Source: Opitutia bacterium (GTDB taxonomy: Bacteria; Verrucomicrobiota; Verrucomicrobiia; Opitutales; UBA953). From it: a stretch of 64,000 bases of DNA. This document shows positions 1 to 64,000 of the stretch, piece by piece (position 1 is the stretch's first letter; each line of letters starts with the position of its first letter). The stretch covers positions 124,001 through 188,000 of the forward strand of contig BGOM01000011.1 of NCBI GenBank assembly GCA_003569245.1. Direction: 5' to 3'. The translations under genes and the position numbers were made by a program. A model generated the notes under the pieces. That model saw only the letters and a program-made list of their open reading frames with translations. It did not search any database and was not told the origin of the DNA.

Positions 1-639
1 CGCGCCGGCCTCGCTGAGAAACTCGCGCAAGGCCGGCTAGGCGATAGCCTCCGGCTCGACGTCCACACCTTCGCCGTGACCTCCCCCGAGCCCGCGGTCA
101 AGGAGGCCCTCCGCCGCTACCTGGCCGTCGTCCGGAAACCGGAGCAACTCGCCACGCCTGACCTGCCATACGAGCTCCTCGTCGCCGGCGGCGACCCCAA
201 GCGCGGCCGGCTCATCGCCAACGAGCATCTCGCCGCGAACTGCACCGCCTGTCATCGTTTCGAGACCGACGAAGGCAGCGAGGTCGGTCCGTCGCTCAAA
301 TCGGTCGGATCCCAGCGGTCCAACGCCGAACTCGCGGAGTCCCTCGTCAACCCCTCGGCGAAGATCGTGCCGGGCTTCGGCTTCGAGACCTTGACCCTGA
401 AGAACGGCGAAACCCTCGCCGGCGCCGTGATTTCGGAACCCGGACTATTGAGCAAGTCGTATACCGTGCGTCTGCCGGATGGGGCCAGACGCTCGATTCC
501 GGCCGGCGATCTCGCGGGGCGCACCCCGCCCGTCTCCGTCATGCCTCCGATGCTCGGGATCCTGACCCCGGCCGAGATCCGCGATGTCGTCGCTTACCTC
601 GAGACGTTGCGTCCCAAGGACAAGAAGGCGAAGAAGTGA
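1..639 (+). CDS. PVC-type c-type cytochrome / heme-binding domain protein, C-terminal part
   Basis: The reading frame is open from the first base of the window, so this is the 3' part of a longer gene. It contains one heme c attachment motif, CTACH, encoded at 241-255, preceded by GDPKRG and followed by a VGPSL segment. After that comes a beta-rich stretch (LTLKNGETLAGAV) and a closing segment ending in LTPAEIRDVVAYLETL. This order matches the Planctomycete/Verrucomicrobia putative heme-binding domain (TIGR02603 type). That domain usually sits at the C-terminus of large secreted dehydrogenase-like proteins with beta-propeller or HEAT repeats. The upstream catalytic part lies outside the window, so the substrate cannot be told. 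Periplasmic location is inferred from heme c attachment. The protein ends in a lysine-rich tail. Confidence 0.85.
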   Translation, partial: RAGLAEKLAQGRLGDSLRLDVHTFAVTSPEPAVKEALRRYLAVVRKPEQLATPDLPYELLVAGGDPKRGRLIANEHLAANCTACHRFETDEGSEVGPSLKSVGSQRSNAELAESLVNPSAKIVPGFGFETLTLKNGETLAGAVISEPGLLSKSYTVRLPDGARRSIPAGDLAGRTPPVSVMPPMLGILTPAEIRDVVAYLETLRPKDKKAKK

Positions 640-690
640 GGGTTCATAAGATTGATTGAACCTGGTCGGACCTTGGTTGTCCTAAGGGGC

Positions 691-2904
691 ATGCCCCTTC
701 GCCTCGCCCTGCTGTGCTTGCCGCTGCTGGCCTTCGCCGCCCCGCCGGAGGTCGCCGACTGGCAGAAGCAGTATGACTCCTGGTACTGGAAAGCCCCCGC
801 GACCCGACTCGAGAACCTGCGCTGGTCCGACAACGGCGAATTCCTCGTCTTCTCGGAGCGCGGCTCGGCCACGGCCTGGAAACGCGTGGTGTGCGCGACC
901 GGCGAGACGCGTCCGGCTTTCGACCCGACGGCGGTCGCCAAGGCTTTCGCGGCGCTGTCGCCGGCCCAACCCGCGTCGACGAAACCTCCCTACGCCCGGG
1001 TCGTCCCGCTCGACGACGGGCGACTTCAACTCGAGAACGACACGGCCGCGTGGATCCTGGAACCCGACGGCCGCCTGACGGGAGCGAAGCCCGGCAAGGC
1101 ACCCAAAGCCGCCGCCTATGTCAATCGCGTCCAGTCCGTCGGTCGGGAAAACCTGCTGTCCTCGACCCGCCTCGGTGAACGTTCCCCGGACGGGCGCTGG
1201 CGCGTGACGCTCAAGGAGGGCAACGTGCTGCTGACGGAGGAAGCCCGCCCCGAGACGACGCGCGCCCTGACCCAGGAAGGCAAACCCCAGGATGGCTGGG
1301 TCGGCCCCGTCTCCTGGGCCCCGGATGGGAAGCACTTCGCCCTCTGGCGCGAACGGGTCGTGCCGATCCGTCAGTACACCGTCGTCGATTCGCTCAAGGG
1401 CACCAAGAAGGACATCCCTTACGATAAGCCCGGCGACGACAAGACCGAGCGGCTACCTTGGGTCTTCGCCGTCAGCGGGGAGGCCCCTTCGACGCCTTCG
1501 CGGGAAGTCCTCCCGCTGACGATGAACACGGATCGCCTCGACTGGACCTCGGACAGCCGTCGGCTCCGCAGCCACTACGTGAAGCGCGGCTTCACGGGCC
1601 ATGGGATCGTCGAATTCTCGACCGACACCCGCCGCTGGCGGACACTGCTCGTCGAGGAGGACCCGAAGTTCGTCTTCACCTACGGGAGCCGCTACCGCCA
1701 CGACCTCGATGAGAACCGGACCCTCTGGGCTTCGGAGCGGAGCGGCTTCAACCAGCTGTACCTGGTCGACCTGACGACCGGCCGCACGCTCCACCCGGTG
1801 ACGAGCGGCCCCGGCATCATGAAGCAGGTCATCGAGGTCGACGCCAAGTCCGGCGAACTCCTCTACCTCGGCATCGGTCGCGGGGCCGGCGAAAACCCCT
1901 ATCAGCAACACCTCTACCGCACCGACCTGAAGGGCCGCCCGCCGCTCGACTTGACGCCGGGCGACGCGCACCATGCGGTGGAGTTCTCACCGGGTCGGAA
2001 GTACTTCATCGACTCCGCCTCGCGCGTCGACCTCGCCCCGACCTTCACGCTGCGCGCCAGCGCGGACGGCCGCGCCCTGGCGACTTTGCTGACCGGCAGC
2101 CTGGACAAGCTCAAGGCGGCCGGCTGGCAGGAACCCATCCGCTTCCGCGCCAAGGACCGCGACGGCAAGTTCGACATCTGGGGCGTCGTGAACCGCCCCT
2201 ACCCGTTCGACCCGAAGAAGAAGTATCCGGTGCTCGAGCATATCTACGCGGGACCGCAGGACTCGTTCGTGCCGCGCTCCTTCAGCTTCTGGAACAACAA
2301 CCACCGGGAGCCGACGTTCAACGGTTTCTACGTCGTGCAGATCGACGGACGCGGCACATGGAACCGCGGCAAGGAGTTCCACCAGGAGGCTTGGCGAAAC
2401 CTGCGCGATGCGGGCTTCCCGGACCGCATCCGCTGGCTGACCGAGTTCGCGAAGAACGAACCCGCGATGGACCTCGGACGGGTGGGTATCTTCGGTGGTT
2501 CGGCCGGCGGGCAGAACACCGTGCACGCCCTGCTGCGTCATGGCGACTTCTACCGCGCCGGCGCCGCCGACTGCGGCTGCTACGACAACCGCGTCGACAA
2601 GCTCTGGTGGAACGAGCAATGGATGGGCTACCCGATCGGCCCGTGGTACGCGGCCAATTCCTGCGCCACGGACGCCGCCAACCTGCGCGGCCGCCTCTTC
2701 CTCACCGTCGGCGAGTCGGACTCCAACGTGGACGTGAAGTGCACCTACGACCTCCGCGATGCCTTGCTGGCCGCCGGCAAGAAAGACCACTTCGAGCTGC
2801 ACGTCGTCCCCGGGGCCGGCCACGGGGCCTGCGAACGGCCGGACATGCGCGCCCAACGTCTGCGTTTCTTCATCGACCAGCTGCGCCCTCCCGTGGGAGG
2901 ATAA
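691..2904 (+). CDS. S9 family peptidase (prolyl oligopeptidase / DPP-IV type), secreted
   Basis: This 737-residue serine peptidase has a signal peptide (MPLRLALLCLPLLAFAA), an N-terminal beta-propeller of the DPP-IV type and a C-terminal alpha/beta-hydrolase domain. The catalytic serine is residue 604 in GGSAGGQN (codon at 2500). A later GESDSNVDV segment supplies the likely acid, and VVPGAGHGACERP supplies the histidine. The family cleaves short peptides, often after proline, so a role in periplasmic peptide degradation is expected. I chose the ATG at 691 over an upstream TTG at 652 because the signal peptide begins there and an AAGGGG stretch lies just before it. The next gene starts 3 bases downstream. 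Confidence 0.9.
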   Translation: MPLRLALLCLPLLAFAAPPEVADWQKQYDSWYWKAPATRLENLRWSDNGEFLVFSERGSATAWKRVVCATGETRPAFDPTAVAKAFAALSPAQPASTKPPYARVVPLDDGRLQLENDTAAWILEPDGRLTGAKPGKAPKAAAYVNRVQSVGRENLLSSTRLGERSPDGRWRVTLKEGNVLLTEEARPETTRALTQEGKPQDGWVGPVSWAPDGKHFALWRERVVPIRQYTVVDSLKGTKKDIPYDKPGDDKTERLPWVFAVSGEAPSTPSREVLPLTMNTDRLDWTSDSRRLRSHYVKRGFTGHGIVEFSTDTRRWRTLLVEEDPKFVFTYGSRYRHDLDENRTLWASERSGFNQLYLVDLTTGRTLHPVTSGPGIMKQVIEVDAKSGELLYLGIGRGAGENPYQQHLYRTDLKGRPPLDLTPGDAHHAVEFSPGRKYFIDSASRVDLAPTFTLRASADGRALATLLTGSLDKLKAAGWQEPIRFRAKDRDGKFDIWGVVNRPYPFDPKKKYPVLEHIYAGPQDSFVPRSFSFWNNNHREPTFNGFYVVQIDGRGTWNRGKEFHQEAWRNLRDAGFPDRIRWLTEFAKNEPAMDLGRVGIFGGSAGGQNTVHALLRHGDFYRAGAADCGCYDNRVDKLWWNEQWMGYPIGPWYAANSCATDAANLRGRLFLTVGESDSNVDVKCTYDLRDALLAAGKKDHFELHVVPGAGHGACERPDMRAQRLRFFIDQLRPPVGG

Positions 2905-2907
2905 GAC

Positions 2908-3453
2908 ATGGAACCCGCCCCCGGCCTGATCGAGCTCCGGCTCAACCACGTCGGCCAGCTCTTCAACACCATGGATCCGTCGCCGTTCCACGAACGCGAC
3001 CTGGACCATGACGCCGAGGAATTCATCGTCAGCTGGGCGCGCGAACTGCGCATCCAGGGTCGGAAAGAACTGCGGCTGCGGGTCGTGCTGCATCAGGCGG
3101 CAGACCCGGCGGTCACCGAACTGGTCCGCCAATCCCTCCGCCATTATTTCGCCTACCGCGCCGAGGTCAGCCGGCGCGAACTGCACGGACTGCTGCGGGA
3201 GGGGCGTACGGCGCTCGGCATCGGTCTCACGTTCCTGGCGGCGACGCTGGCCCTGCGCGGCCTGCTGCCCGCCGCCGGCTGGGGCGACTGGGTCCGCGAG
3301 GGCCTGATCATCTGCGGCTGGGTCGGACTCTGGAAGCCCATCGACATCCACCTCTACCGGTGGTGGCCGCTGCGGGCCCAGGCCAAGCTGCAGGCCCGCC
3401 TCTCGGCTTGCCCGGTCGAGGTCGATTTCCAGCCCCTGCTGCCCCGTTCCTGA
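2908..3453 (+). CDS. small membrane protein of unknown function
   Basis: This 181-residue protein is not assigned to a named family. The soluble N-terminal part carries an acidic, conserved-looking segment, MDPSPFHERDLDHDAEEFI, at about residues 22-40. Two hydrophobic segments follow at about 102-120 and 130-144, and the C-terminal tail is basic and tryptophan-containing (YRWWPLRAQAK). This suggests a cytoplasmic domain anchored by a membrane hairpin. It starts 3 bases after the S9 peptidase stop and is probably co-transcribed with it. No catalytic motif is visible. Confidence 0.7.
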   Translation: MEPAPGLIELRLNHVGQLFNTMDPSPFHERDLDHDAEEFIVSWARELRIQGRKELRLRVVLHQAADPAVTELVRQSLRHYFAYRAEVSRRELHGLLREGRTALGIGLTFLAATLALRGLLPAAGWGDWVREGLIICGWVGLWKPIDIHLYRWWPLRAQAKLQARLSACPVEVDFQPLLPRS

Positions 3454-3545
3454 CCGGTTAACGTGCCCTCCGGGGGGTAACTTACGATTTTTTTACGTGG
3501 GGGATTGACAGGGTGGTCACACCCCCCAATCCCAAACCTTCCCGC

Positions 3546-5324
3546 ATGCTTAATTTCGCGAGCCAGTGCCTGGACCAGACCAAGGCCCTCCTCAAACTCA
3601 ACCTTGGTTCCCTGGCCCCGGACGGCTCCGTGACCCCCGTCCCCGGCGAGGTCTCCCGCGCCGACGAGCCCGGCCACGCCGCCCTCGCCTTCGGGGAATA
3701 TTATCGCGCCACCGGCGAACTGACCCTCGACCGCTCGAACATCGTCGAGATCGTCGCCCGCACGATCACCGCCCAGGTCCGTCTCAGCAAAGGCTCCGAC
3801 AACGGCATGGCTTTCGCCTGCCTCGGCCTGCTCGCCTTCGGGCCCACCCGTGAGCGCAACCCCGTCTGGGAGAAACTCGATGAGGCGACCCGTCAGCTGA
3901 TCGACGAACGCCTCGCGATCGAGCATGACCATCATGATCATGTCCAGGCGTTCGACATCGCCAAGGCCGTCTGCCGTTTCTCCTTCGGCCTGACCAAGAA
4001 GGACGAGACCGGCCCGCTCGTCGATCGCTTCGTCGACCGCATCACCGCCAGCTCCTCCGGCGGCTTCCATGACGAGGCTTCGCGCGCCGCGCACGCCGAG
4101 AACTTCGGCGGCGCCTTCGACCTGTACGGGATCGTCGCCCTGATCTTCATCCGCCAGGCCCTCCAGCTGCACGCCAACATCCAGTTGCGCGACCAGAAGC
4201 TCCCGAAGCTCCGGACGCATGCGGAGAAATACCTCCGCGTGATCCTCGACACGACGCGCGAGGACGGGCTCGGCTGGTGCTACGGCCGCGGCATCGGCGC
4301 CTACGGCCAGATGCACTGCATCACGCTCCTGCTGCAGGCCCTCCGCGACCGCTGGATCCCCGTGGACAAGGAGGCCCTCGCCCGCGACCTGGTCCGCCGT
4401 CTCTACGCCAACTTTTTCACGACCTTCTTCGACGCCGAGCACGGCCTCATCGTCGTCCGCGACGCGGAACGCGACACCATCCCGGGCCACACGACGCGCA
4501 TGGCGAACTTCGACGCCGCCCGCTACCTGTCCCAATGGTCGCGCCTGGCCAAGACCATCGGTGGCGCCATGGAGGTGGTGAAGCCGGCCGGCAAGGCGGC
4601 CGTCTGCCGTTTCTTCTCCTTCGACAAGTCCCCGCGCAAGGAACAGGGCCTGCTTTCCTACCAGGACCCGACCTCGGGCCTGCACGTCATCCTGCCGCTG
4701 GTCTCCGCCGGCATCCACCGCGCCAGCGACTCCCTCGCCTTCCCGCACATGCCGGGCGTCTTCGACTGGCCTTCCAACCAGGCCGTCAGTCCGTTCATCC
4801 CGGAGTTCACGATCGCCGGCAAGTCCTTCACCCCGTCTTTCTACGGCAAGAACGCCCAGGTGGCGATGGGCACCAAGCCCGGCACCTACCACTTCCGCTA
4901 CGAGCAGCCGGATCTCATCGACCGCGACGAGAAGCTCTCCGCGAACGTGGCCTCCCTCAAGGTCGACTGGGAGTTCAACGGTGGTCGCGTCGTCGGTCGC
5001 TTCCTGCTGACGGCCAAGGCCGCGGTCACCCTCGACGAGTTCCGCCTGGTCCTGCCGATCGCCACGACCCATTCGCGCATGACGCCGGGCAACGCGCTCG
5101 TGCTCGGGCCCGAATCCCACCGCTGCGAGGTGCTGAAGGATGATTTCCATGCGGCCTGGGCCGAGACCCGCGTCGTCAGCGAGGATGCCCGCCACCGCAC
5201 GTGCTGGGGCAAGGTCCATTACTACCAGACCTTGCTGCGGGACAAGCCCCTCGCCCTGCGCGCCGGCCAGACCTACGGTTTCGAGATCGCCTACGAGCCG
5301 CACGTCGTCCGGGCCGCCGGCTGA
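3546..5324 (+). CDS. uncharacterised protein, possible alpha/alpha-barrel fold
   Basis: This 592-residue protein has no signal peptide and no motif I can tie to a known enzyme. The N-terminal two thirds look helical, with aromatic and glycine clusters such as GWCYGRGIGAYGQMHC (about residues 245-260) and a His-rich DHHDHVQ. This is reminiscent of (alpha/alpha)6 toroid proteins such as glycan lyases or hydrolases. The C-terminal third looks beta-rich. A sugar-related role is only a guess. I prefer the ATG at 3546; a GTG at 3513 would add 11 proline-rich residues. The leader contains a TTGACA hexamer at 3505-3510 but no clear -10 element. Confidence 0.65.
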   Translation: MLNFASQCLDQTKALLKLNLGSLAPDGSVTPVPGEVSRADEPGHAALAFGEYYRATGELTLDRSNIVEIVARTITAQVRLSKGSDNGMAFACLGLLAFGPTRERNPVWEKLDEATRQLIDERLAIEHDHHDHVQAFDIAKAVCRFSFGLTKKDETGPLVDRFVDRITASSSGGFHDEASRAAHAENFGGAFDLYGIVALIFIRQALQLHANIQLRDQKLPKLRTHAEKYLRVILDTTREDGLGWCYGRGIGAYGQMHCITLLLQALRDRWIPVDKEALARDLVRRLYANFFTTFFDAEHGLIVVRDAERDTIPGHTTRMANFDAARYLSQWSRLAKTIGGAMEVVKPAGKAAVCRFFSFDKSPRKEQGLLSYQDPTSGLHVILPLVSAGIHRASDSLAFPHMPGVFDWPSNQAVSPFIPEFTIAGKSFTPSFYGKNAQVAMGTKPGTYHFRYEQPDLIDRDEKLSANVASLKVDWEFNGGRVVGRFLLTAKAAVTLDEFRLVLPIATTHSRMTPGNALVLGPESHRCEVLKDDFHAAWAETRVVSEDARHRTCWGKVHYYQTLLRDKPLALRAGQTYGFEIAYEPHVVRAAG

Positions 5325-5339
5325 GGAACGCTTCTGGGG

Positions 5340-5368
5340 TTGTCCTCCCCTGCCTCCATCCCTATCCC
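5340..5368 (+). promoter_or_regulatory. possible promoter of metG
   Basis: TTGTCC (5340-5345) and TATCCC (5363-5368) are separated by 17 bases. An AAGGG ribosome-binding sequence (5371-5375) follows, 6 bases before the metG ATG. The -10 match is weak, so this is a tentative sigma70-type call. Confidence 0.3.
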
Positions 5369-5381
5369 TCAAGGGTCCGCC

Positions 5382-6923
5382 ATGCCCCGCAAATTCTACC
5401 TGACCACCGCGATCGATTACGCCAACGGCGCCCCGCACCTCGGGCACGCCTACGAGAAGGTCCTGGCCGACGTCATCGCGCGGCGCCAACGCCTGCTGGG
5501 CCATCCGACCCATTTCCTGACCGGTCTCGATGAGCACGGTCAGAAGGTGCAGCAGACCGCCCAGCAGCGCGGCATCGAGCCGCAGGCGCTCGTCGACGAG
5601 GTGGCCGTGGTCTTCCGGGCGATGCTGTCCGAACTGAACATCTCGAACGACGACTACATCCGCACGACCGAGCCTCGCCACCAGCGCGTCGTGCAGGACT
5701 TCCTGCAGCGCCTGTTCGACCAGGGGCTGATCTTCAAGGCGACCAAGTCCGGGTGGTATTCCGTCCGGCAGGAGCAGTTCCTGTCCGACAAGGACCGCGC
5801 GGAGGATGGCTCCTGGCCGGAGATCTACGGGGAGGTCACCCAGACGACCGAGGAGAACTACTACTTCAAGCTCTCGCAGTTCCAGGGCTGGCTCGTGGAG
5901 CATATCCGGTCGCACCCCGATTTCATCACGCCGCGTTTCCGCCGCAACCAGGTGCTCGAGTTCCTCAAGGAACCGCTGAACGACCTCTGCATTTCCCGCC
6001 CCAAGACCCGCCTGACCTGGGGCATCGAGCTGCCCTTCGATCCCGCCTTTGTCACCTACGTCTGGTTCGACGCGCTCACCAACTACTACTCCGCGGTCGC
6101 GGACCACGGGCTCTGGCCCGCGGATGTGCACGTGATCGGCAAGGACATCCTGTCGCCGCCCCACGCGGTCTACTGGCCCTGCATGCTGCAGGCGCTCGGC
6201 CTCGAGCCGCCCCGCCAGCTCCTCGTCCACGGTTGGTGGACGGTCAACAACCAGAAGGCCTCCAAGAGCGCCGGCAACGCCACCGACACGCTCGGCTTCG
6301 CGCGCTCGCACGGCACGGACGCCTTCCGCTACTACCTCTGCCGCGAGATGGTGGTCGGCCAGGATGCGGACTTCTCCCCGACCACCTTCGAGAACCGCTA
6401 CAAGGCCGACCTCGGCAACAACCTGGGCAACCTCGTCAACCGGCTGCTCAACATGGTCGGACGCAACTACGCCGGCAAGGTCCCCGCGCCAGGCGCGGAC
6501 GAGGAACACGAACAGCACCTCCGGAAGCTATGGTCCGAGACCCTGGCGAAGTTCGACGAAGCCTGCGCCGAGCACCAGATCTCCCATGCGCTCGAGACCC
6601 TCTGGGTCTTCGTCAGCGCCCTCAACGCGTACATCGAGACCCGGGCCCCGTGGAAACTCGCCAAGTCGGCCGACGCCGCCGATCGCGCCCGGCTGGATTC
6701 GTGCCTGGCCTACGTGGCCGAAGGCCTGCGTCTCATCGGCACGCTGCTCCTGCCGGTCATGCCCGCGACGGCCGCCAAGCTGCTCGCGAACATCGGCCGC
6801 CCCGTCCCGACGGCTTACGCGGGCCAGCTCGCCTGGTCGACGGTGGGCACCGGCTCCGCGGTGGCGGAAAAGTGCATCCTTTTCCCCCCGATCGAGCCCC
6901 CGCCCGCCCCTTCGCCGGCCTGA
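5382..6923 (+). CDS. metG: methionyl-tRNA synthetase
   Basis: This class I aminoacyl-tRNA synthetase charges tRNA-Met in the cytoplasm. The HIGH signature is HLGH at residues 19-22 and the KMSKS loop is KASKS at 292-296. The anticodon-binding helical domain follows (GNLVNRLLNMVGRNYAGK onward). At 513 residues it is the short form without the C-terminal dimerisation domain. The insertion after the first half lacks the zinc-binding cysteine pairs of the E. coli type and reads SGWYSVRQEQF. I chose the ATG at 5382 rather than an upstream TTG because the family begins with a Y/F-x-T-T-A-I-D-Y segment and an AAGGG lies 6 bases upstream. Confidence 0.96.
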   Translation: MPRKFYLTTAIDYANGAPHLGHAYEKVLADVIARRQRLLGHPTHFLTGLDEHGQKVQQTAQQRGIEPQALVDEVAVVFRAMLSELNISNDDYIRTTEPRHQRVVQDFLQRLFDQGLIFKATKSGWYSVRQEQFLSDKDRAEDGSWPEIYGEVTQTTEENYYFKLSQFQGWLVEHIRSHPDFITPRFRRNQVLEFLKEPLNDLCISRPKTRLTWGIELPFDPAFVTYVWFDALTNYYSAVADHGLWPADVHVIGKDILSPPHAVYWPCMLQALGLEPPRQLLVHGWWTVNNQKASKSAGNATDTLGFARSHGTDAFRYYLCREMVVGQDADFSPTTFENRYKADLGNNLGNLVNRLLNMVGRNYAGKVPAPGADEEHEQHLRKLWSETLAKFDEACAEHQISHALETLWVFVSALNAYIETRAPWKLAKSADAADRARLDSCLAYVAEGLRLIGTLLLPVMPATAAKLLANIGRPVPTAYAGQLAWSTVGTGSAVAEKCILFPPIEPPPAPSPA

Positions 6924-6924
6924 G

Positions 6925-6953
6925 TTGGACAAACCGGCTTTCCTCCGCATCGT
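6925..6953 (+). promoter_or_regulatory. possible promoter of the isochorismate synthase gene, leaderless type
   Basis: TTGGAC (6925-6930) and CATCGT (6948-6953) are 17 bases apart. The GTG start at 6960 lies only 6 bases after the -10-like hexamer, so a transcript would begin at or next to the start codon. There is no Shine-Dalgarno sequence. Confidence 0.3.
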
Positions 6954-6959
6954 CGTAGC

Positions 6960-8300
6960 GTGGCCGACCTGACCGCAGTCGACGAAGCCCTTGCCTTGGC
7001 CGAGGCCGAACGTCTCCGTGCCGGCGAGGGCTATGTCGTCTACACCTTCCCGGTCGCGGAACTCGACGCCCTGGCGGTGCTGGAGACGTTGGATGAACCG
7101 GCGCCCCGTGGTTATTTTGAAAACCCTTCCCGCCAGCGGGCCCACGCCGCCGGCGCGCCCGTCGCGACCTGGACCGGCCGCGGACCGGGACGATTTCTCG
7201 CCGCCGACGCGTGGCTCCGCCGCCTGCACGCCTCGCTGACCTGCGTCGGCGGCAGCCCCCGCGTCATCGCCACTTTCCCCTTCTATCCCGGGGACGCGAC
7301 CCAAGGCCCGGAGGCTCGCCTTTTCCTGCCGGCCTGGCAGGTGGTCACCGAGCAAGGTCGCACGACCGTGACGCTCGCCGAGCCCGCGACTCCGGGCTGC
7401 GCCGAACGCCTGGCGCTGCGCGTCGAGCAGTTCCGGCGCTTCGCCTACCGTTCGACCCCGCCGCCGCCGCGCGCCCAGGTGCCGACCGTCCTGAGCGAGG
7501 TGGGCGGGGATTGGTTTCCGTCGGCCGTCCGGCGGGCCACGGAACTGATCAAGGAGGGGGCGTTCGAGAAGATCGTGCTCAGCCGCGCGTTCGACTGGCG
7601 GCGCGCGGACGCCTTCAATCTTTACGCGACCCTCCATCGGCTACGGCGCGCCAACCCGCCTTGCCATACCTTCCTGGTCGACGAACCGGAGGGCGCCCTG
7701 ATCGGCGCGACCCCGGAGACGCTCCTGTCGCTTTTCGACGGCGCGGTGCGCACCGAATCGGTCGCCGGCACCACCCGCCGCGGCGACTCGGCCTCGGAAG
7801 ATGCGAGCCTCGCGGAGGCCCTCCTCAGCAGCGACAAGGACCTGCGCGAGCACAGCGCGGTCACCGCCTCCATCCTGCGCCGCCTCCGCATGGTCGGCGT
7901 GCTGGCGGCGAATTCGCGCCATCCCGAGCTTCTGCGTCTCGGCAACGTCATGCACCTGCGCACCCCGATCGAAGGGACCATGCCCGCCGATCGACGTTTC
8001 CTCGAGGTGGCCGGCGAGCTTCACCCGACCCCCGCGGTCGGCGGCAAGCCGCGCGACCTCGCGCTCCCCTTCATCCCGGGCTTCGAGCCGCACACCCGCG
8101 GCCTTTACACCGGCGCCGTCGGCTGGGTCGGCGCGGATGGCCTCACGGGCAAACTCTTCGTGGCGCTGCGCTGCGCCCGGATCGACGGGACCACGGCGAG
8201 GGCTTTCGCCGGCGCCGGCATCGTGGCCGGTTCCGATCCCGTGGCCGAATCCACGGAGACGGAGATGAAGCTCCGCACCATCCTCGAGGCGCTGGTCTGA
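6960..8300 (+). CDS. menF: isochorismate synthase (chorismate-binding enzyme)
   Basis: This 446-residue chorismate-binding enzyme converts chorismate to isochorismate for menaquinone or siderophore synthesis. The C-terminal catalytic domain shows the family signatures: KIVLSRAF, the AGTTRRG segment followed by ED and SSDKDLREH, HPTPAVGGKP, and a final GAGIVAGSDP. The N-terminal ~170 residues are the variable region of MenF/EntC/DhbC proteins. No other men or siderophore genes are nearby, so the pathway is inferred; menaquinone is the likelier choice. The start is GTG. The downstream dtd gene begins 1 base after the stop, suggesting one transcript. Confidence 0.88.
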   Translation: MADLTAVDEALALAEAERLRAGEGYVVYTFPVAELDALAVLETLDEPAPRGYFENPSRQRAHAAGAPVATWTGRGPGRFLAADAWLRRLHASLTCVGGSPRVIATFPFYPGDATQGPEARLFLPAWQVVTEQGRTTVTLAEPATPGCAERLALRVEQFRRFAYRSTPPPPRAQVPTVLSEVGGDWFPSAVRRATELIKEGAFEKIVLSRAFDWRRADAFNLYATLHRLRRANPPCHTFLVDEPEGALIGATPETLLSLFDGAVRTESVAGTTRRGDSASEDASLAEALLSSDKDLREHSAVTASILRRLRMVGVLAANSRHPELLRLGNVMHLRTPIEGTMPADRRFLEVAGELHPTPAVGGKPRDLALPFIPGFEPHTRGLYTGAVGWVGADGLTGKLFVALRCARIDGTTARAFAGAGIVAGSDPVAESTETEMKLRTILEALV

Positions 8301-8301
8301 C

Positions 8302-8738
8302 ATGAAGGTCGTCCTGCAACGCGTCACCGCCGCGTCGGTCACCGTCGACGGCGTGGTCGTCGGTCGGATCGGCCGCGGCTACCTCCTGCTCGTGGGCCTG
8401 GCCGTCGGGGACGACGCGACGACCGTGCGCCGCCTCGCCGCCGAGGTCGCCAAGGCCCGGCTGATGCCCGATGCCCAGGGCAAGATGGGCGTCAACCTGC
8501 GTGACGCCGGCGCGGAAGCCCTCGCCGTCAGCCAGTTCACGCTCCTCGCTGATTTCACCAAGGGCAACCGTCCCTCGTTCAACGGCGCCGCCCGCCCGGA
8601 GGTCGCCCGGCCGCTGTTCGACCTGTTCGCGCAGGAACTCGGCGCCCTGCTGGCCGCCCGGTGCCGACGGGCGTCTTCGGCGCCGACATGGCCGTCGAAC
8701 TGGTGAACGATGGTCCCGTGACCGTGGTGCTCGAGTAG
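8302..8738 (+). pseudogene. dtd: D-aminoacyl-tRNA deacylase, frameshifted near the 3' end
   Basis: The enzyme hydrolyses D-amino acids wrongly attached to tRNA. The N-terminal 120 residues match Dtd well ([34 protein letters not shown]). After about base 8659 the frame runs into an unrelated tail ([13 protein letters not shown]) and stops at 8706. From 8661 the -1 frame reads [19 protein letters not shown] and ends VTVVLE at 8738, which is exactly the conserved Dtd C-terminus. Restoring one base in the CCCGG run at 8657-8661 gives a normal 145-residue protein. The break is therefore a one-base deletion, either a sequencing error or a recent mutation. GVFGADM belongs to the conserved Dtd core, so the truncated form is unlikely to work. 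Confidence 0.88.
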
Positions 8739-8785
8739 TTTAGGCTTAACCTCCCGGCCCGCCCCGCCTACCCCAGAGTTCCGCC

Positions 8786-9544
<759 letters not shown>

Positions 9545-9546
9545 GC

Positions 9547-10857
9547 TCAGGCCTTCGTCGGGGCCTTGGGCATGACCAGGACCTTGTCGACCCGCGGACC
9601 GTCCATATCGACGACCTCGAAAAGGTGACCGAGGGCCTCCACCCGGTCCCCTTCCTCAGGGATGCGACCCAAGGCGCGCATGATGAAACCGGCGATGACC
9701 GTGAAGCCGCCGGAGCCCTCGCCGGGGAATCGCCCGATGATACCGGTCGCCTCGCGGAAGTCATCCAAGGTCACCACGGCATCGACCAACCAGCTGCCAT
9801 CGTCGCGCCGGCGGATCGGCTTGGGCTTCGCGACCGGGGAGCCTTCGTTGGGCAGGTCGCCCACGATGAATTCGAGCACGTCGTTGAGGGAGACGACCCC
9901 GCGGACATGACCGAACTCATCGATCACCAACGCGAGGTGCAACTTGTCGCGCCGGAAGCGCTCGAGGAGCTGGGTGCCGGTGCTCTGCTGGGTCACCGTC
10001 GGGGCCTCGGTCAGGAGGTCCTTGATGACGGCGGAGCCGACCAGGGAGAGGTTGGCCCAGAGGCGCTTGACCGAAACCACGCCGAGGGGACGGTCCGGTG
10101 AGCCCTTGAAGACCGGGAACCAGGTATGACCGGAGGCGACCACCTTGCGCCAGTTCACCTCGTCCGAGTCGTCGAGATTCAGCCAGACGACCCGGTTGCT
10201 GGGCGTCATGAGCTTCTCGGCGGTGATCTGATCGAGCCCGAGCGCCCCGTGCACCATGCGATGCTCGGCGGCATGCAGCACCCCGGAGGCCATCCCTTGG
10301 TCGACCATCATGCGCAGCTCGTCCTCGGACATGGTATCCTCCGGCGCGCGCCGGCGACCGAACAAGCCGAGCACGAGATCGGCCAGGCCGCTGAGGGCGC
10401 CGACCAAGGGCGAAGCCAGCGAGGCCAGCAGGGCCATGGGCCGGGCGAGCACGACGGCCAGGGACTCCGGATTCGTCAGGCCGATGCGCTTCGGGATGAT
10501 CTCCGCGCAGATGATGGTGAGCGAGCCGATGAAAAAGGAGACGAGGGCGCGGGAGACCGGCTCGGCGTTCTCGACGCACCAGGCCAGCGGGACCTTCTGC
10601 AGGTAAGGCACGAAGGCCATGGCGAGCGGAGCCCCGCCGTAAGTCGCGGCGATGATGCTGCCGAACGTGAGACCGACCTGCACGGTCGACAGAAACCGGG
10701 AGGGGTTCGCCAGCAAGGCCAGGGCGGTCTGGGCGCCTTTGCTCCCCTGCTCCGCGAGCCGGGCCAGCCGGCGACGATTGGAGGAGACCAAGGACATCTC
10801 CGCCAGCTCGAAGAAGGCGATGAAGGACCAGCAGACGGCTAGGAGGACGAATTCCAC
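9547..10857 (-). CDS. hemolysin-family membrane protein (CNNM/DUF21, CBS pair, CorC_HlyC domain)
   Basis: This 436-residue protein has the standard architecture of the CorC/YfjD-type divalent-cation transporters. An N-terminal DUF21 (CNNM) membrane domain occupies about residues 1-190. It is followed by a regulatory CBS pair (about 200-335, including LVIDEFGHVRGVVSLNDVLE) and a C-terminal FAD-binding-like CorC_HlyC domain (DGSWLVDAVVTLDDF to the end). The family is linked to magnesium or cobalt efflux and metal tolerance; the substrate here is unknown. The start is GTG at 10857. It is divergent from nadB, with 79 bases between them. Confidence 0.9.
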   Translation of the reverse strand: MEFVLLAVCWSFIAFFELAEMSLVSSNRRRLARLAEQGSKGAQTALALLANPSRFLSTVQVGLTFGSIIAATYGGAPLAMAFVPYLQKVPLAWCVENAEPVSRALVSFFIGSLTIICAEIIPKRIGLTNPESLAVVLARPMALLASLASPLVGALSGLADLVLGLFGRRRAPEDTMSEDELRMMVDQGMASGVLHAAEHRMVHGALGLDQITAEKLMTPSNRVVWLNLDDSDEVNWRKVVASGHTWFPVFKGSPDRPLGVVSVKRLWANLSLVGSAVIKDLLTEAPTVTQQSTGTQLLERFRRDKLHLALVIDEFGHVRGVVSLNDVLEFIVGDLPNEGSPVAKPKPIRRRDDGSWLVDAVVTLDDFREATGIIGRFPGEGSGGFTVIAGFIMRALGRIPEEGDRVEALGHLFEVVDMDGPRVDKVLVMPKAPTKA

Positions 10858-10936
10858 AGGTTTGCAGACAAGACCGACCCGCCCCGTTCGTCAAATGGCT
10901 TGTTGCCGGCCGGGCGCGTCCTACGTTGGGGGGCGA

Positions 10937-12550
10937 ATGGCGACCCATTTCGACGCAATCGTGGTTGGTAGCGGCATCGGCGGCCTGAGCTTCGCGCTCA
11001 ACCTGGCCCGTGGCGGTCGTTCCGTGGCCATCGTCACCAAGAAGACCAGTTCGGAATCCAACACGAACTGGGCCCAGGGCGGGATCGCCTGCGTCACCGA
11101 CCAGACCGACGATTTCGCCAGCCACGTGCAGGATACCTTGGCCGCGGGCGACGGGCTGTGCGACCTCGCCGCCGTCCGCCATATCATCGAGGGCGGCCCC
11201 GCGCGGGTCGCCGAACTCATCGCCTGGGGCGTGCGGTTCGAGAACGGGGCCGACGGACGGCCGGACCTCGGACGCGAAGGCGGCCACACGCACCGCCGGA
11301 TCCTCCACGCCCGCGACATGACGGGACGGGCGATCGAATCGGCCCTGCTGCGCGCGGTAGCCGCCGCTCCTCAAGTCCGGATGCTTGAGCACCACCTCGC
11401 GATCGACCTCCTGACGACCTCCAAGATCGACCCGACGGTGGCCCTGGGCGGTCCGGGCGACCGCACGCTCGGCCTCCATGTCCTGAACACGAAGGCCGGC
11501 AAGGTCGAGACGCTCTCCGCATCGGTCGTGATCCTCGCGACCGGCGGCGTGGGTCAGGTCTACCAGTTCACGACCAACCCGGATATCGCCACCGGCGACG
11601 GCATCGCCATGGCCTACCGCGCGGGCGCCGAGATCCGCGACATGGAGATGGTCCAGTTCCACCCGACGGCGCTGAAGTCGCCCGATGGCAGCCGCGCCCT
11701 CATCTCCGAGGCGGTCCGCGGCGAGGGCGCCATCCTCCGCGACCTGGCCGGGCGGGCGTTCATGAGGGACTTCCATCCGCTGGGCGACCTCGCCCCGCGC
11801 GACATCGTGGCCCGCGCCATCGACTCCGTGATGAAGCGCGACGGCGCGCCCCACGTGCTGCTCGATGCCACGCAGGTCGCGAAGGGTCACCTGCCCGAGC
11901 GCTTCCCGCACATCTTCGAGACCTGCCGGAAGGCGGGCTTCGACCTCGCGCGCGAGGCCGTCCCCGTCGTGCCCGCCGCCCACTACCTCTGCGGCGGCGT
12001 CGCGACCGACCTGTCGGGGCGGACTTCCCTGCGCGGTCTCTACGCCGTGGGCGAGGTCGCCTGCACCGGTCTGCACGGGGCCAACCGCCTCGCCTCCAAC
12101 TCCCTGCTGGAGGCGGTCGTGCTCGCCCACGACGGCGCCCTCGCGGCCGAGGCCGAGATCGTCGCCGCCCCCGCGGCGCGTCCCGCCCTGCCCCGCTGGA
12201 TCGACGGCTCGGCGGGCGATCCGGACGAACGCGTGGTGCTGACCCATAACTGGGATGAGCTCCGCCGCACGATGTGGGACTACGTCGGCATCGTCCGTTC
12301 GACCAAGCGGCTGCGACGCGCCCGCACCCGCATCGGGACGCTGGCCGACGAAGTCCGGGATTATTACTGGAACTTCAAGGTGGAGCCGCGTCTGCTCGAG
12401 CTACGCAACCTGATCCAGGTGGCCGAACTGATCGTCGAGTGCGCCCTGCAGCGACACGAGAGCCGCGGCCTGCACCACACGCTGGACTACCCCGCCAAAC
12501 TGGCCGAGGCCCGCCACTCGTCGGTGCGGCGCTCGCCCTCGCAGGCATGA
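10937..12550 (+). CDS. nadB: L-aspartate oxidase
   Basis: NadB is a flavoprotein that oxidises L-aspartate to iminoaspartate, the first step of NAD synthesis. The protein has 537 residues, normal for the family. The FAD-binding GSGIGG is at residues 11-16, followed by the typical NTNWAQGGIA. Later come the HPTAL active-site region, the AAHYLCGGV and GLHGANRLASNSLLE segments, and a C-terminal helical domain. I chose the ATG at 10937; longer upstream forms run into unrelated sequence. Its TGA overlaps the panE ATG as ATGA, so the two are translationally coupled. Confidence 0.95.
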   Translation: MATHFDAIVVGSGIGGLSFALNLARGGRSVAIVTKKTSSESNTNWAQGGIACVTDQTDDFASHVQDTLAAGDGLCDLAAVRHIIEGGPARVAELIAWGVRFENGADGRPDLGREGGHTHRRILHARDMTGRAIESALLRAVAAAPQVRMLEHHLAIDLLTTSKIDPTVALGGPGDRTLGLHVLNTKAGKVETLSASVVILATGGVGQVYQFTTNPDIATGDGIAMAYRAGAEIRDMEMVQFHPTALKSPDGSRALISEAVRGEGAILRDLAGRAFMRDFHPLGDLAPRDIVARAIDSVMKRDGAPHVLLDATQVAKGHLPERFPHIFETCRKAGFDLAREAVPVVPAAHYLCGGVATDLSGRTSLRGLYAVGEVACTGLHGANRLASNSLLEAVVLAHDGALAAEAEIVAAPAARPALPRWIDGSAGDPDERVVLTHNWDELRRTMWDYVGIVRSTKRLRRARTRIGTLADEVRDYYWNFKVEPRLLELRNLIQVAELIVECALQRHESRGLHHTLDYPAKLAEARHSSVRRSPSQA

Positions 12551-13476
12551 GGATCGCGGTCGTCGGCGCCGGCGCGGTCGGCGGCTGGTACGGCGGCCGC
12601 CTCGCCGAAAGCGGGCATGAGGTCCACCTCGTCACCCGCGCCGATGCGGCGACCATCGCGCAGGCCGGACTGACCTTGCGCGATCGGCAGGGCGAGCGAC
12701 AGGTTCGCGCGGCCTCCGCCCGCCCGACGACCGACGGTCTCGGTCCCTGTGACGTCGTCATCGTCGCGGCCAAGGCGACGGCGAACGCGACCCTGCCCGA
12801 GCAGGTGGGTCCGCTGATCGGGCCGCGAACCATCCTGGTGACCCTCCAGAACGGCATGGGCAACGTGGAGGCGTTCGCCGGCCTGGTACCGGCCGACCGG
12901 CTCGTGGCCGGCCTTTGCTTCGTCTGCATCAACCGCCTGGCTCCGGGCGTCGTCGAGAACACGCTGGCCGGCAACGTGCGGATGGCGGCGGCCCAAGGTC
13001 CGGCCAATGACGCCGTGCTCGCCACCGTCGCCTTGTTCGCGGGGGCGGGGATCGATTGCCGCGCGGAGGATTCGCTCGAAGCCGTCCTCTGGAAGAAGCT
13101 CTGCTGGAACATCCCTTTCAACGGGCTCGCCATCGCGGCCGGCGGCCTCACGACCGACCGGATCGTCGGTGACCCGGACCTGCGGTCGCGGGCGCGCCGG
13201 CTGATGGATGAGGTGGCCGCCGCGGCCGCCGCGCGCGGTCATCCGTTCGACGAGAAGCATATCCGCTGGCAGCTTGAGATGACCGACGGCATGGGGCCCT
13301 ATCGCCCGTCGAGCCTCATCGACTACCTGGCCGGACGGGAAGTGGAGGTCGACGGGATCTGGGGCGAGCCGCTGCGACGGGGCGAAGCGGCCGGGGCCAC
13401 CATGCCGGAACTTCGCACCCTGCTCGCCGAGATCCGCGGGCGGCTGGCCGCCCGGAGCGGGTCACTTCCCGGCTGA
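12547..13476 (+). CDS. panE: 2-dehydropantoate 2-reductase
   Basis: This 309-residue enzyme reduces ketopantoate to pantoate with NADPH in pantothenate (coenzyme A) synthesis. A dinucleotide-binding GAGAVGG is at residues 7-13. The ApbA/PanE middle segment LVTLQNGMGN and the catalytic-lysine region WKKLCWNIPFN are clear. The C-terminal helical domain ends in the usual SSLIDYLAGREVEVD segment. The start overlaps the nadB stop. A second pathway gene, panD, lies at 28508-28909. The last 15 bases overlap the convergent lipoprotein gene. Confidence 0.92.
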   Translation: MRIAVVGAGAVGGWYGGRLAESGHEVHLVTRADAATIAQAGLTLRDRQGERQVRAASARPTTDGLGPCDVVIVAAKATANATLPEQVGPLIGPRTILVTLQNGMGNVEAFAGLVPADRLVAGLCFVCINRLAPGVVENTLAGNVRMAAAQGPANDAVLATVALFAGAGIDCRAEDSLEAVLWKKLCWNIPFNGLAIAAGGLTTDRIVGDPDLRSRARRLMDEVAAAAAARGHPFDEKHIRWQLEMTDGMGPYRPSSLIDYLAGREVEVDGIWGEPLRRGEAAGATMPELRTLLAEIRGRLAARSGSLPG

Positions 13477-13929
13477 AGGCGACGGCGCCGGTCGAGGCAG
13501 ACGCGCCAGCGCCTGCTCGATGGCGCGGCGGACGGTGGAATCGTTCCAGAAATTGGCCGACAAAGCGGTACCGGAGTCCGTGGAGAGGAGCCGGCGACCC
13601 GACGGGTCGAAGAGGGTGACCGAAAGCGCCAGGCTGACCCGGCCGTCGACGGCCTTGTTCACGCGCCACGAGCTGCGCAACGTCGCCTGGGCTTCGGCGG
13701 CGGTCGCGGTGGCCTGATAACCGAGACGCCCGAGCTCGCGCACGGCGGCATCATGCACGGAGTCGCCCAGCGCATCGGCTTCGCCCACGCCCGCGGCTTG
13801 GGTGTCGGTGACAAACACCTTCCGGACAGTGGCCAGGCCGGAAGGGGCCTCGGTCGGGGAGGAACAACCGACGAACCCGAGGGCCAGGAGACCGAGGGCG
13901 AAGGAGAACAGGCGTCGGGGGTGGGACAT
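13462..13929 (-). CDS. predicted lipoprotein of unknown function
   Basis: This 155-residue protein starts with a lipoprotein signal peptide ending LALGFVGC, followed by two serines. The mature part contains a segment resembling small periplasmic lipoproteins that oligomerise (TVRKVFVTDTQAAG, LFDPSGRRLLSTDSG, WNDSTVRRAIEQALARL). No named family is certain. I chose the ATG at 13929 because the signal peptide begins there. It overlaps the end of panE by 15 bases on the opposite strand and is divergent from the HAD-DciA gene. Confidence 0.75.
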   Translation of the reverse strand: MSHPRRLFSFALGLLALGFVGCSSPTEAPSGLATVRKVFVTDTQAAGVGEADALGDSVHDAAVRELGRLGYQATATAAEAQATLRSSWRVNKAVDGRVSLALSVTLFDPSGRRLLSTDSGTALSANFWNDSTVRRAIEQALARLPRPAPSPSAGK

Positions 13930-14072
13930 GATGCGTTCATAGACCCACCGGGCCCGGGTGACAAGCCGGACCTCCGCACGAGGGGTTGACCCTGCCTCGC
14001 CGGTCTGGTCCCATCTCCTCCCATGGCCCGTCCCGCCAGCCTCCCGCCAGCCTCCTTCCGGCATCGTTGACC

Positions 14073-15128
14073 ATGGCCGTCGTCCAAGCCGTCACCATCG
14101 ACCTCGCGGGCACCCTGCTGTTCCCCCACCCTTCGGTCGGGTCGGTCTACGCCGCCTGCGCCCGCCGCCACGGCGTGGAAGTCTCCGCCGCCGAACTGGA
14201 CGCCGCCTTCCCGCTGGGGTTCAAGGGGGCGCCCCGTCAGGCCAAGCCCGAGGCTTTCTGGCGCGAGGTGGTGATGCGTTCCTTCGGCCCCGCCCTGCCC
14301 GCCTCGAAATTCGAGGCCGTCTTCCGCGACTGTTGGGAAGCCTTCGGTCGCGGGGCGGCCTGGCGCGTGGCGCCCGCGGCGGTCACGGCGCTGACGGCGA
14401 TCCGCTTCCTCGGCGTCAAGGTCGCCGCGCTCTCCAACGCCGACGCCCGCATGCGTACCGTGCTCGCGGACAAAGGGCTGACCCACCTGTTCGACGGGGT
14501 TTTCCTTTCCGACGAGACCGGTGCCGCCAAACCGGACCCCAAGGCCTACGCCCACGCGGCCCGTCAGCTGGGCGTGGCCCTCTCCGCCCTGGTGCACGTG
14601 GGCGACGACCCCAAGGAGGACGGCGAAGGGGCCCGCGACGCCGGCGCCATCGGCGTGATCGTGGGCGGCGCCTACGCGCCGGAGAAATGCCTGCGGGCCG
14701 AGCACTTGCGCGACCTGCCCTTCGTGCTGCGGGCGCTGCTCACCGAGGGCAAGGCCAAGGGCAAATTCTCCCGGCATGTGGTGAACCTCCTGGCCAACCT
14801 GCGCGGCCTGCCCGAGGACCGGGGCCGTTCGACCGATCGCGACCTGCGTTCGATCGACGACGCCGTGACCGAGGCCTTCCGGAAACTCCGCCTCGACAAA
14901 CCGGTGCCGGAGGACGCGATCTTCGCGCATTGGCACGAGTTGCTCCCCGCGAAGCTGGCGAAACGTTGCGCCCCCCTGCGGGTGCTCGAAGGCGGCAAGC
15001 TCGTCGTGCAGTGCGAGAACACCGTCATCAAGTCCGAGGTGCGCTTCCACGAACGGGCGTTGCTCGCGAAGATCCGCGCCCTGCGCGGCTGCCAGGAGGT
15101 CCGGGCGATCTCCTTCGTCAACGCCTGA
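14073..15128 (+). CDS. HAD-like hydrolase fused to a DciA-like (DUF721) domain
   Basis: The 351-residue protein joins two domains not usually found together. Residues about 1-225 are a HAD-superfamily hydrolase of the REG-2/HDHD3 type: motif I is DLAGTL, motif II ALSNAD, motif III around GAAKPDPKAY, and motif IV HVGDDPKED. The second aspartate of motif I is absent, as in some relatives, so phosphatase activity is uncertain. Residues about 250-351 match DUF721/DciA: an amphipathic start (DDAVTEAFRKLRLD), FAHWHELLPAKLAKRC, GGKLVVQCENTV and a final EVRAISF. DciA is the replicative-helicase partner in most bacteria that lack DnaC. The ATG at 14073 is preceded by pyrimidine-rich sequence without a Shine-Dalgarno motif. 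The fusion frame is uninterrupted. Confidence 0.85.
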   Translation: MAVVQAVTIDLAGTLLFPHPSVGSVYAACARRHGVEVSAAELDAAFPLGFKGAPRQAKPEAFWREVVMRSFGPALPASKFEAVFRDCWEAFGRGAAWRVAPAAVTALTAIRFLGVKVAALSNADARMRTVLADKGLTHLFDGVFLSDETGAAKPDPKAYAHAARQLGVALSALVHVGDDPKEDGEGARDAGAIGVIVGGAYAPEKCLRAEHLRDLPFVLRALLTEGKAKGKFSRHVVNLLANLRGLPEDRGRSTDRDLRSIDDAVTEAFRKLRLDKPVPEDAIFAHWHELLPAKLAKRCAPLRVLEGGKLVVQCENTVIKSEVRFHERALLAKIRALRGCQEVRAISFVNA

Positions 15129-15134
15129 GGCCGG

Positions 15135-15533
15135 TCAGTCGGCCTTCGGGCGCGGCTCGTACGGGGCGAGGAACACTTCCTTGAAGTCGTAAACGTCGTC
15201 AAAATCCTCGAGCCGATCCTCGTCGGACCGCCCGAAGAGCCCGGTGTCGATGATGTTGAACACGATGTGGCCGACGTCGAGGGACTTACGCAGTCCCCAG
15301 CTCTGCAGGAGCGGGTAGGACATTGGCCCGTAGGTCTCGAGCACATGCCGGCGGAAGCCCTCGAGGAGCTGGGGGCCGGTGACATGTCGGTTGGCCCCGG
15401 CCTTGCCTTTCTTCGGCTCGCCGTGGATGTCCTTCTGGGCCTGATCGAGCCCCAGGCGCACCAGTTCGTAGGCCTGCGCCTTGTAACGGGGATCCTTGGC
15501 GCGGATCTGACGGATGACCTCGGCGAAATCCAT
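15135..15533 (-). CDS. Minf_1886 family protein (conserved in Planctomycetes/Verrucomicrobia)
   Basis: This 132-residue protein of unknown function shows the family's conserved pattern: DPRYKAQAYELV, RHVTGPQLLEGFRRHVLE, GPMSYPLLQSWGL, then DVGHIVFNIIDTGLFG and DDVYDFKEVF. The family is typical of Planctomycetes and Verrucomicrobia, which makes it a useful lineage marker. I use the ATG at 15533, two bases downstream of the hisC stop; an overlapping TTG at 15539 would add two residues. It is probably co-transcribed with hisC. Confidence 0.85.
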   Translation of the reverse strand: MDFAEVIRQIRAKDPRYKAQAYELVRLGLDQAQKDIHGEPKKGKAGANRHVTGPQLLEGFRRHVLETYGPMSYPLLQSWGLRKSLDVGHIVFNIIDTGLFGRSDEDRLEDFDDVYDFKEVFLAPYEPRPKAD

Positions 15534-15535
15534 GC

Positions 15536-16624
15536 TCAAAGCTTGGCGAGTTCGGCGAGCAAGCGCTCGTTCTGGGCGGCCGTGCCCACGGTGAGCCGGA
15601 GCCAGCCCTTCATCCCGTAGCCGGCCAAGGGACGGACGATGACGCCGGCGCGCTGAAGTTTGGTGAAGGCCTGCTCGGCCTCGGGGATGCGCGCGGCCAG
15701 GAAATTGGCGTGACCGTCGATGACCTCGCAGCCGAGACGCGCCAAACCTGCCTTCAGCTGGGTGATGCCGGCGGCGTTGACCTCGCGCGTGCGCCGCACG
15801 AACGCCTCGTCATCCAAGGCGGCCTCGGCGGCGGCGAGCGCCGGCAGGTTCACGTTGAAAGGCTGGCGGACGCGGTTGAGCAACGCGACGACCTCGGGGC
15901 TGCCCATCAGGTAGCCGACGCGCAAGCCGGCGAGGCCGTAGGCCTTCGAGAACGTGCGACTGACCACGACCTTGCGGCCGGACTGCATCAGGGGACGAAG
16001 GTCGGCGCTGGCATCGAGGTACTCGGCGTAGGCCTCGTCCAGGCAGAAGATGACATCCTCCGGCAGCGAGGCCGCGAGCGCGAGGATGTCCGCCGGGGCG
16101 TCCGTGCCGCCGGTCGGATTATTGGGCGAGGCGAGGAAGACGATCCGGGTCTTGGGCGTGACCGCGGCGCGCAGGGCCTTGAGGTCATGGCGATAGCCCG
16201 GCATCGGCACGGGCACCGGGGTGGCTCCGAAAAGCAGCGTGGCCAGCTTGTAGACGATGAACGCCTGTTCGCCGAACACGACCTCGTCGCCCGGGCGGAG
16301 GAAAGCCTGGGCCAGGAGGATCATCACCTCGTTCGAACCATTGCCGACGATGAAATGGGCGGGGGTCAGCGCCCACTTGGCGGCGAGCTTCTCGCGGAGA
16401 AAGGTACAGCCTCCGTCCGGGTAGAGGTGGCAGACCTCGAGGGCCTTGCGGGCCGCGGCGAGACCCAGCGGGGACGGACCCAGCGGGTTCTCGTTCGAAG
16501 CGAGCTTGATCACCGAGGAGGGATCCAGGCCGAACTCACGGGCGACAACTTCGATGGGCCGGCCGGCCTCGTAGGTCGGTTGGGTCAGCACCGGTCGGTT
16601 GGCTAGGTCTGAATAGGAAGCCAT
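15536..16624 (-). CDS. hisC: histidinol-phosphate aminotransferase
   Basis: HisC transfers an amino group from glutamate to imidazole acetol phosphate in histidine synthesis, using PLP. The 362-residue protein has the class I/II aminotransferase signatures: KLASNENPLGPSP at the start, FLASPNNPTGG, LDEAYAEY, and the PLP-lysine segment SRTFSKAYGLAGLRVGY. The ATG at 16624 is chosen over an upstream in-frame start because MASYSDLANRP leads directly into the conserved domain. It is divergent from the RmlD-like gene across 96 bases that hold an inverted repeat. Confidence 0.95.
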   Translation of the reverse strand: MASYSDLANRPVLTQPTYEAGRPIEVVAREFGLDPSSVIKLASNENPLGPSPLGLAAARKALEVCHLYPDGGCTFLREKLAAKWALTPAHFIVGNGSNEVMILLAQAFLRPGDEVVFGEQAFIVYKLATLLFGATPVPVPMPGYRHDLKALRAAVTPKTRIVFLASPNNPTGGTDAPADILALAASLPEDVIFCLDEAYAEYLDASADLRPLMQSGRKVVVSRTFSKAYGLAGLRVGYLMGSPEVVALLNRVRQPFNVNLPALAAAEAALDDEAFVRRTREVNAAGITQLKAGLARLGCEVIDGHANFLAARIPEAEQAFTKLQRAGVIVRPLAGYGMKGWLRLTVGTAAQNERLLAELAKL

Positions 16625-16657
16625 GCAGGCACCCATCCATGCGGGTGTTGGGAGGCT

Positions 16658-16714
16658 TGGCAAGCGTCCGGACCACCCTACCCGCTTGCCAGTGGCTCCG
16701 CCGCGGCTTAAGCG
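16658..16714 (+). promoter_or_regulatory. inverted repeat overlapping a predicted promoter (possible operator)
   Basis: TGGCAAGCG (16658-16666) and CGCTTGCCA (16683-16691) form a perfect 9-base inverted repeat with a 16-base spacer. The right arm contains TTGCCA (16686-16691). After 17 bases this is followed by TAAGCG (16709-16714), which ends 6 bases before the ATG at 16721. This fits a repressor site over the -35 element of a leaderless promoter for the RmlD-like gene. It could also act on hisC, which diverges from here. Confidence 0.45.
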
Positions 16715-16720
16715 TCCGCC

Positions 16721-17686
16721 ATGAAGATCGTCGTCACCGGCGCCTCCGGATTCCTAGGTCGCGAGGTCTGCCTCGCCGCCCTGCGACGGGGACATGAAGT
16801 CATCGCGCTCGGCGGCTCCCGGGCGCCGACGATTCCTGGCTTGAAACAGGCGCGGGCGTTCGACCTCTGCTCGGAGGCCGCCTTGGAATCCCTGCTGCTC
16901 GAGGAGTTCCCCCAGGCCGTCGTGCACTGCGCCGCGCTGCCGACGATCGAGACCTGCCTGGCCGACCCCGCCAAGGCCCGCGCGCTGAACACGGAAGTCC
17001 CGAAGAAACTCGCCCAGCTTTGTTTCCATGTCGGGGCCAAGCTGGTCCACCTTTCGACGGACACCGTCTTCGACGGGATCGCCGGCAACTACCAGCCCAC
17101 CGACCAGCCGGCCCCGCTGAATCTCTACGGGGAGACCAAGGCCGCCGCCGAGGTCGAGGTCCTCCGCTACGGGCGCGAGCATGCCGCCGTTCTCCGGACC
17201 TCGCCGATCATCGGCAACTCGCCCGGCGGCGATCGCGGCCTCCACGAGCGCCTCTTCCTCGGCTGGAAAGAAGGGCGGCCCGCTTCCTTGTTCACGGATG
17301 AGATCCGCCAACCCGTCGAGGTTTCCAACCTGGCGGACGTGACCATCGAGCTGTGCGAGCGCGCCAACCTTTCGGGTCTTTATCATTGGGCCGGCACCGA
17401 GGCCCTGAGCCGGCATGAGATCGGCGTGCGGATCGCCCGCCATTTCGGGCTCGCGGCGGACCAATGGGTCAAGCCCATCAGCCGCGCGGAAGTCCCCGCC
17501 GCCGCCGCCCGCCCGCGCGACCTCAGCCTGCGCCTGCACCCGCTCGCGGGCAAACTTCGCACCGCGGCCCAATCCTTCGAGGAACAGCTCGCGGCTCTGC
17601 GCGTCCCCCGGGGCTGCGAGGCGTGGGTCGAGCAGGTGACCGGCCGAAAGGTCGTGCGTCGGCTGGAGAAAGGCATAGACTTCTGA
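16721..17686 (+). CDS. RmlD-like SDR-family sugar nucleotide reductase
   Basis: This 321-residue extended short-chain dehydrogenase/reductase resembles dTDP-4-dehydrorhamnose reductase. It has the NAD(P)-binding GASGFLG (residues 7-13), an HCAALPTIETC segment, LSTDTVFDG, and the catalytic YGETK. The rest follows RmlD order (RTSPIIGNSPGG, then ISRAEVP near the C-terminus). No other rhamnose genes are adjacent, so the substrate is not established. The following lipoate-ligase-like gene starts 2 bases after the stop, so the two are likely co-transcribed. Confidence 0.85.
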   Translation: MKIVVTGASGFLGREVCLAALRRGHEVIALGGSRAPTIPGLKQARAFDLCSEAALESLLLEEFPQAVVHCAALPTIETCLADPAKARALNTEVPKKLAQLCFHVGAKLVHLSTDTVFDGIAGNYQPTDQPAPLNLYGETKAAAEVEVLRYGREHAAVLRTSPIIGNSPGGDRGLHERLFLGWKEGRPASLFTDEIRQPVEVSNLADVTIELCERANLSGLYHWAGTEALSRHEIGVRIARHFGLAADQWVKPISRAEVPAAAARPRDLSLRLHPLAGKLRTAAQSFEEQLAALRVPRGCEAWVEQVTGRKVVRRLEKGIDF

Positions 17687-17688
17687 GC

Positions 17689-18384
17689 ATGGATGTCCTG
17701 CCCCGCCAGACCGCCGACGCCGTCGCCAACATGGCGGCGGACTACCTGCTGCTGGAGCACTACCCGCGGCCGGACCGGATCCGCTTCCGTCCTTTCGCCT
17801 GGTCGGCGCCGGCCTATACTTTCGGGGTGTCCCAACCTTGGGCCAAGTACCGCGCGCAGGTGCCCGCCCATTACCCGCTGGTCCGTCGTTGCACGGGCGG
17901 CGGACTGGTCTCGCATCTGGATGACTGGACGTTCGCTCTGGTGATCCCCGCCGGACACCCGCTCTACGCCGCGGACGCGATGGCCAGCTATGCGGCGGTG
18001 CACGCCGCGCTCGCCGCGGCGCTGCAGGCCCAAGGCCTGCCCGTGAAGCTCGCCCCGGCCCCGACGGGGGAACGTCCGTTCCAGTCGCCCGACGCCTGCG
18101 CCGAACGCGCCGAGCCGAACGACCTGGTGCGCAGCGACGACGGCCGCAAGGTCGCCGGGGCCGCGCAGAAACGCACCCGCAGCGGTCTGCTGCTGGAAGG
18201 CTATGTCTGGCGTCCGTTCCTGTCGGCTTGCGATTGGAGCCGCTTCGAACGCGACTTCACCGCCGCCCTGGCCGCCAAGCTCGGTAGCGCGCCCACGCCG
18301 GTGACGGAGCCGGTCTACGACCAGCTCGATCACGAGACGAGCTGGGCTCGGTTCAACTCGCGCGAGTGGAACGAGCGGATCTGA
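17689..18384 (+). CDS. lipoate-protein ligase / octanoyltransferase family protein
   Basis: This 231-residue protein belongs to the biotin/lipoate ligase fold. Visible family features are VRRCTGGGLVSHLDDWTFAL (about residues 64-83), matching the RRxTGGG substrate loop, and the conserved lysine segment GRKVAGAAQKRTRSGLLLEG. It is shorter than full LplA and lacks an obvious accessory domain, so it may be an octanoyltransferase (LipM-like) rather than an ATP-dependent ligase. A plausible target is the lipoyl lysine of the SucB protein encoded at 47742. It ends 4 bases before the convergent mutS gene. Confidence 0.8.
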   Translation: MDVLPRQTADAVANMAADYLLLEHYPRPDRIRFRPFAWSAPAYTFGVSQPWAKYRAQVPAHYPLVRRCTGGGLVSHLDDWTFALVIPAGHPLYAADAMASYAAVHAALAAALQAQGLPVKLAPAPTGERPFQSPDACAERAEPNDLVRSDDGRKVAGAAQKRTRSGLLLEGYVWRPFLSACDWSRFERDFTAALAAKLGSAPTPVTEPVYDQLDHETSWARFNSREWNERI

Positions 18385-18388
18385 ACCC

Positions 18389-20944
18389 TCAGCCGAAGAG
18401 GTCCAATTCCGGCCCACCCGCGGGCTTCACCGGCTTCGACGGCTTCGGAGCTTCCGTCGTATCCTTCCGTTTCGATGCGCGCGGCGCGTCGGCGACGGGC
18501 GCGGAGACCTCGGCGGCGACGACCTTGCCGCCCGGCAGGCCATCCCCCGTCTCCAGGCCGGACAGGATTTCGCGGGCCCGGGTCACGACCGCGGGCGGCA
18601 TCCCGGCGAGGCGGGCGACCTGGATCCCGTAGGACCGGTCCGCGGCGCCCGGGACGACCCGACGGACGAACACGATCTCGTCATTCCACTCCTTCACGGC
18701 GACGGACCAGTTGCGCAGGCGGGCGAGCCGTCCGGCCAGCCGGGTCAGCTCATGGTAATGGGTCGCGAACAACGTGCGCGGGCCGGTCTGACCGGCGCCA
18801 TGCAGGTGTTCCGCCACGGCCCAGGCGATGCTGATGCCGTCGTAGGTGCTGGTGCCGCGACCGATCTCATCCAGGACGACCAGCGAGCGGGTCGTGGCGT
18901 TGTTGAGGATGTTGGCGGTCTCGTTCATCTCCACCATGAAGGTCGAGTTGCCGCGGGCCAGCTCGTCGGACGCGCCGACGCGGCAGAAGATGCGGTCCAC
19001 GAGACCGATCCGCGCGGCCTGCGCGGGCACCCAGGCGCCGAGGTGCGCGAGCAAGGCGATCAAGGCGACCTGGCGGATATACGTCGACTTACCCGCCATG
19101 TTCGGGCCCGTGAGCAGCGCGATCTGCTCGCCGGCGCAGCTCAGGCGGGTGTCGTTAGGCACGAAGGAGCCCGCGCCGGGGCGGGATTGCAGCATGCGCT
19201 CCACCACCGGATGACGCCCTTGGGTGATTTCCAGCGCGTCGGACTCGTCGACCACCGGGCAGACCCAGGACGACTCGCGGGCGAGTTCGGCCCAACCGCG
19301 GAGGACGTCGACCTCGGCCAGGGCCTGGGACGTGCCGAGGAGGGATTCGGCGGCCGCGAGCACCTCCGCGAGCAACGCCTGGAAAAGTTCGGTCTCCCGG
19401 GCCAGCGCCTGTTCGTCGGCGCGCAGGACCTCGCGCTCCTTGGTGCGGAGCTCCTCGGTCGTGAAACGCTCCGCGTTCACCATCGTCTGCTTGCGGATGT
19501 AATCCGCGGGGACCAGGGCGAGGTTGGCCTTGGTCACCTCGATCGCATAGCCGAAGGCGCCGTTGTAGCGGACCTTGAGGGATTTGATGCCCGTGCGGGT
19601 CTGCTCGTTGCGCTCGAAGTCGGCGATCCAGGTCTTGCTGTCGGTCGCAAGCGAACGGAGCCGGTCCAGCTCGGCGTCGAAGCCGGCGCGCAGCGCCCCG
19701 CCCTCCGCCAGGTCGACCGGCAGTTCGTCGGCCAAGGCCGCGCGCAAGCGGACCAACAGGTCGGTCTCCGGCCGGATGCGCTCGACCAACCCCTGCAACC
19801 GTCCGCCCGGCAGGGCCGCAAGCTCCTCGCGCAGGGCCGGCAACGCGGCCAAGGTGTCGCGGATGCCACCCAGTTCGCGGGGATTGCGGAGGCGGTTCTG
19901 CAGGCGGGCCAGGATGCGAGGAACGTCACGGACGCCCCGGAGCGATTCCCCGAGACGCGCGGAGGCGCCCGGATGGCGCACAAATTCGCCGACGGCCGTC
20001 TGACGGGCATGGATCACCGCGAGATCGGTCGAAGGCTCCCCGAGCCAGAGCGCGAGCAGGCGGGCACCGGCCGGCGTATCGGTGCGATCGATGCTCTCGA
20101 GCAGGGAGCCTTCGCGACCGCCGCCCGAGGCGTTGAAGAGCTCGAGGTTGCGGGCCGAAGCCGCATCGAGGAGGACCGAGGACCCGAGCCGGGTCTCCGC
20201 CAGACGGAAGAGGTTCTTGGGCCGATCGCAGAGCGAGTCGGTGACGTAGCCCAGGACCGCGCCGGCGGCGCCCAGCGCCGGGTGCGTCTCGGTCAGGCCG
20301 AAACCGGCCAGTCCATGGACGGCGAGCGTCTGGGCGACCAGCCGGGCGCCCGCGGCACCGTCGAAATTCCAGCCGGGGAGACGCGAGACCGGCCGGCCCT
20401 GCAGGAACACCTCGAGCGCCTCGCGGTGCTCGGGCGGAGGCTCCAGCCCTTCCGGCAGGAGCACCTCGCGCGGGGCGAGCGCGTGGAGCAGCGGCAGCAG
20501 CCGTCCCGGACCGACGTCGGTGGCGAGGCGGAAGTCGGCGGTCGAGACATCCAGCCAGGAGGCCTGCCATCCCTGCTTATCCCAGGCGAGCGCGACGAGG
20601 TAGTTGCCGCGCCGCGAATCGAGCTGCGAATCCTCCAAGGCCGTTCCGGGAGTGAGGATGCGCGTCAGGCCGCGGCGGACGAGTTTGCCCGCGACGGGCG
20701 CCTCGAGCTGGTCGCAGATGGCGACCTTCCAGCCCGCGGCGAGCAGCCGGTTCACGTAGGCGGGGGCCGCGTGGTAAGGCAGGCCGGCCATCGGGGTCTC
20801 ATGGCGCTTGGTCAACGTCAACCCCAGCACCTTGGAGGCGACGACCGCGTCCTCCCCGAAGACCTCGTAGAAATCGCCCAGCCGGAAAAGCAGGACGGTG
20901 CCCGCCGGGAGCTTCTCGCGAAACTCTCGGTACTGACGTTGCAT
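18389..20944 (-). CDS. mutS: DNA mismatch repair ATPase MutS
   Basis: MutS recognises mismatches and recruits MutL. The 851-residue protein begins with the mismatch-binding domain (LFRLGDFYEVFGEDA, where the F-x-E reading motif lies), followed by connector, lever and clamp domains. The C-terminal ATPase has the Walker A GPNMAGKST, then VLDEIGRGTSTYDG and FATHYHEL. The ATG at 20944 is preceded by AAGGAG at 6-base spacing (20951-20956). A GTG at 20962 would add six residues (VEKETP) that also resemble the family N-terminus, so the exact start is not certain. phoH lies 97 bases upstream on the same strand. Confidence 0.96.
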   Translation of the reverse strand: MQRQYREFREKLPAGTVLLFRLGDFYEVFGEDAVVASKVLGLTLTKRHETPMAGLPYHAAPAYVNRLLAAGWKVAICDQLEAPVAGKLVRRGLTRILTPGTALEDSQLDSRRGNYLVALAWDKQGWQASWLDVSTADFRLATDVGPGRLLPLLHALAPREVLLPEGLEPPPEHREALEVFLQGRPVSRLPGWNFDGAAGARLVAQTLAVHGLAGFGLTETHPALGAAGAVLGYVTDSLCDRPKNLFRLAETRLGSSVLLDAASARNLELFNASGGGREGSLLESIDRTDTPAGARLLALWLGEPSTDLAVIHARQTAVGEFVRHPGASARLGESLRGVRDVPRILARLQNRLRNPRELGGIRDTLAALPALREELAALPGGRLQGLVERIRPETDLLVRLRAALADELPVDLAEGGALRAGFDAELDRLRSLATDSKTWIADFERNEQTRTGIKSLKVRYNGAFGYAIEVTKANLALVPADYIRKQTMVNAERFTTEELRTKEREVLRADEQALARETELFQALLAEVLAAAESLLGTSQALAEVDVLRGWAELARESSWVCPVVDESDALEITQGRHPVVERMLQSRPGAGSFVPNDTRLSCAGEQIALLTGPNMAGKSTYIRQVALIALLAHLGAWVPAQAARIGLVDRIFCRVGASDELARGNSTFMVEMNETANILNNATTRSLVVLDEIGRGTSTYDGISIAWAVAEHLHGAGQTGPRTLFATHYHELTRLAGRLARLRNWSVAVKEWNDEIVFVRRVVPGAADRSYGIQVARLAGMPPAVVTRAREILSGLETGDGLPGGKVVAAEVSAPVADAPRASKRKDTTEAPKPSKPVKPAGGPELDLFG

Positions 20945-21041
20945 CGGGGTCTCCTTCTCCACGGTGGGAAAGGCAAATCCCCCGCCCCGACCGGGGCAAG
21001 GACGGAGTAGGCGCCGCGGGGCCGGGGCGCCCGGAAGTTGC

Positions 21042-22580
21042 TCACATCGCCTGGGCGGCGAGTTCGGACAAGGCGCTGCGGACCCCGTGCAGCAAGCGGA
21101 CATTGGCCGTGATGGCGTGGCCCTTCATGCGCTCGTGGGTATGGATCAGGCCGTTGGACTTGCCGTCGAGGTAAGGGGTGTCGACCTGGTCCAGGTCGCC
21201 GATCAGCACCAGCTTGGAGCCCTCGCCGATGCGGGTGATGACGGTCTTGGCCTCGTGGGGCGTCATGTTCTGCGCCTCGTCGACGATCATGAAGGCATGA
21301 CCGATGGAGCGCCCGCGGATGAAGGTCATGGCCTCGATCTCGATCAGGCCGGAGTCGATCAGCCACTGGTAGGGCTTGCGCGGCTGGTTCACCGGCTGGA
21401 ACTGCGAACCGAAGATCGGCTGCGGCGCCTTCATCGCCTGGGCCTTCTTCTTCTTGTTGCGCGAATCGGTGGCGACCATCTCGCGGGCGGTCGGCTGGGC
21501 CGACGCGGGGGCGCTGTTCTTGGAGAACAGGACCTCGAGGTTGTCGAAGTAAGGCTGGATGTAAGGCGAGAGTTTCTCCTCCTTGGAGCCGGGCAAGGCG
21601 CCGATATCCTTGCCGATCTGGACGACGGGTCGCGAGACGTAGAGCTTCTTGTAGGGCGAGAAATCGCTGAGCACCTGGGAGAGCGCGGCGGCGATCGAGA
21701 GGAACGTCTTGCCCGTGCCGGCGCGGCCGAAGCACGTGACGAGCTTGATGTCGGGATTGAGCAGGGCGTCCAGGAAGATCCACTGCTCGAAGTTCTTGGG
21801 GATGACCCGCATGCCACGGGGCATCTGCAGGCCCTTGCGCGCGCCGCTGTCGGAGGACAGGAACTCGCGGTAGAGGGCGAGCGGCACGAACGCGCCTTCG
21901 CCGACATGCCGGGCGGGCTCGGTCCAGGAGTCGGAGGCGAGCATGACGTACTCGTTGAGCACCGGGGTCGCATCCGCGGCGAGCTTCAGCTGGGCCTGGC
22001 CCAGCTCGCGGAAATCGCGCATCGCGGCGGCGGTGACGGTGAGCGTGCGGTAGTCGCCGACGTCGCTGATCTCGACGCGGTCGTTGCGGTAATCCTGGAC
22101 CTCGAGACCGAGGGCCTGGGCCTTGAGCGCCATGCAGGCGTCCTTGGTCACCAGCACGACGGAACCCTTGGTGGTGTCGCGCAGGTAGAGCGCGGAGGCG
22201 ATGATGCGGTGGTCGGGGGCGTCGACCTGCATGAAGACGGCGCGGACGCGCTCGGAGCGGGCGCCGTTGAAATGGTCGCGGATGAGCGACTCGTTCACGA
22301 CGACCCGGAGTTCGCCGCCGTCGCGCAGCCTGGCATGGAGAGCGCCCGGGCGGGTCGCGTCGCCTTCGGCGATCTCCTTCAGCGGACGGTTCTCGAACAG
22401 GGCGCGGATGGAGCGGTTCACCCGGCGCGCGCTGGCGCCGAGCTGGCCGGGCTGGGTCTTCAATCGGTCGAGTTCGGAGAGCACCTCCACCGGGATCGCC
22501 ACGGTGTGTTCGTCGAACTTGAAGAGGGACTCGGGATCGTGAATCAGTACGTTGGTGTCCAGGACGTAAGTCTTTTTCAC
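21042..22580 (-). CDS. PIN domain plus PhoH-family ATPase
   Basis: This 512-residue protein has an N-terminal PIN ribonuclease domain (VLDTNVLIHDPESL, residues 6-19, with later acidic residues such as TKDAC). The C-terminal PhoH ATPase has Walker A GRAGTGKTFLS and Walker B MIVDEAQNMTP. PIN-PhoH proteins are RNA helicase/ribonucleases, sometimes annotated YlaK. The start is GTG at 22580. The order DUF971 protein, phoH, mutS on the minus strand, with gaps of 45 and 97 bases, suggests one operon. Confidence 0.93.
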   Translation of the reverse strand: MKKTYVLDTNVLIHDPESLFKFDEHTVAIPVEVLSELDRLKTQPGQLGASARRVNRSIRALFENRPLKEIAEGDATRPGALHARLRDGGELRVVVNESLIRDHFNGARSERVRAVFMQVDAPDHRIIASALYLRDTTKGSVVLVTKDACMALKAQALGLEVQDYRNDRVEISDVGDYRTLTVTAAAMRDFRELGQAQLKLAADATPVLNEYVMLASDSWTEPARHVGEGAFVPLALYREFLSSDSGARKGLQMPRGMRVIPKNFEQWIFLDALLNPDIKLVTCFGRAGTGKTFLSIAAALSQVLSDFSPYKKLYVSRPVVQIGKDIGALPGSKEEKLSPYIQPYFDNLEVLFSKNSAPASAQPTAREMVATDSRNKKKKAQAMKAPQPIFGSQFQPVNQPRKPYQWLIDSGLIEIEAMTFIRGRSIGHAFMIVDEAQNMTPHEAKTVITRIGEGSKLVLIGDLDQVDTPYLDGKSNGLIHTHERMKGHAITANVRLLHGVRSALSELAAQAM

Positions 22581-22625
22581 GCCGATGATTGTCGGCCGGA
22601 CGCCGAAGGATGCAAACGTAAAAGG

Positions 22626-22934
22626 TCAGCCGGCAAACCGATCGGCCAGACCACGCAGGTAATGCCAGCTATAGATGCCGGTACGATGGCCATCGTCGAA
22701 CTCCAAGGTGACGGCGTAATTGCCGAGCCGTTCCAGTCCCACGACGGCGACGCCGGGGAAACGTCGCGGGCCGTCGCCGCCCCAACGCTGGCCGAGGATG
22801 TCGACCTCACCCATGTTCTCCGCGCTCGGCGAGTGCTCGCGGAGGTATTCGCCGGAAAGCACGGATTCCACCCCGTCTTCCCAGGTGATGGCGAGGAAGG
22901 TGCCGACGATCTGGAGGTCACGCGGCGGGCGCAT
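22626..22934 (-). CDS. DUF971 (gamma-butyrobetaine hydroxylase-like N-terminal) domain protein
   Basis: This 102-residue single-domain protein follows the DUF971 pattern: LAITWEDGVESVLSGEYLRE, then HSPSAEN, VVGLERLGNYAVTLEFDDGH and GIYSWHYLRGL. The segment where some relatives carry CPCAxC reads HSPSAEN, a known alternative in the family, so no metal site is expected there. The function of the stand-alone domain is not established. The ATG at 22934 begins directly before the domain. It heads the minus-strand group with phoH and mutS. Confidence 0.82.
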   Translation of the reverse strand: MRPPRDLQIVGTFLAITWEDGVESVLSGEYLREHSPSAENMGEVDILGQRWGGDGPRRFPGVAVVGLERLGNYAVTLEFDDGHRTGIYSWHYLRGLADRFAG

Positions 22935-23031
22935 GCCCCACCCTGTCGGCGGCGGCGGAAGGGCGCAAGCCGGGACGAAACCTTGGGGTCGCCCTTGACT
23001 CCCCCGCCGTCCTCCAGAACCTCTTGGCACC

Positions 23032-23337
23032 ATGGCAGGCGTCGGCAAACTCCTCAAACAGGCCCAGAAGATGCAGAAGGGCATCGCGGAAGCGCAGCAG
23101 CGCCTCGCGGACGAACGCATCGAGATCTCGCACGGCGGCGGCGCCGTCAAGGTCGTGGTCGACGGCCATGGTCGCATCCAGGCGCTCACCCTCCATCCCG
23201 ACTTCCTCAAGGAAGGCGCCGCGGTGGTCGAGCCGGCCTTGGTGGCCGCCCTCCAGGAGGCCGCCGACCGCGCGCGCGCCTTGCATGAGGCGACGATGTC
23301 CAAGGCGACCGCCGGCTTCCAACTGCCCGGCCTCTGA
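23032..23337 (+). CDS. YbaB/EbfC family nucleoid-associated protein
   Basis: This 101-residue DNA-binding protein matches the YbaB family: a helical start rich in K and Q (GVGKLLKQAQKMQKGIAEAQ), GGGAVKVVVDGHGRIQAL in the middle, and a helical C-terminus with AALQEAADRARALHEATM. Members bind DNA as dimers and are often encoded next to recR, as here. recR starts 6 bases after the stop. It is divergent from the DUF971 gene. Confidence 0.92.
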   Translation: MAGVGKLLKQAQKMQKGIAEAQQRLADERIEISHGGGAVKVVVDGHGRIQALTLHPDFLKEGAAVVEPALVAALQEAADRARALHEATMSKATAGFQLPGL

Positions 23338-23343
23338 GCCTGC

Positions 23344-23946
23344 GTGACGCCCGCCTTCGACAAAGTCCGTCAGTTGCTGAAGCAGCTCCCGGGCATGGGC
23401 CACCGGTCCGCGGAGCGCATCGCCTTGCATCTCTTGGTCGAACGACCCGCGCGCCTGGCCCCTGTGCTCGAGGCCCTGCGGGTCGCCGCCGAGGCGGTCC
23501 GACGTTGCGAGCGCTGCGGCAGCCTCGCCGAGCACGCCCTGTGCGAAGTCTGCGTCAACCCCAAGCGGGAAGCCGCCGCCCTCTGCGTCGTCGAACAAGT
23601 GCCTGACCTCATGGCGATCGAGCGTTCGGCCTCCTACCGCGGCACCTACCATGTGCTGCATGGACGACTCTCGCCCATCAACGGCGTGGGCCCCGCCGAT
23701 CTGAACCTCGCCAGCCTCGAACGGCGCCTGCGCGACGAACCGATCACCGAGGTGGTGCTGGCGCTCGGCAACGACATCGAAGGCGAGGCGACCTGCCACT
23801 ACATCCGCGAGGCCATCCAGGCCATCCGGCCTTCCATCAAGGTATCCCGCATCGGCTTCGGCCTGCCCAGCGGCAGCGGGCTCACCTTCGCCGACCCGGC
23901 GACCTTGCGCAGCGCGCTGGAGGGCCGTCGCGATGTCGGCGGCTGA
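23344..23946 (+). CDS. recR: recombination protein RecR
   Basis: RecR acts with RecF and RecO to load RecA at gaps. The 200-residue protein has an N-terminal helix-hairpin-helix (LPGMGHRSAERIALHLL), a C4 zinc finger (CERCGSLAEHALCEVC) and a Toprim domain (LCVVEQVPDLMAIER, then YHVLHGRLSPINGVGP). It ends in the SRIGFGLPSG segment. The start is GTG at 23344. Its last 14 bases overlap the next gene. Confidence 0.95.
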   Translation: MTPAFDKVRQLLKQLPGMGHRSAERIALHLLVERPARLAPVLEALRVAAEAVRRCERCGSLAEHALCEVCVNPKREAAALCVVEQVPDLMAIERSASYRGTYHVLHGRLSPINGVGPADLNLASLERRLRDEPITEVVLALGNDIEGEATCHYIREAIQAIRPSIKVSRIGFGLPSGSGLTFADPATLRSALEGRRDVGG

Positions 23947-25096
23947 AGGCTGGGGCGACTACCCGGCGGCGGCGGAAGCCCACTGGATCGGCCGAGCCGA
24001 GGCGGCGACCGACCTCCTCGGCGACGCGGCGTTCGAACGGCTGGCCCACGCGGTCGCGAGACTGTCCGACCTCTTCACGACCGAGCGGCCGGAAGGTCGT
24101 TTCCCCGATTATTTCGCGGAAGAGGAACTGCTCGCCGCCTACGGCATCTTCTTCCTGCCGCAAAGTTTCGTCCGCACCGGTTACGCCTTGGCCCAGGCGA
24201 TGGAACTGCGAGGCTGGCGGCCCGCTTCGGCCGTGCCCGCGATCCTCGACCTCGGCGCCGGCCCCGGGTCCTGCGGGGTCTCCGTGGCCCACCACCTCCG
24301 TCGGCGCGGCGCCGGGCGCGTCGAACTGGCGGCGGTCGACCGCTCCCCGGGCGCGCTGGCCGGACTCGAACGTTTCGCGGCGGACTTTCTCGGCGAACCC
24401 GTGACCGTGCGCACCCGCGTCGGCGACGCGGCCCGGCCCGAAACGTGGCCGGAGGGAGACTTCGACGTGATCGTCGCCGGCTTCGTGCTGAACGAGATGA
24501 CCCACCTCGACGCGAAGTCGACGCTGGCCTGGTTCGCGACGTTGCGCCGCCGACTGCGTCCCGGCGGCCTCATCCTCCTGCTCGAGCCGGCTTTACGCAC
24601 GACGTCCGAGCGGCTCCAGCGCCTGAGCGAACAGGTCTGCGCCGACGGCTCGCTCACGCGGGTCGGTCCGGAGCTGGACGCCCACGCCTGCCCCCAGTTG
24701 CTCGCGGGCGAGCATTGGAACCATGAATCGCGCCCCTGGACGGCGCCGGCGTCGACCAGCTACGCGAACCGTCGGCTCTTCCGGGACCTCCGCGAGGTGC
24801 GTTTCGCCTGCGCCCTCTTCACCGATGCCGCCTTGACCGACCTGCCCGCCGAAGCCGTGCGGCTCGTGTCCGATGTCCAGATCATCAAGGGTCTGCTGCG
24901 CTTCATCGTCGTGCGCGCCGGGGCCCTGCAGTCGGTCGAGGTACCGACCCGCGGCCTGTCGAAGCATGACGTCAAGGCGCTGGCGGCGACCTTCGGACGC
25001 GGCGATGTCGTGTCGTTCCCGGTCATGACCGGAGCCAAGGTCCGGCTGTCCGACCGCTCGGAGCTCCGTGTCCTCTGGACGCCGGTCCGGCTTTAA
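23933..25096 (+). CDS. Rsm22-like SAM-dependent methyltransferase
   Basis: This 387-residue protein resembles the Rsm22 family of small-ribosomal-subunit methyltransferases. An N-terminal helical region (RLSDLFTTERPEG, DYFAEEELLAAYGIFFLP) precedes the SAM-binding motif LDLGAGPGSCGVS and the acidic VIVAGFVLNEM. A later LRPGGLILLLEP completes the methyltransferase fold. The C-terminal part has a beta-rich segment (PVMTGAKVRLSDRSELRVLWTP). The metal-binding cysteine cluster known in mitochondrial Rsm22 is not apparent. It overlaps recR by 14 bases, and its stop lies inside the first of the repeats before ppk. Confidence 0.75.
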   Translation: MSAAEGWGDYPAAAEAHWIGRAEAATDLLGDAAFERLAHAVARLSDLFTTERPEGRFPDYFAEEELLAAYGIFFLPQSFVRTGYALAQAMELRGWRPASAVPAILDLGAGPGSCGVSVAHHLRRRGAGRVELAAVDRSPGALAGLERFAADFLGEPVTVRTRVGDAARPETWPEGDFDVIVAGFVLNEMTHLDAKSTLAWFATLRRRLRPGGLILLLEPALRTTSERLQRLSEQVCADGSLTRVGPELDAHACPQLLAGEHWNHESRPWTAPASTSYANRRLFRDLREVRFACALFTDAALTDLPAEAVRLVSDVQIIKGLLRFIVVRAGALQSVEVPTRGLSKHDVKALAATFGRGDVVSFPVMTGAKVRLSDRSELRVLWTPVRL

Positions 25097-25132
25097 CCTG
25101 AACGTAACCTCGCGGGAACCTCCATTTAACGC
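25093..25132 (+). promoter_or_regulatory. four 11-base direct repeats resembling a Pho box, upstream of ppk1
   Basis: Repeat cores TTAACCT (25093-25099), GTAACCT (25104-25110), GGAACCT (25115-25121) and TTTAACG (25126-25132) recur at exactly 11-base intervals. Pho-regulon response regulators (PhoB, Bacillus PhoP) bind tandem direct repeats with 11-base periodicity, and ppk is a common target. The core differs from the E. coli CTGTCAT consensus and is closer to the Bacillus TTAACA core. The first repeat overlaps the stop codon of the preceding gene. No convincing -10 hexamer follows. Confidence 0.5.
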
Positions 25133-25204
25133 GGGGCTTATTGCCTCTTAGGCGGTCTTTCGGTCGATTAATCGCCCGTTGCTGACATCCGGTCGGCGGC
25201 GGTC

Positions 25205-27254
25205 ATGATACCTATCCCCAAGATGTTTAACCGCGAACTCAGTTGGCTCAGCTTCGATCGCCGCGTGCTGGAGCTCGCGGAGGATCCGTCCGTCCCGCTG
25301 CTGGAGCGCGTCCGTTTCCTCTCGATCGTCAGTTCCAACCTCGACGAGTTCTTCGAGATCCGCGTGGCCGGTATCATGCAGCAGGAGGAATCCGCCAGCC
25401 ATCCGGCCACTCGAGAGTTCCTCCTGCAGGTCCTGCGCCAGGCGCATGACCTGGTGGCGGCGCAGCAGCGCTGCTGGCAGGACCAGCTCGTGCCGGCGTT
25501 GGCCGAGGCAGGCATCGTCGTCAAATCGCGGCAACAGCTCGACGAGACGGATCGCCGGGCTCTCTCGGAGCGGTTCGATCGCGAGATCCTACCGGCGCTG
25601 ACGCCCCTGGCGATCGACCCGTCGCACCCTTTCCCGGTGCTCACCAACAAGGGCCTGTACTTGCTCGTCCTGCTGCGCGTCCCGGCGACCGGTGAGCTGC
25701 GTCGCGCCGTCGTGCCCGTCCCGCGTATCCTGCCGCGGGTGCTCGCCTTGGCCGACCAGCGGGGCTTCACGCTCCTCAGCCACGTCATCCAGACGTTCCT
25801 CCACCGGCTCTTCCCGGGCCTCGAGCTGCAGGGTTCCTGGGCGTTCCGCATCACGCGTAACAGCGACCTCTACGTCGATGAAGAGGAAGCGGGCAACCTG
25901 CTCGAGGCGATCGAGGAGGAGATCCGCAACCTCCGCAAAGGGGCGACCGTCCGGCTCGAGGTCGAGGCCGACATCCCCGCCCCCGAGCTCGAGTGGTTGC
26001 TGGCCTCGACGGAACTCGCGCCGGAGAACGCCTTCCTCAATCCCGGCCCCGTGAACATGCTCCGGTTGGCGAGCCTCCTCGACCTCGTGGCGCGACCCGA
26101 CCTGCTGTACCCGGCCTTCACGCCGGCCCTGCCGACCGACGCCGCCGAACCGGCGGGGCTCTTCGCCCGGATCGCGCAGCAGGACCTCCTGCTGCACCAC
26201 CCTTACGAGTCGTTCGCCCCGGTGGTCGAGTTCCTCCGGCAGGCCGCCCGCGACGAGCAGGTCGTCGCCATCAAGCTCACGCTCTACCGGACCAGCGGCG
26301 ACTCCCCCGTGGTCGAGGCGCTCAAGGCGGCCGCGCGCAACGGGAAGCAGGTCACCGCGCTCGTCGAGTTGCGCGCGCGCTTCGACGAACTCAACAACAT
26401 CGAATGGTCCCGTCAGCTCCAGGAGGCCGGCGCGCACGTCGTCTACGGCCTCCACGGCCTCAAGACCCACTGCAAGGCCTGCCTGGTCGTCCGCCAGGAG
26501 CACGGCGTTACGCCGCTACGCCCACCTGGGCACCGGCAACTACAACCCTAAGACCGCGCGTATCTACACCGACTTCTCGCTGCTCACGGCCGACGCCGAG
26601 ATCACCGCCGACGTGGGGCTGCTCTTCAACGTGCTGACCGGGAACCTCGCGTCGCCCCAGTTCCGCCACCTGCTCGTCGCGCCGTTCGACCTGTCCCGAC
26701 GCATCGTGGCGTTGATCGAGGCCGAGGCGGCCGCGGCCCGGGCCGGCCGGCCGGCGGGCATCTTCGCCAAGGTGAACAGCCTGGTCGACCCGGAGGTGAT
26801 CCGCGCGCTCTACGAGGCGTCGAACGCGGGCGTGCCGATCGACCTCGTGGTGCGCGGCATCTGCTGCCTCACCCCCGGCGTACCCGGCAAGAGCGAGCAT
26901 ATCCGGGTGCGCAGCTTCCTCGGTCGGTTCCTCGAGCATAGCCGCGTGTTCCGGTTCCAGAACGACGGCGGGGCGCCGATCCTGCTCATGGGCAGCGCCG
27001 ACTGGATGCCCCGCAACTTCCAGCGACGCGTCGAGTGCGTCTTCCCCCTGCGCTCACCGGAGCTCATCCGCCGCATGGAGGAGGAGGTCCTCGCGACCTA
27101 CCGCGACCGGACGGGCGACGCCAAGGAACTGCGGGCCGACGGGAGCTATGTCGCCTGCGACCCGCGCGGCCGCCTGGCGCCCGGCGCGCAGGAAACCTTC
27201 CTCCGTCTGGCGGCCCGGAGCGGCGAATCCGGGGTCAGCGAAGCGGGCCGTTAG
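25205..27254 (+). pseudogene. ppk1: polyphosphate kinase 1, interrupted by a one-base frameshift
   Basis: PPK1 polymerises the terminal phosphate of ATP into polyphosphate. The first frame (25205-26551) has the N-terminal domain (FNRELSWLSFDRRVLE, SSNLDEFFEIRVAG), KLTLYRTSGDSPVVEAL, and the phosphohistidine segment GLKTHCKACLVV with His422. It then departs at VTPLRPPGH and stops. The second frame, continuing to 27254, reads RRYAHLGTGNYNPKTARIYT and completes the family C-terminus (NRV-type SRVFRFQNDGG, LMGSADWMPRNF). Removing one T of the TT at 26508-26509 rejoins both parts into a normal 682-residue enzyme. As written, the second catalytic histidine region is lost. The 3' end overlaps lpxK on the other strand by 20 bases. 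Confidence 0.92.
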
Positions 27255-28440
27255 AACCGAAGCAGATGCGTTCGACCGCGGCGTTGAACCCATCACCTTC
27301 GCCGAGCACCTCGACCTCGAGCCGCACGTAGTACAAGGGCATGGGCGGACGGAACCGCGCCAGGAGACGCACCGCGTCCTTCTCGGTCGTCAAGATCATC
27401 TCCGCCTGCGCCCGGAGCGCCTGTTCCAGCACCTCGTCGAGATCCTCGTCATTGAAGGCGTGGTGGTCGAGGAACCGGCGGTTGGCCACCAGCACGGCGC
27501 CCTCGGCGGCCAAGGTCTCCTCGAACCGTTCCGGCGTCGCGATCCCGGAGAAGGCCGCGACCCGCTTGCCCCGCAGGGCCTCGAGGGGAAGCCGGCCAGG
27601 TCCGTCGACCTCGACGAGTTCCCGGGCCCGGTGGGCGCAGGGGATGATCTCGGCCGTCGGATTGTGCCGGCGGATGAGCGCGACCAGGGCCGGGTCGGGC
27701 GCGCCGCTCGACTTCGTGACGAAGACGTAGGAGGCGCGGCTGAGATTGGCCACCGGTTCGCGCAGGATGCCGCGCGGCAGGAGGCAGCCGTTGCCGAAGG
27801 GGTCATGGCTGTCGACCAGCACCAGGTTGATCTGACCGCGCAGCGGCAGGTACTGCAACCCGTCGTCGAGCAGGATCGTGTCGACGCCGAAACGCCGGAG
27901 CGCGAAGCGACCACCCTCGACGCGGTCGCGGTCGACCACGATGACCACGCCGAGCGCGGCGAGGTTGCGCGCGAGCATGTAAGGCTCATCGCCGGCCTCG
28001 TCGGGCCCGACCAGGACGGAACGACCATCGGAAACCACCAACGGGTCCGGTCGGCTACCTTGCGTCAGCCAACGCCAGAAACGTTTCGCCCAGGAGTCGG
28101 AGGCGCCCTTGTAACCTCGCGAGAGGATCGCGACCTTGCGACCACGGCTGGCGAGGACCTGGGCCATCTTGAGGACGACGGGCGTCTTCCCGGTGCCGCC
28201 GACGGTGAGATTACCTACGACCACGACCTTGCACCCCAAAGGGGTGTCACGGAAAAGACGGTGCCGGTAAAGCCAGAGCCGCAGGCGGACCAAGAGTTCG
28301 AAAACCCACGAAAGCACCCTCAGGAAGCCACCCAGCAGCCAGGCGCCGAACCCCTTCCGGCGGCCATAGACCACGCCGACGGCGAAGCCGGCGATGGCCT
28401 CGCCGAGCGAGGAAAAGAACCCACGATGCTTCGCCGCCAT
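27235..28440 (-). CDS. lpxK: tetraacyldisaccharide 4'-kinase
   Basis: LpxK phosphorylates the 4' position of the lipid A precursor at the inner membrane, so the organism should make lipid A. The 401-residue protein has an N-terminal membrane-associated region (about residues 1-70), a Walker A segment [38 protein letters not shown] and [10 protein letters not shown]. The [21 protein letters not shown] segment is a family hallmark. It begins with ATG at 28440, divergent from panD across 67 bases. Confidence 0.93.
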
Positions 28441-28507
28441 GGACGATTAGATGCAAAGTTGTTTGACGCAGGCAAGCATCCCGATTGAGAAGGGACGACT
28501 CCGCGCC

Positions 28508-28909
28508 ATGCTCGTCCACCTGTTGCGCACCAAACTCCTCCGCGCCGAAGTCACCGGCGCCCGCCTCGATTACGAGGGCTCCTTGGCCATCGACCGGGAG
28601 CTGCTGGACCTGGTGGGCATGCTGCCCTACGAGAAGATCCTGATCGGCAACCTGGCCAACGGCCAGCGCTTCGAGACCTACGCCATCCCCGCCCCGGCCG
28701 GGACCCGCGAGGTCTGCCTCAACGGGGCCACGGCCCACCTCGGCAAGCCGGGGGACCTGCTGGTCATCATGAGCTTCGCGGAGGTCCCCGCCGCCGACGC
28801 CCCGGCCTGGAAACCCCGCACGGTCACCCTCGCCGATCGCAACCGCCGGATCGTCCGCCTCGAGAACCCCGCCGCCACCCCCGCCCTCCTTTCCACCTTC
28901 CAACGATGA
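28508..28909 (+). CDS. panD: aspartate 1-decarboxylase
   Basis: PanD makes beta-alanine for pantothenate synthesis. It is made as a proenzyme that cleaves itself to form a pyruvoyl group. In this 133-residue protein the cleavage site Gly24-Ser25 is present in YEGSLAID, with Lys9 upstream. LLPYEKILIGNLANGQRFET and ICLNGA-like VCLNGATAHL are conserved, and the GDLLVIMSFA segment closes the core. The ATG at 28508 matches the family start; an upstream in-frame ATG at 28451 would add 19 unrelated residues. Its stop overlaps the start of the aminotransferase gene (ATGA). Confidence 0.93.
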   Translation: MLVHLLRTKLLRAEVTGARLDYEGSLAIDRELLDLVGMLPYEKILIGNLANGQRFETYAIPAPAGTREVCLNGATAHLGKPGDLLVIMSFAEVPAADAPAWKPRTVTLADRNRRIVRLENPAATPALLSTFQR

Positions 28910-29985
28910 GCAACCGTCTCTACATCCCCGGCCCGCTGACCGTCTCCCCCTCCATCGTCCAGGCGATGGGCAAACCGATGATCGGCCACCGCTCCGAGGC
29001 CTTCGTGAAACTTTACAATGACATGCAGCCGCGCCTGCAGTCCATGTTCTTCACCAAGGATCCGGTCTACCTGGCCACCAGTTCCGCCTGGGGCGTGATG
29101 GAAGGGGCGCTGCGCAACGTCTGCCGCAAGGGCGTCCTCAATTGCATGAACGGCGCGTTCTCCGACAAGTGGAACGACGTCGCCAAGCGCTGCGGCAAGC
29201 ACGCCGAGGCCCTGCAGTTCGACTGGGGCAAGCCGATCGACCCGGCCGCCGTCCGCGCGGCCCTCGCCACCGGCAAGTTCGACTGCGTCACCTTCATCCA
29301 TTCCGAGACCTCCACCGGCACGCTTTCGCCGATCGTCGACCTCATGGCCGTCATCCGCGAATTCCCCGACGTCATCGCCATCGTCGACTCGGTCAGTTCG
29401 TTCTCCACGCTGCCGATCAGGAAGGACGAGCTCGGCATCGACATCCTGCTCACCGGCTCCCAGAAGGCCCTCGCCCTCCCCCCTGGCCTGGCGATCATGG
29501 CCGTCAGCGAACGCGCCCGCGAGCGCGCGAAGCAGTCCCCGGACCGCGGCTACTACTTCGACCTGATCGAATTCCACGACAATCACGTCAAGGGCATGAC
29601 CCCTTCGACCCCGTGTATCTCCCTGTTCTACGGCCTGCAGCAGAAGCTGGTCGAGATCGAGGCCGAGGGCCTGGAGAACCGCTTCGCCCGCCACCTCCGC
29701 CTCAACGAGCGGATGCGGGCCTGGGGCCTCGCCAAGGGGTTCTCGCTGCTGCCTGACCCCGCGTTCGGCACGCGCGGCCTCAACTGCTTCAAGAACGACC
29801 GCAACGCCGACCTCGAGCGCCTGAACAAGACGCTGAAGTCCCGCCACCAGATCGTCATCGACGGCGGCTACGGCAAGCTCAAGGGCAAGACCTTCCGCAT
29901 CTCCAACATGGGGGATGAGACCGACGCCACCATCGCGACCCTGATCGGGGCCCTGGACGACTCCTTCGCCGAGCAAGGAATGTAA
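28906..29985 (+). CDS. class V aminotransferase (alanine/serine-glyoxylate aminotransferase family)
   Basis: This 359-residue PLP enzyme opens with YIPGPLTVSPSIVQAMG and IGHRSEAF, typical of the alanine- and serine-glyoxylate aminotransferase branch. It also has VTFIHSETSTGTL, AIVDSVSSFSTLPI and the PLP-lysine segment TGSQKALALPPG. Members act as serine-, alanine- or phosphoserine-converting transaminases, and the substrate cannot be read from sequence. It is translationally coupled to panD through an ATGA overlap, so a link to beta-alanine or serine metabolism is possible. No separate serC is seen in the window. Confidence 0.85.
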   Translation: MSNRLYIPGPLTVSPSIVQAMGKPMIGHRSEAFVKLYNDMQPRLQSMFFTKDPVYLATSSAWGVMEGALRNVCRKGVLNCMNGAFSDKWNDVAKRCGKHAEALQFDWGKPIDPAAVRAALATGKFDCVTFIHSETSTGTLSPIVDLMAVIREFPDVIAIVDSVSSFSTLPIRKDELGIDILLTGSQKALALPPGLAIMAVSERARERAKQSPDRGYYFDLIEFHDNHVKGMTPSTPCISLFYGLQQKLVEIEAEGLENRFARHLRLNERMRAWGLAKGFSLLPDPAFGTRGLNCFKNDRNADLERLNKTLKSRHQIVIDGGYGKLKGKTFRISNMGDETDATIATLIGALDDSFAEQGM

Positions 29986-30015
29986 CCGGTTTGACCATCG
30001 GTTATCATCCTACGC

Positions 30016-32655
30016 ATGCGCAAGAAGCCCTCCAAGTCCTCCGAATCCGACGTCGCCGCCGGCGCCAAGACCCTCGTCATCGCCGAGAAGCCCTCGGTCG
30101 CCGCGGACCTCGCCAAGGTCCTGAAGGTGCCCAAGTCCGGCGACGCCTTCGAGAACGACACGTGGGTGATCTCTTCCGCCGTCGGCCATCTGGCCGAGCT
30201 GGTCGAGCCGCATGAGCTCAACCCGGACTGGAAATCCTGGACGCTGAAGAACCTGCCGATCCTCCCGCCCAATTTCGACGGCTCCTTGGCCAAGGGCGTG
30301 CTGCGCCCCCGCACCGAACGCGGCGCCGGCGAGAAATACCAGCAGCTGAAGAAACTGCTGCTCCGCAAGGATATCGGCTGCGTGGTCAACGCGTGCGACG
30401 CCGGCCGCGAAGGCGAGCTGATCTTCCACATGATCTGCGTGCTGGCCGGGGCGAAGCTCCCTGAGAAGCGCCTCTGGCTGACGAGCATGACGCCGGCCGC
30501 GATCAAGGATTCCTTCGACCACCTGCTCGACGTCTCCGAGAAGGCCGGCCTGCGCTCCTCCTCCATCTGCCGCTCGCAGTCCGACTGGATCGTCGGCCTC
30601 AACCTGACCCGGGCAGCCAGCAAGATGCTCGGCGGAGGCAAGATTTCCAAGGAAAGCGTGCACCCGGTCGGCCGCGTCCAGACCCCGACGCTCATGCTCG
30701 TGGTCCGTCGCGAGCTCGAGATCCGCAATTTCGTCCCCAAGGCCTTCTGGCGCGTCATCGCCGACTTCGGCGTCACGTCCGGCCACTACCTCGGCAACGC
30801 GCAGGTTCCCGGCGTCGCCGAGCGCAAGGAAGCCGACCGCTTCTACGACGAGGCGCAGGCCCGGCAGGTCGCCGCGGAAGCGCTCAAGCTCGGCACCGGC
30901 ACGGTCGTCGACGAACGCAAGCCGAAGAAGGACAGCGCCCCGCGCCTCTTCGACCTCACGACGCTCCAGCGCGAAGGCAATCGCCGCTTCGGCTTCTCCG
31001 CCAAGACCACGTTGGCCGCCGCCCAGGCTCTCTATGAGCGCCACAAGGCCCTCACCTACCCGCGCACCGACTCGCAATACCTCCCCGAGGATTATGTCGG
31101 CAACGCGAAGATGGTGCTCCAATCCCTGGAAGGCGCCCATGCCGCCGGCGGCTTCGCCAAGGAAGCCCTCGCCAAAGGCTGGGTCGACTCCGCCGGCCGA
31201 AGGGTCTTCGACAACAAGAAGGTCAGCGACCACTTCGCCATCGTCCCGACGGGCACGCCGCCCGAGGGGCTGTCGGACGTCGAACGCAAGATCTACGACC
31301 TCGTGGTCCGCCGCTTCGTCGCGGTCTTCTTCCCGATGGCCGAGTTCGAGGAGACGGTGCGCACGACCACCGTCGGAGCGCACACCTTCCGCACCACCGG
31401 CAAGGTCCTCGTCTTCGCGGGCTGGCGCGCCGTCTGGGGTCAGGAAGCCGACGCCGAGGAAGACAAGGACAAGGAGGGCGCGGCCAACCTGCCCGCCCTC
31501 GCGCCCGCCGACGGCGAACCGCCCAAGGCCAGGGTGCATGACATCGAAGTCCGCGAGGACGCGACGAAGCCGCCGGCCCGCTACAACGAGGCTTCCCTCC
31601 TCGGGGCGATGGAAAACGCCGGCAAACAGCTGGACGACGAGGCGCTGGCCGAAGCGATGAAGGAACGCGGCCTCGGCACCCCGGCGACCCGCGCCGCCAC
31701 GATCGAAGGCCTCCTCGGCCAGAAATACATCGAACGCCAGGGCAAGGAACTCGTCCCCCTCGGCAAGGCTTTCAAGCTCGAGCGCTTCCTCACTTCCAAC
31801 GAGCTGCTGATGCTCGCCGATCCGGTGCTCACCGGCGAATGGGAGCACAAGCTTCGCGAGATGGAACGCGACCGCCTGGACCCGGCGGCCTTCATGACCG
31901 GCATCAAGGAGCAGGTGGCCCAGATGATCGGCAAGGTGAAGACTTTCATCGACAACCCGATCGCCGCCGAACCGCTCGACCCGGTGGTGCTCTCCCCGGG
32001 CGGCACGCCCATGCTCGCGGACGACCGCAAATACGTCTCGGCGGAGATGATCACCCAGGGCAAGAAGACCGTCCCGGCCTTGCTGGTCTACCGCGAGCTC
32101 GGCGGCCGCCCGCTCTCCCCCGCCGAACTCACCGAGCTCATCGCCTCCAAGCGTATCGGGCCCTTCAACGATTTCCGTTCGCTGAAGTCCGGTCGCAACT
32201 ATTCCGGCTACATCAAGCTCGAGGATAAGGATGGCCAGCTGCGCTCGGCGCTCGACCTGCCGCCGCGCGATGGCGATCCCGATGGTGCGCCCTTCGATCC
32301 GTCCTGGCCCGTCCTCGGGAACTGTCCGGTCAGCGGCCTGCCCGTCCAGCAGACCCCGGCCGCCGGCTACCGCGTCTGCCCGACCAAGGCCAAGGAGGCC
32401 GGCGCGAAGAAGACCTTCAGCCTCAACACGGAGATGCTGAAATCGCCGGTCACGCCCGACGACGTCCGCAAGCTGCTCACCGAAGGCAAGACGGGCCTGA
32501 AGAAATTTGTCTCCAACCGGACGCGGCGCACCTTCGAGGCCTTCCTCGTCGCCGACAAGGAGAAAGGCTGGTGGTTCGCCTTCCCTCCGCGCAAGCCGAA
32601 GGCGGCCAAGGGAGCCCCGACGGAACCGAAGGCGGACAGCGACCAGCCGTTCTGA
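30016..32655 (+). CDS. topB: type IA DNA topoisomerase, topoisomerase III-like
   Basis: The 879-residue enzyme relaxes negatively supercoiled or decatenates DNA through a 5' phosphotyrosine. The Toprim domain starts at about residue 20 (TLVIAEKPSVAADLAKVL) and has its acidic triad in NACDAGREGELI. The catalytic tyrosine is Tyr348 in TYPRTDSQYL. YNEASLLGAMENAGK and GLGTPATRAATIEGLL complete the core. The C-terminal region lacks tetracysteine zinc fingers and instead carries topoisomerase C-terminal repeats. These include a repeat beginning GNCPVSGLPV and ending LKKFVSNRTRRTFEAFLV. It is larger than E. coli TopB. The gene ends directly against the convergent gene with no gap. Confidence 0.88.
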   Translation: MRKKPSKSSESDVAAGAKTLVIAEKPSVAADLAKVLKVPKSGDAFENDTWVISSAVGHLAELVEPHELNPDWKSWTLKNLPILPPNFDGSLAKGVLRPRTERGAGEKYQQLKKLLLRKDIGCVVNACDAGREGELIFHMICVLAGAKLPEKRLWLTSMTPAAIKDSFDHLLDVSEKAGLRSSSICRSQSDWIVGLNLTRAASKMLGGGKISKESVHPVGRVQTPTLMLVVRRELEIRNFVPKAFWRVIADFGVTSGHYLGNAQVPGVAERKEADRFYDEAQARQVAAEALKLGTGTVVDERKPKKDSAPRLFDLTTLQREGNRRFGFSAKTTLAAAQALYERHKALTYPRTDSQYLPEDYVGNAKMVLQSLEGAHAAGGFAKEALAKGWVDSAGRRVFDNKKVSDHFAIVPTGTPPEGLSDVERKIYDLVVRRFVAVFFPMAEFEETVRTTTVGAHTFRTTGKVLVFAGWRAVWGQEADAEEDKDKEGAANLPALAPADGEPPKARVHDIEVREDATKPPARYNEASLLGAMENAGKQLDDEALAEAMKERGLGTPATRAATIEGLLGQKYIERQGKELVPLGKAFKLERFLTSNELLMLADPVLTGEWEHKLREMERDRLDPAAFMTGIKEQVAQMIGKVKTFIDNPIAAEPLDPVVLSPGGTPMLADDRKYVSAEMITQGKKTVPALLVYRELGGRPLSPAELTELIASKRIGPFNDFRSLKSGRNYSGYIKLEDKDGQLRSALDLPPRDGDPDGAPFDPSWPVLGNCPVSGLPVQQTPAAGYRVCPTKAKEAGAKKTFSLNTEMLKSPVTPDDVRKLLTEGKTGLKKFVSNRTRRTFEAFLVADKEKGWWFAFPPRKPKAAKGAPTEPKADSDQPF

Positions 32656-33504
32656 TCACTTACGGCTCTGACCACCGGCCGGCGACGGCGCCGTCACCCC
32701 TTCGTTCGTCCGCGGGGCGAACCCCGGCTGGGCGACCTCCCAGGACTGCAAGGGCAGTCGCTGAAGCAAAGGGAGGCGCAGCTCATGCTCCATGTCGCGG
32801 AGCTCCTTGAGGTCATCCGGCGAGCCATCCTCGGCCCGACTCAGCACCTTCAGCCAGTGGGCGCGGTACCAGTCGTAGGCCTCGCGCCGGCGGCCTTCCT
32901 TCCAGAGATTGGCGGCGGCGAAGCGGGCGGCGAACCACGGGGCGCCGCGCGCCTCCGCGGCGCGCCGGTAATAATCGCCCGAGCGGCCGAGGTCCTTGAG
33001 CTGCAACTCGGCGACCAAGGCGGCCGTGGCGAGCAGCGCCGCGTCGCCGCCCGTGCTCGCGATGCCCTCGTCGAGCAAGACCATGCCGCGCTGGGCGTAA
33101 CCCCGGAGCACGTGATCCTGGATCTCCTTGGGCACCTTGGCGTACCCGCCGCGGCGCCGGATCTCCCAATGCCCCATGTCGTTGGCCACGGCGAGGCCGG
33201 TGTTTTCCCAGAAGAAGCGCGACCGCGGGTCGAGCGCGCAGGCGGCGCGCATCAGCAGCTCGGTGCCCGCGCGGTCGTTCTTCCGCTCCCAGAGCACGTA
33301 ACCGCGGATCCAGGTGAAGTCGGCCACGACGGTGCGGAAACCACCCAGGACGCCGAGCAGGACGCCCTGCCCGACCGTGGGTTCGAGTTCCCGTCGGCCG
33401 ATTTCCGGCAAGGCCAGCCGGGCCCGGCGCCAGGACTGGTCGGCGAACACCCCGACCGCGAGGAACAAGGCGAACAAACCGACCCAGGGCAAGGTGCGCC
33501 GCAT
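32656..33504 (-). CDS. membrane-anchored TPR-like protein linked to an ABC transporter
   Basis: This 282-residue protein has a single N-terminal hydrophobic segment (LPWVGLFALFLAVGVFA). Helical repeats with tetratricopeptide character follow (YVLWERKNDRAGTELLMRAA, SRFFWENTGLAVANDMGHW, YYRRAAEARGAPWFAARFA). It is not a named family to me. It follows the ABC-2 permease gene by 2 bases and so is the last gene of the acylphosphatase-ABC group. A role as a periplasmic partner of that transporter is inferred from position only. Confidence 0.7.
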   Translation of the reverse strand: MRRTLPWVGLFALFLAVGVFADQSWRRARLALPEIGRRELEPTVGQGVLLGVLGGFRTVVADFTWIRGYVLWERKNDRAGTELLMRAACALDPRSRFFWENTGLAVANDMGHWEIRRRGGYAKVPKEIQDHVLRGYAQRGMVLLDEGIASTGGDAALLATAALVAELQLKDLGRSGDYYRRAAEARGAPWFAARFAAANLWKEGRRREAYDWYRAHWLKVLSRAEDGSPDDLKELRDMEHELRLPLLQRLPLQSWEVAQPGFAPRTNEGVTAPSPAGGQSRK

Positions 33505-33506
33505 GC

Positions 33507-34340
33507 TCAGATTTCCCTCCGCCGGAACAGGAAGGTCGCCAGAACCAGGAAGGCGACGACGTACGCCACGCCGGACAGGAAGACCCACGGCAAGGTGCCG
33601 GCGGCCACCTGATGGGGCGCGAGCACCAGCGCATCGCCGAGGTTGAACTGCTGCAGGTTCGGCAGGAGGTGCGTGAGGAGCCAGAGCGCGGCCTGGCCGA
33701 GGCCGGGCTCCGCCGGCTTGAGCAACAACTCCTGCGAGAGCCATTGCAGCTGACCGGCGAGCACGGCGAGCGCGCCGACGACGACGGCGAAGAGGAAGGT
33801 GCGGGCCGCCGCGGCCACCGCGAGGACCATCGCGACGACGACGCCAAGCCGGAGCCATTGCAACGCGGCGTACAGCGCGAGACCGGCGAGGTCGCACTCG
33901 GGCGGCGCCAGCCGTCGATCGGCGGCGAGTTGCGCGAGTTCCGCGGCCCGCCAGCCGAGCATGGCGGCCAGCAAGGCGGCCAGCACCAGGACGAAGACCC
34001 CGAGGACGGCCCAGATGCCCAGGAACTTGCCGGCGAGGAACTCCGCGCGGCTCAGCGGCTTGGCGAGGAGCGTCAAGGCGGTCCGGTTGTCGATCTCGGC
34101 GAAGAACAACTGCGCCGTCATGACCACGCCCAGGATGGAGCCGAAGAGAAAGAGTCCCCCGAAACCGAAGTCGGCCAGGAACTTGAGCTCGCTATGCCCG
34201 AAGTCGAAGACGCGCACCGCGCCGGAGGCGAGGACCAGGGCCGCGCCCAGGATGAACAGGAAGGCGAAGAAACGCTGCCGGATAGCCTCCAGGAAGGTGA
34301 TCCGGGCGATCCAGAGCGAACGATGGCAGGCGGCTTTCAT
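33507..34340 (-). CDS. ABC-2 type transporter permease
   Basis: This 277-residue integral membrane protein has about six hydrophobic segments, for example FFAFLFILGAALVLASGAV, GGLFLFGSILGVVMTAQLFF and WVFLSGVAYVVAFLVLATFL. The loop EIDNRTALTLLAKPLSRAEF is typical of the ABC-2 permease family, which pairs with a separate ATPase for export. The start codon shares one base with the stop of the ATPase gene. The substrate is unknown. Confidence 0.85.
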   Translation of the reverse strand: MKAACHRSLWIARITFLEAIRQRFFAFLFILGAALVLASGAVRVFDFGHSELKFLADFGFGGLFLFGSILGVVMTAQLFFAEIDNRTALTLLAKPLSRAEFLAGKFLGIWAVLGVFVLVLAALLAAMLGWRAAELAQLAADRRLAPPECDLAGLALYAALQWLRLGVVVAMVLAVAAAARTFLFAVVVGALAVLAGQLQWLSQELLLKPAEPGLGQAALWLLTHLLPNLQQFNLGDALVLAPHQVAAGTLPWVFLSGVAYVVAFLVLATFLFRRREI

Positions 34341-35197
34341 CAGGCGTCGCGGCTACCGGTGACCAGCTCGCGGAAGAGTTCCTCGAGCGAACGGCGGGGA
34401 TGGGTGACGGCGCCGAGGCGGGCGCCATGGGCGACGAGAGCCGCCTCCGCGGCGGCGAGGGCGGCGGGCGTGAGGGCGTCGACGGTCAGGACATGCCGGT
34501 CGCGTCGTTCCAACACCTCCTCGACCGCCCCTTCGAGGACAAGGCGTCCCTTGTCCATGATCGCGACGCGGTCGCAGACCTGCTCGACCTGACCGAGGAG
34601 GTGCGAACAAAGCACCACGGTTTTCCCGCGAGCCCGCATCGCCTCGATGATCCGTCCGATCGCGGCGGCGCCGACCGGGTCGACCCCGGCGGTAGGTTCG
34701 TCGAGGATGACGAGTTCGGGATCATGCACGATGGCCTGGGCCAGACCGATGCGCTGCAGCATGCCCTTGGAGTAGGTGCCGACGAGCCGACCGGCGGCCT
34801 CGCGCAGATCGACCAAGGCGACCGCCTCCTCGACGGCCGACTCCACCCGGTCGGAAGGGACCCCGCTCAGGTGCGCGCAGTAGCGCACGAGTTCGCGCCC
34901 GCTGAGGAACTTGTGGAAGTAGGGAGCCTCCGGCAGGAAGCCGGTCCGGGCGCGCGCCTCCGCCGTCGCCGAAGGCAACCCGAGGATGGAGACCTCGCCG
35001 GCGGTGGCGGGGACGAGCCCGAGCACCACCTTCAACGTGGTGCTCTTGCCGCAGCCGTTGGGCCCCAGAAGCCCGTAGACCTGACCACGCGGGATGGACA
35101 ACGACAGGTCATCCACCGCCCGCAGCTTGACGCCCTTCAGCCCGACGCGGAAGTCCTTGGTGAGGTGGCGCACCTCGATGGCGGGAGCGGCCGTCAT
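34340..35197 (-). CDS. ABC transporter ATP-binding protein
   Basis: This 285-residue ATPase powers the ABC-2 permease encoded next. Walker A is GLLGPNGCGKSTTLKV, the signature motif region is YSKGMLQRIGLAQAI, Walker B is PELVILDEPTAGVDP, and the switch histidine follows in VVLCSHLL. The C-terminal extension (EEVLERRDRHVLTVDAL onward) resembles DUF4162-type regulatory tails of exporters. It overlaps the acylphosphatase stop by 4 bases (ATGA). Confidence 0.93.
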   Translation of the reverse strand: MTAAPAIEVRHLTKDFRVGLKGVKLRAVDDLSLSIPRGQVYGLLGPNGCGKSTTLKVVLGLVPATAGEVSILGLPSATAEARARTGFLPEAPYFHKFLSGRELVRYCAHLSGVPSDRVESAVEEAVALVDLREAAGRLVGTYSKGMLQRIGLAQAIVHDPELVILDEPTAGVDPVGAAAIGRIIEAMRARGKTVVLCSHLLGQVEQVCDRVAIMDKGRLVLEGAVEEVLERRDRHVLTVDALTPAALAAAEAALVAHGARLGAVTHPRRSLEELFRELVTGSRDA

Positions 35198-35475
35198 CGC
35201 CGGATCGAGAAATCGGTCGCGGTGCGGACACCGGCGAAGTCGCGCATTTCCGTGGAACGGATGTGCCCATCCATGGTCCGGGCCAGTTGTTCGGTGTAGG
35301 CCTCGACCTCCTGGCCGGCCCCTTCCACGTGCAGGTAGACACGCCCGTCCGGCAGGTTCTGGACAAAGCCCGTGACGTCGTAGCCCCGGGCGACCTGCAA
35401 GGCTTGGGCGCGGAAACCGACCCCTTGGACGCGTCCCGTATACCAGACTTCACGATGGGAGACATGGGTTGACAT
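35194..35475 (-). CDS. acyP: acylphosphatase
   Basis: This 93-residue enzyme hydrolyses acyl phosphates. The catalytic arginine lies in YTGRVQGVGFRAQAL and the asparagine in TGFVQNLPDGRVYLHVEG, the two standard acylphosphatase signatures. The ATG at 35475 is chosen; an upstream ATG at 35508 adds 11 residues without similarity. It is the first gene of a four-gene minus-strand group with an ABC exporter. tatA diverges across 59 bases. Confidence 0.92.
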   Translation of the reverse strand: MSTHVSHREVWYTGRVQGVGFRAQALQVARGYDVTGFVQNLPDGRVYLHVEGAGQEVEAYTEQLARTMDGHIRSTEMRDFAGVRTATDFSIRR

Positions 35476-35534
35476 CGCCGAGAACTTATGGAAATGTTCT
35501 TCCTCCAATCATTCACAGCAACCGCAATCTGACC

Positions 35535-35831
35535 ATGAACCTCCCTCTTGCCGTATTCGACGGCCCAGTCATCTGGGTTGTGCTCTTCGTTGTTCTGCTC
35601 CTTTTCGGCGGCTCGAAGCTGCCGGAACTCGCCCGCGGCATGGGCAAGGCCAAGCGCGAGTTCAAGAAAGCCTCCGAGGAAGTCGAGGATGAGGTCCGCA
35701 ACGCCGTCCACGAGGACGAGCAGCGCAAGGCCCGCCTCAAGGCCATCGAAGAAGAAGAACGCGCCCGGATCCGCGCCAAGCTCGAGGAAGAAGAGCGCGC
35801 GAAGCGGGCCCAAGACGGCAAGCAGAACTGA
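35535..35831 (+). CDS. tatA: Sec-independent translocase protein TatA
   Basis: TatA forms the export channel of the twin-arginine pathway with TatB and TatC. The 98-residue protein has one N-terminal membrane helix (IWVVLFVVLLLFGGSKLPEL, about residues 11-30). The FGGSKLPELARGMG hinge and an amphipathic helix GKAKREFKKA follow. The long C-terminal tail is a charged coiled coil rich in E, K and R. The ATG at 35535 is chosen over an upstream GTG-type extension. No tatC is nearby. A GNRA-capped hairpin follows the stop. Confidence 0.92.
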   Translation: MNLPLAVFDGPVIWVVLFVVLLLFGGSKLPELARGMGKAKREFKKASEEVEDEVRNAVHEDEQRKARLKAIEEEERARIRAKLEEEERAKRAQDGKQN

Positions 35832-35838
35832 CACCCCA

Positions 35839-35860
35839 GGGGCCGGCGACGGCCCCTTCT
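35839..35860 (+). terminator. possible intrinsic terminator after tatA
   Basis: GGGGCCG (35839-35845) and CGGCCCC (35850-35856) form a 7-base-pair stem with a GCGA loop, followed by TTCT. The T-run is short, so read-through into ribE is likely. Confidence 0.4.
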
Positions 35861-35871
35861 CATTGCCAGTC

Positions 35872-36462
35872 ATGTTCACGGGACTCGTCCACTCAGCCGG
35901 CCAGGTCGTTGAGCTGTCTCCCCGTCCGCAGGGTGGCCTCCGGCTGACCGTGCAATCCCCCCTTTTCACGGCCGCCCGCGCCGGCGATAGCATCGCCCAT
36001 AACGGGTGCTGCCTGACGGTCACCGACCCGGTCGGCGACCGGGCCTCCTTCGACCTTTTGGCCGAGACGCTCCGGCTGACCAATTTGGGAGACCTCAAGG
36101 TCGGCGACCTGGTCAACCTCGAGCCCAGCCTCCTCCCGACCGACCGACTCGGTGGTCACTTCGTCACCGGGCACGTCGACGCCTGCGGCACGATCGCCTT
36201 CCTGGGCCAAGACGGCGCGGATTGGCGGTTAGACGTCGACGCCCCGGCGGGAGTCCTGGACTTGGTCGTCAAGAAGGGCTGTGTCGCGGTCGACGGCATG
36301 TCGCTCACCGTGGCTGACCTACGCCCCGGTGGTTTTCGCATCTGGCTGATCCCGCACACGCTCGCAGTGACCAACCTCGCCCGCCGCCGGGCCGGGGAAC
36401 GGGTCAACCTCGAGTCGGACTTGCTCGCGAAGTACGCGGCCAAGCTTCTCCGCCGGGAATAA
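35872..36462 (+). CDS. ribE: riboflavin synthase, alpha subunit
   Basis: The enzyme dismutates two 6,7-dimethyl-8-ribityllumazine molecules into riboflavin. The 196-residue protein starts with the invariant MFTGLV and contains two lumazine-binding repeats. The first has AHNGCCLTVT; the second begins HFVTGHVDACG and has CVAVDGMSLTV and WLIPHTL. Other rib genes are not in the window. It ends 3 bases before the convergent DUF374 gene. Confidence 0.94.
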   Translation: MFTGLVHSAGQVVELSPRPQGGLRLTVQSPLFTAARAGDSIAHNGCCLTVTDPVGDRASFDLLAETLRLTNLGDLKVGDLVNLEPSLLPTDRLGGHFVTGHVDACGTIAFLGQDGADWRLDVDAPAGVLDLVVKKGCVAVDGMSLTVADLRPGGFRIWLIPHTLAVTNLARRRAGERVNLESDLLAKYAAKLLRRE

Positions 36463-36465
36463 ACG

Positions 36466-37158
36466 TCACCGTCCCGAGACGGCGTTCAGACGCTCTTGGA
36501 TACGCAAGGCCGCCGCGGTCTCGTCCTCCTCGCGGGACGGGCAGGAAAAATCCTCGAACGTCACGTCGACCCGTGAAAACGGCAGCGGCAACGCAAACCG
36601 ATCCCAGTTACGCAGGCGGCAGCACCGCGAATAATCCAACCCCATGAGGATGATGGGGCGGCCGGTCAGTTTGGCCAAGGCCACGACGCCGGTCTTGCAG
36701 ACCCGGGCCGGCCCCTTCGGGCCATCCGGGGTGATGCCGGCATGCTCGCCCGCCCGCACGACGCGGGTGAGGGTCATCAAGGCGGCGGCGCCGCGCTTGC
36801 TCGAGGAACCCCGGACCGCCTTGAGACCCATGAGGCGGAAAAAGGCGACCAGCCATCCGCCGTCCTTGCTCGTGCTGATGAGCGCATTGATGGGGCGGCG
36901 GAAAAACCGTCGGCCGACGAGCCCCGAGACGAAGAGCCGGTCGTGCCATAGGACGATGATCCGACCGCCGTCGGCATCATCGACCAGAGGCCGGTTCGAA
37001 CGGATACGCAAGGTGCCCAACCAGAGACGAAGCAGGAGCGCGAACGGAGCCACCCAGAGCCAATGGTACCAAGGCACCACCGCAGGGGTCTCAGGAAGGG
37101 CTGGAGCCGGGGCCGACACGTCCCCACTTACGCACCGCCCGGACGGAAGTTCAAACAC
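36466..37158 (-). CDS. DUF374 lysophospholipid acyltransferase family protein
   Basis: This 230-residue protein matches DUF374, a branch of the PlsC-like glycerolipid acyltransferases. It has an N-terminal membrane segment (WLWVAPFALLLRLWLG), the H-x-D-like catalytic pair in VLWHDRLFVSG, SKDGGWLVAFFRLMGLKAVRGSS, and the hallmark ITPDGPKGP. DUF374 members often act in lipid A or phospholipid acylation. The start is GTG at 37158, directly after the NUDIX gene's stop. A later internal start cannot be excluded. Confidence 0.85.
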   Translation of the reverse strand: MFELPSGRCVSGDVSAPAPALPETPAVVPWYHWLWVAPFALLLRLWLGTLRIRSNRPLVDDADGGRIIVLWHDRLFVSGLVGRRFFRRPINALISTSKDGGWLVAFFRLMGLKAVRGSSSKRGAAALMTLTRVVRAGEHAGITPDGPKGPARVCKTGVVALAKLTGRPIILMGLDYSRCCRLRNWDRFALPLPFSRVDVTFEDFSCPSREEDETAAALRIQERLNAVSGR

Positions 37159-37704
37159 TTACCGCAAACCCAGCGCCTGCCGCACCGCCGGCCGGGCCAG
37201 CAGATGGAGGAGCGGCCGGGAGAAAAGGTCCGGCTGGTCGGCGGCCCAGGCCGCGAGTTCCGCCGGCGTCCGCCAGAGCACCGCGTCGACCTCGAAGGCG
37301 GCCGGAAAGCAGCGTTCGGCCGGACGTCGCAGGAGGTAGGAACGCACGAATTCACGGCCGAGGTCCTCATGCTGCGGGGCGTAATCGATCTCCGCGAGCT
37401 CGGCGGGGGCGACCTGGACGCCGAGTTCCTCGCCCAGTTCGCGGACGGCGGCGGCCAGGTAGGCCTCCCCGGCGTCGACATGGCCGGCGCAGGACGAACT
37501 GAGCTGGCCCGGGCAGTTGTCCTTGGCGAAGGAACGTCGCTGGAGGCACAGTTGCCCGTCCGGTCGCAGCCAGAAGATGTGAACCGCCCGGTGCAGGAGT
37601 CCGCGCCGATGGATCTCCCCGCGGCGTTCGCGCCCGATGACCTGGTCCGCGGCGTCGACGACATCGAACACCTCGTCGGGTGACTGGCCGACCTCGGGAT
37701 TCAT
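37159..37704 (-). CDS. NUDIX hydrolase (YfcD-like)
   Basis: This 181-residue protein carries a complete Nudix box, GHVDAGEAYLAAAVRELGEE followed by LGV, which binds the metal and hydrolyses a nucleoside diphosphate-X bond. The surrounding sequence (DEVFDVVDAADQVIGRERR, HRAVHIFWLRPDGQLCLQRR) resembles YfcD and isopentenyl-diphosphate isomerase-like NUDIX proteins. The substrate is unknown. I chose the ATG at 37704, which overlaps the end of the metallopeptidase gene by 4 bases. Confidence 0.88.
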   Translation of the reverse strand: MNPEVGQSPDEVFDVVDAADQVIGRERRGEIHRRGLLHRAVHIFWLRPDGQLCLQRRSFAKDNCPGQLSSSCAGHVDAGEAYLAAAVRELGEELGVQVAPAELAEIDYAPQHEDLGREFVRSYLLRRPAERCFPAAFEVDAVLWRTPAELAAWAADQPDLFSRPLLHLLARPAVRQALGLR

Positions 37705-38429
37705 GCGCGGCCGAGATCCATGATGATGTTCCACCGCTTGGTCAGTTCCCGATCGTGCTTCTTCCACTGCGGATCCCAGGCGGCGAGCTGGCTCCAGAAC
37801 CGCTCGGAGTGGTCCATGTGACGGCGATGGGCGAGCTCATGCAGGATGACATGGTCGTGCAGGAGCGGCGGCAGCAGGACGAGCCGCCAGTTGAGCGAGA
37901 GCGCGCCCGCGGCCGAGCACGACCCCCAGCGGGTGGTCTGGTCCCGGACGCCGACCTGGGCCACCGTCACGCCCACCCGGCGGGAAAGCCGCTCGACGGC
38001 GAGGGTCAGCCCGGTCTCCGCGAAGCGTCGCAAGGCGCGGGCGGCCCCCGGCTCCGGCGCGGCGGACGGGACCGTCAGGTCGACGCGATCCTCGGCGTGG
38101 GTGAACTTCAGCGAGGCACGGGCGCCCTCGGCGAGGCAGACCTCCATCAGGCGGTCATCGAGCGTCGCCCAGGGATACTTCCGCAGGTGGTCCAGCAATG
38201 AAGCCTGCACCGGCCGGGCCTTCGCGACCACCTTCTCCAACCAGGCCAGGTTGGCCTGCAGGAAGGCGAGCGCCGACGCCTCGGAAGCCTGCGGCGGGTA
38301 GGATAGGATGACCTTCGGTCCCGGTCGGACGGCCAGACGAATGCGCAGGGAACGCGCGGAGACGCGCGGCCAGACCTCGACGGCGCGTTCCCCGAGCCGG
38401 ACGACGAGCGGTGAACCGTCCGCGCGCAT
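37701..38429 (-). CDS. YgjP-like (DUF45/SprT-like) metallopeptidase
   Basis: This 242-residue protein has the zinc-binding HELAHRRHMDHSERFW motif near residues 195-210. It contains HExxH plus a third histidine, preceded by RWGSCS and LSLNWRLVLLPPLL. These features define the DUF45/YgjP family of predicted zinc peptidases. The N-terminal part is beta-rich (VRPGPKVILSYPP). The family's substrate is not known. It lies between mazG (1-base gap) and the NUDIX gene (4-base overlap) in one minus-strand group. Confidence 0.88.
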   Translation of the reverse strand: MRADGSPLVVRLGERAVEVWPRVSARSLRIRLAVRPGPKVILSYPPQASEASALAFLQANLAWLEKVVAKARPVQASLLDHLRKYPWATLDDRLMEVCLAEGARASLKFTHAEDRVDLTVPSAAPEPGAARALRRFAETGLTLAVERLSRRVGVTVAQVGVRDQTTRWGSCSAAGALSLNWRLVLLPPLLHDHVILHELAHRRHMDHSERFWSQLAAWDPQWKKHDRELTKRWNIIMDLGRA

Positions 38430-38430
38430 G

Positions 38431-39099
38431 TCAGCCGTGGGCGGCGTTGGCCTCGGCGGTACGCACGACCGCGGCGGTGTGTCGTCGCAGGGCGGAATCC
38501 GGGTCGATGCCGGCGTCGCGGCAGGCCGCGACCAGTTCGAACAGGCGGCGCCCCGCGGAGGCCTCGTCGAGCCCCTGCGCCTGCGCGTCGACCTGGGCGA
38601 CGTCGACGGTCGCCCCGGCGTCCAGCTGCTTCTTGCGGACCTGTTTCCAGACCTCGCGCGCCGTGAGGATCGAATTCAGCGCGGGCGGCAGTTCCTTGAA
38701 GACGGTCGGCTTCGCCGCCCCCTTCTCCCGCAGCTTGATCTGCTCCCATTGCTTCACGACCGCCTCGGGGTCGCCGAGCTTGGCGCCGGCGCCGAACACG
38801 TGCGGGTGTCGGCGGACCATCTTTTCGTTCACCTCGCGGGCGACGTCGTCGAAAGTGAAATGACCGGCCTCGGCGGCCATCTGCGCATGCAGGGCGACAT
38901 GGAAGAGCAGGTCGCCCAGTTCCTCGCGAAGGTTGGGGAGGTCGTCGCGGTCGATGGCCTGCAACAGTTCGCTGACTTCCTCCACGAGGCAGTCGCAGAG
39001 GGTCCGGTGGGTCTGCACCCGGTCCCAAGGACAGCCGTCAGGGGCGCGCAGCCGGGCGGTGGTGGCGAGCAGGAGGTCGATGCCGGACATGCCTGCCAT
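38431..39099 (-). CDS. mazG: nucleoside triphosphate pyrophosphohydrolase MazG
   Basis: MazG hydrolyses nucleoside triphosphates to monophosphates, cleaning damaged or excess nucleotides. The 222-residue protein opens with LRAPDGCPWDRVQTHRTL and has the E-x2-E plus E-x2-D metal site in VEEVSELLQAI and REELGDLLFHVALHAQMA. FDDVAREVNEKMVRRHPHVFG and a second helical part follow. MazG here is shorter than the 263-residue E. coli protein. A second ATG at 39090 could also be the start. It diverges from trpC across 57 bases. Confidence 0.93.
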   Translation of the reverse strand: MAGMSGIDLLLATTARLRAPDGCPWDRVQTHRTLCDCLVEEVSELLQAIDRDDLPNLREELGDLLFHVALHAQMAAEAGHFTFDDVAREVNEKMVRRHPHVFGAGAKLGDPEAVVKQWEQIKLREKGAAKPTVFKELPPALNSILTAREVWKQVRKKQLDAGATVDVAQVDAQAQGLDEASAGRRLFELVAACRDAGIDPDSALRRHTAAVVRTAEANAAHG

Positions 39100-39156
39100 C
39101 GAGACGACCGCGGCGAGGGAGTCAAAACGATTGCCAGACGGCCGCGGAGCGGTTCC

Positions 39157-39957
39157 GTGGAGGGCGTGGACAAGCTGACGGAAATCATGGACGCCAAGCG
39201 CCGGGAAATCGCCCCGTTCGCCCGCCCCGTCACCGACGCCGAACTGGCCGCCTTCGCGGGCCGCCGACTACCGCCCGGATTCCGTCAGTCCCTGGATGTC
39301 CCGGGGCGCCTGACCGTCATCGCCGAGGTCAAGCGGGCCTCCCCGAGCGTGGGTCAGATCAAGGCCGAGGTCGACGCCGTTGCCCAGGCCCGGCTCTACG
39401 CCGAGGCGGGCGCGGACTGCCTGTCCGTGCTGACCGAGACGACTTACTTCCAGGGTCGTCTCGCCGACCTGAGCGAGGTGACCCACGACCAGGCGAAGCG
39501 CCCCGCTCCCCTGCCCTGCATCCGCAAGGACTTCATGGTGCACCCGTACCAGGTACTGGAGGCGGCCCAGGCCGGCGCCCGCTGCATCCTCATCATCGTC
39601 CGCGGGCTGACCGACGACGAGATCCGCCCGATCCATCGCGCGGCGAAGCTCGCCGGCCTGGACACCCTTTTCGAGGTCCATGACGAGGCCGAGCTCGAGC
39701 GCGCCCTCACGCACGACCCGGACATGGTCGGGGTCAACAACCGCAACCTCTCGACCTTCCAGATCGACCTGACCTTCGCCGAGCGCGTCATCCCGCGGAT
39801 GCCCAGGCACGTGCTGAAGGTCGCCGAGAGCGGCATCAAGACCCCGGCGGACGCGGCCCGCATGCGCGCCGCCGGCGCCCACGCCCTGCTGGTCGGCGAA
39901 TCGCTGATGCGCGCCGCCGATCCGGCCGAGCTGCTGCAGGCCTTCCGGCGCGCATGA
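39157..39957 (+). CDS. trpC: indole-3-glycerol phosphate synthase
   Basis: TrpC closes the indole ring of tryptophan from CdRP. The 266-residue TIM-barrel protein has VIAEVKRASPSVGQIK, SVLTETTYFQG, CIRKDFMVHPYQVLEA, VGVNNRNLSTF and AESGIKTPADAARM, covering the catalytic lysines and glutamates. I chose GTG at 39157 with GGAG 7 bases upstream; a second GTG at 39166 would shorten it by three residues. Its stop overlaps the rsmA start by 4 bases. No other trp genes are near. Confidence 0.94.
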   Translation: MEGVDKLTEIMDAKRREIAPFARPVTDAELAAFAGRRLPPGFRQSLDVPGRLTVIAEVKRASPSVGQIKAEVDAVAQARLYAEAGADCLSVLTETTYFQGRLADLSEVTHDQAKRPAPLPCIRKDFMVHPYQVLEAAQAGARCILIIVRGLTDDEIRPIHRAAKLAGLDTLFEVHDEAELERALTHDPDMVGVNNRNLSTFQIDLTFAERVIPRMPRHVLKVAESGIKTPADAARMRAAGAHALLVGESLMRAADPAELLQAFRRA

Positions 39958-40787
39958 GCGACGGCCCGCTCAGCCTCTCGGAGACCCGCGAGCTGCTGGC
40001 GCGGTTGGCGCACATGCCGAAGAAGTGGCTCGGCCAGAACTTCCTGGTGGACGGCAACATCGTCCGCAAATCGCTCGAACTCGGCGAGGTCAAGGCCGGC
40101 GACAAGGTCGTCGAGGTCGGCCCGGGGCTGGGCACGTTGACCCGCACCTTGCTGGGCGCGGGCGTCGACCTGTTCGCCGTCGAGGCCGACCGCACGATGG
40201 TCTACCACCTCGAGACCACGCTGCAGCCCCGGTACCCCGCGACGTTCCATCTCCACGAGGGCGACGCGGTCGACTTCCCGCGGGCCGGTCTGCAGGACGC
40301 GACCGACGGATCGTTCAAGGTCATCGCCAACCTCCCTTACGCGATCTCCACCCCCTGGATGGACGCGATCTGCGCCGGGCCGCATCCGGCGCTGATGGTC
40401 CTGATGTTGCAACGCGAGGCCGCCGAACGACTGACCGCCGAGGTCGGCACCGGGCATTGGTCGGCCGTGACCGCGCAGGTCCGGCTCGCCTTCGAACGCG
40501 TGAAGGTCCACCCGGTGCCCGCGCAATCGTTCAACCCGCCGCCCAAGGTCGACTCCTGCCTGCTCGTCCTGCGCCGCCGCGCCGACGCCCGTCGCCTCAG
40601 CCCCCGCGCCCGCGAGGTGGCCCGCCTGCTTTTCACCCAGCGGCGCAAACAGGTCGGCTCAGCCGCCCGGAAACTCTTCCCCGACCAGGCCGACGTGGCC
40701 CGCTGGCTCGAGGCGCTGCCCGCCTTCGGGGTGACGTCGCTGGCCCGTCCCGAGACGATCCCGGCCGAGGCCTGGCTGACCCTTTGA
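39954..40787 (+). CDS. rsmA: 16S rRNA dimethyladenosine transferase (RsmA/KsgA)
   Basis: The enzyme dimethylates two adjacent adenosines in the 3' hairpin of 16S rRNA during 30S assembly. The 277-residue protein shows KKWLGQNFLVD, the SAM-binding VVEVGPGLGTLTRTLL, FAVEADRTM, and the catalytic motif IANLPYAIS. The C-terminal region has FNPPPKVDS and LFTQRRKQVGSAARKL. It is coupled to trpC by an ATGA overlap. rimO follows 46 bases later. Confidence 0.95.
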   Translation: MSDGPLSLSETRELLARLAHMPKKWLGQNFLVDGNIVRKSLELGEVKAGDKVVEVGPGLGTLTRTLLGAGVDLFAVEADRTMVYHLETTLQPRYPATFHLHEGDAVDFPRAGLQDATDGSFKVIANLPYAISTPWMDAICAGPHPALMVLMLQREAAERLTAEVGTGHWSAVTAQVRLAFERVKVHPVPAQSFNPPPKVDSCLLVLRRRADARRLSPRAREVARLLFTQRRKQVGSAARKLFPDQADVARWLEALPAFGVTSLARPETIPAEAWLTL

Positions 40788-40833
40788 CCCGCCTGGGGTT
40801 GCTTTCCTCGGAATCCCTGCTCCTTATCCCCCC

Positions 40834-42213
40834 ATGTCCGTCAAAGTAGGCCTCGTCTCCCTCGGCTGCGCCAAGAACCTGATCGATTCCGAGATCATGA
40901 TCGGCCATCTCGCCCAGGCCGGCATGGCCATGACCCCCGACGCCGCCGAGGCCGACGTGGTCATCGTCAACACCTGCTCCTTCATCGACGCCTCCAAGCA
41001 CGAGGCGCTCGAGGCGATCTACGAGATGAGCGACGGCAAGGCGACCGCCCGGAAGAAGGGCCAGAAACTCATCGTGGCCGGCTGCATGGCCCAGCGCTAC
41101 CAAGGCGCCCTGCCCGTCGTCGAGGGGGCCAAGGGGCGCGTCGAGCTACCGAAGGTCGACGCCTTCATCGGGCTCGACCAGGTGACGAACATCGTGCCCG
41201 TCATCCGCAAGGTCCTCGGGGGCGACGCGGGCAAGACGGAATTCCTCGCCAAGACCACGACGTTCATCCCGGACTTCGATACGCCGCGCTTCCGCCTGAC
41301 CCCGCGACACGCGGCCTACATCAAGATCGCCGAAGGCTGCAACCACCCCTGCTCCTTCTGCATCATCCCCCGCATCCGCGGTCGTCACCGCAGCCGCACG
41401 GTGGAGTCCGTGGTGAAGGAAGCCCGCCTGCTCGTCGCCGACGGCGTCAAGGAGATCAACCTGATCTCCCAGGACACGACCTACTTCGGGATGGACCGCT
41501 GGACCGACGCCCGCCCCAACCCGCGGAGCAAGGTCGATTCCTCCAAGGGCGAATCCCTCGCCTCGCTGCTCCGCGAGCTCGACGCCATCGCCGGCGACCA
41601 CTGGATCCGCCTGCTCTACACCCACCCGGCCCATTGGAGCGACGAGCTCATCGAGACGATCGCGCAATCCCGGCACGTCACGCGCTACGTGGACATCCCC
41701 TTGCAGCACATCTCCGACCGCATGCTCACGGCCATGCAGCGGGAGACCGACGGCGCCTACATCCGCGACCTCATCCGACGCATGCGCGCCGGCATCCCCG
41801 ACCTGGTCATCCGCACCACCTTCATCGTCGGGTTCCCCGGCGAGACCGAGGAGGACTTCCAGGAGCTGCTTGATTTCCTGGCCACGACCCGCTTCGACCG
41901 CGTGGGCATCTTCAAATACTCCAAGGAGGAAGGCACCAAGGGCGCGAGGATGGAAGGCCACCTCGCCGACGAGGTGAAGGCCGACCGCCACGCCCGCGCC
42001 ATGCTCCTGCTCCAGCGCCTCTCGAAGGAACGCGGGGAAGCCTTCATCGGTCGCAAGCTCCGGGTGCTGGTCGAAAGCCCCGGCGTGGCCCGCAGCGCCG
42101 GCGACGCCATGGAGATCGACGGCATCGTCCAGGTGCCGAAGAAGCTACCCGTGGGCGAGTTCGCCGAGGTCACCGTGACCGGCGCCCTCGAGTACGACCT
42201 GATCGCCCGCTGA
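40834..42213 (+). CDS. rimO: ribosomal protein S12 methylthiotransferase RimO
   Basis: RimO adds a methylthio group to an aspartate of ribosomal protein S12, using radical SAM chemistry. The 459-residue protein has an N-terminal UPF0004 domain (VGLVSLGCAKNLIDSE, VVIVNTCSFIDASKHEA), the radical-SAM cluster motif GCNHPCSFCIIP, and EINLISQDTTYFGMD. FIVGFPGETEEDFQEL and a C-terminal TRAM domain follow. LGCAKN and the RGRHRSR segment after the cluster favour RimO over MiaB. It stops 3 bases before the convergent helicase gene. Confidence 0.96.
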   Translation: MSVKVGLVSLGCAKNLIDSEIMIGHLAQAGMAMTPDAAEADVVIVNTCSFIDASKHEALEAIYEMSDGKATARKKGQKLIVAGCMAQRYQGALPVVEGAKGRVELPKVDAFIGLDQVTNIVPVIRKVLGGDAGKTEFLAKTTTFIPDFDTPRFRLTPRHAAYIKIAEGCNHPCSFCIIPRIRGRHRSRTVESVVKEARLLVADGVKEINLISQDTTYFGMDRWTDARPNPRSKVDSSKGESLASLLRELDAIAGDHWIRLLYTHPAHWSDELIETIAQSRHVTRYVDIPLQHISDRMLTAMQRETDGAYIRDLIRRMRAGIPDLVIRTTFIVGFPGETEEDFQELLDFLATTRFDRVGIFKYSKEEGTKGARMEGHLADEVKADRHARAMLLLQRLSKERGEAFIGRKLRVLVESPGVARSAGDAMEIDGIVQVPKKLPVGEFAEVTVTGALEYDLIAR

Positions 42214-42216
42214 GGC

Positions 42217-44739
42217 TCAGGCCTCCGGCTCGCGCTCCGCGGCGGCGGCTTCCGCCGAGGCCGAGGCCGCCGGCGAGTCGCTGAGCCGGATGAGCGCGTC
42301 GAGCGAGGAGAAGTGGCGCGTCCAGTCGGTCATGTCCGGGATGTCGCCGACGACCGTGGAGAAGAGCTCGCGCTTCTCCTGCTTGAGCTCCTCGATGCGC
42401 TCCTCGACGGTCCCCGGCGCGATCATGCGGTAGATGAGCACGGGGTTCTTCTGGCCGATGCGGTGCACGCGGTCGACGGCCTGGGCCTCGACGGCGGGAT
42501 TCCACCACGGGTCGAGCAGGAAGACGTACTCGGCGGTGTTCAGGGTGATGCCCGTGCCGCCGGCCTTGAGGGAGGCGAGGAACAGGGCCGGACCCTTGGT
42601 CTCCTTGAAGCGTTCCACCGGCGTCGAGCGGTCCTTGGTCTCGCCGGTCAGCTCGAAGACCGGCAGGTGCGGCAGGTCGCGGGCCAGGGCGGACTTGACG
42701 CGCTCGATCAGCGACACGAACTGCGAGAAGACGACGGCCTTGGAGCCGTTCGCGGCGACCTCCGCCAGTTTCGAGACGAGCAGGGTGATCTTGCCCGAGT
42801 GCGCGGACGGACAGCCCGAGTTCTCGGGCAGCAGCCCGGGGTCGCAGCAGACCTGACGCAGGCGCATCAGCAGCGTGAGCACCGAGGTGGCGTCGCGGGA
42901 GAGCAGGCTCGCCAATTCGCCGGAGAGCCCGCTGCCCTGCGTGAGGTGCTGGTAGAGGGCCCGTTGCTCGTGGGTGAGCGGACACGGCAGGACCACTTCC
43001 ATCTTCGGCGGGATGTCGGCGGCGACGTGGCGCTTGAGGCGCCGCAGCACGAACGGCGAGACCTGACGGCGGACCTTGCCCAGGGCCGCCTGCGGATCGC
43101 GGAGCATCATCCGCTCGAACTGGGCCCGCTTGCCGAGCAGACCGGGCATCAGGAAACGGAAGATCGTCCAGAGGTCCGTGGGACGGTTCTCCAGCGGGGT
43201 GCCGGTGATCGCGATGCGGTGCGTCGCCTGCAAGGCCACGCAGGTCTGCGTCGTCTTGGACTCGGGGTTCTTGATCGCCTGCGCCTCATCGAGGACGGCA
43301 TAGCCGAACCTGGTCTTCGCCAGCTGGTCGGCGTGCCGGCGCAGCTGCGTGTAGCTCGAGATCCATAACCGGGCCTCGGGATTGCGCACGAAATCATCGT
43401 CCGCCGTCAGGACCGCGACGCCCGCGCTCAGTTCGGGATGGAAGCGTTTGATCTCGCCGATCCAGACGGGGATCACGCTGGCGGGGCAGACGATGATGGT
43501 CCGCTCGCCGACCGGGCGCGAGGCCAGCAGCGCCAGCACCTGGACGGTCTTGCCGAGCCCCATCTCATCCGCCAGCAGCGGGTGCGCGCCGAGTTCGCAG
43601 AGCCGGGCCAGCCAGGCCACGCCCTTGGCCTGGTAAGGGCGCAGGTGGGCGGGCAGGTCATCCGGGGCGACGGGTTCCTGCAGCAGACGGTCCTTCCAGG
43701 CCTTGAGCTCGTCGTTGAGCTTGAGCGCGCCGACGGCGGCATGGTCGAAGAGCGACAGCAGCAGGTAGCGGGGCACCTCACCCTCCTTGGCCCGCCAATC
43801 CTCCGAGAAGTCCGCCACGGCCGCGTTGTAGGCGACGACGCCCTTGCCCGGCAGGATCACCGGGCGACCGCCGGCCTTGAGCAACAGCTTCTGCTCTTCC
43901 GCCAGCAGGCGGTGCTTGCCCGCCTTGAGCCGCCAGTTGAGGCGGAAGGATTTGCCGTCCGCGCCGGACTCGGCGTCGGCGTCGACCTCGACCTGCAGCT
44001 GCTCGTTGCGGAAGATCTCCAGGGCCTCCTCGCCGACGAGCCGGAAACGCTTCCGCCACTCGGCGAGCTCCTCGCGGACGAACCGCTCGATGCGACCGAT
44101 GTTATCGATGCCCCAGGTGCCGGCGGCCTTCCCGTAGGCGAAGCCGGCGCGGTGGGCCACGGTGGAGAAACGGAACAAGGTCTGACGCTGCTCGTCGGAA
44201 AGCTCGTCGCCGGGCACCGCGCCCGGACCGAAGCAGCTCCAGGCATGGCCGCCGCGGCCCGACCAGGAGGCGGAAGCCGTCAGACCGCCCGGGGAAAGCT
44301 CGAACGCCACCTGCAGCTTCAGCGCCGCCCGGGCGCCGGCGTCCTTGCGCTCCGGCTCGACGGGGGCCGCCGGCGCCGCCGCGGGAGCGGAGTCGTCGAC
44401 GGGGGAGATCTCATCCGCGAGCAATTCCTCGACCTCGTACATGCCGGCGACGGCGTAAGGCGCGCCGTTCTCCTCCTCCGGCAGCGAGGTTCGCCATTCG
44501 ATCCGACCTTCCCCGAGTTCGATGACGGCGCGGACCGTCTGCGTCTCCGTCCGGGTGACGGCCTCGGCGGCGTGCGGCTTCAACTCGAGGGATCGGACGA
44601 GACCCTCGGTGTAGATGCGGCGACCTTCCTCGAGATCGGCCTTCCGGAACGTCTTCTCCCAGGATTCGGGCAGGGACGCGAACCACCGTTCCAAGGCTTC
44701 CGTGGAATACGAACGATTGGCCGGTCGTGGGGTAGACAT
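42217..44739 (-). CDS. SNF2-family DEAD/DEAH-box helicase
   Basis: This 840-residue protein has a SWI/SNF-type ATPase in its C-terminal half. Visible motifs are LLADEMGLGKTVQVLALLA (Walker A), AVLDEAQAIKN (DEAQ), RIAITGTPLENR, and in the second lobe VVFSQFVSLIE, GGTGITLNTAEYVFLLDPWW and QAVDRVHRIGQ. The N-terminal ~400 residues are family-specific, with acidic and alanine-rich low-complexity stretches (SPVDDSAPAAAPAAPVEPER) and no visible SWIM cysteines. Bacterial relatives are thought to remodel nucleoprotein complexes, for example around stalled RNA polymerase. The ATG at 44739 is chosen; a longer upstream form would reach into the sucA promoter region. Confidence 0.9.
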   Translation of the reverse strand: MSTPRPANRSYSTEALERWFASLPESWEKTFRKADLEEGRRIYTEGLVRSLELKPHAAEAVTRTETQTVRAVIELGEGRIEWRTSLPEEENGAPYAVAGMYEVEELLADEISPVDDSAPAAAPAAPVEPERKDAGARAALKLQVAFELSPGGLTASASWSGRGGHAWSCFGPGAVPGDELSDEQRQTLFRFSTVAHRAGFAYGKAAGTWGIDNIGRIERFVREELAEWRKRFRLVGEEALEIFRNEQLQVEVDADAESGADGKSFRLNWRLKAGKHRLLAEEQKLLLKAGGRPVILPGKGVVAYNAAVADFSEDWRAKEGEVPRYLLLSLFDHAAVGALKLNDELKAWKDRLLQEPVAPDDLPAHLRPYQAKGVAWLARLCELGAHPLLADEMGLGKTVQVLALLASRPVGERTIIVCPASVIPVWIGEIKRFHPELSAGVAVLTADDDFVRNPEARLWISSYTQLRRHADQLAKTRFGYAVLDEAQAIKNPESKTTQTCVALQATHRIAITGTPLENRPTDLWTIFRFLMPGLLGKRAQFERMMLRDPQAALGKVRRQVSPFVLRRLKRHVAADIPPKMEVVLPCPLTHEQRALYQHLTQGSGLSGELASLLSRDATSVLTLLMRLRQVCCDPGLLPENSGCPSAHSGKITLLVSKLAEVAANGSKAVVFSQFVSLIERVKSALARDLPHLPVFELTGETKDRSTPVERFKETKGPALFLASLKAGGTGITLNTAEYVFLLDPWWNPAVEAQAVDRVHRIGQKNPVLIYRMIAPGTVEERIEELKQEKRELFSTVVGDIPDMTDWTRHFSSLDALIRLSDSPAASASAEAAAAEREPEA

Positions 44740-44826
44740 CGACGGGACGGCATTAAACCTGCCCGATTTCCTCGATACAATCCCCAATCTTGGCCCTAAA
44801 CGCTCATAACTAGGCACGGTCTGGAC

Positions 44827-44856
44827 TTGTTTCCCCGAAAGCCGGAAGCCTAATAT
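44827..44856 (+). promoter_or_regulatory. predicted promoter of sucA
   Basis: TTGTTT (44827-44832) and TAATAT (44851-44856) are separated by 18 bases, the best sigma70-like pair I see in this window. A start site near 44863 would leave a leader of under 20 bases before the sucA ATG at 44881. No Shine-Dalgarno sequence is present. Confidence 0.5.
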
Positions 44857-44880
44857 CGGTTACCTTTATCGGTCACCGAA

Positions 44881-47604
44881 ATGAAACACTTGAGCGTAGG
44901 AACCCGTTGGAACGCCGACCTTGTCGCCGCTTACCATGAGCGCTGGACGCAGGACCCCCTGTCCGTGGACACCGAATGGCGTACTTTCTTCGAAGGCTTC
45001 GAGCTGGGGCTCAGCCTGCCGCCCAAGCCCGGCAAGTCCGCGCCCGGCCCGGCCGGCTCCGTCGACGCCGTGGCCCAGTTCAAGGTACTGGCCGCCATCG
45101 AGGCCTACCGGATGCTCGGCCACCTCCAGGCCCGCATCAACCCCCTGCTCGACCCCCAGCCTCACTTCGGCCTGACCGACAAGGCCCTGGGACTCGATGG
45201 CATCGCCCCCGACCGTTCCTTCCACACGGGCGACTTCCTCGGCGGCAAGACCTTGGCGCTTTCGGAGATCCTGGCGAAGCTCCGGGCCATCTACTGCGGC
45301 CCCATCGGGGTCGAGTTCACGCACATCCAGGACGGCGCCCGGCGCCGCTGGCTGCAGGAGCGCACGGAGTCGTGCGGCCTCCGCCCGGCCTATGACGCCG
45401 ACACCCGCCGCCGCTTCCTCCGCACCCTCGTCCAAGCCGAGCAGTTCGAACGTTTCCTCCATCGTACGTTCGTGGGAGCGAAGCGCTTCTCCGTCGAAGG
45501 CGGCGAGACCGTGATGAACGCCCTGGAGCAGCTGCTCCACCGCGCGCCGGGCCTGAAGATCACCGACCTCGTCGTCGGCATGGCCCACCGCGGTCGCCTC
45601 AACGTGCTCGTCAACCTGTGCGGCAAGAAGGCGGAGCACCTGTTCCGCGCGTTCAACGAGAACCACATCCCCGACACGACCCATGGTGACGGCGACGTGA
45701 AGTATCACCTCGGCTACGAAGGGGAACGCACCATCGACGGCCAGCCCGTCGCCGTCACCCTCGCCTTCAACCCGAGCCACCTCGAGGCCGTCAATCCCGT
45801 CGTCCTCGGCCGCGCCCGCGCCCGCACGGATCTCCAGGACAAGGCGTCGCGCTCCCAGATCCTCCCGGTGCTCATCCATGGCGACGCGGCTTTCGCCGGT
45901 CAGGGCATCGTGATGGAGACCCTCAACCTCGCCGGCCTCAAGGGCTACGGCGTCGGCGGGACCCTGCACCTCGTCACGAACAACCAGGTCGGTTTCACGA
46001 CGAACCCGGACGAGGCGCGCACCGGCCGCCATTGCACCGAGATCGCCAAGTTCACCGAGTCGCCGATCTTCCACGCCAACGGCGACGACCCCGACGCCGT
46101 CGTGCTCGCGACCGAACTCGCCCTGGAATACCGCCAGCAGTTCGGCGCCGACGCCGTCGTCGATATCGTCTGCTACCGCCGCTACGGCCATAACGAGACC
46201 GATGAGCCCTTCTTCACCCAGCCGGTCCTCTACCGCAACATCGCCGCCCATCCCTCCGTCACCGAGCTCTACGCCTCGCGTCTGACCCAGGCGGGCTCCG
46301 CGCCGGACGGCGAACTGGCCAAGCTCCGGACCGAGAACGACGTCCTGCTCGAGGCGGCCCAGGCCCGCGCGCTCGAGGCCATCAAGGCCGAGATCGCCGA
46401 ACGCCAGAAGGCCCCGTTCGGCGTGCGTCCCTTCCGCTCCCCTTACGAGCACCTGGTCCCGACCGCCGTCAGCGCCGAGCTCCTCGGCAAGGTGGCCCCG
46501 CACCTCTGGCAGATGCCGCCGGACTTCGCCCCGAACCCGAAGATCAAGCGTCAGCTCGACCTGAAGGCCGAGGCCTTCAAGTCCGGCGCCAACTTCGACT
46601 GGAGCCTCGGCGAAGGCCTCGCGTTCGCCACCCTCCTCGCCGAAGGCCACCCCGTGCGCATCTCCGGCCAGGACGTGGAGCGCGGCACCTTCTCGCATCG
46701 CCACGCCGTCCTGCACGACCCCTCCAACGACGCCGAGTACTGCCCGCTCAACGCCGTCGGCGGCGCCGCCATCGAGCTCGTGAATTCCTCCCTCTCCGAG
46801 TACGCCGTGCTCGGCTTCGACTATGGTTATTCGCTCGAGGCGCCCGACTCCCTCGTGATCTGGGAAGCCCAGTTCGGCGACTTCGCCAACGGCGCGCAGA
46901 TCATGATCGACCAGTTCATCGCCTCGGCCGAGTCGAAATGGAACCAGACCAGCGGTCTGGTCATGCTGCTGCCGCACGGCTACGAAGGCCAAGGCCCCGA
47001 GCATTCGTCCGCGCGCCTCGAGCGCTTCCTCCAGCTCTGCGCCGAGAACAACCTGCAGGTCGTCCAGCCCACCACGCCCGCGCAGCTGTTCCACGCCCTG
47101 CGCCGTCAGGTCAAGGCCGAGCTGCGCAAGCCGCTCGTCGTCATGACCCCGAAGAGCCTGTTGCGCCACAAGGCCTGCGTCAGCAAACTGACGGACCTGA
47201 CTTCCGGCGGCTTCCAGGCGATCCTTCCCGACCCGACGCCGGCCGCGAAGACCGAGCGGCTGCTCCTCTGCTCCGGCAAGGTCTACTTCGAACTCGAGGC
47301 CGAACGCGCCAACCGCAAGGACACCGCCACGACGATCGTGCGCGTGGAGCAGTTCTACCCCTTTGACGCCGCCACCTTGGCGCGGCTCCACGACCAGTAC
47401 GGCGAGCCGAAGAAGGTGGTCTGGGTGCAGGACGAGCCCCGCAACATGGGCGGCTGGTCCTTCGTCGCGCCCCTCATCGAGCAGACGCTGGAGTTGCGCC
47501 CGACCTATGCGGGTCGCGACGCGGGCGCTTCCCCGGCGGTCGGTTCGCTTTCGGTCCACAAGATCGAGCAGGCCGACCTCATCCGGCAGGCCTTCGAAGC
47601 CTGA
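44881..47604 (+). CDS. sucA: 2-oxoglutarate dehydrogenase E1 component
   Basis: SucA is the thiamine-diphosphate decarboxylase of the 2-oxoglutarate dehydrogenase complex in the TCA cycle. The 907-residue protein has an N-terminal YHERWTQDPLSVDTEWRTFF segment, then GMAHRGRLNVLVN and FNPSHLEAVNPVVLG. HGDAAFAGQGIVMETLNLA binds the cofactor, and LVTNNQVGFTTNP, CYRRYGHNETDEP and FDYGYSLEAPDSLVIWEAQF follow. The first three genes of this stretch (E1, E2, E3) form a complete complex. A sigma70-like promoter is directly upstream. sucB starts 137 bases downstream. Confidence 0.97.
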   Translation: MKHLSVGTRWNADLVAAYHERWTQDPLSVDTEWRTFFEGFELGLSLPPKPGKSAPGPAGSVDAVAQFKVLAAIEAYRMLGHLQARINPLLDPQPHFGLTDKALGLDGIAPDRSFHTGDFLGGKTLALSEILAKLRAIYCGPIGVEFTHIQDGARRRWLQERTESCGLRPAYDADTRRRFLRTLVQAEQFERFLHRTFVGAKRFSVEGGETVMNALEQLLHRAPGLKITDLVVGMAHRGRLNVLVNLCGKKAEHLFRAFNENHIPDTTHGDGDVKYHLGYEGERTIDGQPVAVTLAFNPSHLEAVNPVVLGRARARTDLQDKASRSQILPVLIHGDAAFAGQGIVMETLNLAGLKGYGVGGTLHLVTNNQVGFTTNPDEARTGRHCTEIAKFTESPIFHANGDDPDAVVLATELALEYRQQFGADAVVDIVCYRRYGHNETDEPFFTQPVLYRNIAAHPSVTELYASRLTQAGSAPDGELAKLRTENDVLLEAAQARALEAIKAEIAERQKAPFGVRPFRSPYEHLVPTAVSAELLGKVAPHLWQMPPDFAPNPKIKRQLDLKAEAFKSGANFDWSLGEGLAFATLLAEGHPVRISGQDVERGTFSHRHAVLHDPSNDAEYCPLNAVGGAAIELVNSSLSEYAVLGFDYGYSLEAPDSLVIWEAQFGDFANGAQIMIDQFIASAESKWNQTSGLVMLLPHGYEGQGPEHSSARLERFLQLCAENNLQVVQPTTPAQLFHALRRQVKAELRKPLVVMTPKSLLRHKACVSKLTDLTSGGFQAILPDPTPAAKTERLLLCSGKVYFELEAERANRKDTATTIVRVEQFYPFDAATLARLHDQYGEPKKVVWVQDEPRNMGGWSFVAPLIEQTLELRPTYAGRDAGASPAVGSLSVHKIEQADLIRQAFEA

Positions 47605-47693
47605 TTCGGCGACCGCAGCCGTCTGGTGGTCGATTTTGGCCACCTGCAACCCCGAAACGCCCGTCCTAGGTCGATTAAAGGCAGATTTCCCCG

Positions 47694-47722
47694 TTGAAAC
47701 CCCTCGAAAGGGGTTCCAATTT
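47694..47722 (+). promoter_or_regulatory. possible sucB promoter with inverted repeat in the spacer
   Basis: TTGAAA (47694-47699) and CAATTT (47717-47722) are 17 bases apart. A 7-base perfect inverted repeat, AACCCCT (47698-47704) and AGGGGTT (47709-47715) with a CGAA loop, fills the spacer. It could be an operator or an RNA hairpin between sucA and sucB. The sucB ATG is at 47742. Confidence 0.35.
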
Positions 47723-47741
47723 CCAGACCTACTCACTTTTC

Positions 47742-48986
47742 ATGGCTGTCGACGTCAAAATCCCCCCCATGGGAGAATCCATCACCGGCGGCTTGCTTGC
47801 CGCTTGGTTGGTCAAAAACGGGGACGCGGTCCGCAAAGGCCAACCCCTGTTCTCCTACGAAACCGATAAGGTCACTTCCGAAGGCACCGCCGAGGTCGAT
47901 GGACGCATCACCATCGCCGTCGAGGCGGGCACCGAAGTCCTCGTTGGCCAGGTAGTCGCCAGCATCGAAGCGGGGGCCGCCGGCAATGCTCCCTCCGCCG
48001 CCCCGGCGGTCGCCAAGCCGGCCGCGCCGGCCCCGGCTGCGCCCGTCGCCGCCCCGGTCATCGCCAAGTCCGGAGCCGCCGCCGAAGTCTCTCCCGCCGT
48101 CCGTCGCCTCTCCGCGGAGACCGGCCTCGACCCCGCCGCCCTCGAAGGCACCGGCAAAGCCGGCCGCGTCACCAAGGGCGACATGCTCGCGGCGCTCGCC
48201 GGTCAGGCCCCGATCAAGGCCGTGCCTCCGGTCTCCCCGGCTCCTGCCGCCGCGGCCTCCCCGGCCGTGGAGATTCCCTCGCGCACCGGTCGCACCTCCC
48301 GCAAGCGGATGTCGCCGCTGCGTCGCAAGATCGCCGAGCGCCTCGTCCAGGCCAAGTCGGAGACGGCGATGCTCACCACCTTCAACGAGGTCAACATGGC
48401 CCCGGTGATGGAGCTGCGCAAACGCCACGGTGAGGAATTCCTCAAGAAATACGGAGTCAAACTCGGCTTCATGTCCTTCTTCGTGAAGGCCGCCGTCCAG
48501 GCGATGAAGGAAGTCCCGGCCATCAACGCCCAGCTCGACGGCGACGACATCATCGAGAACCACTTCTTCGACATCGGCGTGGCCGTCGGCACCGACAAGG
48601 GCCTGATGGTCCCCGTGGTCCGCGACTGCGACCAGCTCAACTTCGCCGGCATCGAGAAGGCGATCGGTGATTTCGGCAAGCGCGCCCGCGACGGCAAGAT
48701 CCAGCTGCCGGAGCTCCAGGGCGGCGTCTTCACCATCTCCAACGGCGGCATCTACGGCTCGATGCTCTCGACGCCGATCCTCAACCACCCGCAGGCCGCG
48801 ATCATGGGCCTCCACAACATCGTCGAGCGACCGGTCGTCGAGAACGGCCAGATCGTCATCCGGCCGATCATGTACCTCGCGCTCTCCTATGACCACCGCA
48901 TCATCGACGGCAAGGAAGCCGTGACCTTCCTCGTCAAGGTGCGCCAGTTCATCGAGGACCCGCAGCGCCTGCTGTTCGGCGTCTGA
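47742..48986 (+). CDS. sucB: 2-oxoglutarate dehydrogenase E2, dihydrolipoyl succinyltransferase
   Basis: SucB passes the succinyl group from the lipoyl arm to coenzyme A and forms the core of the complex. The 414-residue protein has an N-terminal lipoyl domain with the modified lysine Lys43 in [10 protein letters not shown]. An Ala/Pro-rich linker, an E3-binding domain ([20 protein letters not shown]) and the catalytic domain ending [17 protein letters not shown] follow. The MGESI start favours the 2-oxoglutarate over the pyruvate complex. The lipoate-ligase-like gene at 17689 may modify Lys43. The ATG at 47742 is used; an upstream TTG-type extension would run through the hairpin. Confidence 0.96.
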
Positions 48987-49012
48987 ACCCTTCCCGCCCT
49001 TCCCTTGCACCC

Positions 49013-50413
49013 ATGTCCCAACTCGATCTCGTCGTAATCGGCTCCGGCCCCGGTGGCTATGTCGCCGCCATCAAGGCCGCGCAGCTCGGCCTCAAGGTGG
49101 CCCTCGTGGAGAAGGACCCCACGCTCGGCGGCACCTGCCTCAACGTCGGTTGCATCCCCTCCAAGGCCCTGCTCCATTCCACGGAGACCTGGCGCCACGT
49201 CCAGCATGCCAAGCACCACGGCATCGTCGGCGCCGAGAAGCTCAGTTTCGATGTCCCGACCATGCTCGCCAACAAGGATAAGGTCGTCGCCCAGCTCAAC
49301 AAAGGCGTCGAGTTCCTCGTCTCCAAGCGCGGTGTCGAGATCGTCCGCGGTCTCGGTCGCCTCGGCAAGGCCGGGCAGGTCCTCGTCCGCGGCTCCGCCG
49401 GCGAACGCGTCCTCGAGACCAAGAACATCCTCATCGCCACCGGCTCGGTGCCGGTCGAGCTGCCCTTCATGAAGTTCGACGGCGAGACCGTCATCTCCTC
49501 CGACCATGGCATCTCCCTCAAGTCCGTCCCGGAGAAGATGGTCGTCGTCGGCGCCGGCGCCATCGGCCTCGAGCTCGGCTCCGTCTGGGCCCGCCTCGGC
49601 TCCCAGGTCACCGTGGTCGAGATGCTCCCGGCCATCGGCGGCCCCGCCTACGATGCCGACATCGCCAAGGCCGCCCAAGCCGCCTTCGAGAAGCAGGGTA
49701 TCAAGTTCGAGCTCGGCGCCAAGGTCACCGGCGTCAAGAAGACCGCCGCCGGCTCCGCCCTCACCGCCGAGCGCGACGGCAAGGCCCTCGAGTTCCCGGC
49801 CGACAAGATCCTCGTCGCCGTCGGCCGCAAGGCCAACACCACCGGACTAGGCGCCGCCGAAGCCGGCCTCAAGCTCGATGAACGCGGCCGCGTGGCCATC
49901 GACGCCCACTACGCCACCAACCTGCCCGGCGTCTACGCCATCGGCGACGTCGTCGTCGGCCCGATGCTCGCGCACAAGGCCGAGGAGGAAGGCGTCGCGA
50001 TCGCGGAGAACCTCGCGGGTAAACATGGCCACGTGAACTACGGCGTCATCCCGGGTGTCATCTACACCGACCCCGAGGTCGCCTGCGTCGGCCTGTCCGA
50101 GGCCGAGGCCAAGGCCAAGAACCTCGAGGTCAAGGTCGGCAAGTTCCAGCTCCAGGGCAATGGTCGCGCCATCGCCACCGACGGCACCACCGGTTTCATC
50201 AAAGTCATCGCCGACGCCAAGTCCGACAAGGTCCTGGGCGTCCAGATGGTCGCCAAGGGCGCTTCCGAGATGATCGCCGCCGCCTGCGCGCACATGGAAT
50301 ACGGCGGCAGCGCCGAGGACATCGCCCGCACCTGCTTCGCCCACCCGACCGTCAGCGAGTCCTTCAAGGAAGCCGCGATGGCCGTCAGCAAGACGAGCAT
50401 CCACTCGCTCTGA
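49013..50413 (+). CDS. lpd: dihydrolipoyl dehydrogenase (E3)
   Basis: The FAD enzyme reoxidises the lipoyl groups of the dehydrogenase complex with NAD. The 466-residue protein has an N-terminal VIGSGPGGYVAAIKAAQLG, the redox disulfide in GGTCLNVGCIPSKALL, and a central NAD-binding VVVGAGAIGLELGSVWARLG. GVYAIGDVVVGPMLAHKAEEEG and the C-terminal HPTVSESFKEA with its catalytic His-Glu pair complete it. It follows sucB by 26 bases and ends the operon at a strong terminator hairpin. Confidence 0.97.
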   Translation: MSQLDLVVIGSGPGGYVAAIKAAQLGLKVALVEKDPTLGGTCLNVGCIPSKALLHSTETWRHVQHAKHHGIVGAEKLSFDVPTMLANKDKVVAQLNKGVEFLVSKRGVEIVRGLGRLGKAGQVLVRGSAGERVLETKNILIATGSVPVELPFMKFDGETVISSDHGISLKSVPEKMVVVGAGAIGLELGSVWARLGSQVTVVEMLPAIGGPAYDADIAKAAQAAFEKQGIKFELGAKVTGVKKTAAGSALTAERDGKALEFPADKILVAVGRKANTTGLGAAEAGLKLDERGRVAIDAHYATNLPGVYAIGDVVVGPMLAHKAEEEGVAIAENLAGKHGHVNYGVIPGVIYTDPEVACVGLSEAEAKAKNLEVKVGKFQLQGNGRAIATDGTTGFIKVIADAKSDKVLGVQMVAKGASEMIAAACAHMEYGGSAEDIARTCFAHPTVSESFKEAAMAVSKTSIHSL

Positions 50414-50435
50414 TCCGCACGGAAAAGTAACGAAC

Positions 50436-50467
50436 GAAAGGGTGCGAATAGCACCCTTTCTTCTTTT
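50436..50467 (+). terminator. intrinsic terminator after lpd
   Basis: GAAAGGGTGC (50436-50445) and GCACCCTTTC (50451-50460) form a perfect 10-base-pair stem with a GAATA loop. TTCTTTT follows. It ends the sucA-sucB-lpd transcript. On the minus strand the sequence after the stem is also fairly T-rich, so it may also stop transcription from the SRP RNA gene. Confidence 0.8.
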
Positions 50468-50499
50468 ACAGATTCATTCCGTCAAAAGGACCTGAGCTC

Positions 50500-50515
50500 C
50501 GTCGCTTTAGCGACG
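50500..50515 (-). terminator. weak hairpin that may end the SRP RNA transcript
   Basis: CGTCGC (50500-50505) and GCGACG (50510-50515) form a 6-base-pair stem with a four-base loop, just past the 3' end of the SRP RNA. On the minus strand the sequence after it contains CCTTTT only some ten bases later, so it is a poor intrinsic terminator by itself. Confidence 0.3.
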
Positions 50516-50532
50516 AAGTCGGTCTTGAAAGT

Positions 50533-50636
50533 GAGGGGCTAGGCTGACCACGGCACACGCTTGGACCAACTGCCGTTGCTTCCTTCCGGACCTGGCGGGA
50601 TTCGTCGGCCAACCATTGCATGGGGCCTAGCTGACC
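50533..50636 (-). ncRNA. ffs: signal recognition particle RNA (4.5S, small bacterial type)
   Basis: Read on the minus strand, this stretch contains CCAGGTCCGGAAGGAAGCA, the near-invariant SRP RNA domain IV with its GGAA tetraloop and Ffh-binding bulge. Downstream GCGTGTGCCG also matches the E. coli 4.5S RNA at the same relative place. The predicted ends can pair (GCTAGGC at the 5' side with GCCTAGC at the 3' side), which closes a hairpin of about 104 bases, close to the 114 of E. coli. The RNA works with Ffh in targeting membrane proteins. It lies antisense to the lpd-valS direction. Ends are approximate. Confidence 0.92.
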
Positions 50637-50638
50637 TT

Positions 50639-50669
50639 TATGAATGCCTGCTCAATCCGCTCTTTTCAA
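50639..50669 (-). promoter_or_regulatory. possible promoter of the SRP RNA gene
   Basis: On the minus strand, TTGAAA (50669-50664) and TTCATA (50644-50639) are 19 bases apart. They place a start near 50632, close to the predicted 5' end of the RNA. The spacing is long, so this is tentative. Confidence 0.35.
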
Positions 50670-50704
50670 CCACCAACTTAGGCTCTAATTCCTTACGTCT
50701 TCCG

Positions 50705-53428
50705 ATGGCCGAAATCCCCAAGTCCTACGACCCCCAGGGGGTCGAACAACAATGGTATGACCGCTGGGTCGCCGCCGGCTGCTTCGCCGGCAAGGTCGAT
50801 CCGACGAAGGAGGCCTTCGCCGTGATGATCCCGCCGCCCAACGTGACAGGCGTGCTCCATATGGGACACCTGCTCAACAACACCTTGCAGGACATCATGG
50901 TCCGCCGCGCCCGCCAGGAAGGCAAGTCGGCCCTCTGGCTCCCCGGCACGGACCACGCCGGCATCGCCACCCAGTCCCGCGTCGAGAAGGAACTCCGTCA
51001 GAAGCACGGGAAGACGCGCCATGACCTCGGCCGCGAGAAGTTCATCGAGGCCGCGTCCGAATGGCGCGACAAACATGGCGGCATCATCCTGGGGCAGCTC
51101 CGCAAGCTCGGGGCCTCCTGCGATTGGGACCGCACCGTGCACACCTTGGACGCGGGCTATTCGCAGGCGGTGCTCCAGACCTTCGTCACCCTCTACGAAC
51201 GCGGCTACGTCTACCGGGGTAAGCGCATGGTCAACTGGTGCCCGGTCTCGCAGACCGGCCTCTCCGATGAGGAGGTGATCATGAAGCCCTCCAAGGGCTC
51301 GCTCTACCGCATGCGCTACGAGGTCGCCGAGCTGCCCGGCACCTTCCTCGAGATCTCCACCACGCGCCCCGAGACCATCCCCGGCGACGCCGCCGTCGCG
51401 GTGCACCCGGACGACGAACGCTACCGGCACCTCATCGGCAAACACGTCTGGCGACCCTTCCCGCGCGCCCGGATCCCGATTGTCGGCGACACCGCGGTCG
51501 AGAAAGAGTTCGGCACGGGCGTCCTGAAGGTCACGCCGGCGCATGACCGCACCGACTTCGACATCGGCAAGCGCCACGCCCTGCCGGTCATCGATGTCAT
51601 GAATCCGGACGGCACGATGAACGCCGACGCCGGTCCGCTGGCGGGTCTCGAACGTTTCAAGGCCCGCGCCGCCGCCGAGAAACTCCTCGAGGAACTCGGC
51701 GCCCTGGTGAAGACCGAGCCGTACGAGAACACCGTCGGCTTCTCCGAACGAGCCGACGTGCCGATCGAGCCCCGCCTGAGCGAACAGTGGTTCATCCGCT
51801 ACCCGAAGATCGAGGAGGCCAAGCGGGCCGTCACCGCGGGCATCATCAGGTTCCACCCGGAACGCTGGACCAAGACCTACCTCCACTGGCTGGAGAACAT
51901 CCAGGACTGGTGCGTCAGCCGCCAGCTCTGGTGGGGCCACCGCATCCCGGTCTGGTACCGTAAGGGCGCCGACCGCAACGACGCCGCCAACCGCCACGTC
52001 TCCCTGACCCCGCCGGCCGACCCGCAGCATTGGGAGCAGGACCCCGACGTGCTCGACACCTGGGCCTCCTCCTGGCTCTGGTGTCTGGCGACCATCGGCT
52101 GGCGCAAGCCGGGCGAGACCACCGACGAGCTCAAGCATTGGTACCCGACCGGCGCCCTGGCGACCGGCCCGGACATCATCTTCCTCTGGGTCGCCCGCAT
52201 GATCATCGCCGGCCTCGAACTGCATGGCCCGGAGAAGAAGACCCTGACGGACGACGAGATCCGCCAGCGTATCCCGTTCAAGCGCGTCTACTTCAACGGC
52301 ATCATCCGCGACAAGCAGGGACGCAAGATGTCCAAGTCCCTCGGCAACTCGCCGGAACCGCTCGACCTCATCGCCAAGTTCGGCGCCGACGGCCTCCGCT
52401 TCGGCCTCCTGTCCATCGCCCCCAAGGGCCAGGACATCCTCTTCGACGAGGACCGCGTCGGCCAAGGGCGCAACTTCTGCAACAAGCTCTGGAACGCCGC
52501 CCGCTTCCGCCAGATGTCCGGCCCGATGTCGGACAACGCCACGTTGGCCGCGATCGTCGCCCGCATCCGCGCGACGCAGCTCGATGACGATGACTTCGCG
52601 ATCCTGCACGGCCTCGCCGAGCTGACCGACACCACCGCCAAGAACCTGGACGAGCACGAGTTCACCGCCTACGCCCAAGGCCTCTACGCCTTCTTCTGGG
52701 GCGACTTCTGCGACTGGTACGTCGAGGCCTCGAAGTCCCGTCTCGCCGATCCGGCCCTGCGGGACAACTGCCTGGCGGTCCAGGACCTGGTCCTGCGCCA
52801 GTTCCTCCTGCTGCTCCACCCGGTGGCCCCCTTCATCACCGAGGAACTCTGGCACCTGCTGGGCTACGGCCCGGAGCAGGACTTCATCCAACGCCATCAG
52901 GCCGGCTCCGGCGGCGACCTGCTCCGCGTCCTGCGCGAGCATGGGGTGAAACTGATTTCGTCCAAGGTTGCGGATGTCGCCGCCTTGCGTGAATTCGTGG
53001 CCGCGGTGCGCGCTCTCAAATCCCAAGGCAATCAGGCGACCCGTCGCGACAGCATCATCACCGTCGTGACGAAGGATGCCGCCAGCCGCGCCCTCCTGGA
53101 CGGCAACCGCGATAAGCTCAGCCGTCTCGCCGGCCTGGCCGAACTCCGCTACACGAACGACCTGGGCGGACGCCCCGGCTCGCTGACGGGCCTCGGCACC
53201 ATCGCCCTCGAACTCAGCGGCAACGTCGACGTCGGCGCCGAGAAGGTCCGCCTCGGCAAGGAACTCGAGAAGCTCGCGAAGGCCGTCGCTGCCGGCGAGG
53301 CCAAACTCTCCAACGAGGCCTTCGTCTCCAAGGCTCCCCCCGCCATCCTCGAAGGCGCCCGCAAGCAGCTCGACGAGGTCCGCGGCAAACGCGACGAGAT
53401 CGCCCGCATGATCGCGGCGCTCGGCTGA
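50705..53428 (+). CDS. valS: valyl-tRNA synthetase
   Basis: ValRS charges tRNA-Val. The 907-residue protein has PPPNVTGVLHMGH with the HIGH motif at residues 52-55, WLPGTDHAGIATQ, and an editing domain (STTRPETIPGDAAVAVHP). KMSKS is at residues 541-545. After the anticodon-binding domain it ends in the ValRS-specific coiled coil (EKVRLGKELEKLAKAVAAGE). I chose the ATG at 50705; an earlier in-frame TTG would lie inside the SRP RNA gene. The next gene, nagB, starts 3 bases after the stop, so valS is probably transcribed with the amino-sugar genes. Confidence 0.97.
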   Translation: MAEIPKSYDPQGVEQQWYDRWVAAGCFAGKVDPTKEAFAVMIPPPNVTGVLHMGHLLNNTLQDIMVRRARQEGKSALWLPGTDHAGIATQSRVEKELRQKHGKTRHDLGREKFIEAASEWRDKHGGIILGQLRKLGASCDWDRTVHTLDAGYSQAVLQTFVTLYERGYVYRGKRMVNWCPVSQTGLSDEEVIMKPSKGSLYRMRYEVAELPGTFLEISTTRPETIPGDAAVAVHPDDERYRHLIGKHVWRPFPRARIPIVGDTAVEKEFGTGVLKVTPAHDRTDFDIGKRHALPVIDVMNPDGTMNADAGPLAGLERFKARAAAEKLLEELGALVKTEPYENTVGFSERADVPIEPRLSEQWFIRYPKIEEAKRAVTAGIIRFHPERWTKTYLHWLENIQDWCVSRQLWWGHRIPVWYRKGADRNDAANRHVSLTPPADPQHWEQDPDVLDTWASSWLWCLATIGWRKPGETTDELKHWYPTGALATGPDIIFLWVARMIIAGLELHGPEKKTLTDDEIRQRIPFKRVYFNGIIRDKQGRKMSKSLGNSPEPLDLIAKFGADGLRFGLLSIAPKGQDILFDEDRVGQGRNFCNKLWNAARFRQMSGPMSDNATLAAIVARIRATQLDDDDFAILHGLAELTDTTAKNLDEHEFTAYAQGLYAFFWGDFCDWYVEASKSRLADPALRDNCLAVQDLVLRQFLLLLHPVAPFITEELWHLLGYGPEQDFIQRHQAGSGGDLLRVLREHGVKLISSKVADVAALREFVAAVRALKSQGNQATRRDSIITVVTKDAASRALLDGNRDKLSRLAGLAELRYTNDLGGRPGSLTGLGTIALELSGNVDVGAEKVRLGKELEKLAKAVAAGEAKLSNEAFVSKAPPAILEGARKQLDEVRGKRDEIARMIAALG

Positions 53429-53431
53429 ACG

Positions 53432-54175
53432 ATGTCCGCCCGCGTCCAAGTCCACGCCGACAAGCAGGCGGCCTCGGTCGCCGTGGCGGCGACGATCCGC
53501 GACCTCATCCGACGTCGGAACGCGGAAGGTCGTACCGCCGTCCTCGGACTGGCGACCGGCTCGACCCCCCTGCCCCTCTACGCCGAGCTCGTCCGCCTCC
53601 ACCGCACGGAAGGCCTGAGTTTCCGGAACGTCGTCACCTTCAACCTCGACGAATACGAAGGCCTGACCGGGGATCGCCCCGAATCCTACCGCTACTTCAT
53701 GGAAGAGCATCTCTTCCGTCACCTCGACCTCCGTCCGGGCAGCACCCACGTGCCCGACGGCATCGCCGCCGACCAGACGCGGGCTTGCGCCGCCTACGAG
53801 CAGGCGATCCGCGACGCCGGCGGTCTCGACCTGCAGATCCTCGGCATCGGCCGCACCGGACACATCGGCTTCAACGAGCCTCCCTCGGCCGCGGATAGCC
53901 GGACCCGCCGCGTCCACCTCGATGCGGTGACGCGCCGCGACAATGCCTCGTTCTTCGCGCGTCCGGAGGACGTGCCACACGGTGCCGTCACCATGGGCGT
54001 GGCCACGATCCTGGAGGCCCGCCAGGTCGAGCTGCTGGCCTTCGGCCCCGCCAAGGCCGAAATCATCCGGCGCGCCCTCAGCGAAAGCCCCCACGCGGCC
54101 TGCCCGGCCACCTGGCTCCAGCTCCATCCGGCTTGCACCTTCCACCTCGATCCGGCCGCCAACGCCCAGCTCTGA
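53432..54175 (+). CDS. nagB: glucosamine-6-phosphate deaminase
   Basis: NagB converts glucosamine 6-phosphate to fructose 6-phosphate and ammonia. The 247-residue protein has the phosphate-binding GLATGSTPLPLY, the catalytic-aspartate segment VTFNLDEYEGL, and GIGRTGHIGFNEP with the active-site histidine. The C-terminal segment (MGVATILEARQVELLAFG) is also family-typical. It opens a run of six closely spaced genes for amino-sugar handling. In several Bacteroidetes NagB is fused to a PIG-L deacetylase; here both occur as separate genes with one gene between them. Confidence 0.93.
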   Translation: MSARVQVHADKQAASVAVAATIRDLIRRRNAEGRTAVLGLATGSTPLPLYAELVRLHRTEGLSFRNVVTFNLDEYEGLTGDRPESYRYFMEEHLFRHLDLRPGSTHVPDGIAADQTRACAAYEQAIRDAGGLDLQILGIGRTGHIGFNEPPSAADSRTRRVHLDAVTRRDNASFFARPEDVPHGAVTMGVATILEARQVELLAFGPAKAEIIRRALSESPHAACPATWLQLHPACTFHLDPAANAQL

Positions 54176-54182
54176 GACCGCG

Positions 54183-55562
54183 ATGACGCCCCACCCCCGC
54201 CACACCTCGCCGATCGACCCGGGCTTCGTCCCGGCCTCGCTGTGGACCCGTGATTTCCTTGCGGCCTGCGCACGCACCCCGGGCAGTTCGGCGTTGGCGA
54301 TCGGCCTACGTCGTCCCGACGGCACCGCCTCCGTCTTCCGCACGCAGGTCCTCCCGTCCGGTGCCGGCGACGCCGACAATCTCCTGCACGTCGAACGGAC
54401 GGTGAAGTTCCTGCTCTGGGCCCGCGGCGGCGATGAGATCCTGCTCAGCGGCCCGTTGGCCGAGCCCTTGGCCGCCGCGCTGCGTCGCCAGTATGTCGCC
54501 GGGGGCGCCCGCGCCTTCGACGCCGAGTTCGTCCGCAAGCTCTTCGAGCGTCCGCTGACCTTCACCGTCGTCCCGGAGGCAGGCCTGCCGGCCGAGAGCG
54601 CCTCGCACCTCCCGCTCGGCCGCAACCTCGGCGGTTGCCGCATCGGCTTCGACCTCGGAGGGTCCGACCGCAAGTGCGCCGCGCTGATCGACGGCAAGGT
54701 GGTCTTCTCCGAGGAGGTCAAATGGGATCCGTATTTCCAGACCAACCCGGACTACCACCTCGAAGGCATCCGGGATTCGCTGAGGCTCGCCGCCGCCCAC
54801 CTCCCCCGCGTCGACGCCATCGGCGGCTCCGCCGCGGGCGTCTACATCTCGAACCGTGTCCGCGCGGCTTCCTTGTTCCGCGGCATCACCGACCCCGAGG
54901 TCTTCGATCGCCGGGTGAAGAACCTCTTCGTGGACCTGGGCAAGGAATGGGAAGTCCCCTTCGAAGTGCTGAACGACGGGGATGTCACGGCCCTCGCGGC
55001 CTCGATGTCCCTCGGTCGCAATTCCGTGCTCGGGATCGCCATGGGCACCAGCGTCGCCGCCGGCTACGTCGACCCCAAGGGCAACCTGACGAACTGGCTC
55101 AGCGAACTGGCCTTCGTGCCGGTCGATTACCGCGTCGATGGTCCGGCCGACGAGTGGTCGGGGGACCTCGGCTGCGGCGTGCAATACTTCAGCCAACAGG
55201 GCGTCGGCCGCCTCCTGCCGTTGGCCGGCATCCACCTGCCCACGTCGATGCGCCTGCCGGAGCAGCTTGAAGAACTGCAAAAGCTGATGAAGGCCGGCGA
55301 CGCCCGCGCCCTCCGCGTCTACGAGGCCATCGGCATCGCCTTCGGCTACGCCCTCGCCCACTTCGCGTCGTTCTACGATTACCAGTGCCTGCTCATCATG
55401 GGCCGCGTCACCTCGGGTACCGGCGGCGATGTGATCATCGACCGCGCCCGGGCGGTGCTCCGCGACGAGTTTCCGGAGCTCCGCATCGACCTCGTGGTGC
55501 CCGACGAGAAGGACAAGCGCCATGGCCAGGCCGTCGCCGCGGCCTCCCTTCCCCCTCTCTGA
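54183..55562 (+). CDS. ROK-like sugar kinase homologue with N-terminal extension
   Basis: This 459-residue protein has an actin-like ATPase core of the ROK type: the phosphate-1 motif GFDLGGSDRKCAALIDGKVV near residues 155-174, IGGSAAGVYISN, and a phosphate-2 region LNDGDVTALAA with GIAMGTSVAAG after it. The usual ROK zinc motif (CGCxGCxE) is absent; the equivalent place reads GDLGCGVQYFSQQ. About 150 extra residues precede the core. Context suggests it phosphorylates glucosamine or a related sugar for NagB, but regulation without catalysis is also possible. It starts 7 bases after nagB and ends 2 bases before the deacetylase gene. Confidence 0.75.
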   Translation: MTPHPRHTSPIDPGFVPASLWTRDFLAACARTPGSSALAIGLRRPDGTASVFRTQVLPSGAGDADNLLHVERTVKFLLWARGGDEILLSGPLAEPLAAALRRQYVAGGARAFDAEFVRKLFERPLTFTVVPEAGLPAESASHLPLGRNLGGCRIGFDLGGSDRKCAALIDGKVVFSEEVKWDPYFQTNPDYHLEGIRDSLRLAAAHLPRVDAIGGSAAGVYISNRVRAASLFRGITDPEVFDRRVKNLFVDLGKEWEVPFEVLNDGDVTALAASMSLGRNSVLGIAMGTSVAAGYVDPKGNLTNWLSELAFVPVDYRVDGPADEWSGDLGCGVQYFSQQGVGRLLPLAGIHLPTSMRLPEQLEELQKLMKAGDARALRVYEAIGIAFGYALAHFASFYDYQCLLIMGRVTSGTGGDVIIDRARAVLRDEFPELRIDLVVPDEKDKRHGQAVAAASLPPL

Positions 55563-55564
55563 CC

Positions 55565-56410
55565 ATGAAGCTCAACCCCAAGGCGGACCTGCTGATACCC
55601 GACCAGACCGACGGTCCGGCGGCCTTTGCGCGCACCACGCACCTCGGCATCGGCGCCCACCAGGACGACCTGGAGTTCATGGCGTTCGAAGGCATCCTCG
55701 CCTGCTACGACCGGAGCGACCGCTGGTTCGGCGGCATCATCATGACGGACGGGCGCAGCAGTTCGCGCAAAGGGCCCTACGCCGGCTGGACCGACGACCA
55801 GATCGCCGCCGAGCGGATCAAGGAGCAGCATGCCGCCGCTCGCCTCGGGCAATACTCCTTCGTCGCCCAGCTGGGCTACCAGAGCAAGGAGGTCCGCGGC
55901 GCGGACAAGACCGACCCGGTCGATGACCTCGTCGCCCTGCTCGCGGCGGCCCGCCCGGAGGTCGTCTACCTCCACAACCCGGCGGACAAGCACGACACGC
56001 ACGTGGCCTGCTTCGCCCGCTGCATCGAGGCCCTTCGCCGGCTGCCCCCGTCGGCCCGTCCGGCCAAGGTCCTCGGTTGCGAGGTCTGGCGCGCGCTCGA
56101 CTGGATGGTCGACAGCGAGAAGGTGGCGATGCCGGTCTCGGCCCGGCCCGAGCTCGCGCAGGCCCTGAACGAGGTCTTCGCCACCCAGATCGTCGGCGGC
56201 AAACGCTACGACCTCGCCGTCCTCGCGCGTCGCGCCGCCAACGCCACCTTCCACGACGCCCACGCCTCGGACACCGAGTCCGCGCTGCAGTGGGCCATGG
56301 ACCTGACGCCGCTGATCCGGGACGACTCCCTCGACGTGACCACCTTCACCCTCGGCTTCCTCGAGCGCCTGCAACAGGATGTCGCCGCCCGCCTTCGCCG
56401 CGCCTACTGA
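55565..56410 (+). CDS. PIG-L/LmbE family deacetylase
   Basis: This 281-residue protein belongs to the zinc-dependent PIG-L (LmbE) family, which removes acetyl groups from GlcNAc-containing substrates. The metal motif is GIGAHQDDLEFMAFEG, with Q in place of the common P. The second metal region is HNPADKHDTHVACFARCIEA. The start ATG at 55565 is 2 bases after the preceding stop. Neighbouring nagB and the kinase homologue make a GlcNAc-type substrate likely, which is inference from context. Confidence 0.85.
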   Translation: MKLNPKADLLIPDQTDGPAAFARTTHLGIGAHQDDLEFMAFEGILACYDRSDRWFGGIIMTDGRSSSRKGPYAGWTDDQIAAERIKEQHAAARLGQYSFVAQLGYQSKEVRGADKTDPVDDLVALLAAARPEVVYLHNPADKHDTHVACFARCIEALRRLPPSARPAKVLGCEVWRALDWMVDSEKVAMPVSARPELAQALNEVFATQIVGGKRYDLAVLARRAANATFHDAHASDTESALQWAMDLTPLIRDDSLDVTTFTLGFLERLQQDVAARLRRAY

Positions 56411-56411
56411 C

Positions 56412-57317
56412 ATGAAACCCACCCTCCTCGTCCTCGCCGCCGGCATGGGCAGCCGCTACGGCGGCCTCAAGCAGATCGACCCGATGGGCCCGTCCGGCGA
56501 GACGATCCTCGACTACTCCGTCTACGACGCGCTCCGCGCCGGCTTCGGCAAGGTCGTCTTCATCATCCGCCCCGATTTCGAGGCCGACTTCCGCGAACGC
56601 ATCGCGACGAAGTTCGCCGGGCGCATCGAGGTGGGCTTCGCCTTCCAGACGCTCGACCGCCTGCCGGCCGGCTTCGCCGTCCCGGCCGGACGCGAGAAGC
56701 CCTGGGGTACGACGCATGCGATCCTCTGCGCGCGCGACGCCGTGACGACGCCCTTCGCGGTCATCAACGCCGACGACTTCTACGGTCGCGACTCCTACGC
56801 GACCTTGGGCCGCCGTCTGGCGACCTTGGCCAACGACGACCTCACCTTCTGCATGGTAGGCTTCACGCTGAAGAACACCCTGTCGGACCATGGCACGGTC
56901 GCCCGCGGCGTCTGCCGCACCGACTCCGCCGGTCGCCTGACCGACATCCAGGAGCTGACCAAGATCGGCCGCACCGCGGGCGGAGCGGAAAATCGGGCCG
57001 AGGACGGCACGGTCACCCCGCTGACCGGCGAGGAACCGGTCTCGATGAACATGTGGGGCTTCACCCCCGCGATCTTCCCCCTGCTCGAGACCGACTTCCG
57101 CGCCTTCCTGCAGGCCAAGGGAGCCGAGTTGAAAAGCGAGTCCTACATCCCGATGGCGGTCGGCAACCTCGTCGCGGGCGGCCGCGCCCGTTGCGATGTC
57201 CTTCGTACCAGTTCCGCCTGGTTCGGCGTGACCTACCGCGAGGACAAGCCCGCGGTCCAGGCCAGCATCCTCGACCTGGTCCGCCAAGGCGCCTACCCCG
57301 CCGCCCTCTGGGCCTGA
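56412..57317 (+). CDS. sugar-1-phosphate nucleotidyltransferase
   Basis: This 301-residue protein is an NTP-transferase with the G-rich loop LVLAAGMGSRYGGLKQIDPM, the metal-binding AVINADDFYGRDSY and EEPVSMNMWGFTPAIF. The family joins a sugar 1-phosphate to a nucleotide. Members of this branch are often encoded beside NahK-like kinases, as here. UDP-N-acetylhexosamine is the most likely product, by context only. It starts 1 base after the deacetylase stop. The ATG at 56412 matches the family N-terminus. Confidence 0.85.
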   Translation: MKPTLLVLAAGMGSRYGGLKQIDPMGPSGETILDYSVYDALRAGFGKVVFIIRPDFEADFRERIATKFAGRIEVGFAFQTLDRLPAGFAVPAGREKPWGTTHAILCARDAVTTPFAVINADDFYGRDSYATLGRRLATLANDDLTFCMVGFTLKNTLSDHGTVARGVCRTDSAGRLTDIQELTKIGRTAGGAENRAEDGTVTPLTGEEPVSMNMWGFTPAIFPLLETDFRAFLQAKGAELKSESYIPMAVGNLVAGGRARCDVLRTSSAWFGVTYREDKPAVQASILDLVRQGAYPAALWA

Positions 57318-57321
57318 TCCT

Positions 57322-58425
57322 ATGCCCGAACGCGTCACCTACGATACCCGCGCCATCGCCCGGCATTTCGCCCTGCTCGGGGATTTCGTCTCGGCTCCGC
57401 CCTACGGTAGCGGCCACATCAACGACACCTTCGCGCTGGAGATGGACCAGGGCGGACGGTCCGTCCGCTACGTGCTGCAGCGCATCAACCATAACATCTT
57501 CCGGAACCCCGACGGGCTCATGCGCAACGTCGAGCGCGTCTGCCGCCATGCGCAGGCCAAGCTCGCCCAAGCCGGGCGGGCTGACGCCTCCCGCCGCGCC
57601 CTCACGCTGGTGCCGACCCGCGAAGGCCGGGGCTGGCATGTCGACGCGCACGGCAACCACTGGCGCTGCTATATCTTCGTCGAACGGGCCACCGGGCATG
57701 ACGTCATCCGCAACGCCGACCAGGCCTTCCAGGCGGCCAAGGCCTTCGGCGCCTTCCAGGCCCTGCTGGCCGACCTCCCGGGCGAGCGTCTGGTCGAGAC
57801 CATCCCGAACTTCCACCACACCCCGAGCCGCTACGCCGCCTTTGAAGCCGCGCTGGCCAAGGACGCCCATGGCCGCGCCCGGGACGCCGCCGCCGAGATC
57901 GCCTTCGCCCAGGCCCGGGCCCGGGAGGTGGGCGTGATCGTCGACGCGATGGCGCGCGGCGAGATCCCCGAGCGCGTGACGCACAACGACACCAAGCTCA
58001 ACAACGTCCTGCTGGACAACGAGACCCAGGAAGGCATCTGCGTCATCGACCTCGACACCGTGATGCCGGGTTCCGCGCTCTACGATTTCGGCGACCTCGT
58101 CCGCACCTCGACCTCCCCGGCCGCCGAGGACGAGACGGACCTCGCGAAGGTGACGATGCAACTCCCGATGTTCGAGGCCCTGGTGAAGGGCTACCTCGCC
58201 ACCGCCGGCGGCTTCCTGACGCCCGCCGAACGCGCGCTCCTGCCCTTCGCCGGCAAGCTCATCACCTTCGAGATCGGCCTGCGCTTCCTCACGGACTGGC
58301 TCGAGGGCGACGTCTACTTCAAGATCAAGCGACCCCGCCACAACCTCGACCGTCTCCGCACCCAGTTCAAGTTGGTCGAATCCATCGAAGCGCAGCTGCC
58401 CGCCATGCAAGCGCTCGTCCGCTGA
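57322..58425 (+). CDS. N-acetylhexosamine 1-kinase-like phosphotransferase (APH fold)
   Basis: This 367-residue protein has the aminoglycoside-phosphotransferase fold. GSGHINDTFALEM and YVLQRINHNIFRNPDGLMRN match the nucleotide-binding part of NahK-type anomeric kinases. The catalytic loop is THNDTKLNNVLLD and the metal aspartate lies in CVIDLDTVMPGSALYDFGDL. NahK phosphorylates GlcNAc or GalNAc at C1. Placed between a sugar nucleotidyltransferase and an epimerase, it should feed a nucleotide-sugar route. The N-terminal and C-terminal parts are complete. Confidence 0.87.
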   Translation: MPERVTYDTRAIARHFALLGDFVSAPPYGSGHINDTFALEMDQGGRSVRYVLQRINHNIFRNPDGLMRNVERVCRHAQAKLAQAGRADASRRALTLVPTREGRGWHVDAHGNHWRCYIFVERATGHDVIRNADQAFQAAKAFGAFQALLADLPGERLVETIPNFHHTPSRYAAFEAALAKDAHGRARDAAAEIAFAQARAREVGVIVDAMARGEIPERVTHNDTKLNNVLLDNETQEGICVIDLDTVMPGSALYDFGDLVRTSTSPAAEDETDLAKVTMQLPMFEALVKGYLATAGGFLTPAERALLPFAGKLITFEIGLRFLTDWLEGDVYFKIKRPRHNLDRLRTQFKLVESIEAQLPAMQALVR

Positions 58426-58427
58426 CC

Positions 58428-59348
58428 ATGCGCGTCCTCGTCACCGGCGGCGCCGGCTTCATCGGCTCCCATATCGTCGAGCACTTCCAGGGCCGGGCGG
58501 AAGTCGTCGTCCTCGATAATTTCCGCAGCGGCCATCGCCGCAACCTCGCCGGCCTCGAGTACCGCCTGATCGAAGGCTCGATCCTCGACCGCGCCACGCT
58601 CGACGAGGCCTTGCGCGGGGTCGACCAGGTGTTCCACCTGGCCGCCATGATCTCGGTCCCGGAGTCCATGCTCCGGCCGCGCGAGTGCGTCGAGCTGAAC
58701 GTCACCGGCACCCTCCAGGTGCTCGAAGCCGCCGCCGCGGCGAAGGTCGGCAAGGTCGTCCTGGCTTCCTCCGCCGCCATCTACGGCGACAACCCGACGG
58801 TCCCGAAGGTCGAGACGATGCTGCCCGAGCCGAAGTCTCCGTACGCGGTGACGAAACTGGACGGGGAATACTACCTCGAGCTGTTCCGACGCGAGCACGG
58901 CCTCGCGACCGCCTCGCTCCGCTTCTTCAATGTCTTCGGCCCGCGCCAGGACCCGAGATCCCCCTACGCCGCCGCCGTCCCGATCTTCATCGAGAAGGCC
59001 GTGCGCGGCGAACCGATCGGCATCTTCGGCGACGGGGAGCAGACGCGCGATTTCATCTACGTGAAGGATATCGTCGGCGCCCTCGCCTTCGCCGCCGCGA
59101 CCCCCGCCGTCGCCGGCACGTATAACGTCGGGTATGGGCATAAGATGACGGTGAAGGCGCTCGCCCAGGAAGTCATCCGGCTCACCGGCTCCGGTTCGAC
59201 GATCGAGCACAAACCCGAGCGTCTCGGGGACGTGAAGCACTCCCTGGCCTCCGCCGACAAGCTCCGCGCGGCCGGCTGGAGTCCGCGGCACACCGTGGCC
59301 GAAGGCCTGGACGCGACGGTCGCCTATTTCCGGTCGCTCAAGGCGTGA
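58428..59348 (+). CDS. NAD-dependent nucleotide-sugar epimerase (UDP-hexose / UDP-HexNAc 4-epimerase family)
   Basis: This 306-residue extended SDR protein has GGAGFIGSH at residues 7-15, VFHLAAMISVPESM, the catalytic serine in LASSAAIYGDN and YxxxK in SPYAVTKLDGEYY. RFFNVFGPRQDPRSPYAAAV and FGDGEQTRDFIYVKDIV are typical of GalE- and WbpP-like 4-epimerases. Its substrate is probably the nucleotide sugar made by the two preceding enzymes. It begins 2 bases after the kinase stop and overlaps the convergent gene by 11 bases. Confidence 0.87.
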   Translation: MRVLVTGGAGFIGSHIVEHFQGRAEVVVLDNFRSGHRRNLAGLEYRLIEGSILDRATLDEALRGVDQVFHLAAMISVPESMLRPRECVELNVTGTLQVLEAAAAAKVGKVVLASSAAIYGDNPTVPKVETMLPEPKSPYAVTKLDGEYYLELFRREHGLATASLRFFNVFGPRQDPRSPYAAAVPIFIEKAVRGEPIGIFGDGEQTRDFIYVKDIVGALAFAAATPAVAGTYNVGYGHKMTVKALAQEVIRLTGSGSTIEHKPERLGDVKHSLASADKLRAAGWSPRHTVAEGLDATVAYFRSLKA

Positions 59349-60210
59349 CCTCGATGGGGACGAGGAGGTAATCCTCGGCGCCATCGTCGATGTTGACCCA
59401 AAGGTCGTAGCGACCGGGCGGGGGCAGACGTAGCCGGAACGAGAGCGTCGGGTCCGGCCCGAACTCCCCGCCTTCGAGCGAGGGATGCATGTGCGCGTAA
59501 CCCGGACGCGCGTCAGGGTCGCCGAAGAGCACGGCATGCCCCAGGGACCCCATCAAGGGGCGCAGCCTCAAAGGCGGGCGGCCGGCGGGCGACGCGAGGG
59601 TCACGCGGATCATGGCCGACTGCCCGGTCTGCCTGGTGGTGAACGTCGCGTCCCGCACGACATTGCGCGTCGAAGACGGCGGGGCGGCGACCTTCAGGAG
59701 GTCCAGCTCGGCGGTGGCTTCCGCCAGCTGGACCTGCGAGGAACGCACCGTGACGAAATCGACGTAGGCTTGGAAACGGCCGCCGGGGTTGCCGGCGGCA
59801 AACCAGGCGGGCAAGGTGAAACTCCAGGTGCCGTCTTCGGAGGGTGCCGGATGCAGATGAACGTACCCCGGACGCCCGGTGACCTGCCGCAGGTGGAGGT
59901 GGAGCTTGCGGGTATGCGAGACGGCCAGCTCGTGGGCCAGCAGGGGTCGGCCGTCTTCGCCCAGCAGCTTCAACGAACCGCCGTCGCGGGTGGCGGCGAA
60001 GGCGAGCTCCAGCCGGACAGGAAACCGCAGGGCCTTGGGCGAATAGAAGTTCGCCTCCTCGTTGACCCCGCAGAACTCGATCCCGTCGACGACGACGGGC
60101 GCGTGCTCCGCATGCAGCAAGGCGCAATGGGTGTCGGGGAGACGGCGCAAGGCGAGGAAACCGAGGACCGCGACCGCCGTGAGCACCAGCGACTGGCGGA
60201 GGGGACTCAT
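59338..60210 (-). CDS. secreted protein with two His-rich beta domains, possible copper-related role
   Basis: This 290-residue protein starts with a signal sequence (LVLTAVAVLGFLALRRL). Two regions look like repeats of one beta-sandwich unit. One contains TGRPGYVHLHPAPSEDGTWS followed by FQAYVDFVTV. The other has ARPGYAHMHPSLEGGEFG followed by PGRYDLWVNIDDGAE. The H-x-H-P motif in both copies could bind metal, and the next gene in the same transcript encodes a SCO-like copper protein. I do not recognise a named family. The last bases overlap the epimerase gene by 11, and the start overlaps the SCO gene stop by 4. Confidence 0.65.
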   Translation of the reverse strand: MSPLRQSLVLTAVAVLGFLALRRLPDTHCALLHAEHAPVVVDGIEFCGVNEEANFYSPKALRFPVRLELAFAATRDGGSLKLLGEDGRPLLAHELAVSHTRKLHLHLRQVTGRPGYVHLHPAPSEDGTWSFTLPAWFAAGNPGGRFQAYVDFVTVRSSQVQLAEATAELDLLKVAAPPSSTRNVVRDATFTTRQTGQSAMIRVTLASPAGRPPLRLRPLMGSLGHAVLFGDPDARPGYAHMHPSLEGGEFGPDPTLSFRLRLPPPGRYDLWVNIDDGAEDYLLVPIEVTP

Positions 60211-61052
60211 CGTTCCGGGACCAGTCCGGCCAGGACCTTGGCGACGTCGGCGGCATCGAAGGAGGCGCCCTCGCGGCGTTGCGTGATGCGACCTTGGGCG
60301 TTGACGACGATCAAGGCGGCGTTGTGCACGATGGTCCCGTCATCGCGGACCGTCAGGATGCCGAAGTTCCGCATCAGGTCCTTGATCTGCCCCGCGTCCC
60401 CCGTGAGGAAACGGTGCCGGCCGAGGTCGATGCCGTAACCCCGGGCATAGGTCCGCAGCAGACCGGGCGAATCGACCTCCGGGTCGAACGTGATCGTCAC
60501 CAGCCGGACATCCTTGAGCTTGGGGTCCTTCGCCAGTTCGTCCCCCAGCTGCTTCATGCAAGCCGTGGAGGCCGGGCACATCTTGGCCGAGCGGCAGCTG
60601 GTGAAGATGAAGTTGAGGGCGAACGGCGCACCGAGCAGGTCCTTCTTGAAGACCAACCGGGCCTCCTGATCCCACAGCGCGAAGTCCGGGATGAGGTCGC
60701 GGGGCATGCGCGTCACCAGACGTCCTTGGTCCGCGGTCTGTCGGCGCAGGGAGTCGGTGACCTCCGCCACCCGGCGCAGCTCCTCCGTTCCCGCCGGGAA
60801 GATCGTGTCGGCCCACCGTCGGCCGGCGTCGGTCAGGACTTCGAAGCGGATGCGTCGCCCGGCCCACGGCAACTCCAGGTCACCGGGACGGGCGAGGTAG
60901 TCCGTCGGCGCGGCGCCCGGGGACTCCTCGATGAGCAACCGATGTCGCGCGGGCTCCACGCTTACCACCAGCCCGGTGCGCACCTCGGGCCGTTCGGCGG
61001 CCGATAGGAGGTGCGCCGCGCACGCGAGCGCGAGCCAAGTCACGGGTCTCAT
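60207..61052 (-). CDS. SCO1/SenC family copper chaperone-like protein
   Basis: This 281-residue protein has a signal peptide (WLALACAAHLLSA) and an unusual ~130-residue N-terminal domain. A thioredoxin-like SCO domain with FIFTSCRSAKMCPAST follows, where the two copper-ligand cysteines are separated by five residues rather than three. A later VHNAALIVVN supplies the conserved histidine. SCO proteins deliver copper to cytochrome oxidase or act as thiol reductants. The N-terminal part (VVSVEPARHRLLIEES) resembles copper-binding domains found with SCO proteins, by inference. It overlaps the ppx stop by 4 bases. Confidence 0.85.
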   Translation of the reverse strand: MRPVTWLALACAAHLLSAAERPEVRTGLVVSVEPARHRLLIEESPGAAPTDYLARPGDLELPWAGRRIRFEVLTDAGRRWADTIFPAGTEELRRVAEVTDSLRRQTADQGRLVTRMPRDLIPDFALWDQEARLVFKKDLLGAPFALNFIFTSCRSAKMCPASTACMKQLGDELAKDPKLKDVRLVTITFDPEVDSPGLLRTYARGYGIDLGRHRFLTGDAGQIKDLMRNFGILTVRDDGTIVHNAALIVVNAQGRITQRREGASFDAADVAKVLAGLVPER

Positions 61053-61972
61053 GTCAGCGATCCGGAGGGACCGAGCATCAGCTCCACCATGCCATGGCGC
61101 AACCCGCGATGCGTGAGGTGGAAGGACTCCGCCCCGGTGAGGTCGGCGAGGACGCAGACCGTCAGGAGAGCCGCCGGCATGATATCGGCGCGCTCGGCCG
61201 GGATGCCCGGGACCGCGGCCCGCTCGGCCAAGGGCAAGGCGGAGAGTTTGTCCTTCAAGGCGCGGATCCGGAGGGTGGGCAGGCGCCCGTCGATGACCGC
61301 CTCGCCGACCGCCTCCAGGTGAAGCGCGACGGCGCTGAAGACCCCGCCCGCGCCGACGACCAAGCCCTGTTCGGCCAGTTTGGGCGATAGCACCGGCCCG
61401 AGGGTCCGGAGCAGGTGGTCGCGGATCGAGGCCTGATCCAGCTCGTCGACGACCCCTTGACCGCCGCGGAGGTAGCCATGGGTGAGGCGGACGGAGCCGA
61501 GGGGATAGCTCCGGGCCAAGGTCACCTGGGACCCGCGCACGGTGGCGACTTCGAGGCTGCCACCGCCCAGGTCGAAGAGGGTGAGATTTGGGCAGGCCGC
61601 GTAGGCCGGATCGGTCCGCACGCCGGCGGCGACCAGGCGCGCCTCGACCTCGCCGGAGATGATGGTCAGCGGCACCCCCACGGTCGCTTGGATCAGGGCG
61701 GCGAACTCGGCGCGGTTGGCGCAATCACGGACGGCGCTCGTCCCAAGGATGGCCACCTGCCGGGCCCCGTGGGCGTGGGCGAAATGGACGAGCCGCCGCA
61801 CCGCGTCCGCGGCGAGAAGCTGGGTCTCCCGCGCGAGCGTGAATTCGCCCAAGGTGGTCGGGAAGATCCGCACCGGCTCGCTGGCGCGAGCCACCTCGGC
61901 GCGGGTGGCGGCGTCGACGACGGAGACTTTGAGGGAATTCGACCCGAGGTCGACCACGGCGAGCAGGGACAT
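61049..61972 (-). CDS. Ppx/GppA phosphatase family protein
   Basis: This 307-residue protein is an exopolyphosphatase/pppGpp phosphatase homologue with an actin-like fold. It has VVDLGSNSLKVSVVD at the N-terminus, ILGTSAVRDCANRAEF, IISGEVEARLV, and the second phosphate loop FDLGGGSLEVATV. The length corresponds to the two catalytic domains without the C-terminal HD-like domain of long Ppx proteins. It could degrade the polyphosphate made by PPK1 (25205-27254). It begins 1 base after the LpxR-like gene's stop. Confidence 0.9.
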   Translation of the reverse strand: MSLLAVVDLGSNSLKVSVVDAATRAEVARASEPVRIFPTTLGEFTLARETQLLAADAVRRLVHFAHAHGARQVAILGTSAVRDCANRAEFAALIQATVGVPLTIISGEVEARLVAAGVRTDPAYAACPNLTLFDLGGGSLEVATVRGSQVTLARSYPLGSVRLTHGYLRGGQGVVDELDQASIRDHLLRTLGPVLSPKLAEQGLVVGAGGVFSAVALHLEAVGEAVIDGRLPTLRIRALKDKLSALPLAERAAVPGIPAERADIMPAALLTVCVLADLTGAESFHLTHRGLRHGMVELMLGPSGSLT

Positions 61973-61973
61973 G

Positions 61974-62936
61974 TCAGAAAAGCAGATCGAGCTTGATGCC
62001 GCCGACGCCGTGCAGCGACCGCTGCGCCTCGAACTCGTGGGTGCGGACGGAAGTGTAGAGGGTGGTGGCGAAACGATGGAACTGGAAACTGTAGCCGACG
62101 GCGAGCTGGCCGACGACGGGCTCGCGGGGCACGCCGCGGCTCGTGCGGAAATTCCCGCCATCGGTCGCGTAATTGCTGACGACGACCTCGACCTGGGCGT
62201 CGGCGAAGAACCAGGCGGCCACCGGCGGGTCGGTGAGTTCCCCGCGCAGCCGTTCGACCGGATCGAAGGCCGGACTCTGCCGGATCGTGGTGTTGCCCCA
62301 GGATCGGCCGAGCCCCCGCCCCCACCGGACCTGGCCGCCGACGATGAATTCCGTGCGGATCGTGCCGAGCTCGGCGCCGGCCCGGACGATCAGGTCACGC
62401 AGACCCGGCCGGCCGCCCGGGAGCTCGAAGCGCTTGCGAAAATCCAGATTGAGGTTCGCGACGAGCTCATTGGGCTGCTGCGTCTCCCAGCCCGCGGCCG
62501 CAGGCACGCCGATCAGACGATGGACCGAGTTCTGGATCGTCGGGCCGCCGGCGGCGGGCCCCACCACGCCGAGCTGAAATTCCCAGACGAAGAGGACGTC
62601 GCGTCGCCCCCCGCGCTCCAGGACCCGGCCATGCCCATAGGAAAAATACAACGCCGCCGAGTAGGGCTGGTCGTCGAACGGCGGATTCGCGCTCACGGTA
62701 TCCGCGGGCGTGTTGATCTCCTGGGTCAACGCGGCGTAGAAGCCGTTCTCATGGTTGACCACCATCCGCAGGCCCTGGGTGTAATAGCGGTCCTGGTTAT
62801 CGGATGAGAACTTATCGTTCTCCTCGAGCAGCGAGAACACGCCGGCTTCGGCCCCGGTGGGAAAAGGCGAACGCAGTTCCACGGCACGGACCGGGCGGCT
62901 CGCGGCGAGCAGGAGGATCAGGAGGGTGGTTCGCAT
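61974..62936 (-). CDS. LpxR-like lipid A deacylase (DUF2219), outer-membrane beta-barrel
   Basis: This 320-residue protein has a signal peptide (LLILLLAASRPVRA) and the DUF2219/LpxR pattern. EENDKFSSDNQDRYYTQGLR carries the Asn-Asp pair and the threonine of the active site. DDQPYSAALYFSYG, GVVGPAAGGPTIQNSVHRLI with the histidine, and PAAAGWETQQPNE follow. LpxR removes the 3'-acyloxyacyl group from lipid A at the outer membrane. The ATG at 62936 begins the signal peptide. It heads a minus-strand group with ppx, SCO and the His-rich protein. Confidence 0.82.
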   Translation of the reverse strand: MRTTLLILLLAASRPVRAVELRSPFPTGAEAGVFSLLEENDKFSSDNQDRYYTQGLRMVVNHENGFYAALTQEINTPADTVSANPPFDDQPYSAALYFSYGHGRVLERGGRRDVLFVWEFQLGVVGPAAGGPTIQNSVHRLIGVPAAAGWETQQPNELVANLNLDFRKRFELPGGRPGLRDLIVRAGAELGTIRTEFIVGGQVRWGRGLGRSWGNTTIRQSPAFDPVERLRGELTDPPVAAWFFADAQVEVVVSNYATDGGNFRTSRGVPREPVVGQLAVGYSFQFHRFATTLYTSVRTHEFEAQRSLHGVGGIKLDLLF

Positions 62937-63004
62937 CCGACGGAGGGTCAGCAAAGCGGCGTCCGCATGGCGGGACAACGCCTTTCTGACTTGTTAAGGG
63001 AGGC

Positions 63005-64000
63005 ATGCCCAAGTATCTGACAGTCAGGATGTCCCACGCGCCTGCCAACCCGCCGCGGGCCCGGACCGAGGTCCTGGCCGACGGGTCCACCGTGATCGCC
63101 ATCGCGGGCGACTGGAGCGCACAGGTCGCCACCCCGGAAATCACCTTCAAGGGCGACCGCATCCGGCTGACCGCGGCGGAACTCGGCGGTTTCGACTCCT
63201 CCCTGCCCGCCTGGATCCATCGTCACTTCCGGCACGTCCGGCAGCTCGACCTGAGCGCCCTGCCCCGCCGGCTGCGCGCGCTCGTCGAACTGGCCGAGTC
63301 GAGCGTCTCGAGCGAGGTGGACGCGGAGACCCCCGGACTCCTGGAACAGTTCGGCGACTGGGGACTGGCCAGTTCCTCCTCCTGGGGCCGGGCCTTCGAG
63401 CACATCGGCGAGACCGCCAGCGCCTGCGGGCGCCTGCTCCTCGGGCGGGCCCGGGTCAACTGGCAGGACTTCTGGCTGCAGCTGCAGACCGCCGGTGTCG
63501 ACGCGCTCCCGATCGTCGCCCTGCTCGGCTTCCTCACCGGCCTCATCATGGCCTACGTGGGCCTCATCCAACTCCGGCAGGTCGGGGCCACCATCTACGT
63601 CGCCAACCTCGTCTCGCTGGCGATGACCCGCGAGATGGGCGCGCTCATGACCGGCGTGATCGCCTGCGGACGGACCGCGACCGCCTTCGCCTCGCAGCTC
63701 GGCAGCATGAACGTCAGCCAGGAGACCGACGCCCTGCGCGTCCTCGGACTCAACCCGGTCGAGTACCTGGGCCTGCCGCGCATCCTCGCCGTCACCCTGA
63801 TGGTCCCCTTGCTCGCCATCTTCGCGACCTTCGTCGGCGTGTTCGGCGGCATGGTCGTGGCCTGCGCCGGCGAGCTCAGCGTCAGCCAGTACCTCACGCA
63901 GGTGGTCGTCGCGATCAGCCTCAAGAGTTTCCTCGTCGGCGTCATCAAATCGGTCGCCTTCGGCTTCATCGCGGCGTGGGCGGGCTGCTACCGCGGCTCG
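63005..64000 (+). CDS. MlaE-family ABC transporter permease, 3' end cut by the window
   Basis: The frame is open to the last base (332 codons seen). About 130 N-terminal residues resemble a STAS-like domain (VLADGSTVIAIAGDW, RHVRQLDLSAL). The MlaE permease follows, with TAGVDALPIVALLGFLTGLI, YVANLVSLAMTREMGALM and the conserved VIACGRTATAFASQLGSM, then QETDALRVLGLNPVEYL. MlaE works with an ATPase and MlaD to move phospholipids between membranes. The other mla genes should follow beyond the window. AGGGAGG lies just before the ATG at unusually short spacing; a second ATG at 63029 is possible. Confidence 0.9.
   Translation, partial: MPKYLTVRMSHAPANPPRARTEVLADGSTVIAIAGDWSAQVATPEITFKGDRIRLTAAELGGFDSSLPAWIHRHFRHVRQLDLSALPRRLRALVELAESSVSSEVDAETPGLLEQFGDWGLASSSSWGRAFEHIGETASACGRLLLGRARVNWQDFWLQLQTAGVDALPIVALLGFLTGLIMAYVGLIQLRQVGATIYVANLVSLAMTREMGALMTGVIACGRTATAFASQLGSMNVSQETDALRVLGLNPVEYLGLPRILAVTLMVPLLAIFATFVGVFGGMVVACAGELSVSQYLTQVVVAISLKSFLVGVIKSVAFGFIAAWAGCYRGS

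Follow-up and report, generated by a model that had tools for sequence, protein, structure and literature searches.

In the window, the 64,000-nucleotide stretch of verrucomicrobial DNA analyzed here, the sole candidate for a DnaB helicase loader in the genome is a DciA protein that bears a REG-2-like haloacid dehalogenase (HAD) hydrolase on its N-terminus. Judging from the sequences of its relatives, this HAD-DciA fusion is a fixed trait of a whole family of Opitutales-like Verrucomicrobiota, in whose ancestor neighboring HAD and dciA genes became one frame. We consider it probable that the protein is a loader with a passenger hydrolase that came from two neighboring genes, and that the C-terminal part of the HAD core has turned into a structural module in one genus of the family, g144. 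Among the helicase loaders of bacteria, DciA is the ancestral one, and its mechanism is still debated.

The fused gene is a single uninterrupted frame of 351 amino acids at positions 14073–15128 (+) of the window, with the HAD first and DciA second, and its start methionine aligns with the starts of the other members of the genus. The HAD hydrolase domain, REG-2-like and of the C1-cap type, covers residues 5–191 (14085–14645, +; PF00702, TIGR02252, 3k1z), and the DciA (DUF721) domain covers residues 261–348 (14853–15116, +; PF05258, with an AF2 model matched by Foldseek to 7ykm and 8a3v). Ahead of the latter lies the basic N-terminal segment of the ancestral DciA, beginning with KFSRHVVNLLANLRGLPEDR (14763–14852, +), which matches the N-termini of separate DciA proteins such as MKFSRYVENLIANLRSLPENID in G014; residues 226–260 have a pI of 11.4. 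No internal start codons at conserved positions were found ahead of the DciA part among 11 fused genes, so that a separate DciA product is unlikely. An AF2 model of the whole fusion (four rows) reached a pLDDT of 51, too low to reveal contact between the two halves. The next gene downstream, at 15135–15539 (-), encodes a Minf_1886 family protein (TIGR04138). An earlier note, made from the letters of this DNA, had described the gene as a one-frame HAD-DciA fusion, and both its coordinates and its domains were borne out. The findings that it had named as refuting were looked for as well and did not turn up: the DUF721 profile matches the C-terminal part, a second dciA is missing from the genome, and the fusion runs through the whole family.

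The loader half matches the Pfam DciA family, PF05258, with an E-value of 6.5e-16 and 58.8 bits, where the cut-off is 24; this match and that of the HAD half both lie well above their Pfam cut-offs. An AF2 model of the C-terminal 127 residues (four rows) has a pLDDT of 69, with most core blocks at 79–87, which corresponds to moderate confidence. The top three PDB matches of this model in Foldseek are 7ykm (Deinococcus radiodurans DciA) and two chains of 8a3v (Vibrio cholerae DciA), all with a probability of 1.00, yet with E-values of just 3e-3 to 8e-3. A PDB sequence search with the DciA half alone gave no credible match. The model is consistent with the KH-like fold of DUF721. In the window genome, which is 91% complete, the fusion is the one DciA over the cut-off and there is one DnaB locus (PF00772, 5.1e-24), which aligns to DnaB structures. 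Neither DnaC nor DnaI was found in this genome, where the sole PF01695 match over the cut-off is DnaA. At this completeness a gene that was not found may still exist, but nearly all relatives likewise have one DciA match. The window protein resembles the DciA (PF05258/DUF721) loaders in being basic and single-copy, in its predicted KH-like fold and in occurring in a genome without DnaC or DnaI. Its loader half very likely works as DciA usually does. Unlike other DciA proteins, it has a HAD ahead of its N-terminal segment, and its gene does not adjoin dnaA, from which some 127 kb of the same contig separate it. The Opitutales DciA consensus W..ivG also reads W..llP in the fused proteins.

For the enzyme half, the PF00702 Hydrolase model of Pfam matches with 7.4e-22, and TIGR02252 DREG-2 ranks first among the NCBIfam models (1e-40), with a score of 139.7 bits that is slightly below the cut-off of 155.2. 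Because of this score, we call the window HAD REG-2-like and do not file it as a TIGR02252 member; a separate relative, the HAD of G129, passes the same cut-off with 157.9. Among solved structures, human HDHD3 (3k1z, 3.4e-19) comes closest, and no function of HDHD3/REG-2 was found in the literature searched. The window HAD shares its C1 cap and a motif I without the second aspartate with the REG-2-like HADs (TIGR02252; HDHD3), and differs from them in falling below the family cut-off and in being joined to DciA.

The residues typical of the HAD superfamily are all in place. According to HAD alignments, motif I, DLAGTL (14100–14117, +), keeps the nucleophile Asp10 with an alanine at +2 (29 HADs aligned), motif II is represented by Ser121 (14433–14435, +), motif III by Lys153 (14529–14531, +; invariant in A2), and motif IV by the acidic pair in GDDPKED, residues 177–183 (14601–14621, +). 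The protein does not have the two-aspartate DxDxT motif I of HAD phosphatases, and hence is not a standard two-Asp phosphatase. The earlier note had rightly seen that the second aspartate is missing (DLAGT) and took this as a hint of an inactive phosphatase. That interpretation does not hold, as the residue is absent in 29 of 29 fused and separate HADs aligned and in HDHD3 as well; a trait of the whole subfamily, missing from all the separate relatives too, gives no sign of inactivation. Among intact members, the nucleophile, the motif III lysine and the acidic residues of motif IV are invariant or nearly so, with serine or threonine in motif II. NG86 estimates of dN/dS, which are meaningful only for pairs with unsaturated dS, range in the closest pairs from 0.05 to 0.14 for the HAD half and from 0.05 to 0.16 for the DciA half. 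The HAD half of close relatives is thus under purifying selection, and the low ratios together with the conserved catalytic residues indicate that the HAD is maintained in the genus of the window.

We found DciA in 163 of the 177 genomes of the order. Its open frames are 358–437 amino acids long in the window's family, f1, and mostly 120–200 amino acids in other families; one f1 frame of 201 amino acids, in G166, is ended by a contig edge. The HAD and DciA profiles match one frame in 62 of the 79 family genomes, and a wider profile adds five further fused genomes. The exceptions that were checked are contig edges, where the two domains are split between contig ends (G166 and G339, for example), or diverged members of genus g144 that prove to be fused too when a g144 profile is used, and no stand-alone dciA was found among the 79 family genomes. 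Five genera have the fusion, and the flanking genes vary from genus to genus. One bin, G316, contains two different HAD-DciA fusion genes, on C10 and C29 (L205, L204), which may represent two mixed strains given its 3% contamination. Long frames resembling fusions were also seen in three genomes of other families (G056, G198 and G275) and were rejected, with DciA alone among their Pfam matches.

Outside the window's family, HAD and DciA occur independently of each other. This HAD is missing in 107 of the 177 genomes of the order, though nearly all possess DciA, and in many genomes it stands alone, far from dciA. Conversely, 10 near-complete genomes of family f35 (e.g. G189, G205, G227 and G232) have the HAD without detectable DciA (E <= 0.001), and their helicase loader may be strongly diverged. 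In another member of this family, G183, there is a DciA match below threshold only.

In other parts of the order, the two genes are found side by side. A separate HAD gene lies immediately upstream of dciA on the same strand in families f5, f8, f15, f18, f20 and f21 (107 loci surveyed for adjacency, with G078 placed from search coordinates), and in four genomes from three families (G004, G129, G105 and G118) the end of the HAD gene, with its stop codon, shares 4 bp with the start of dciA. The fused proteins retain the N-terminal segment of separate DciA (KFSRHVVNLLANLRGLPED in the window, compared with MKFSRYVENLIANLRSLPEN in G014), and the length from the end of the HAD to this segment is nearly equal across the four genera first aligned. 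The fused HADs form one clade in the HAD tree, with support of 100/99. The DciA tree is compatible with a single origin but does not demonstrate it; one clade was not rejected (p-AU 0.87) when the truncated G166 was counted as fused and the long-branched G146 was left out. The adjacency and overlap, the retained segment and the HAD clade are most simply explained if two coupled genes fused a single time, and the event apparently happened once. The adjacency that preceded it could reflect a functional link. Beyond the order, none of 40 loci had the HAD within about 3 kb of dciA, and a class-wide search by coordinates did not place it close to dciA. The founding DciA paper described no conserved dciA neighborhood in Verrucomicrobia (PMC5109545). 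In eight families of the order, dciA is followed about 1 kb downstream by a PNPase gene (L052 3921–6200, L046 2777–5020 and others), an old gene neighborhood that partly includes the separate HAD.

The fate of the enzyme differs within genus g144. Three of its genomes (G300, G301 and G303) have a largely intact fused HAD. In four others, G302, G299, G296 and G295 (L197, L194, L195 and L216), the fused HAD has no cap domain, motif II, motif III or first aspartate of motif IV; the nucleophile position is occupied by glycine, asparagine and asparagine in the first three, and G295 has no aspartate there. These four proteins form one group (83/96) in a tree of the shared part, and their genomes showed no intact copy of this HAD at any other place. 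The C-terminal 62 residues of the HAD core, which end just ahead of DciA, are 61–70% identical between the degenerate genomes, compared with 26–41% in the remaining HAD and 30–48% in the DciA core. The counterpart of this segment in the window spans approximately residues 166–222 (14568–14738, +). Since the best-conserved segment has no catalytic role, it suggests a structural or binding module built into the loader. Genus g144 is in this respect a natural enzyme-to-pseudoenzyme series.

In the reading that we favor, the DciA part, which has kept both its N-terminal segment and its KH-like domain, would load DnaB as other DciA proteins do, while the HAD tethered at the N-terminus would run its own hydrolase reaction, separate from loading, in the window genome. 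In the degenerate g144 proteins, the C-terminal part of the HAD core would now serve the loader as a structural module at its N-terminus, and this would explain why it is kept without an active site. Four g144 genomes have lost the catalytic residues of the HAD and kept the loader, which argues that HAD catalysis is not needed for loading; DciA without the HAD, the HAD without DciA in f35, and this active-site loss all indicate that the catalysis does not serve loading. Most likely the enzyme half has an activity of its own, which in one genus decayed and left a structural remnant.

Both ingredients of a structural module have precedents. The segment ahead of DUF721 in Caulobacter DciA binds ssDNA and aids loading (PMC12547741); a lineage-variable segment precedes DUF721 in the window protein as well, but here a folded enzyme domain stands ahead of it. 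The PcrP / PA2803 subfamily consists of HAD proteins without catalysis that act by partner binding (PMC12632274). PcrP parallels the degenerate g144 HADs, yet it belongs to another HAD subfamily and is not fused to DciA, and the window protein differs from it in having an intact active site. No paper that mentions DciA together with haloacid dehalogenase was found in the literature searched.

A related interpretation, which we hold only tentatively, is that the hydrolase was captured by the loader and is turning non-catalytic lineage by lineage, with the HAD core of g144 serving as an essential structural or partner-binding module. It is rather unlikely that the HAD was a non-catalytic scaffold from the outset and in every member of the family, one that binds DNA, DnaB or a different protein of the replisome and partly replaces the role of the ssDNA-binding N-terminal extension of Caulobacter DciA. 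The absent second aspartate and the core retained in g144 without catalytic residues would agree with such a scaffold, as would the known ssDNA binding and variability of DciA N-terminal extensions (PMC12547741) and the example of PcrP as a non-catalytic, partner-binding HAD protein (PMC12632274). However, the nucleophile, motif II, lysine and motif IV that PcrP has lost are retained in genera g1–g4 and in the intact g144 members, and the same HAD occurs in solitary form, distant from dciA, in many genomes.

The earlier note had also proposed nucleotide- or signal-dependent control of helicase loading. In the form considered here, HAD catalysis or substrate binding would regulate loading, and with it replication, in response to a metabolite or nucleotide. 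The adjacency of the HAD to dciA in six other families, with 4-bp overlaps in some, the later fixation of the fusion across the family, and the purifying selection on the HAD could be read in this way. Against it, the loader persists in the four g144 genomes that lost the active site, the HAD is absent from most DciA-bearing genomes of the order, and family f35 has the HAD without detectable DciA; we regard control of loading by HAD chemistry as unlikely, and as a less likely reading than an independent activity. Less probable still is a neutral fusion without structural integration, in which the HAD would remain solely because deleting it would harm an essential frame, and the g144 HAD would be melting away. 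The loss of the cap and active site in g144 and the independence of the two genes elsewhere would fit, but the C-terminal part of the HAD, at 61–70% identity, is the most conserved portion of the degenerate members. That two genes were joined by an assembly or frameshift artefact has no evidence in its favor and can be practically dismissed, because the fusion recurs in 62 genomes and five genera with flanking genes that differ between genera.

The fused single-copy loader is a purifiable natural system, and its relatives cover the steps from separate genes through overlapping genes and a fusion with an intact active site to a fusion with a lost one. This series lets one ask directly what DciA gains from an N-terminal domain, and by which route an enzyme turns structural in an essential protein.
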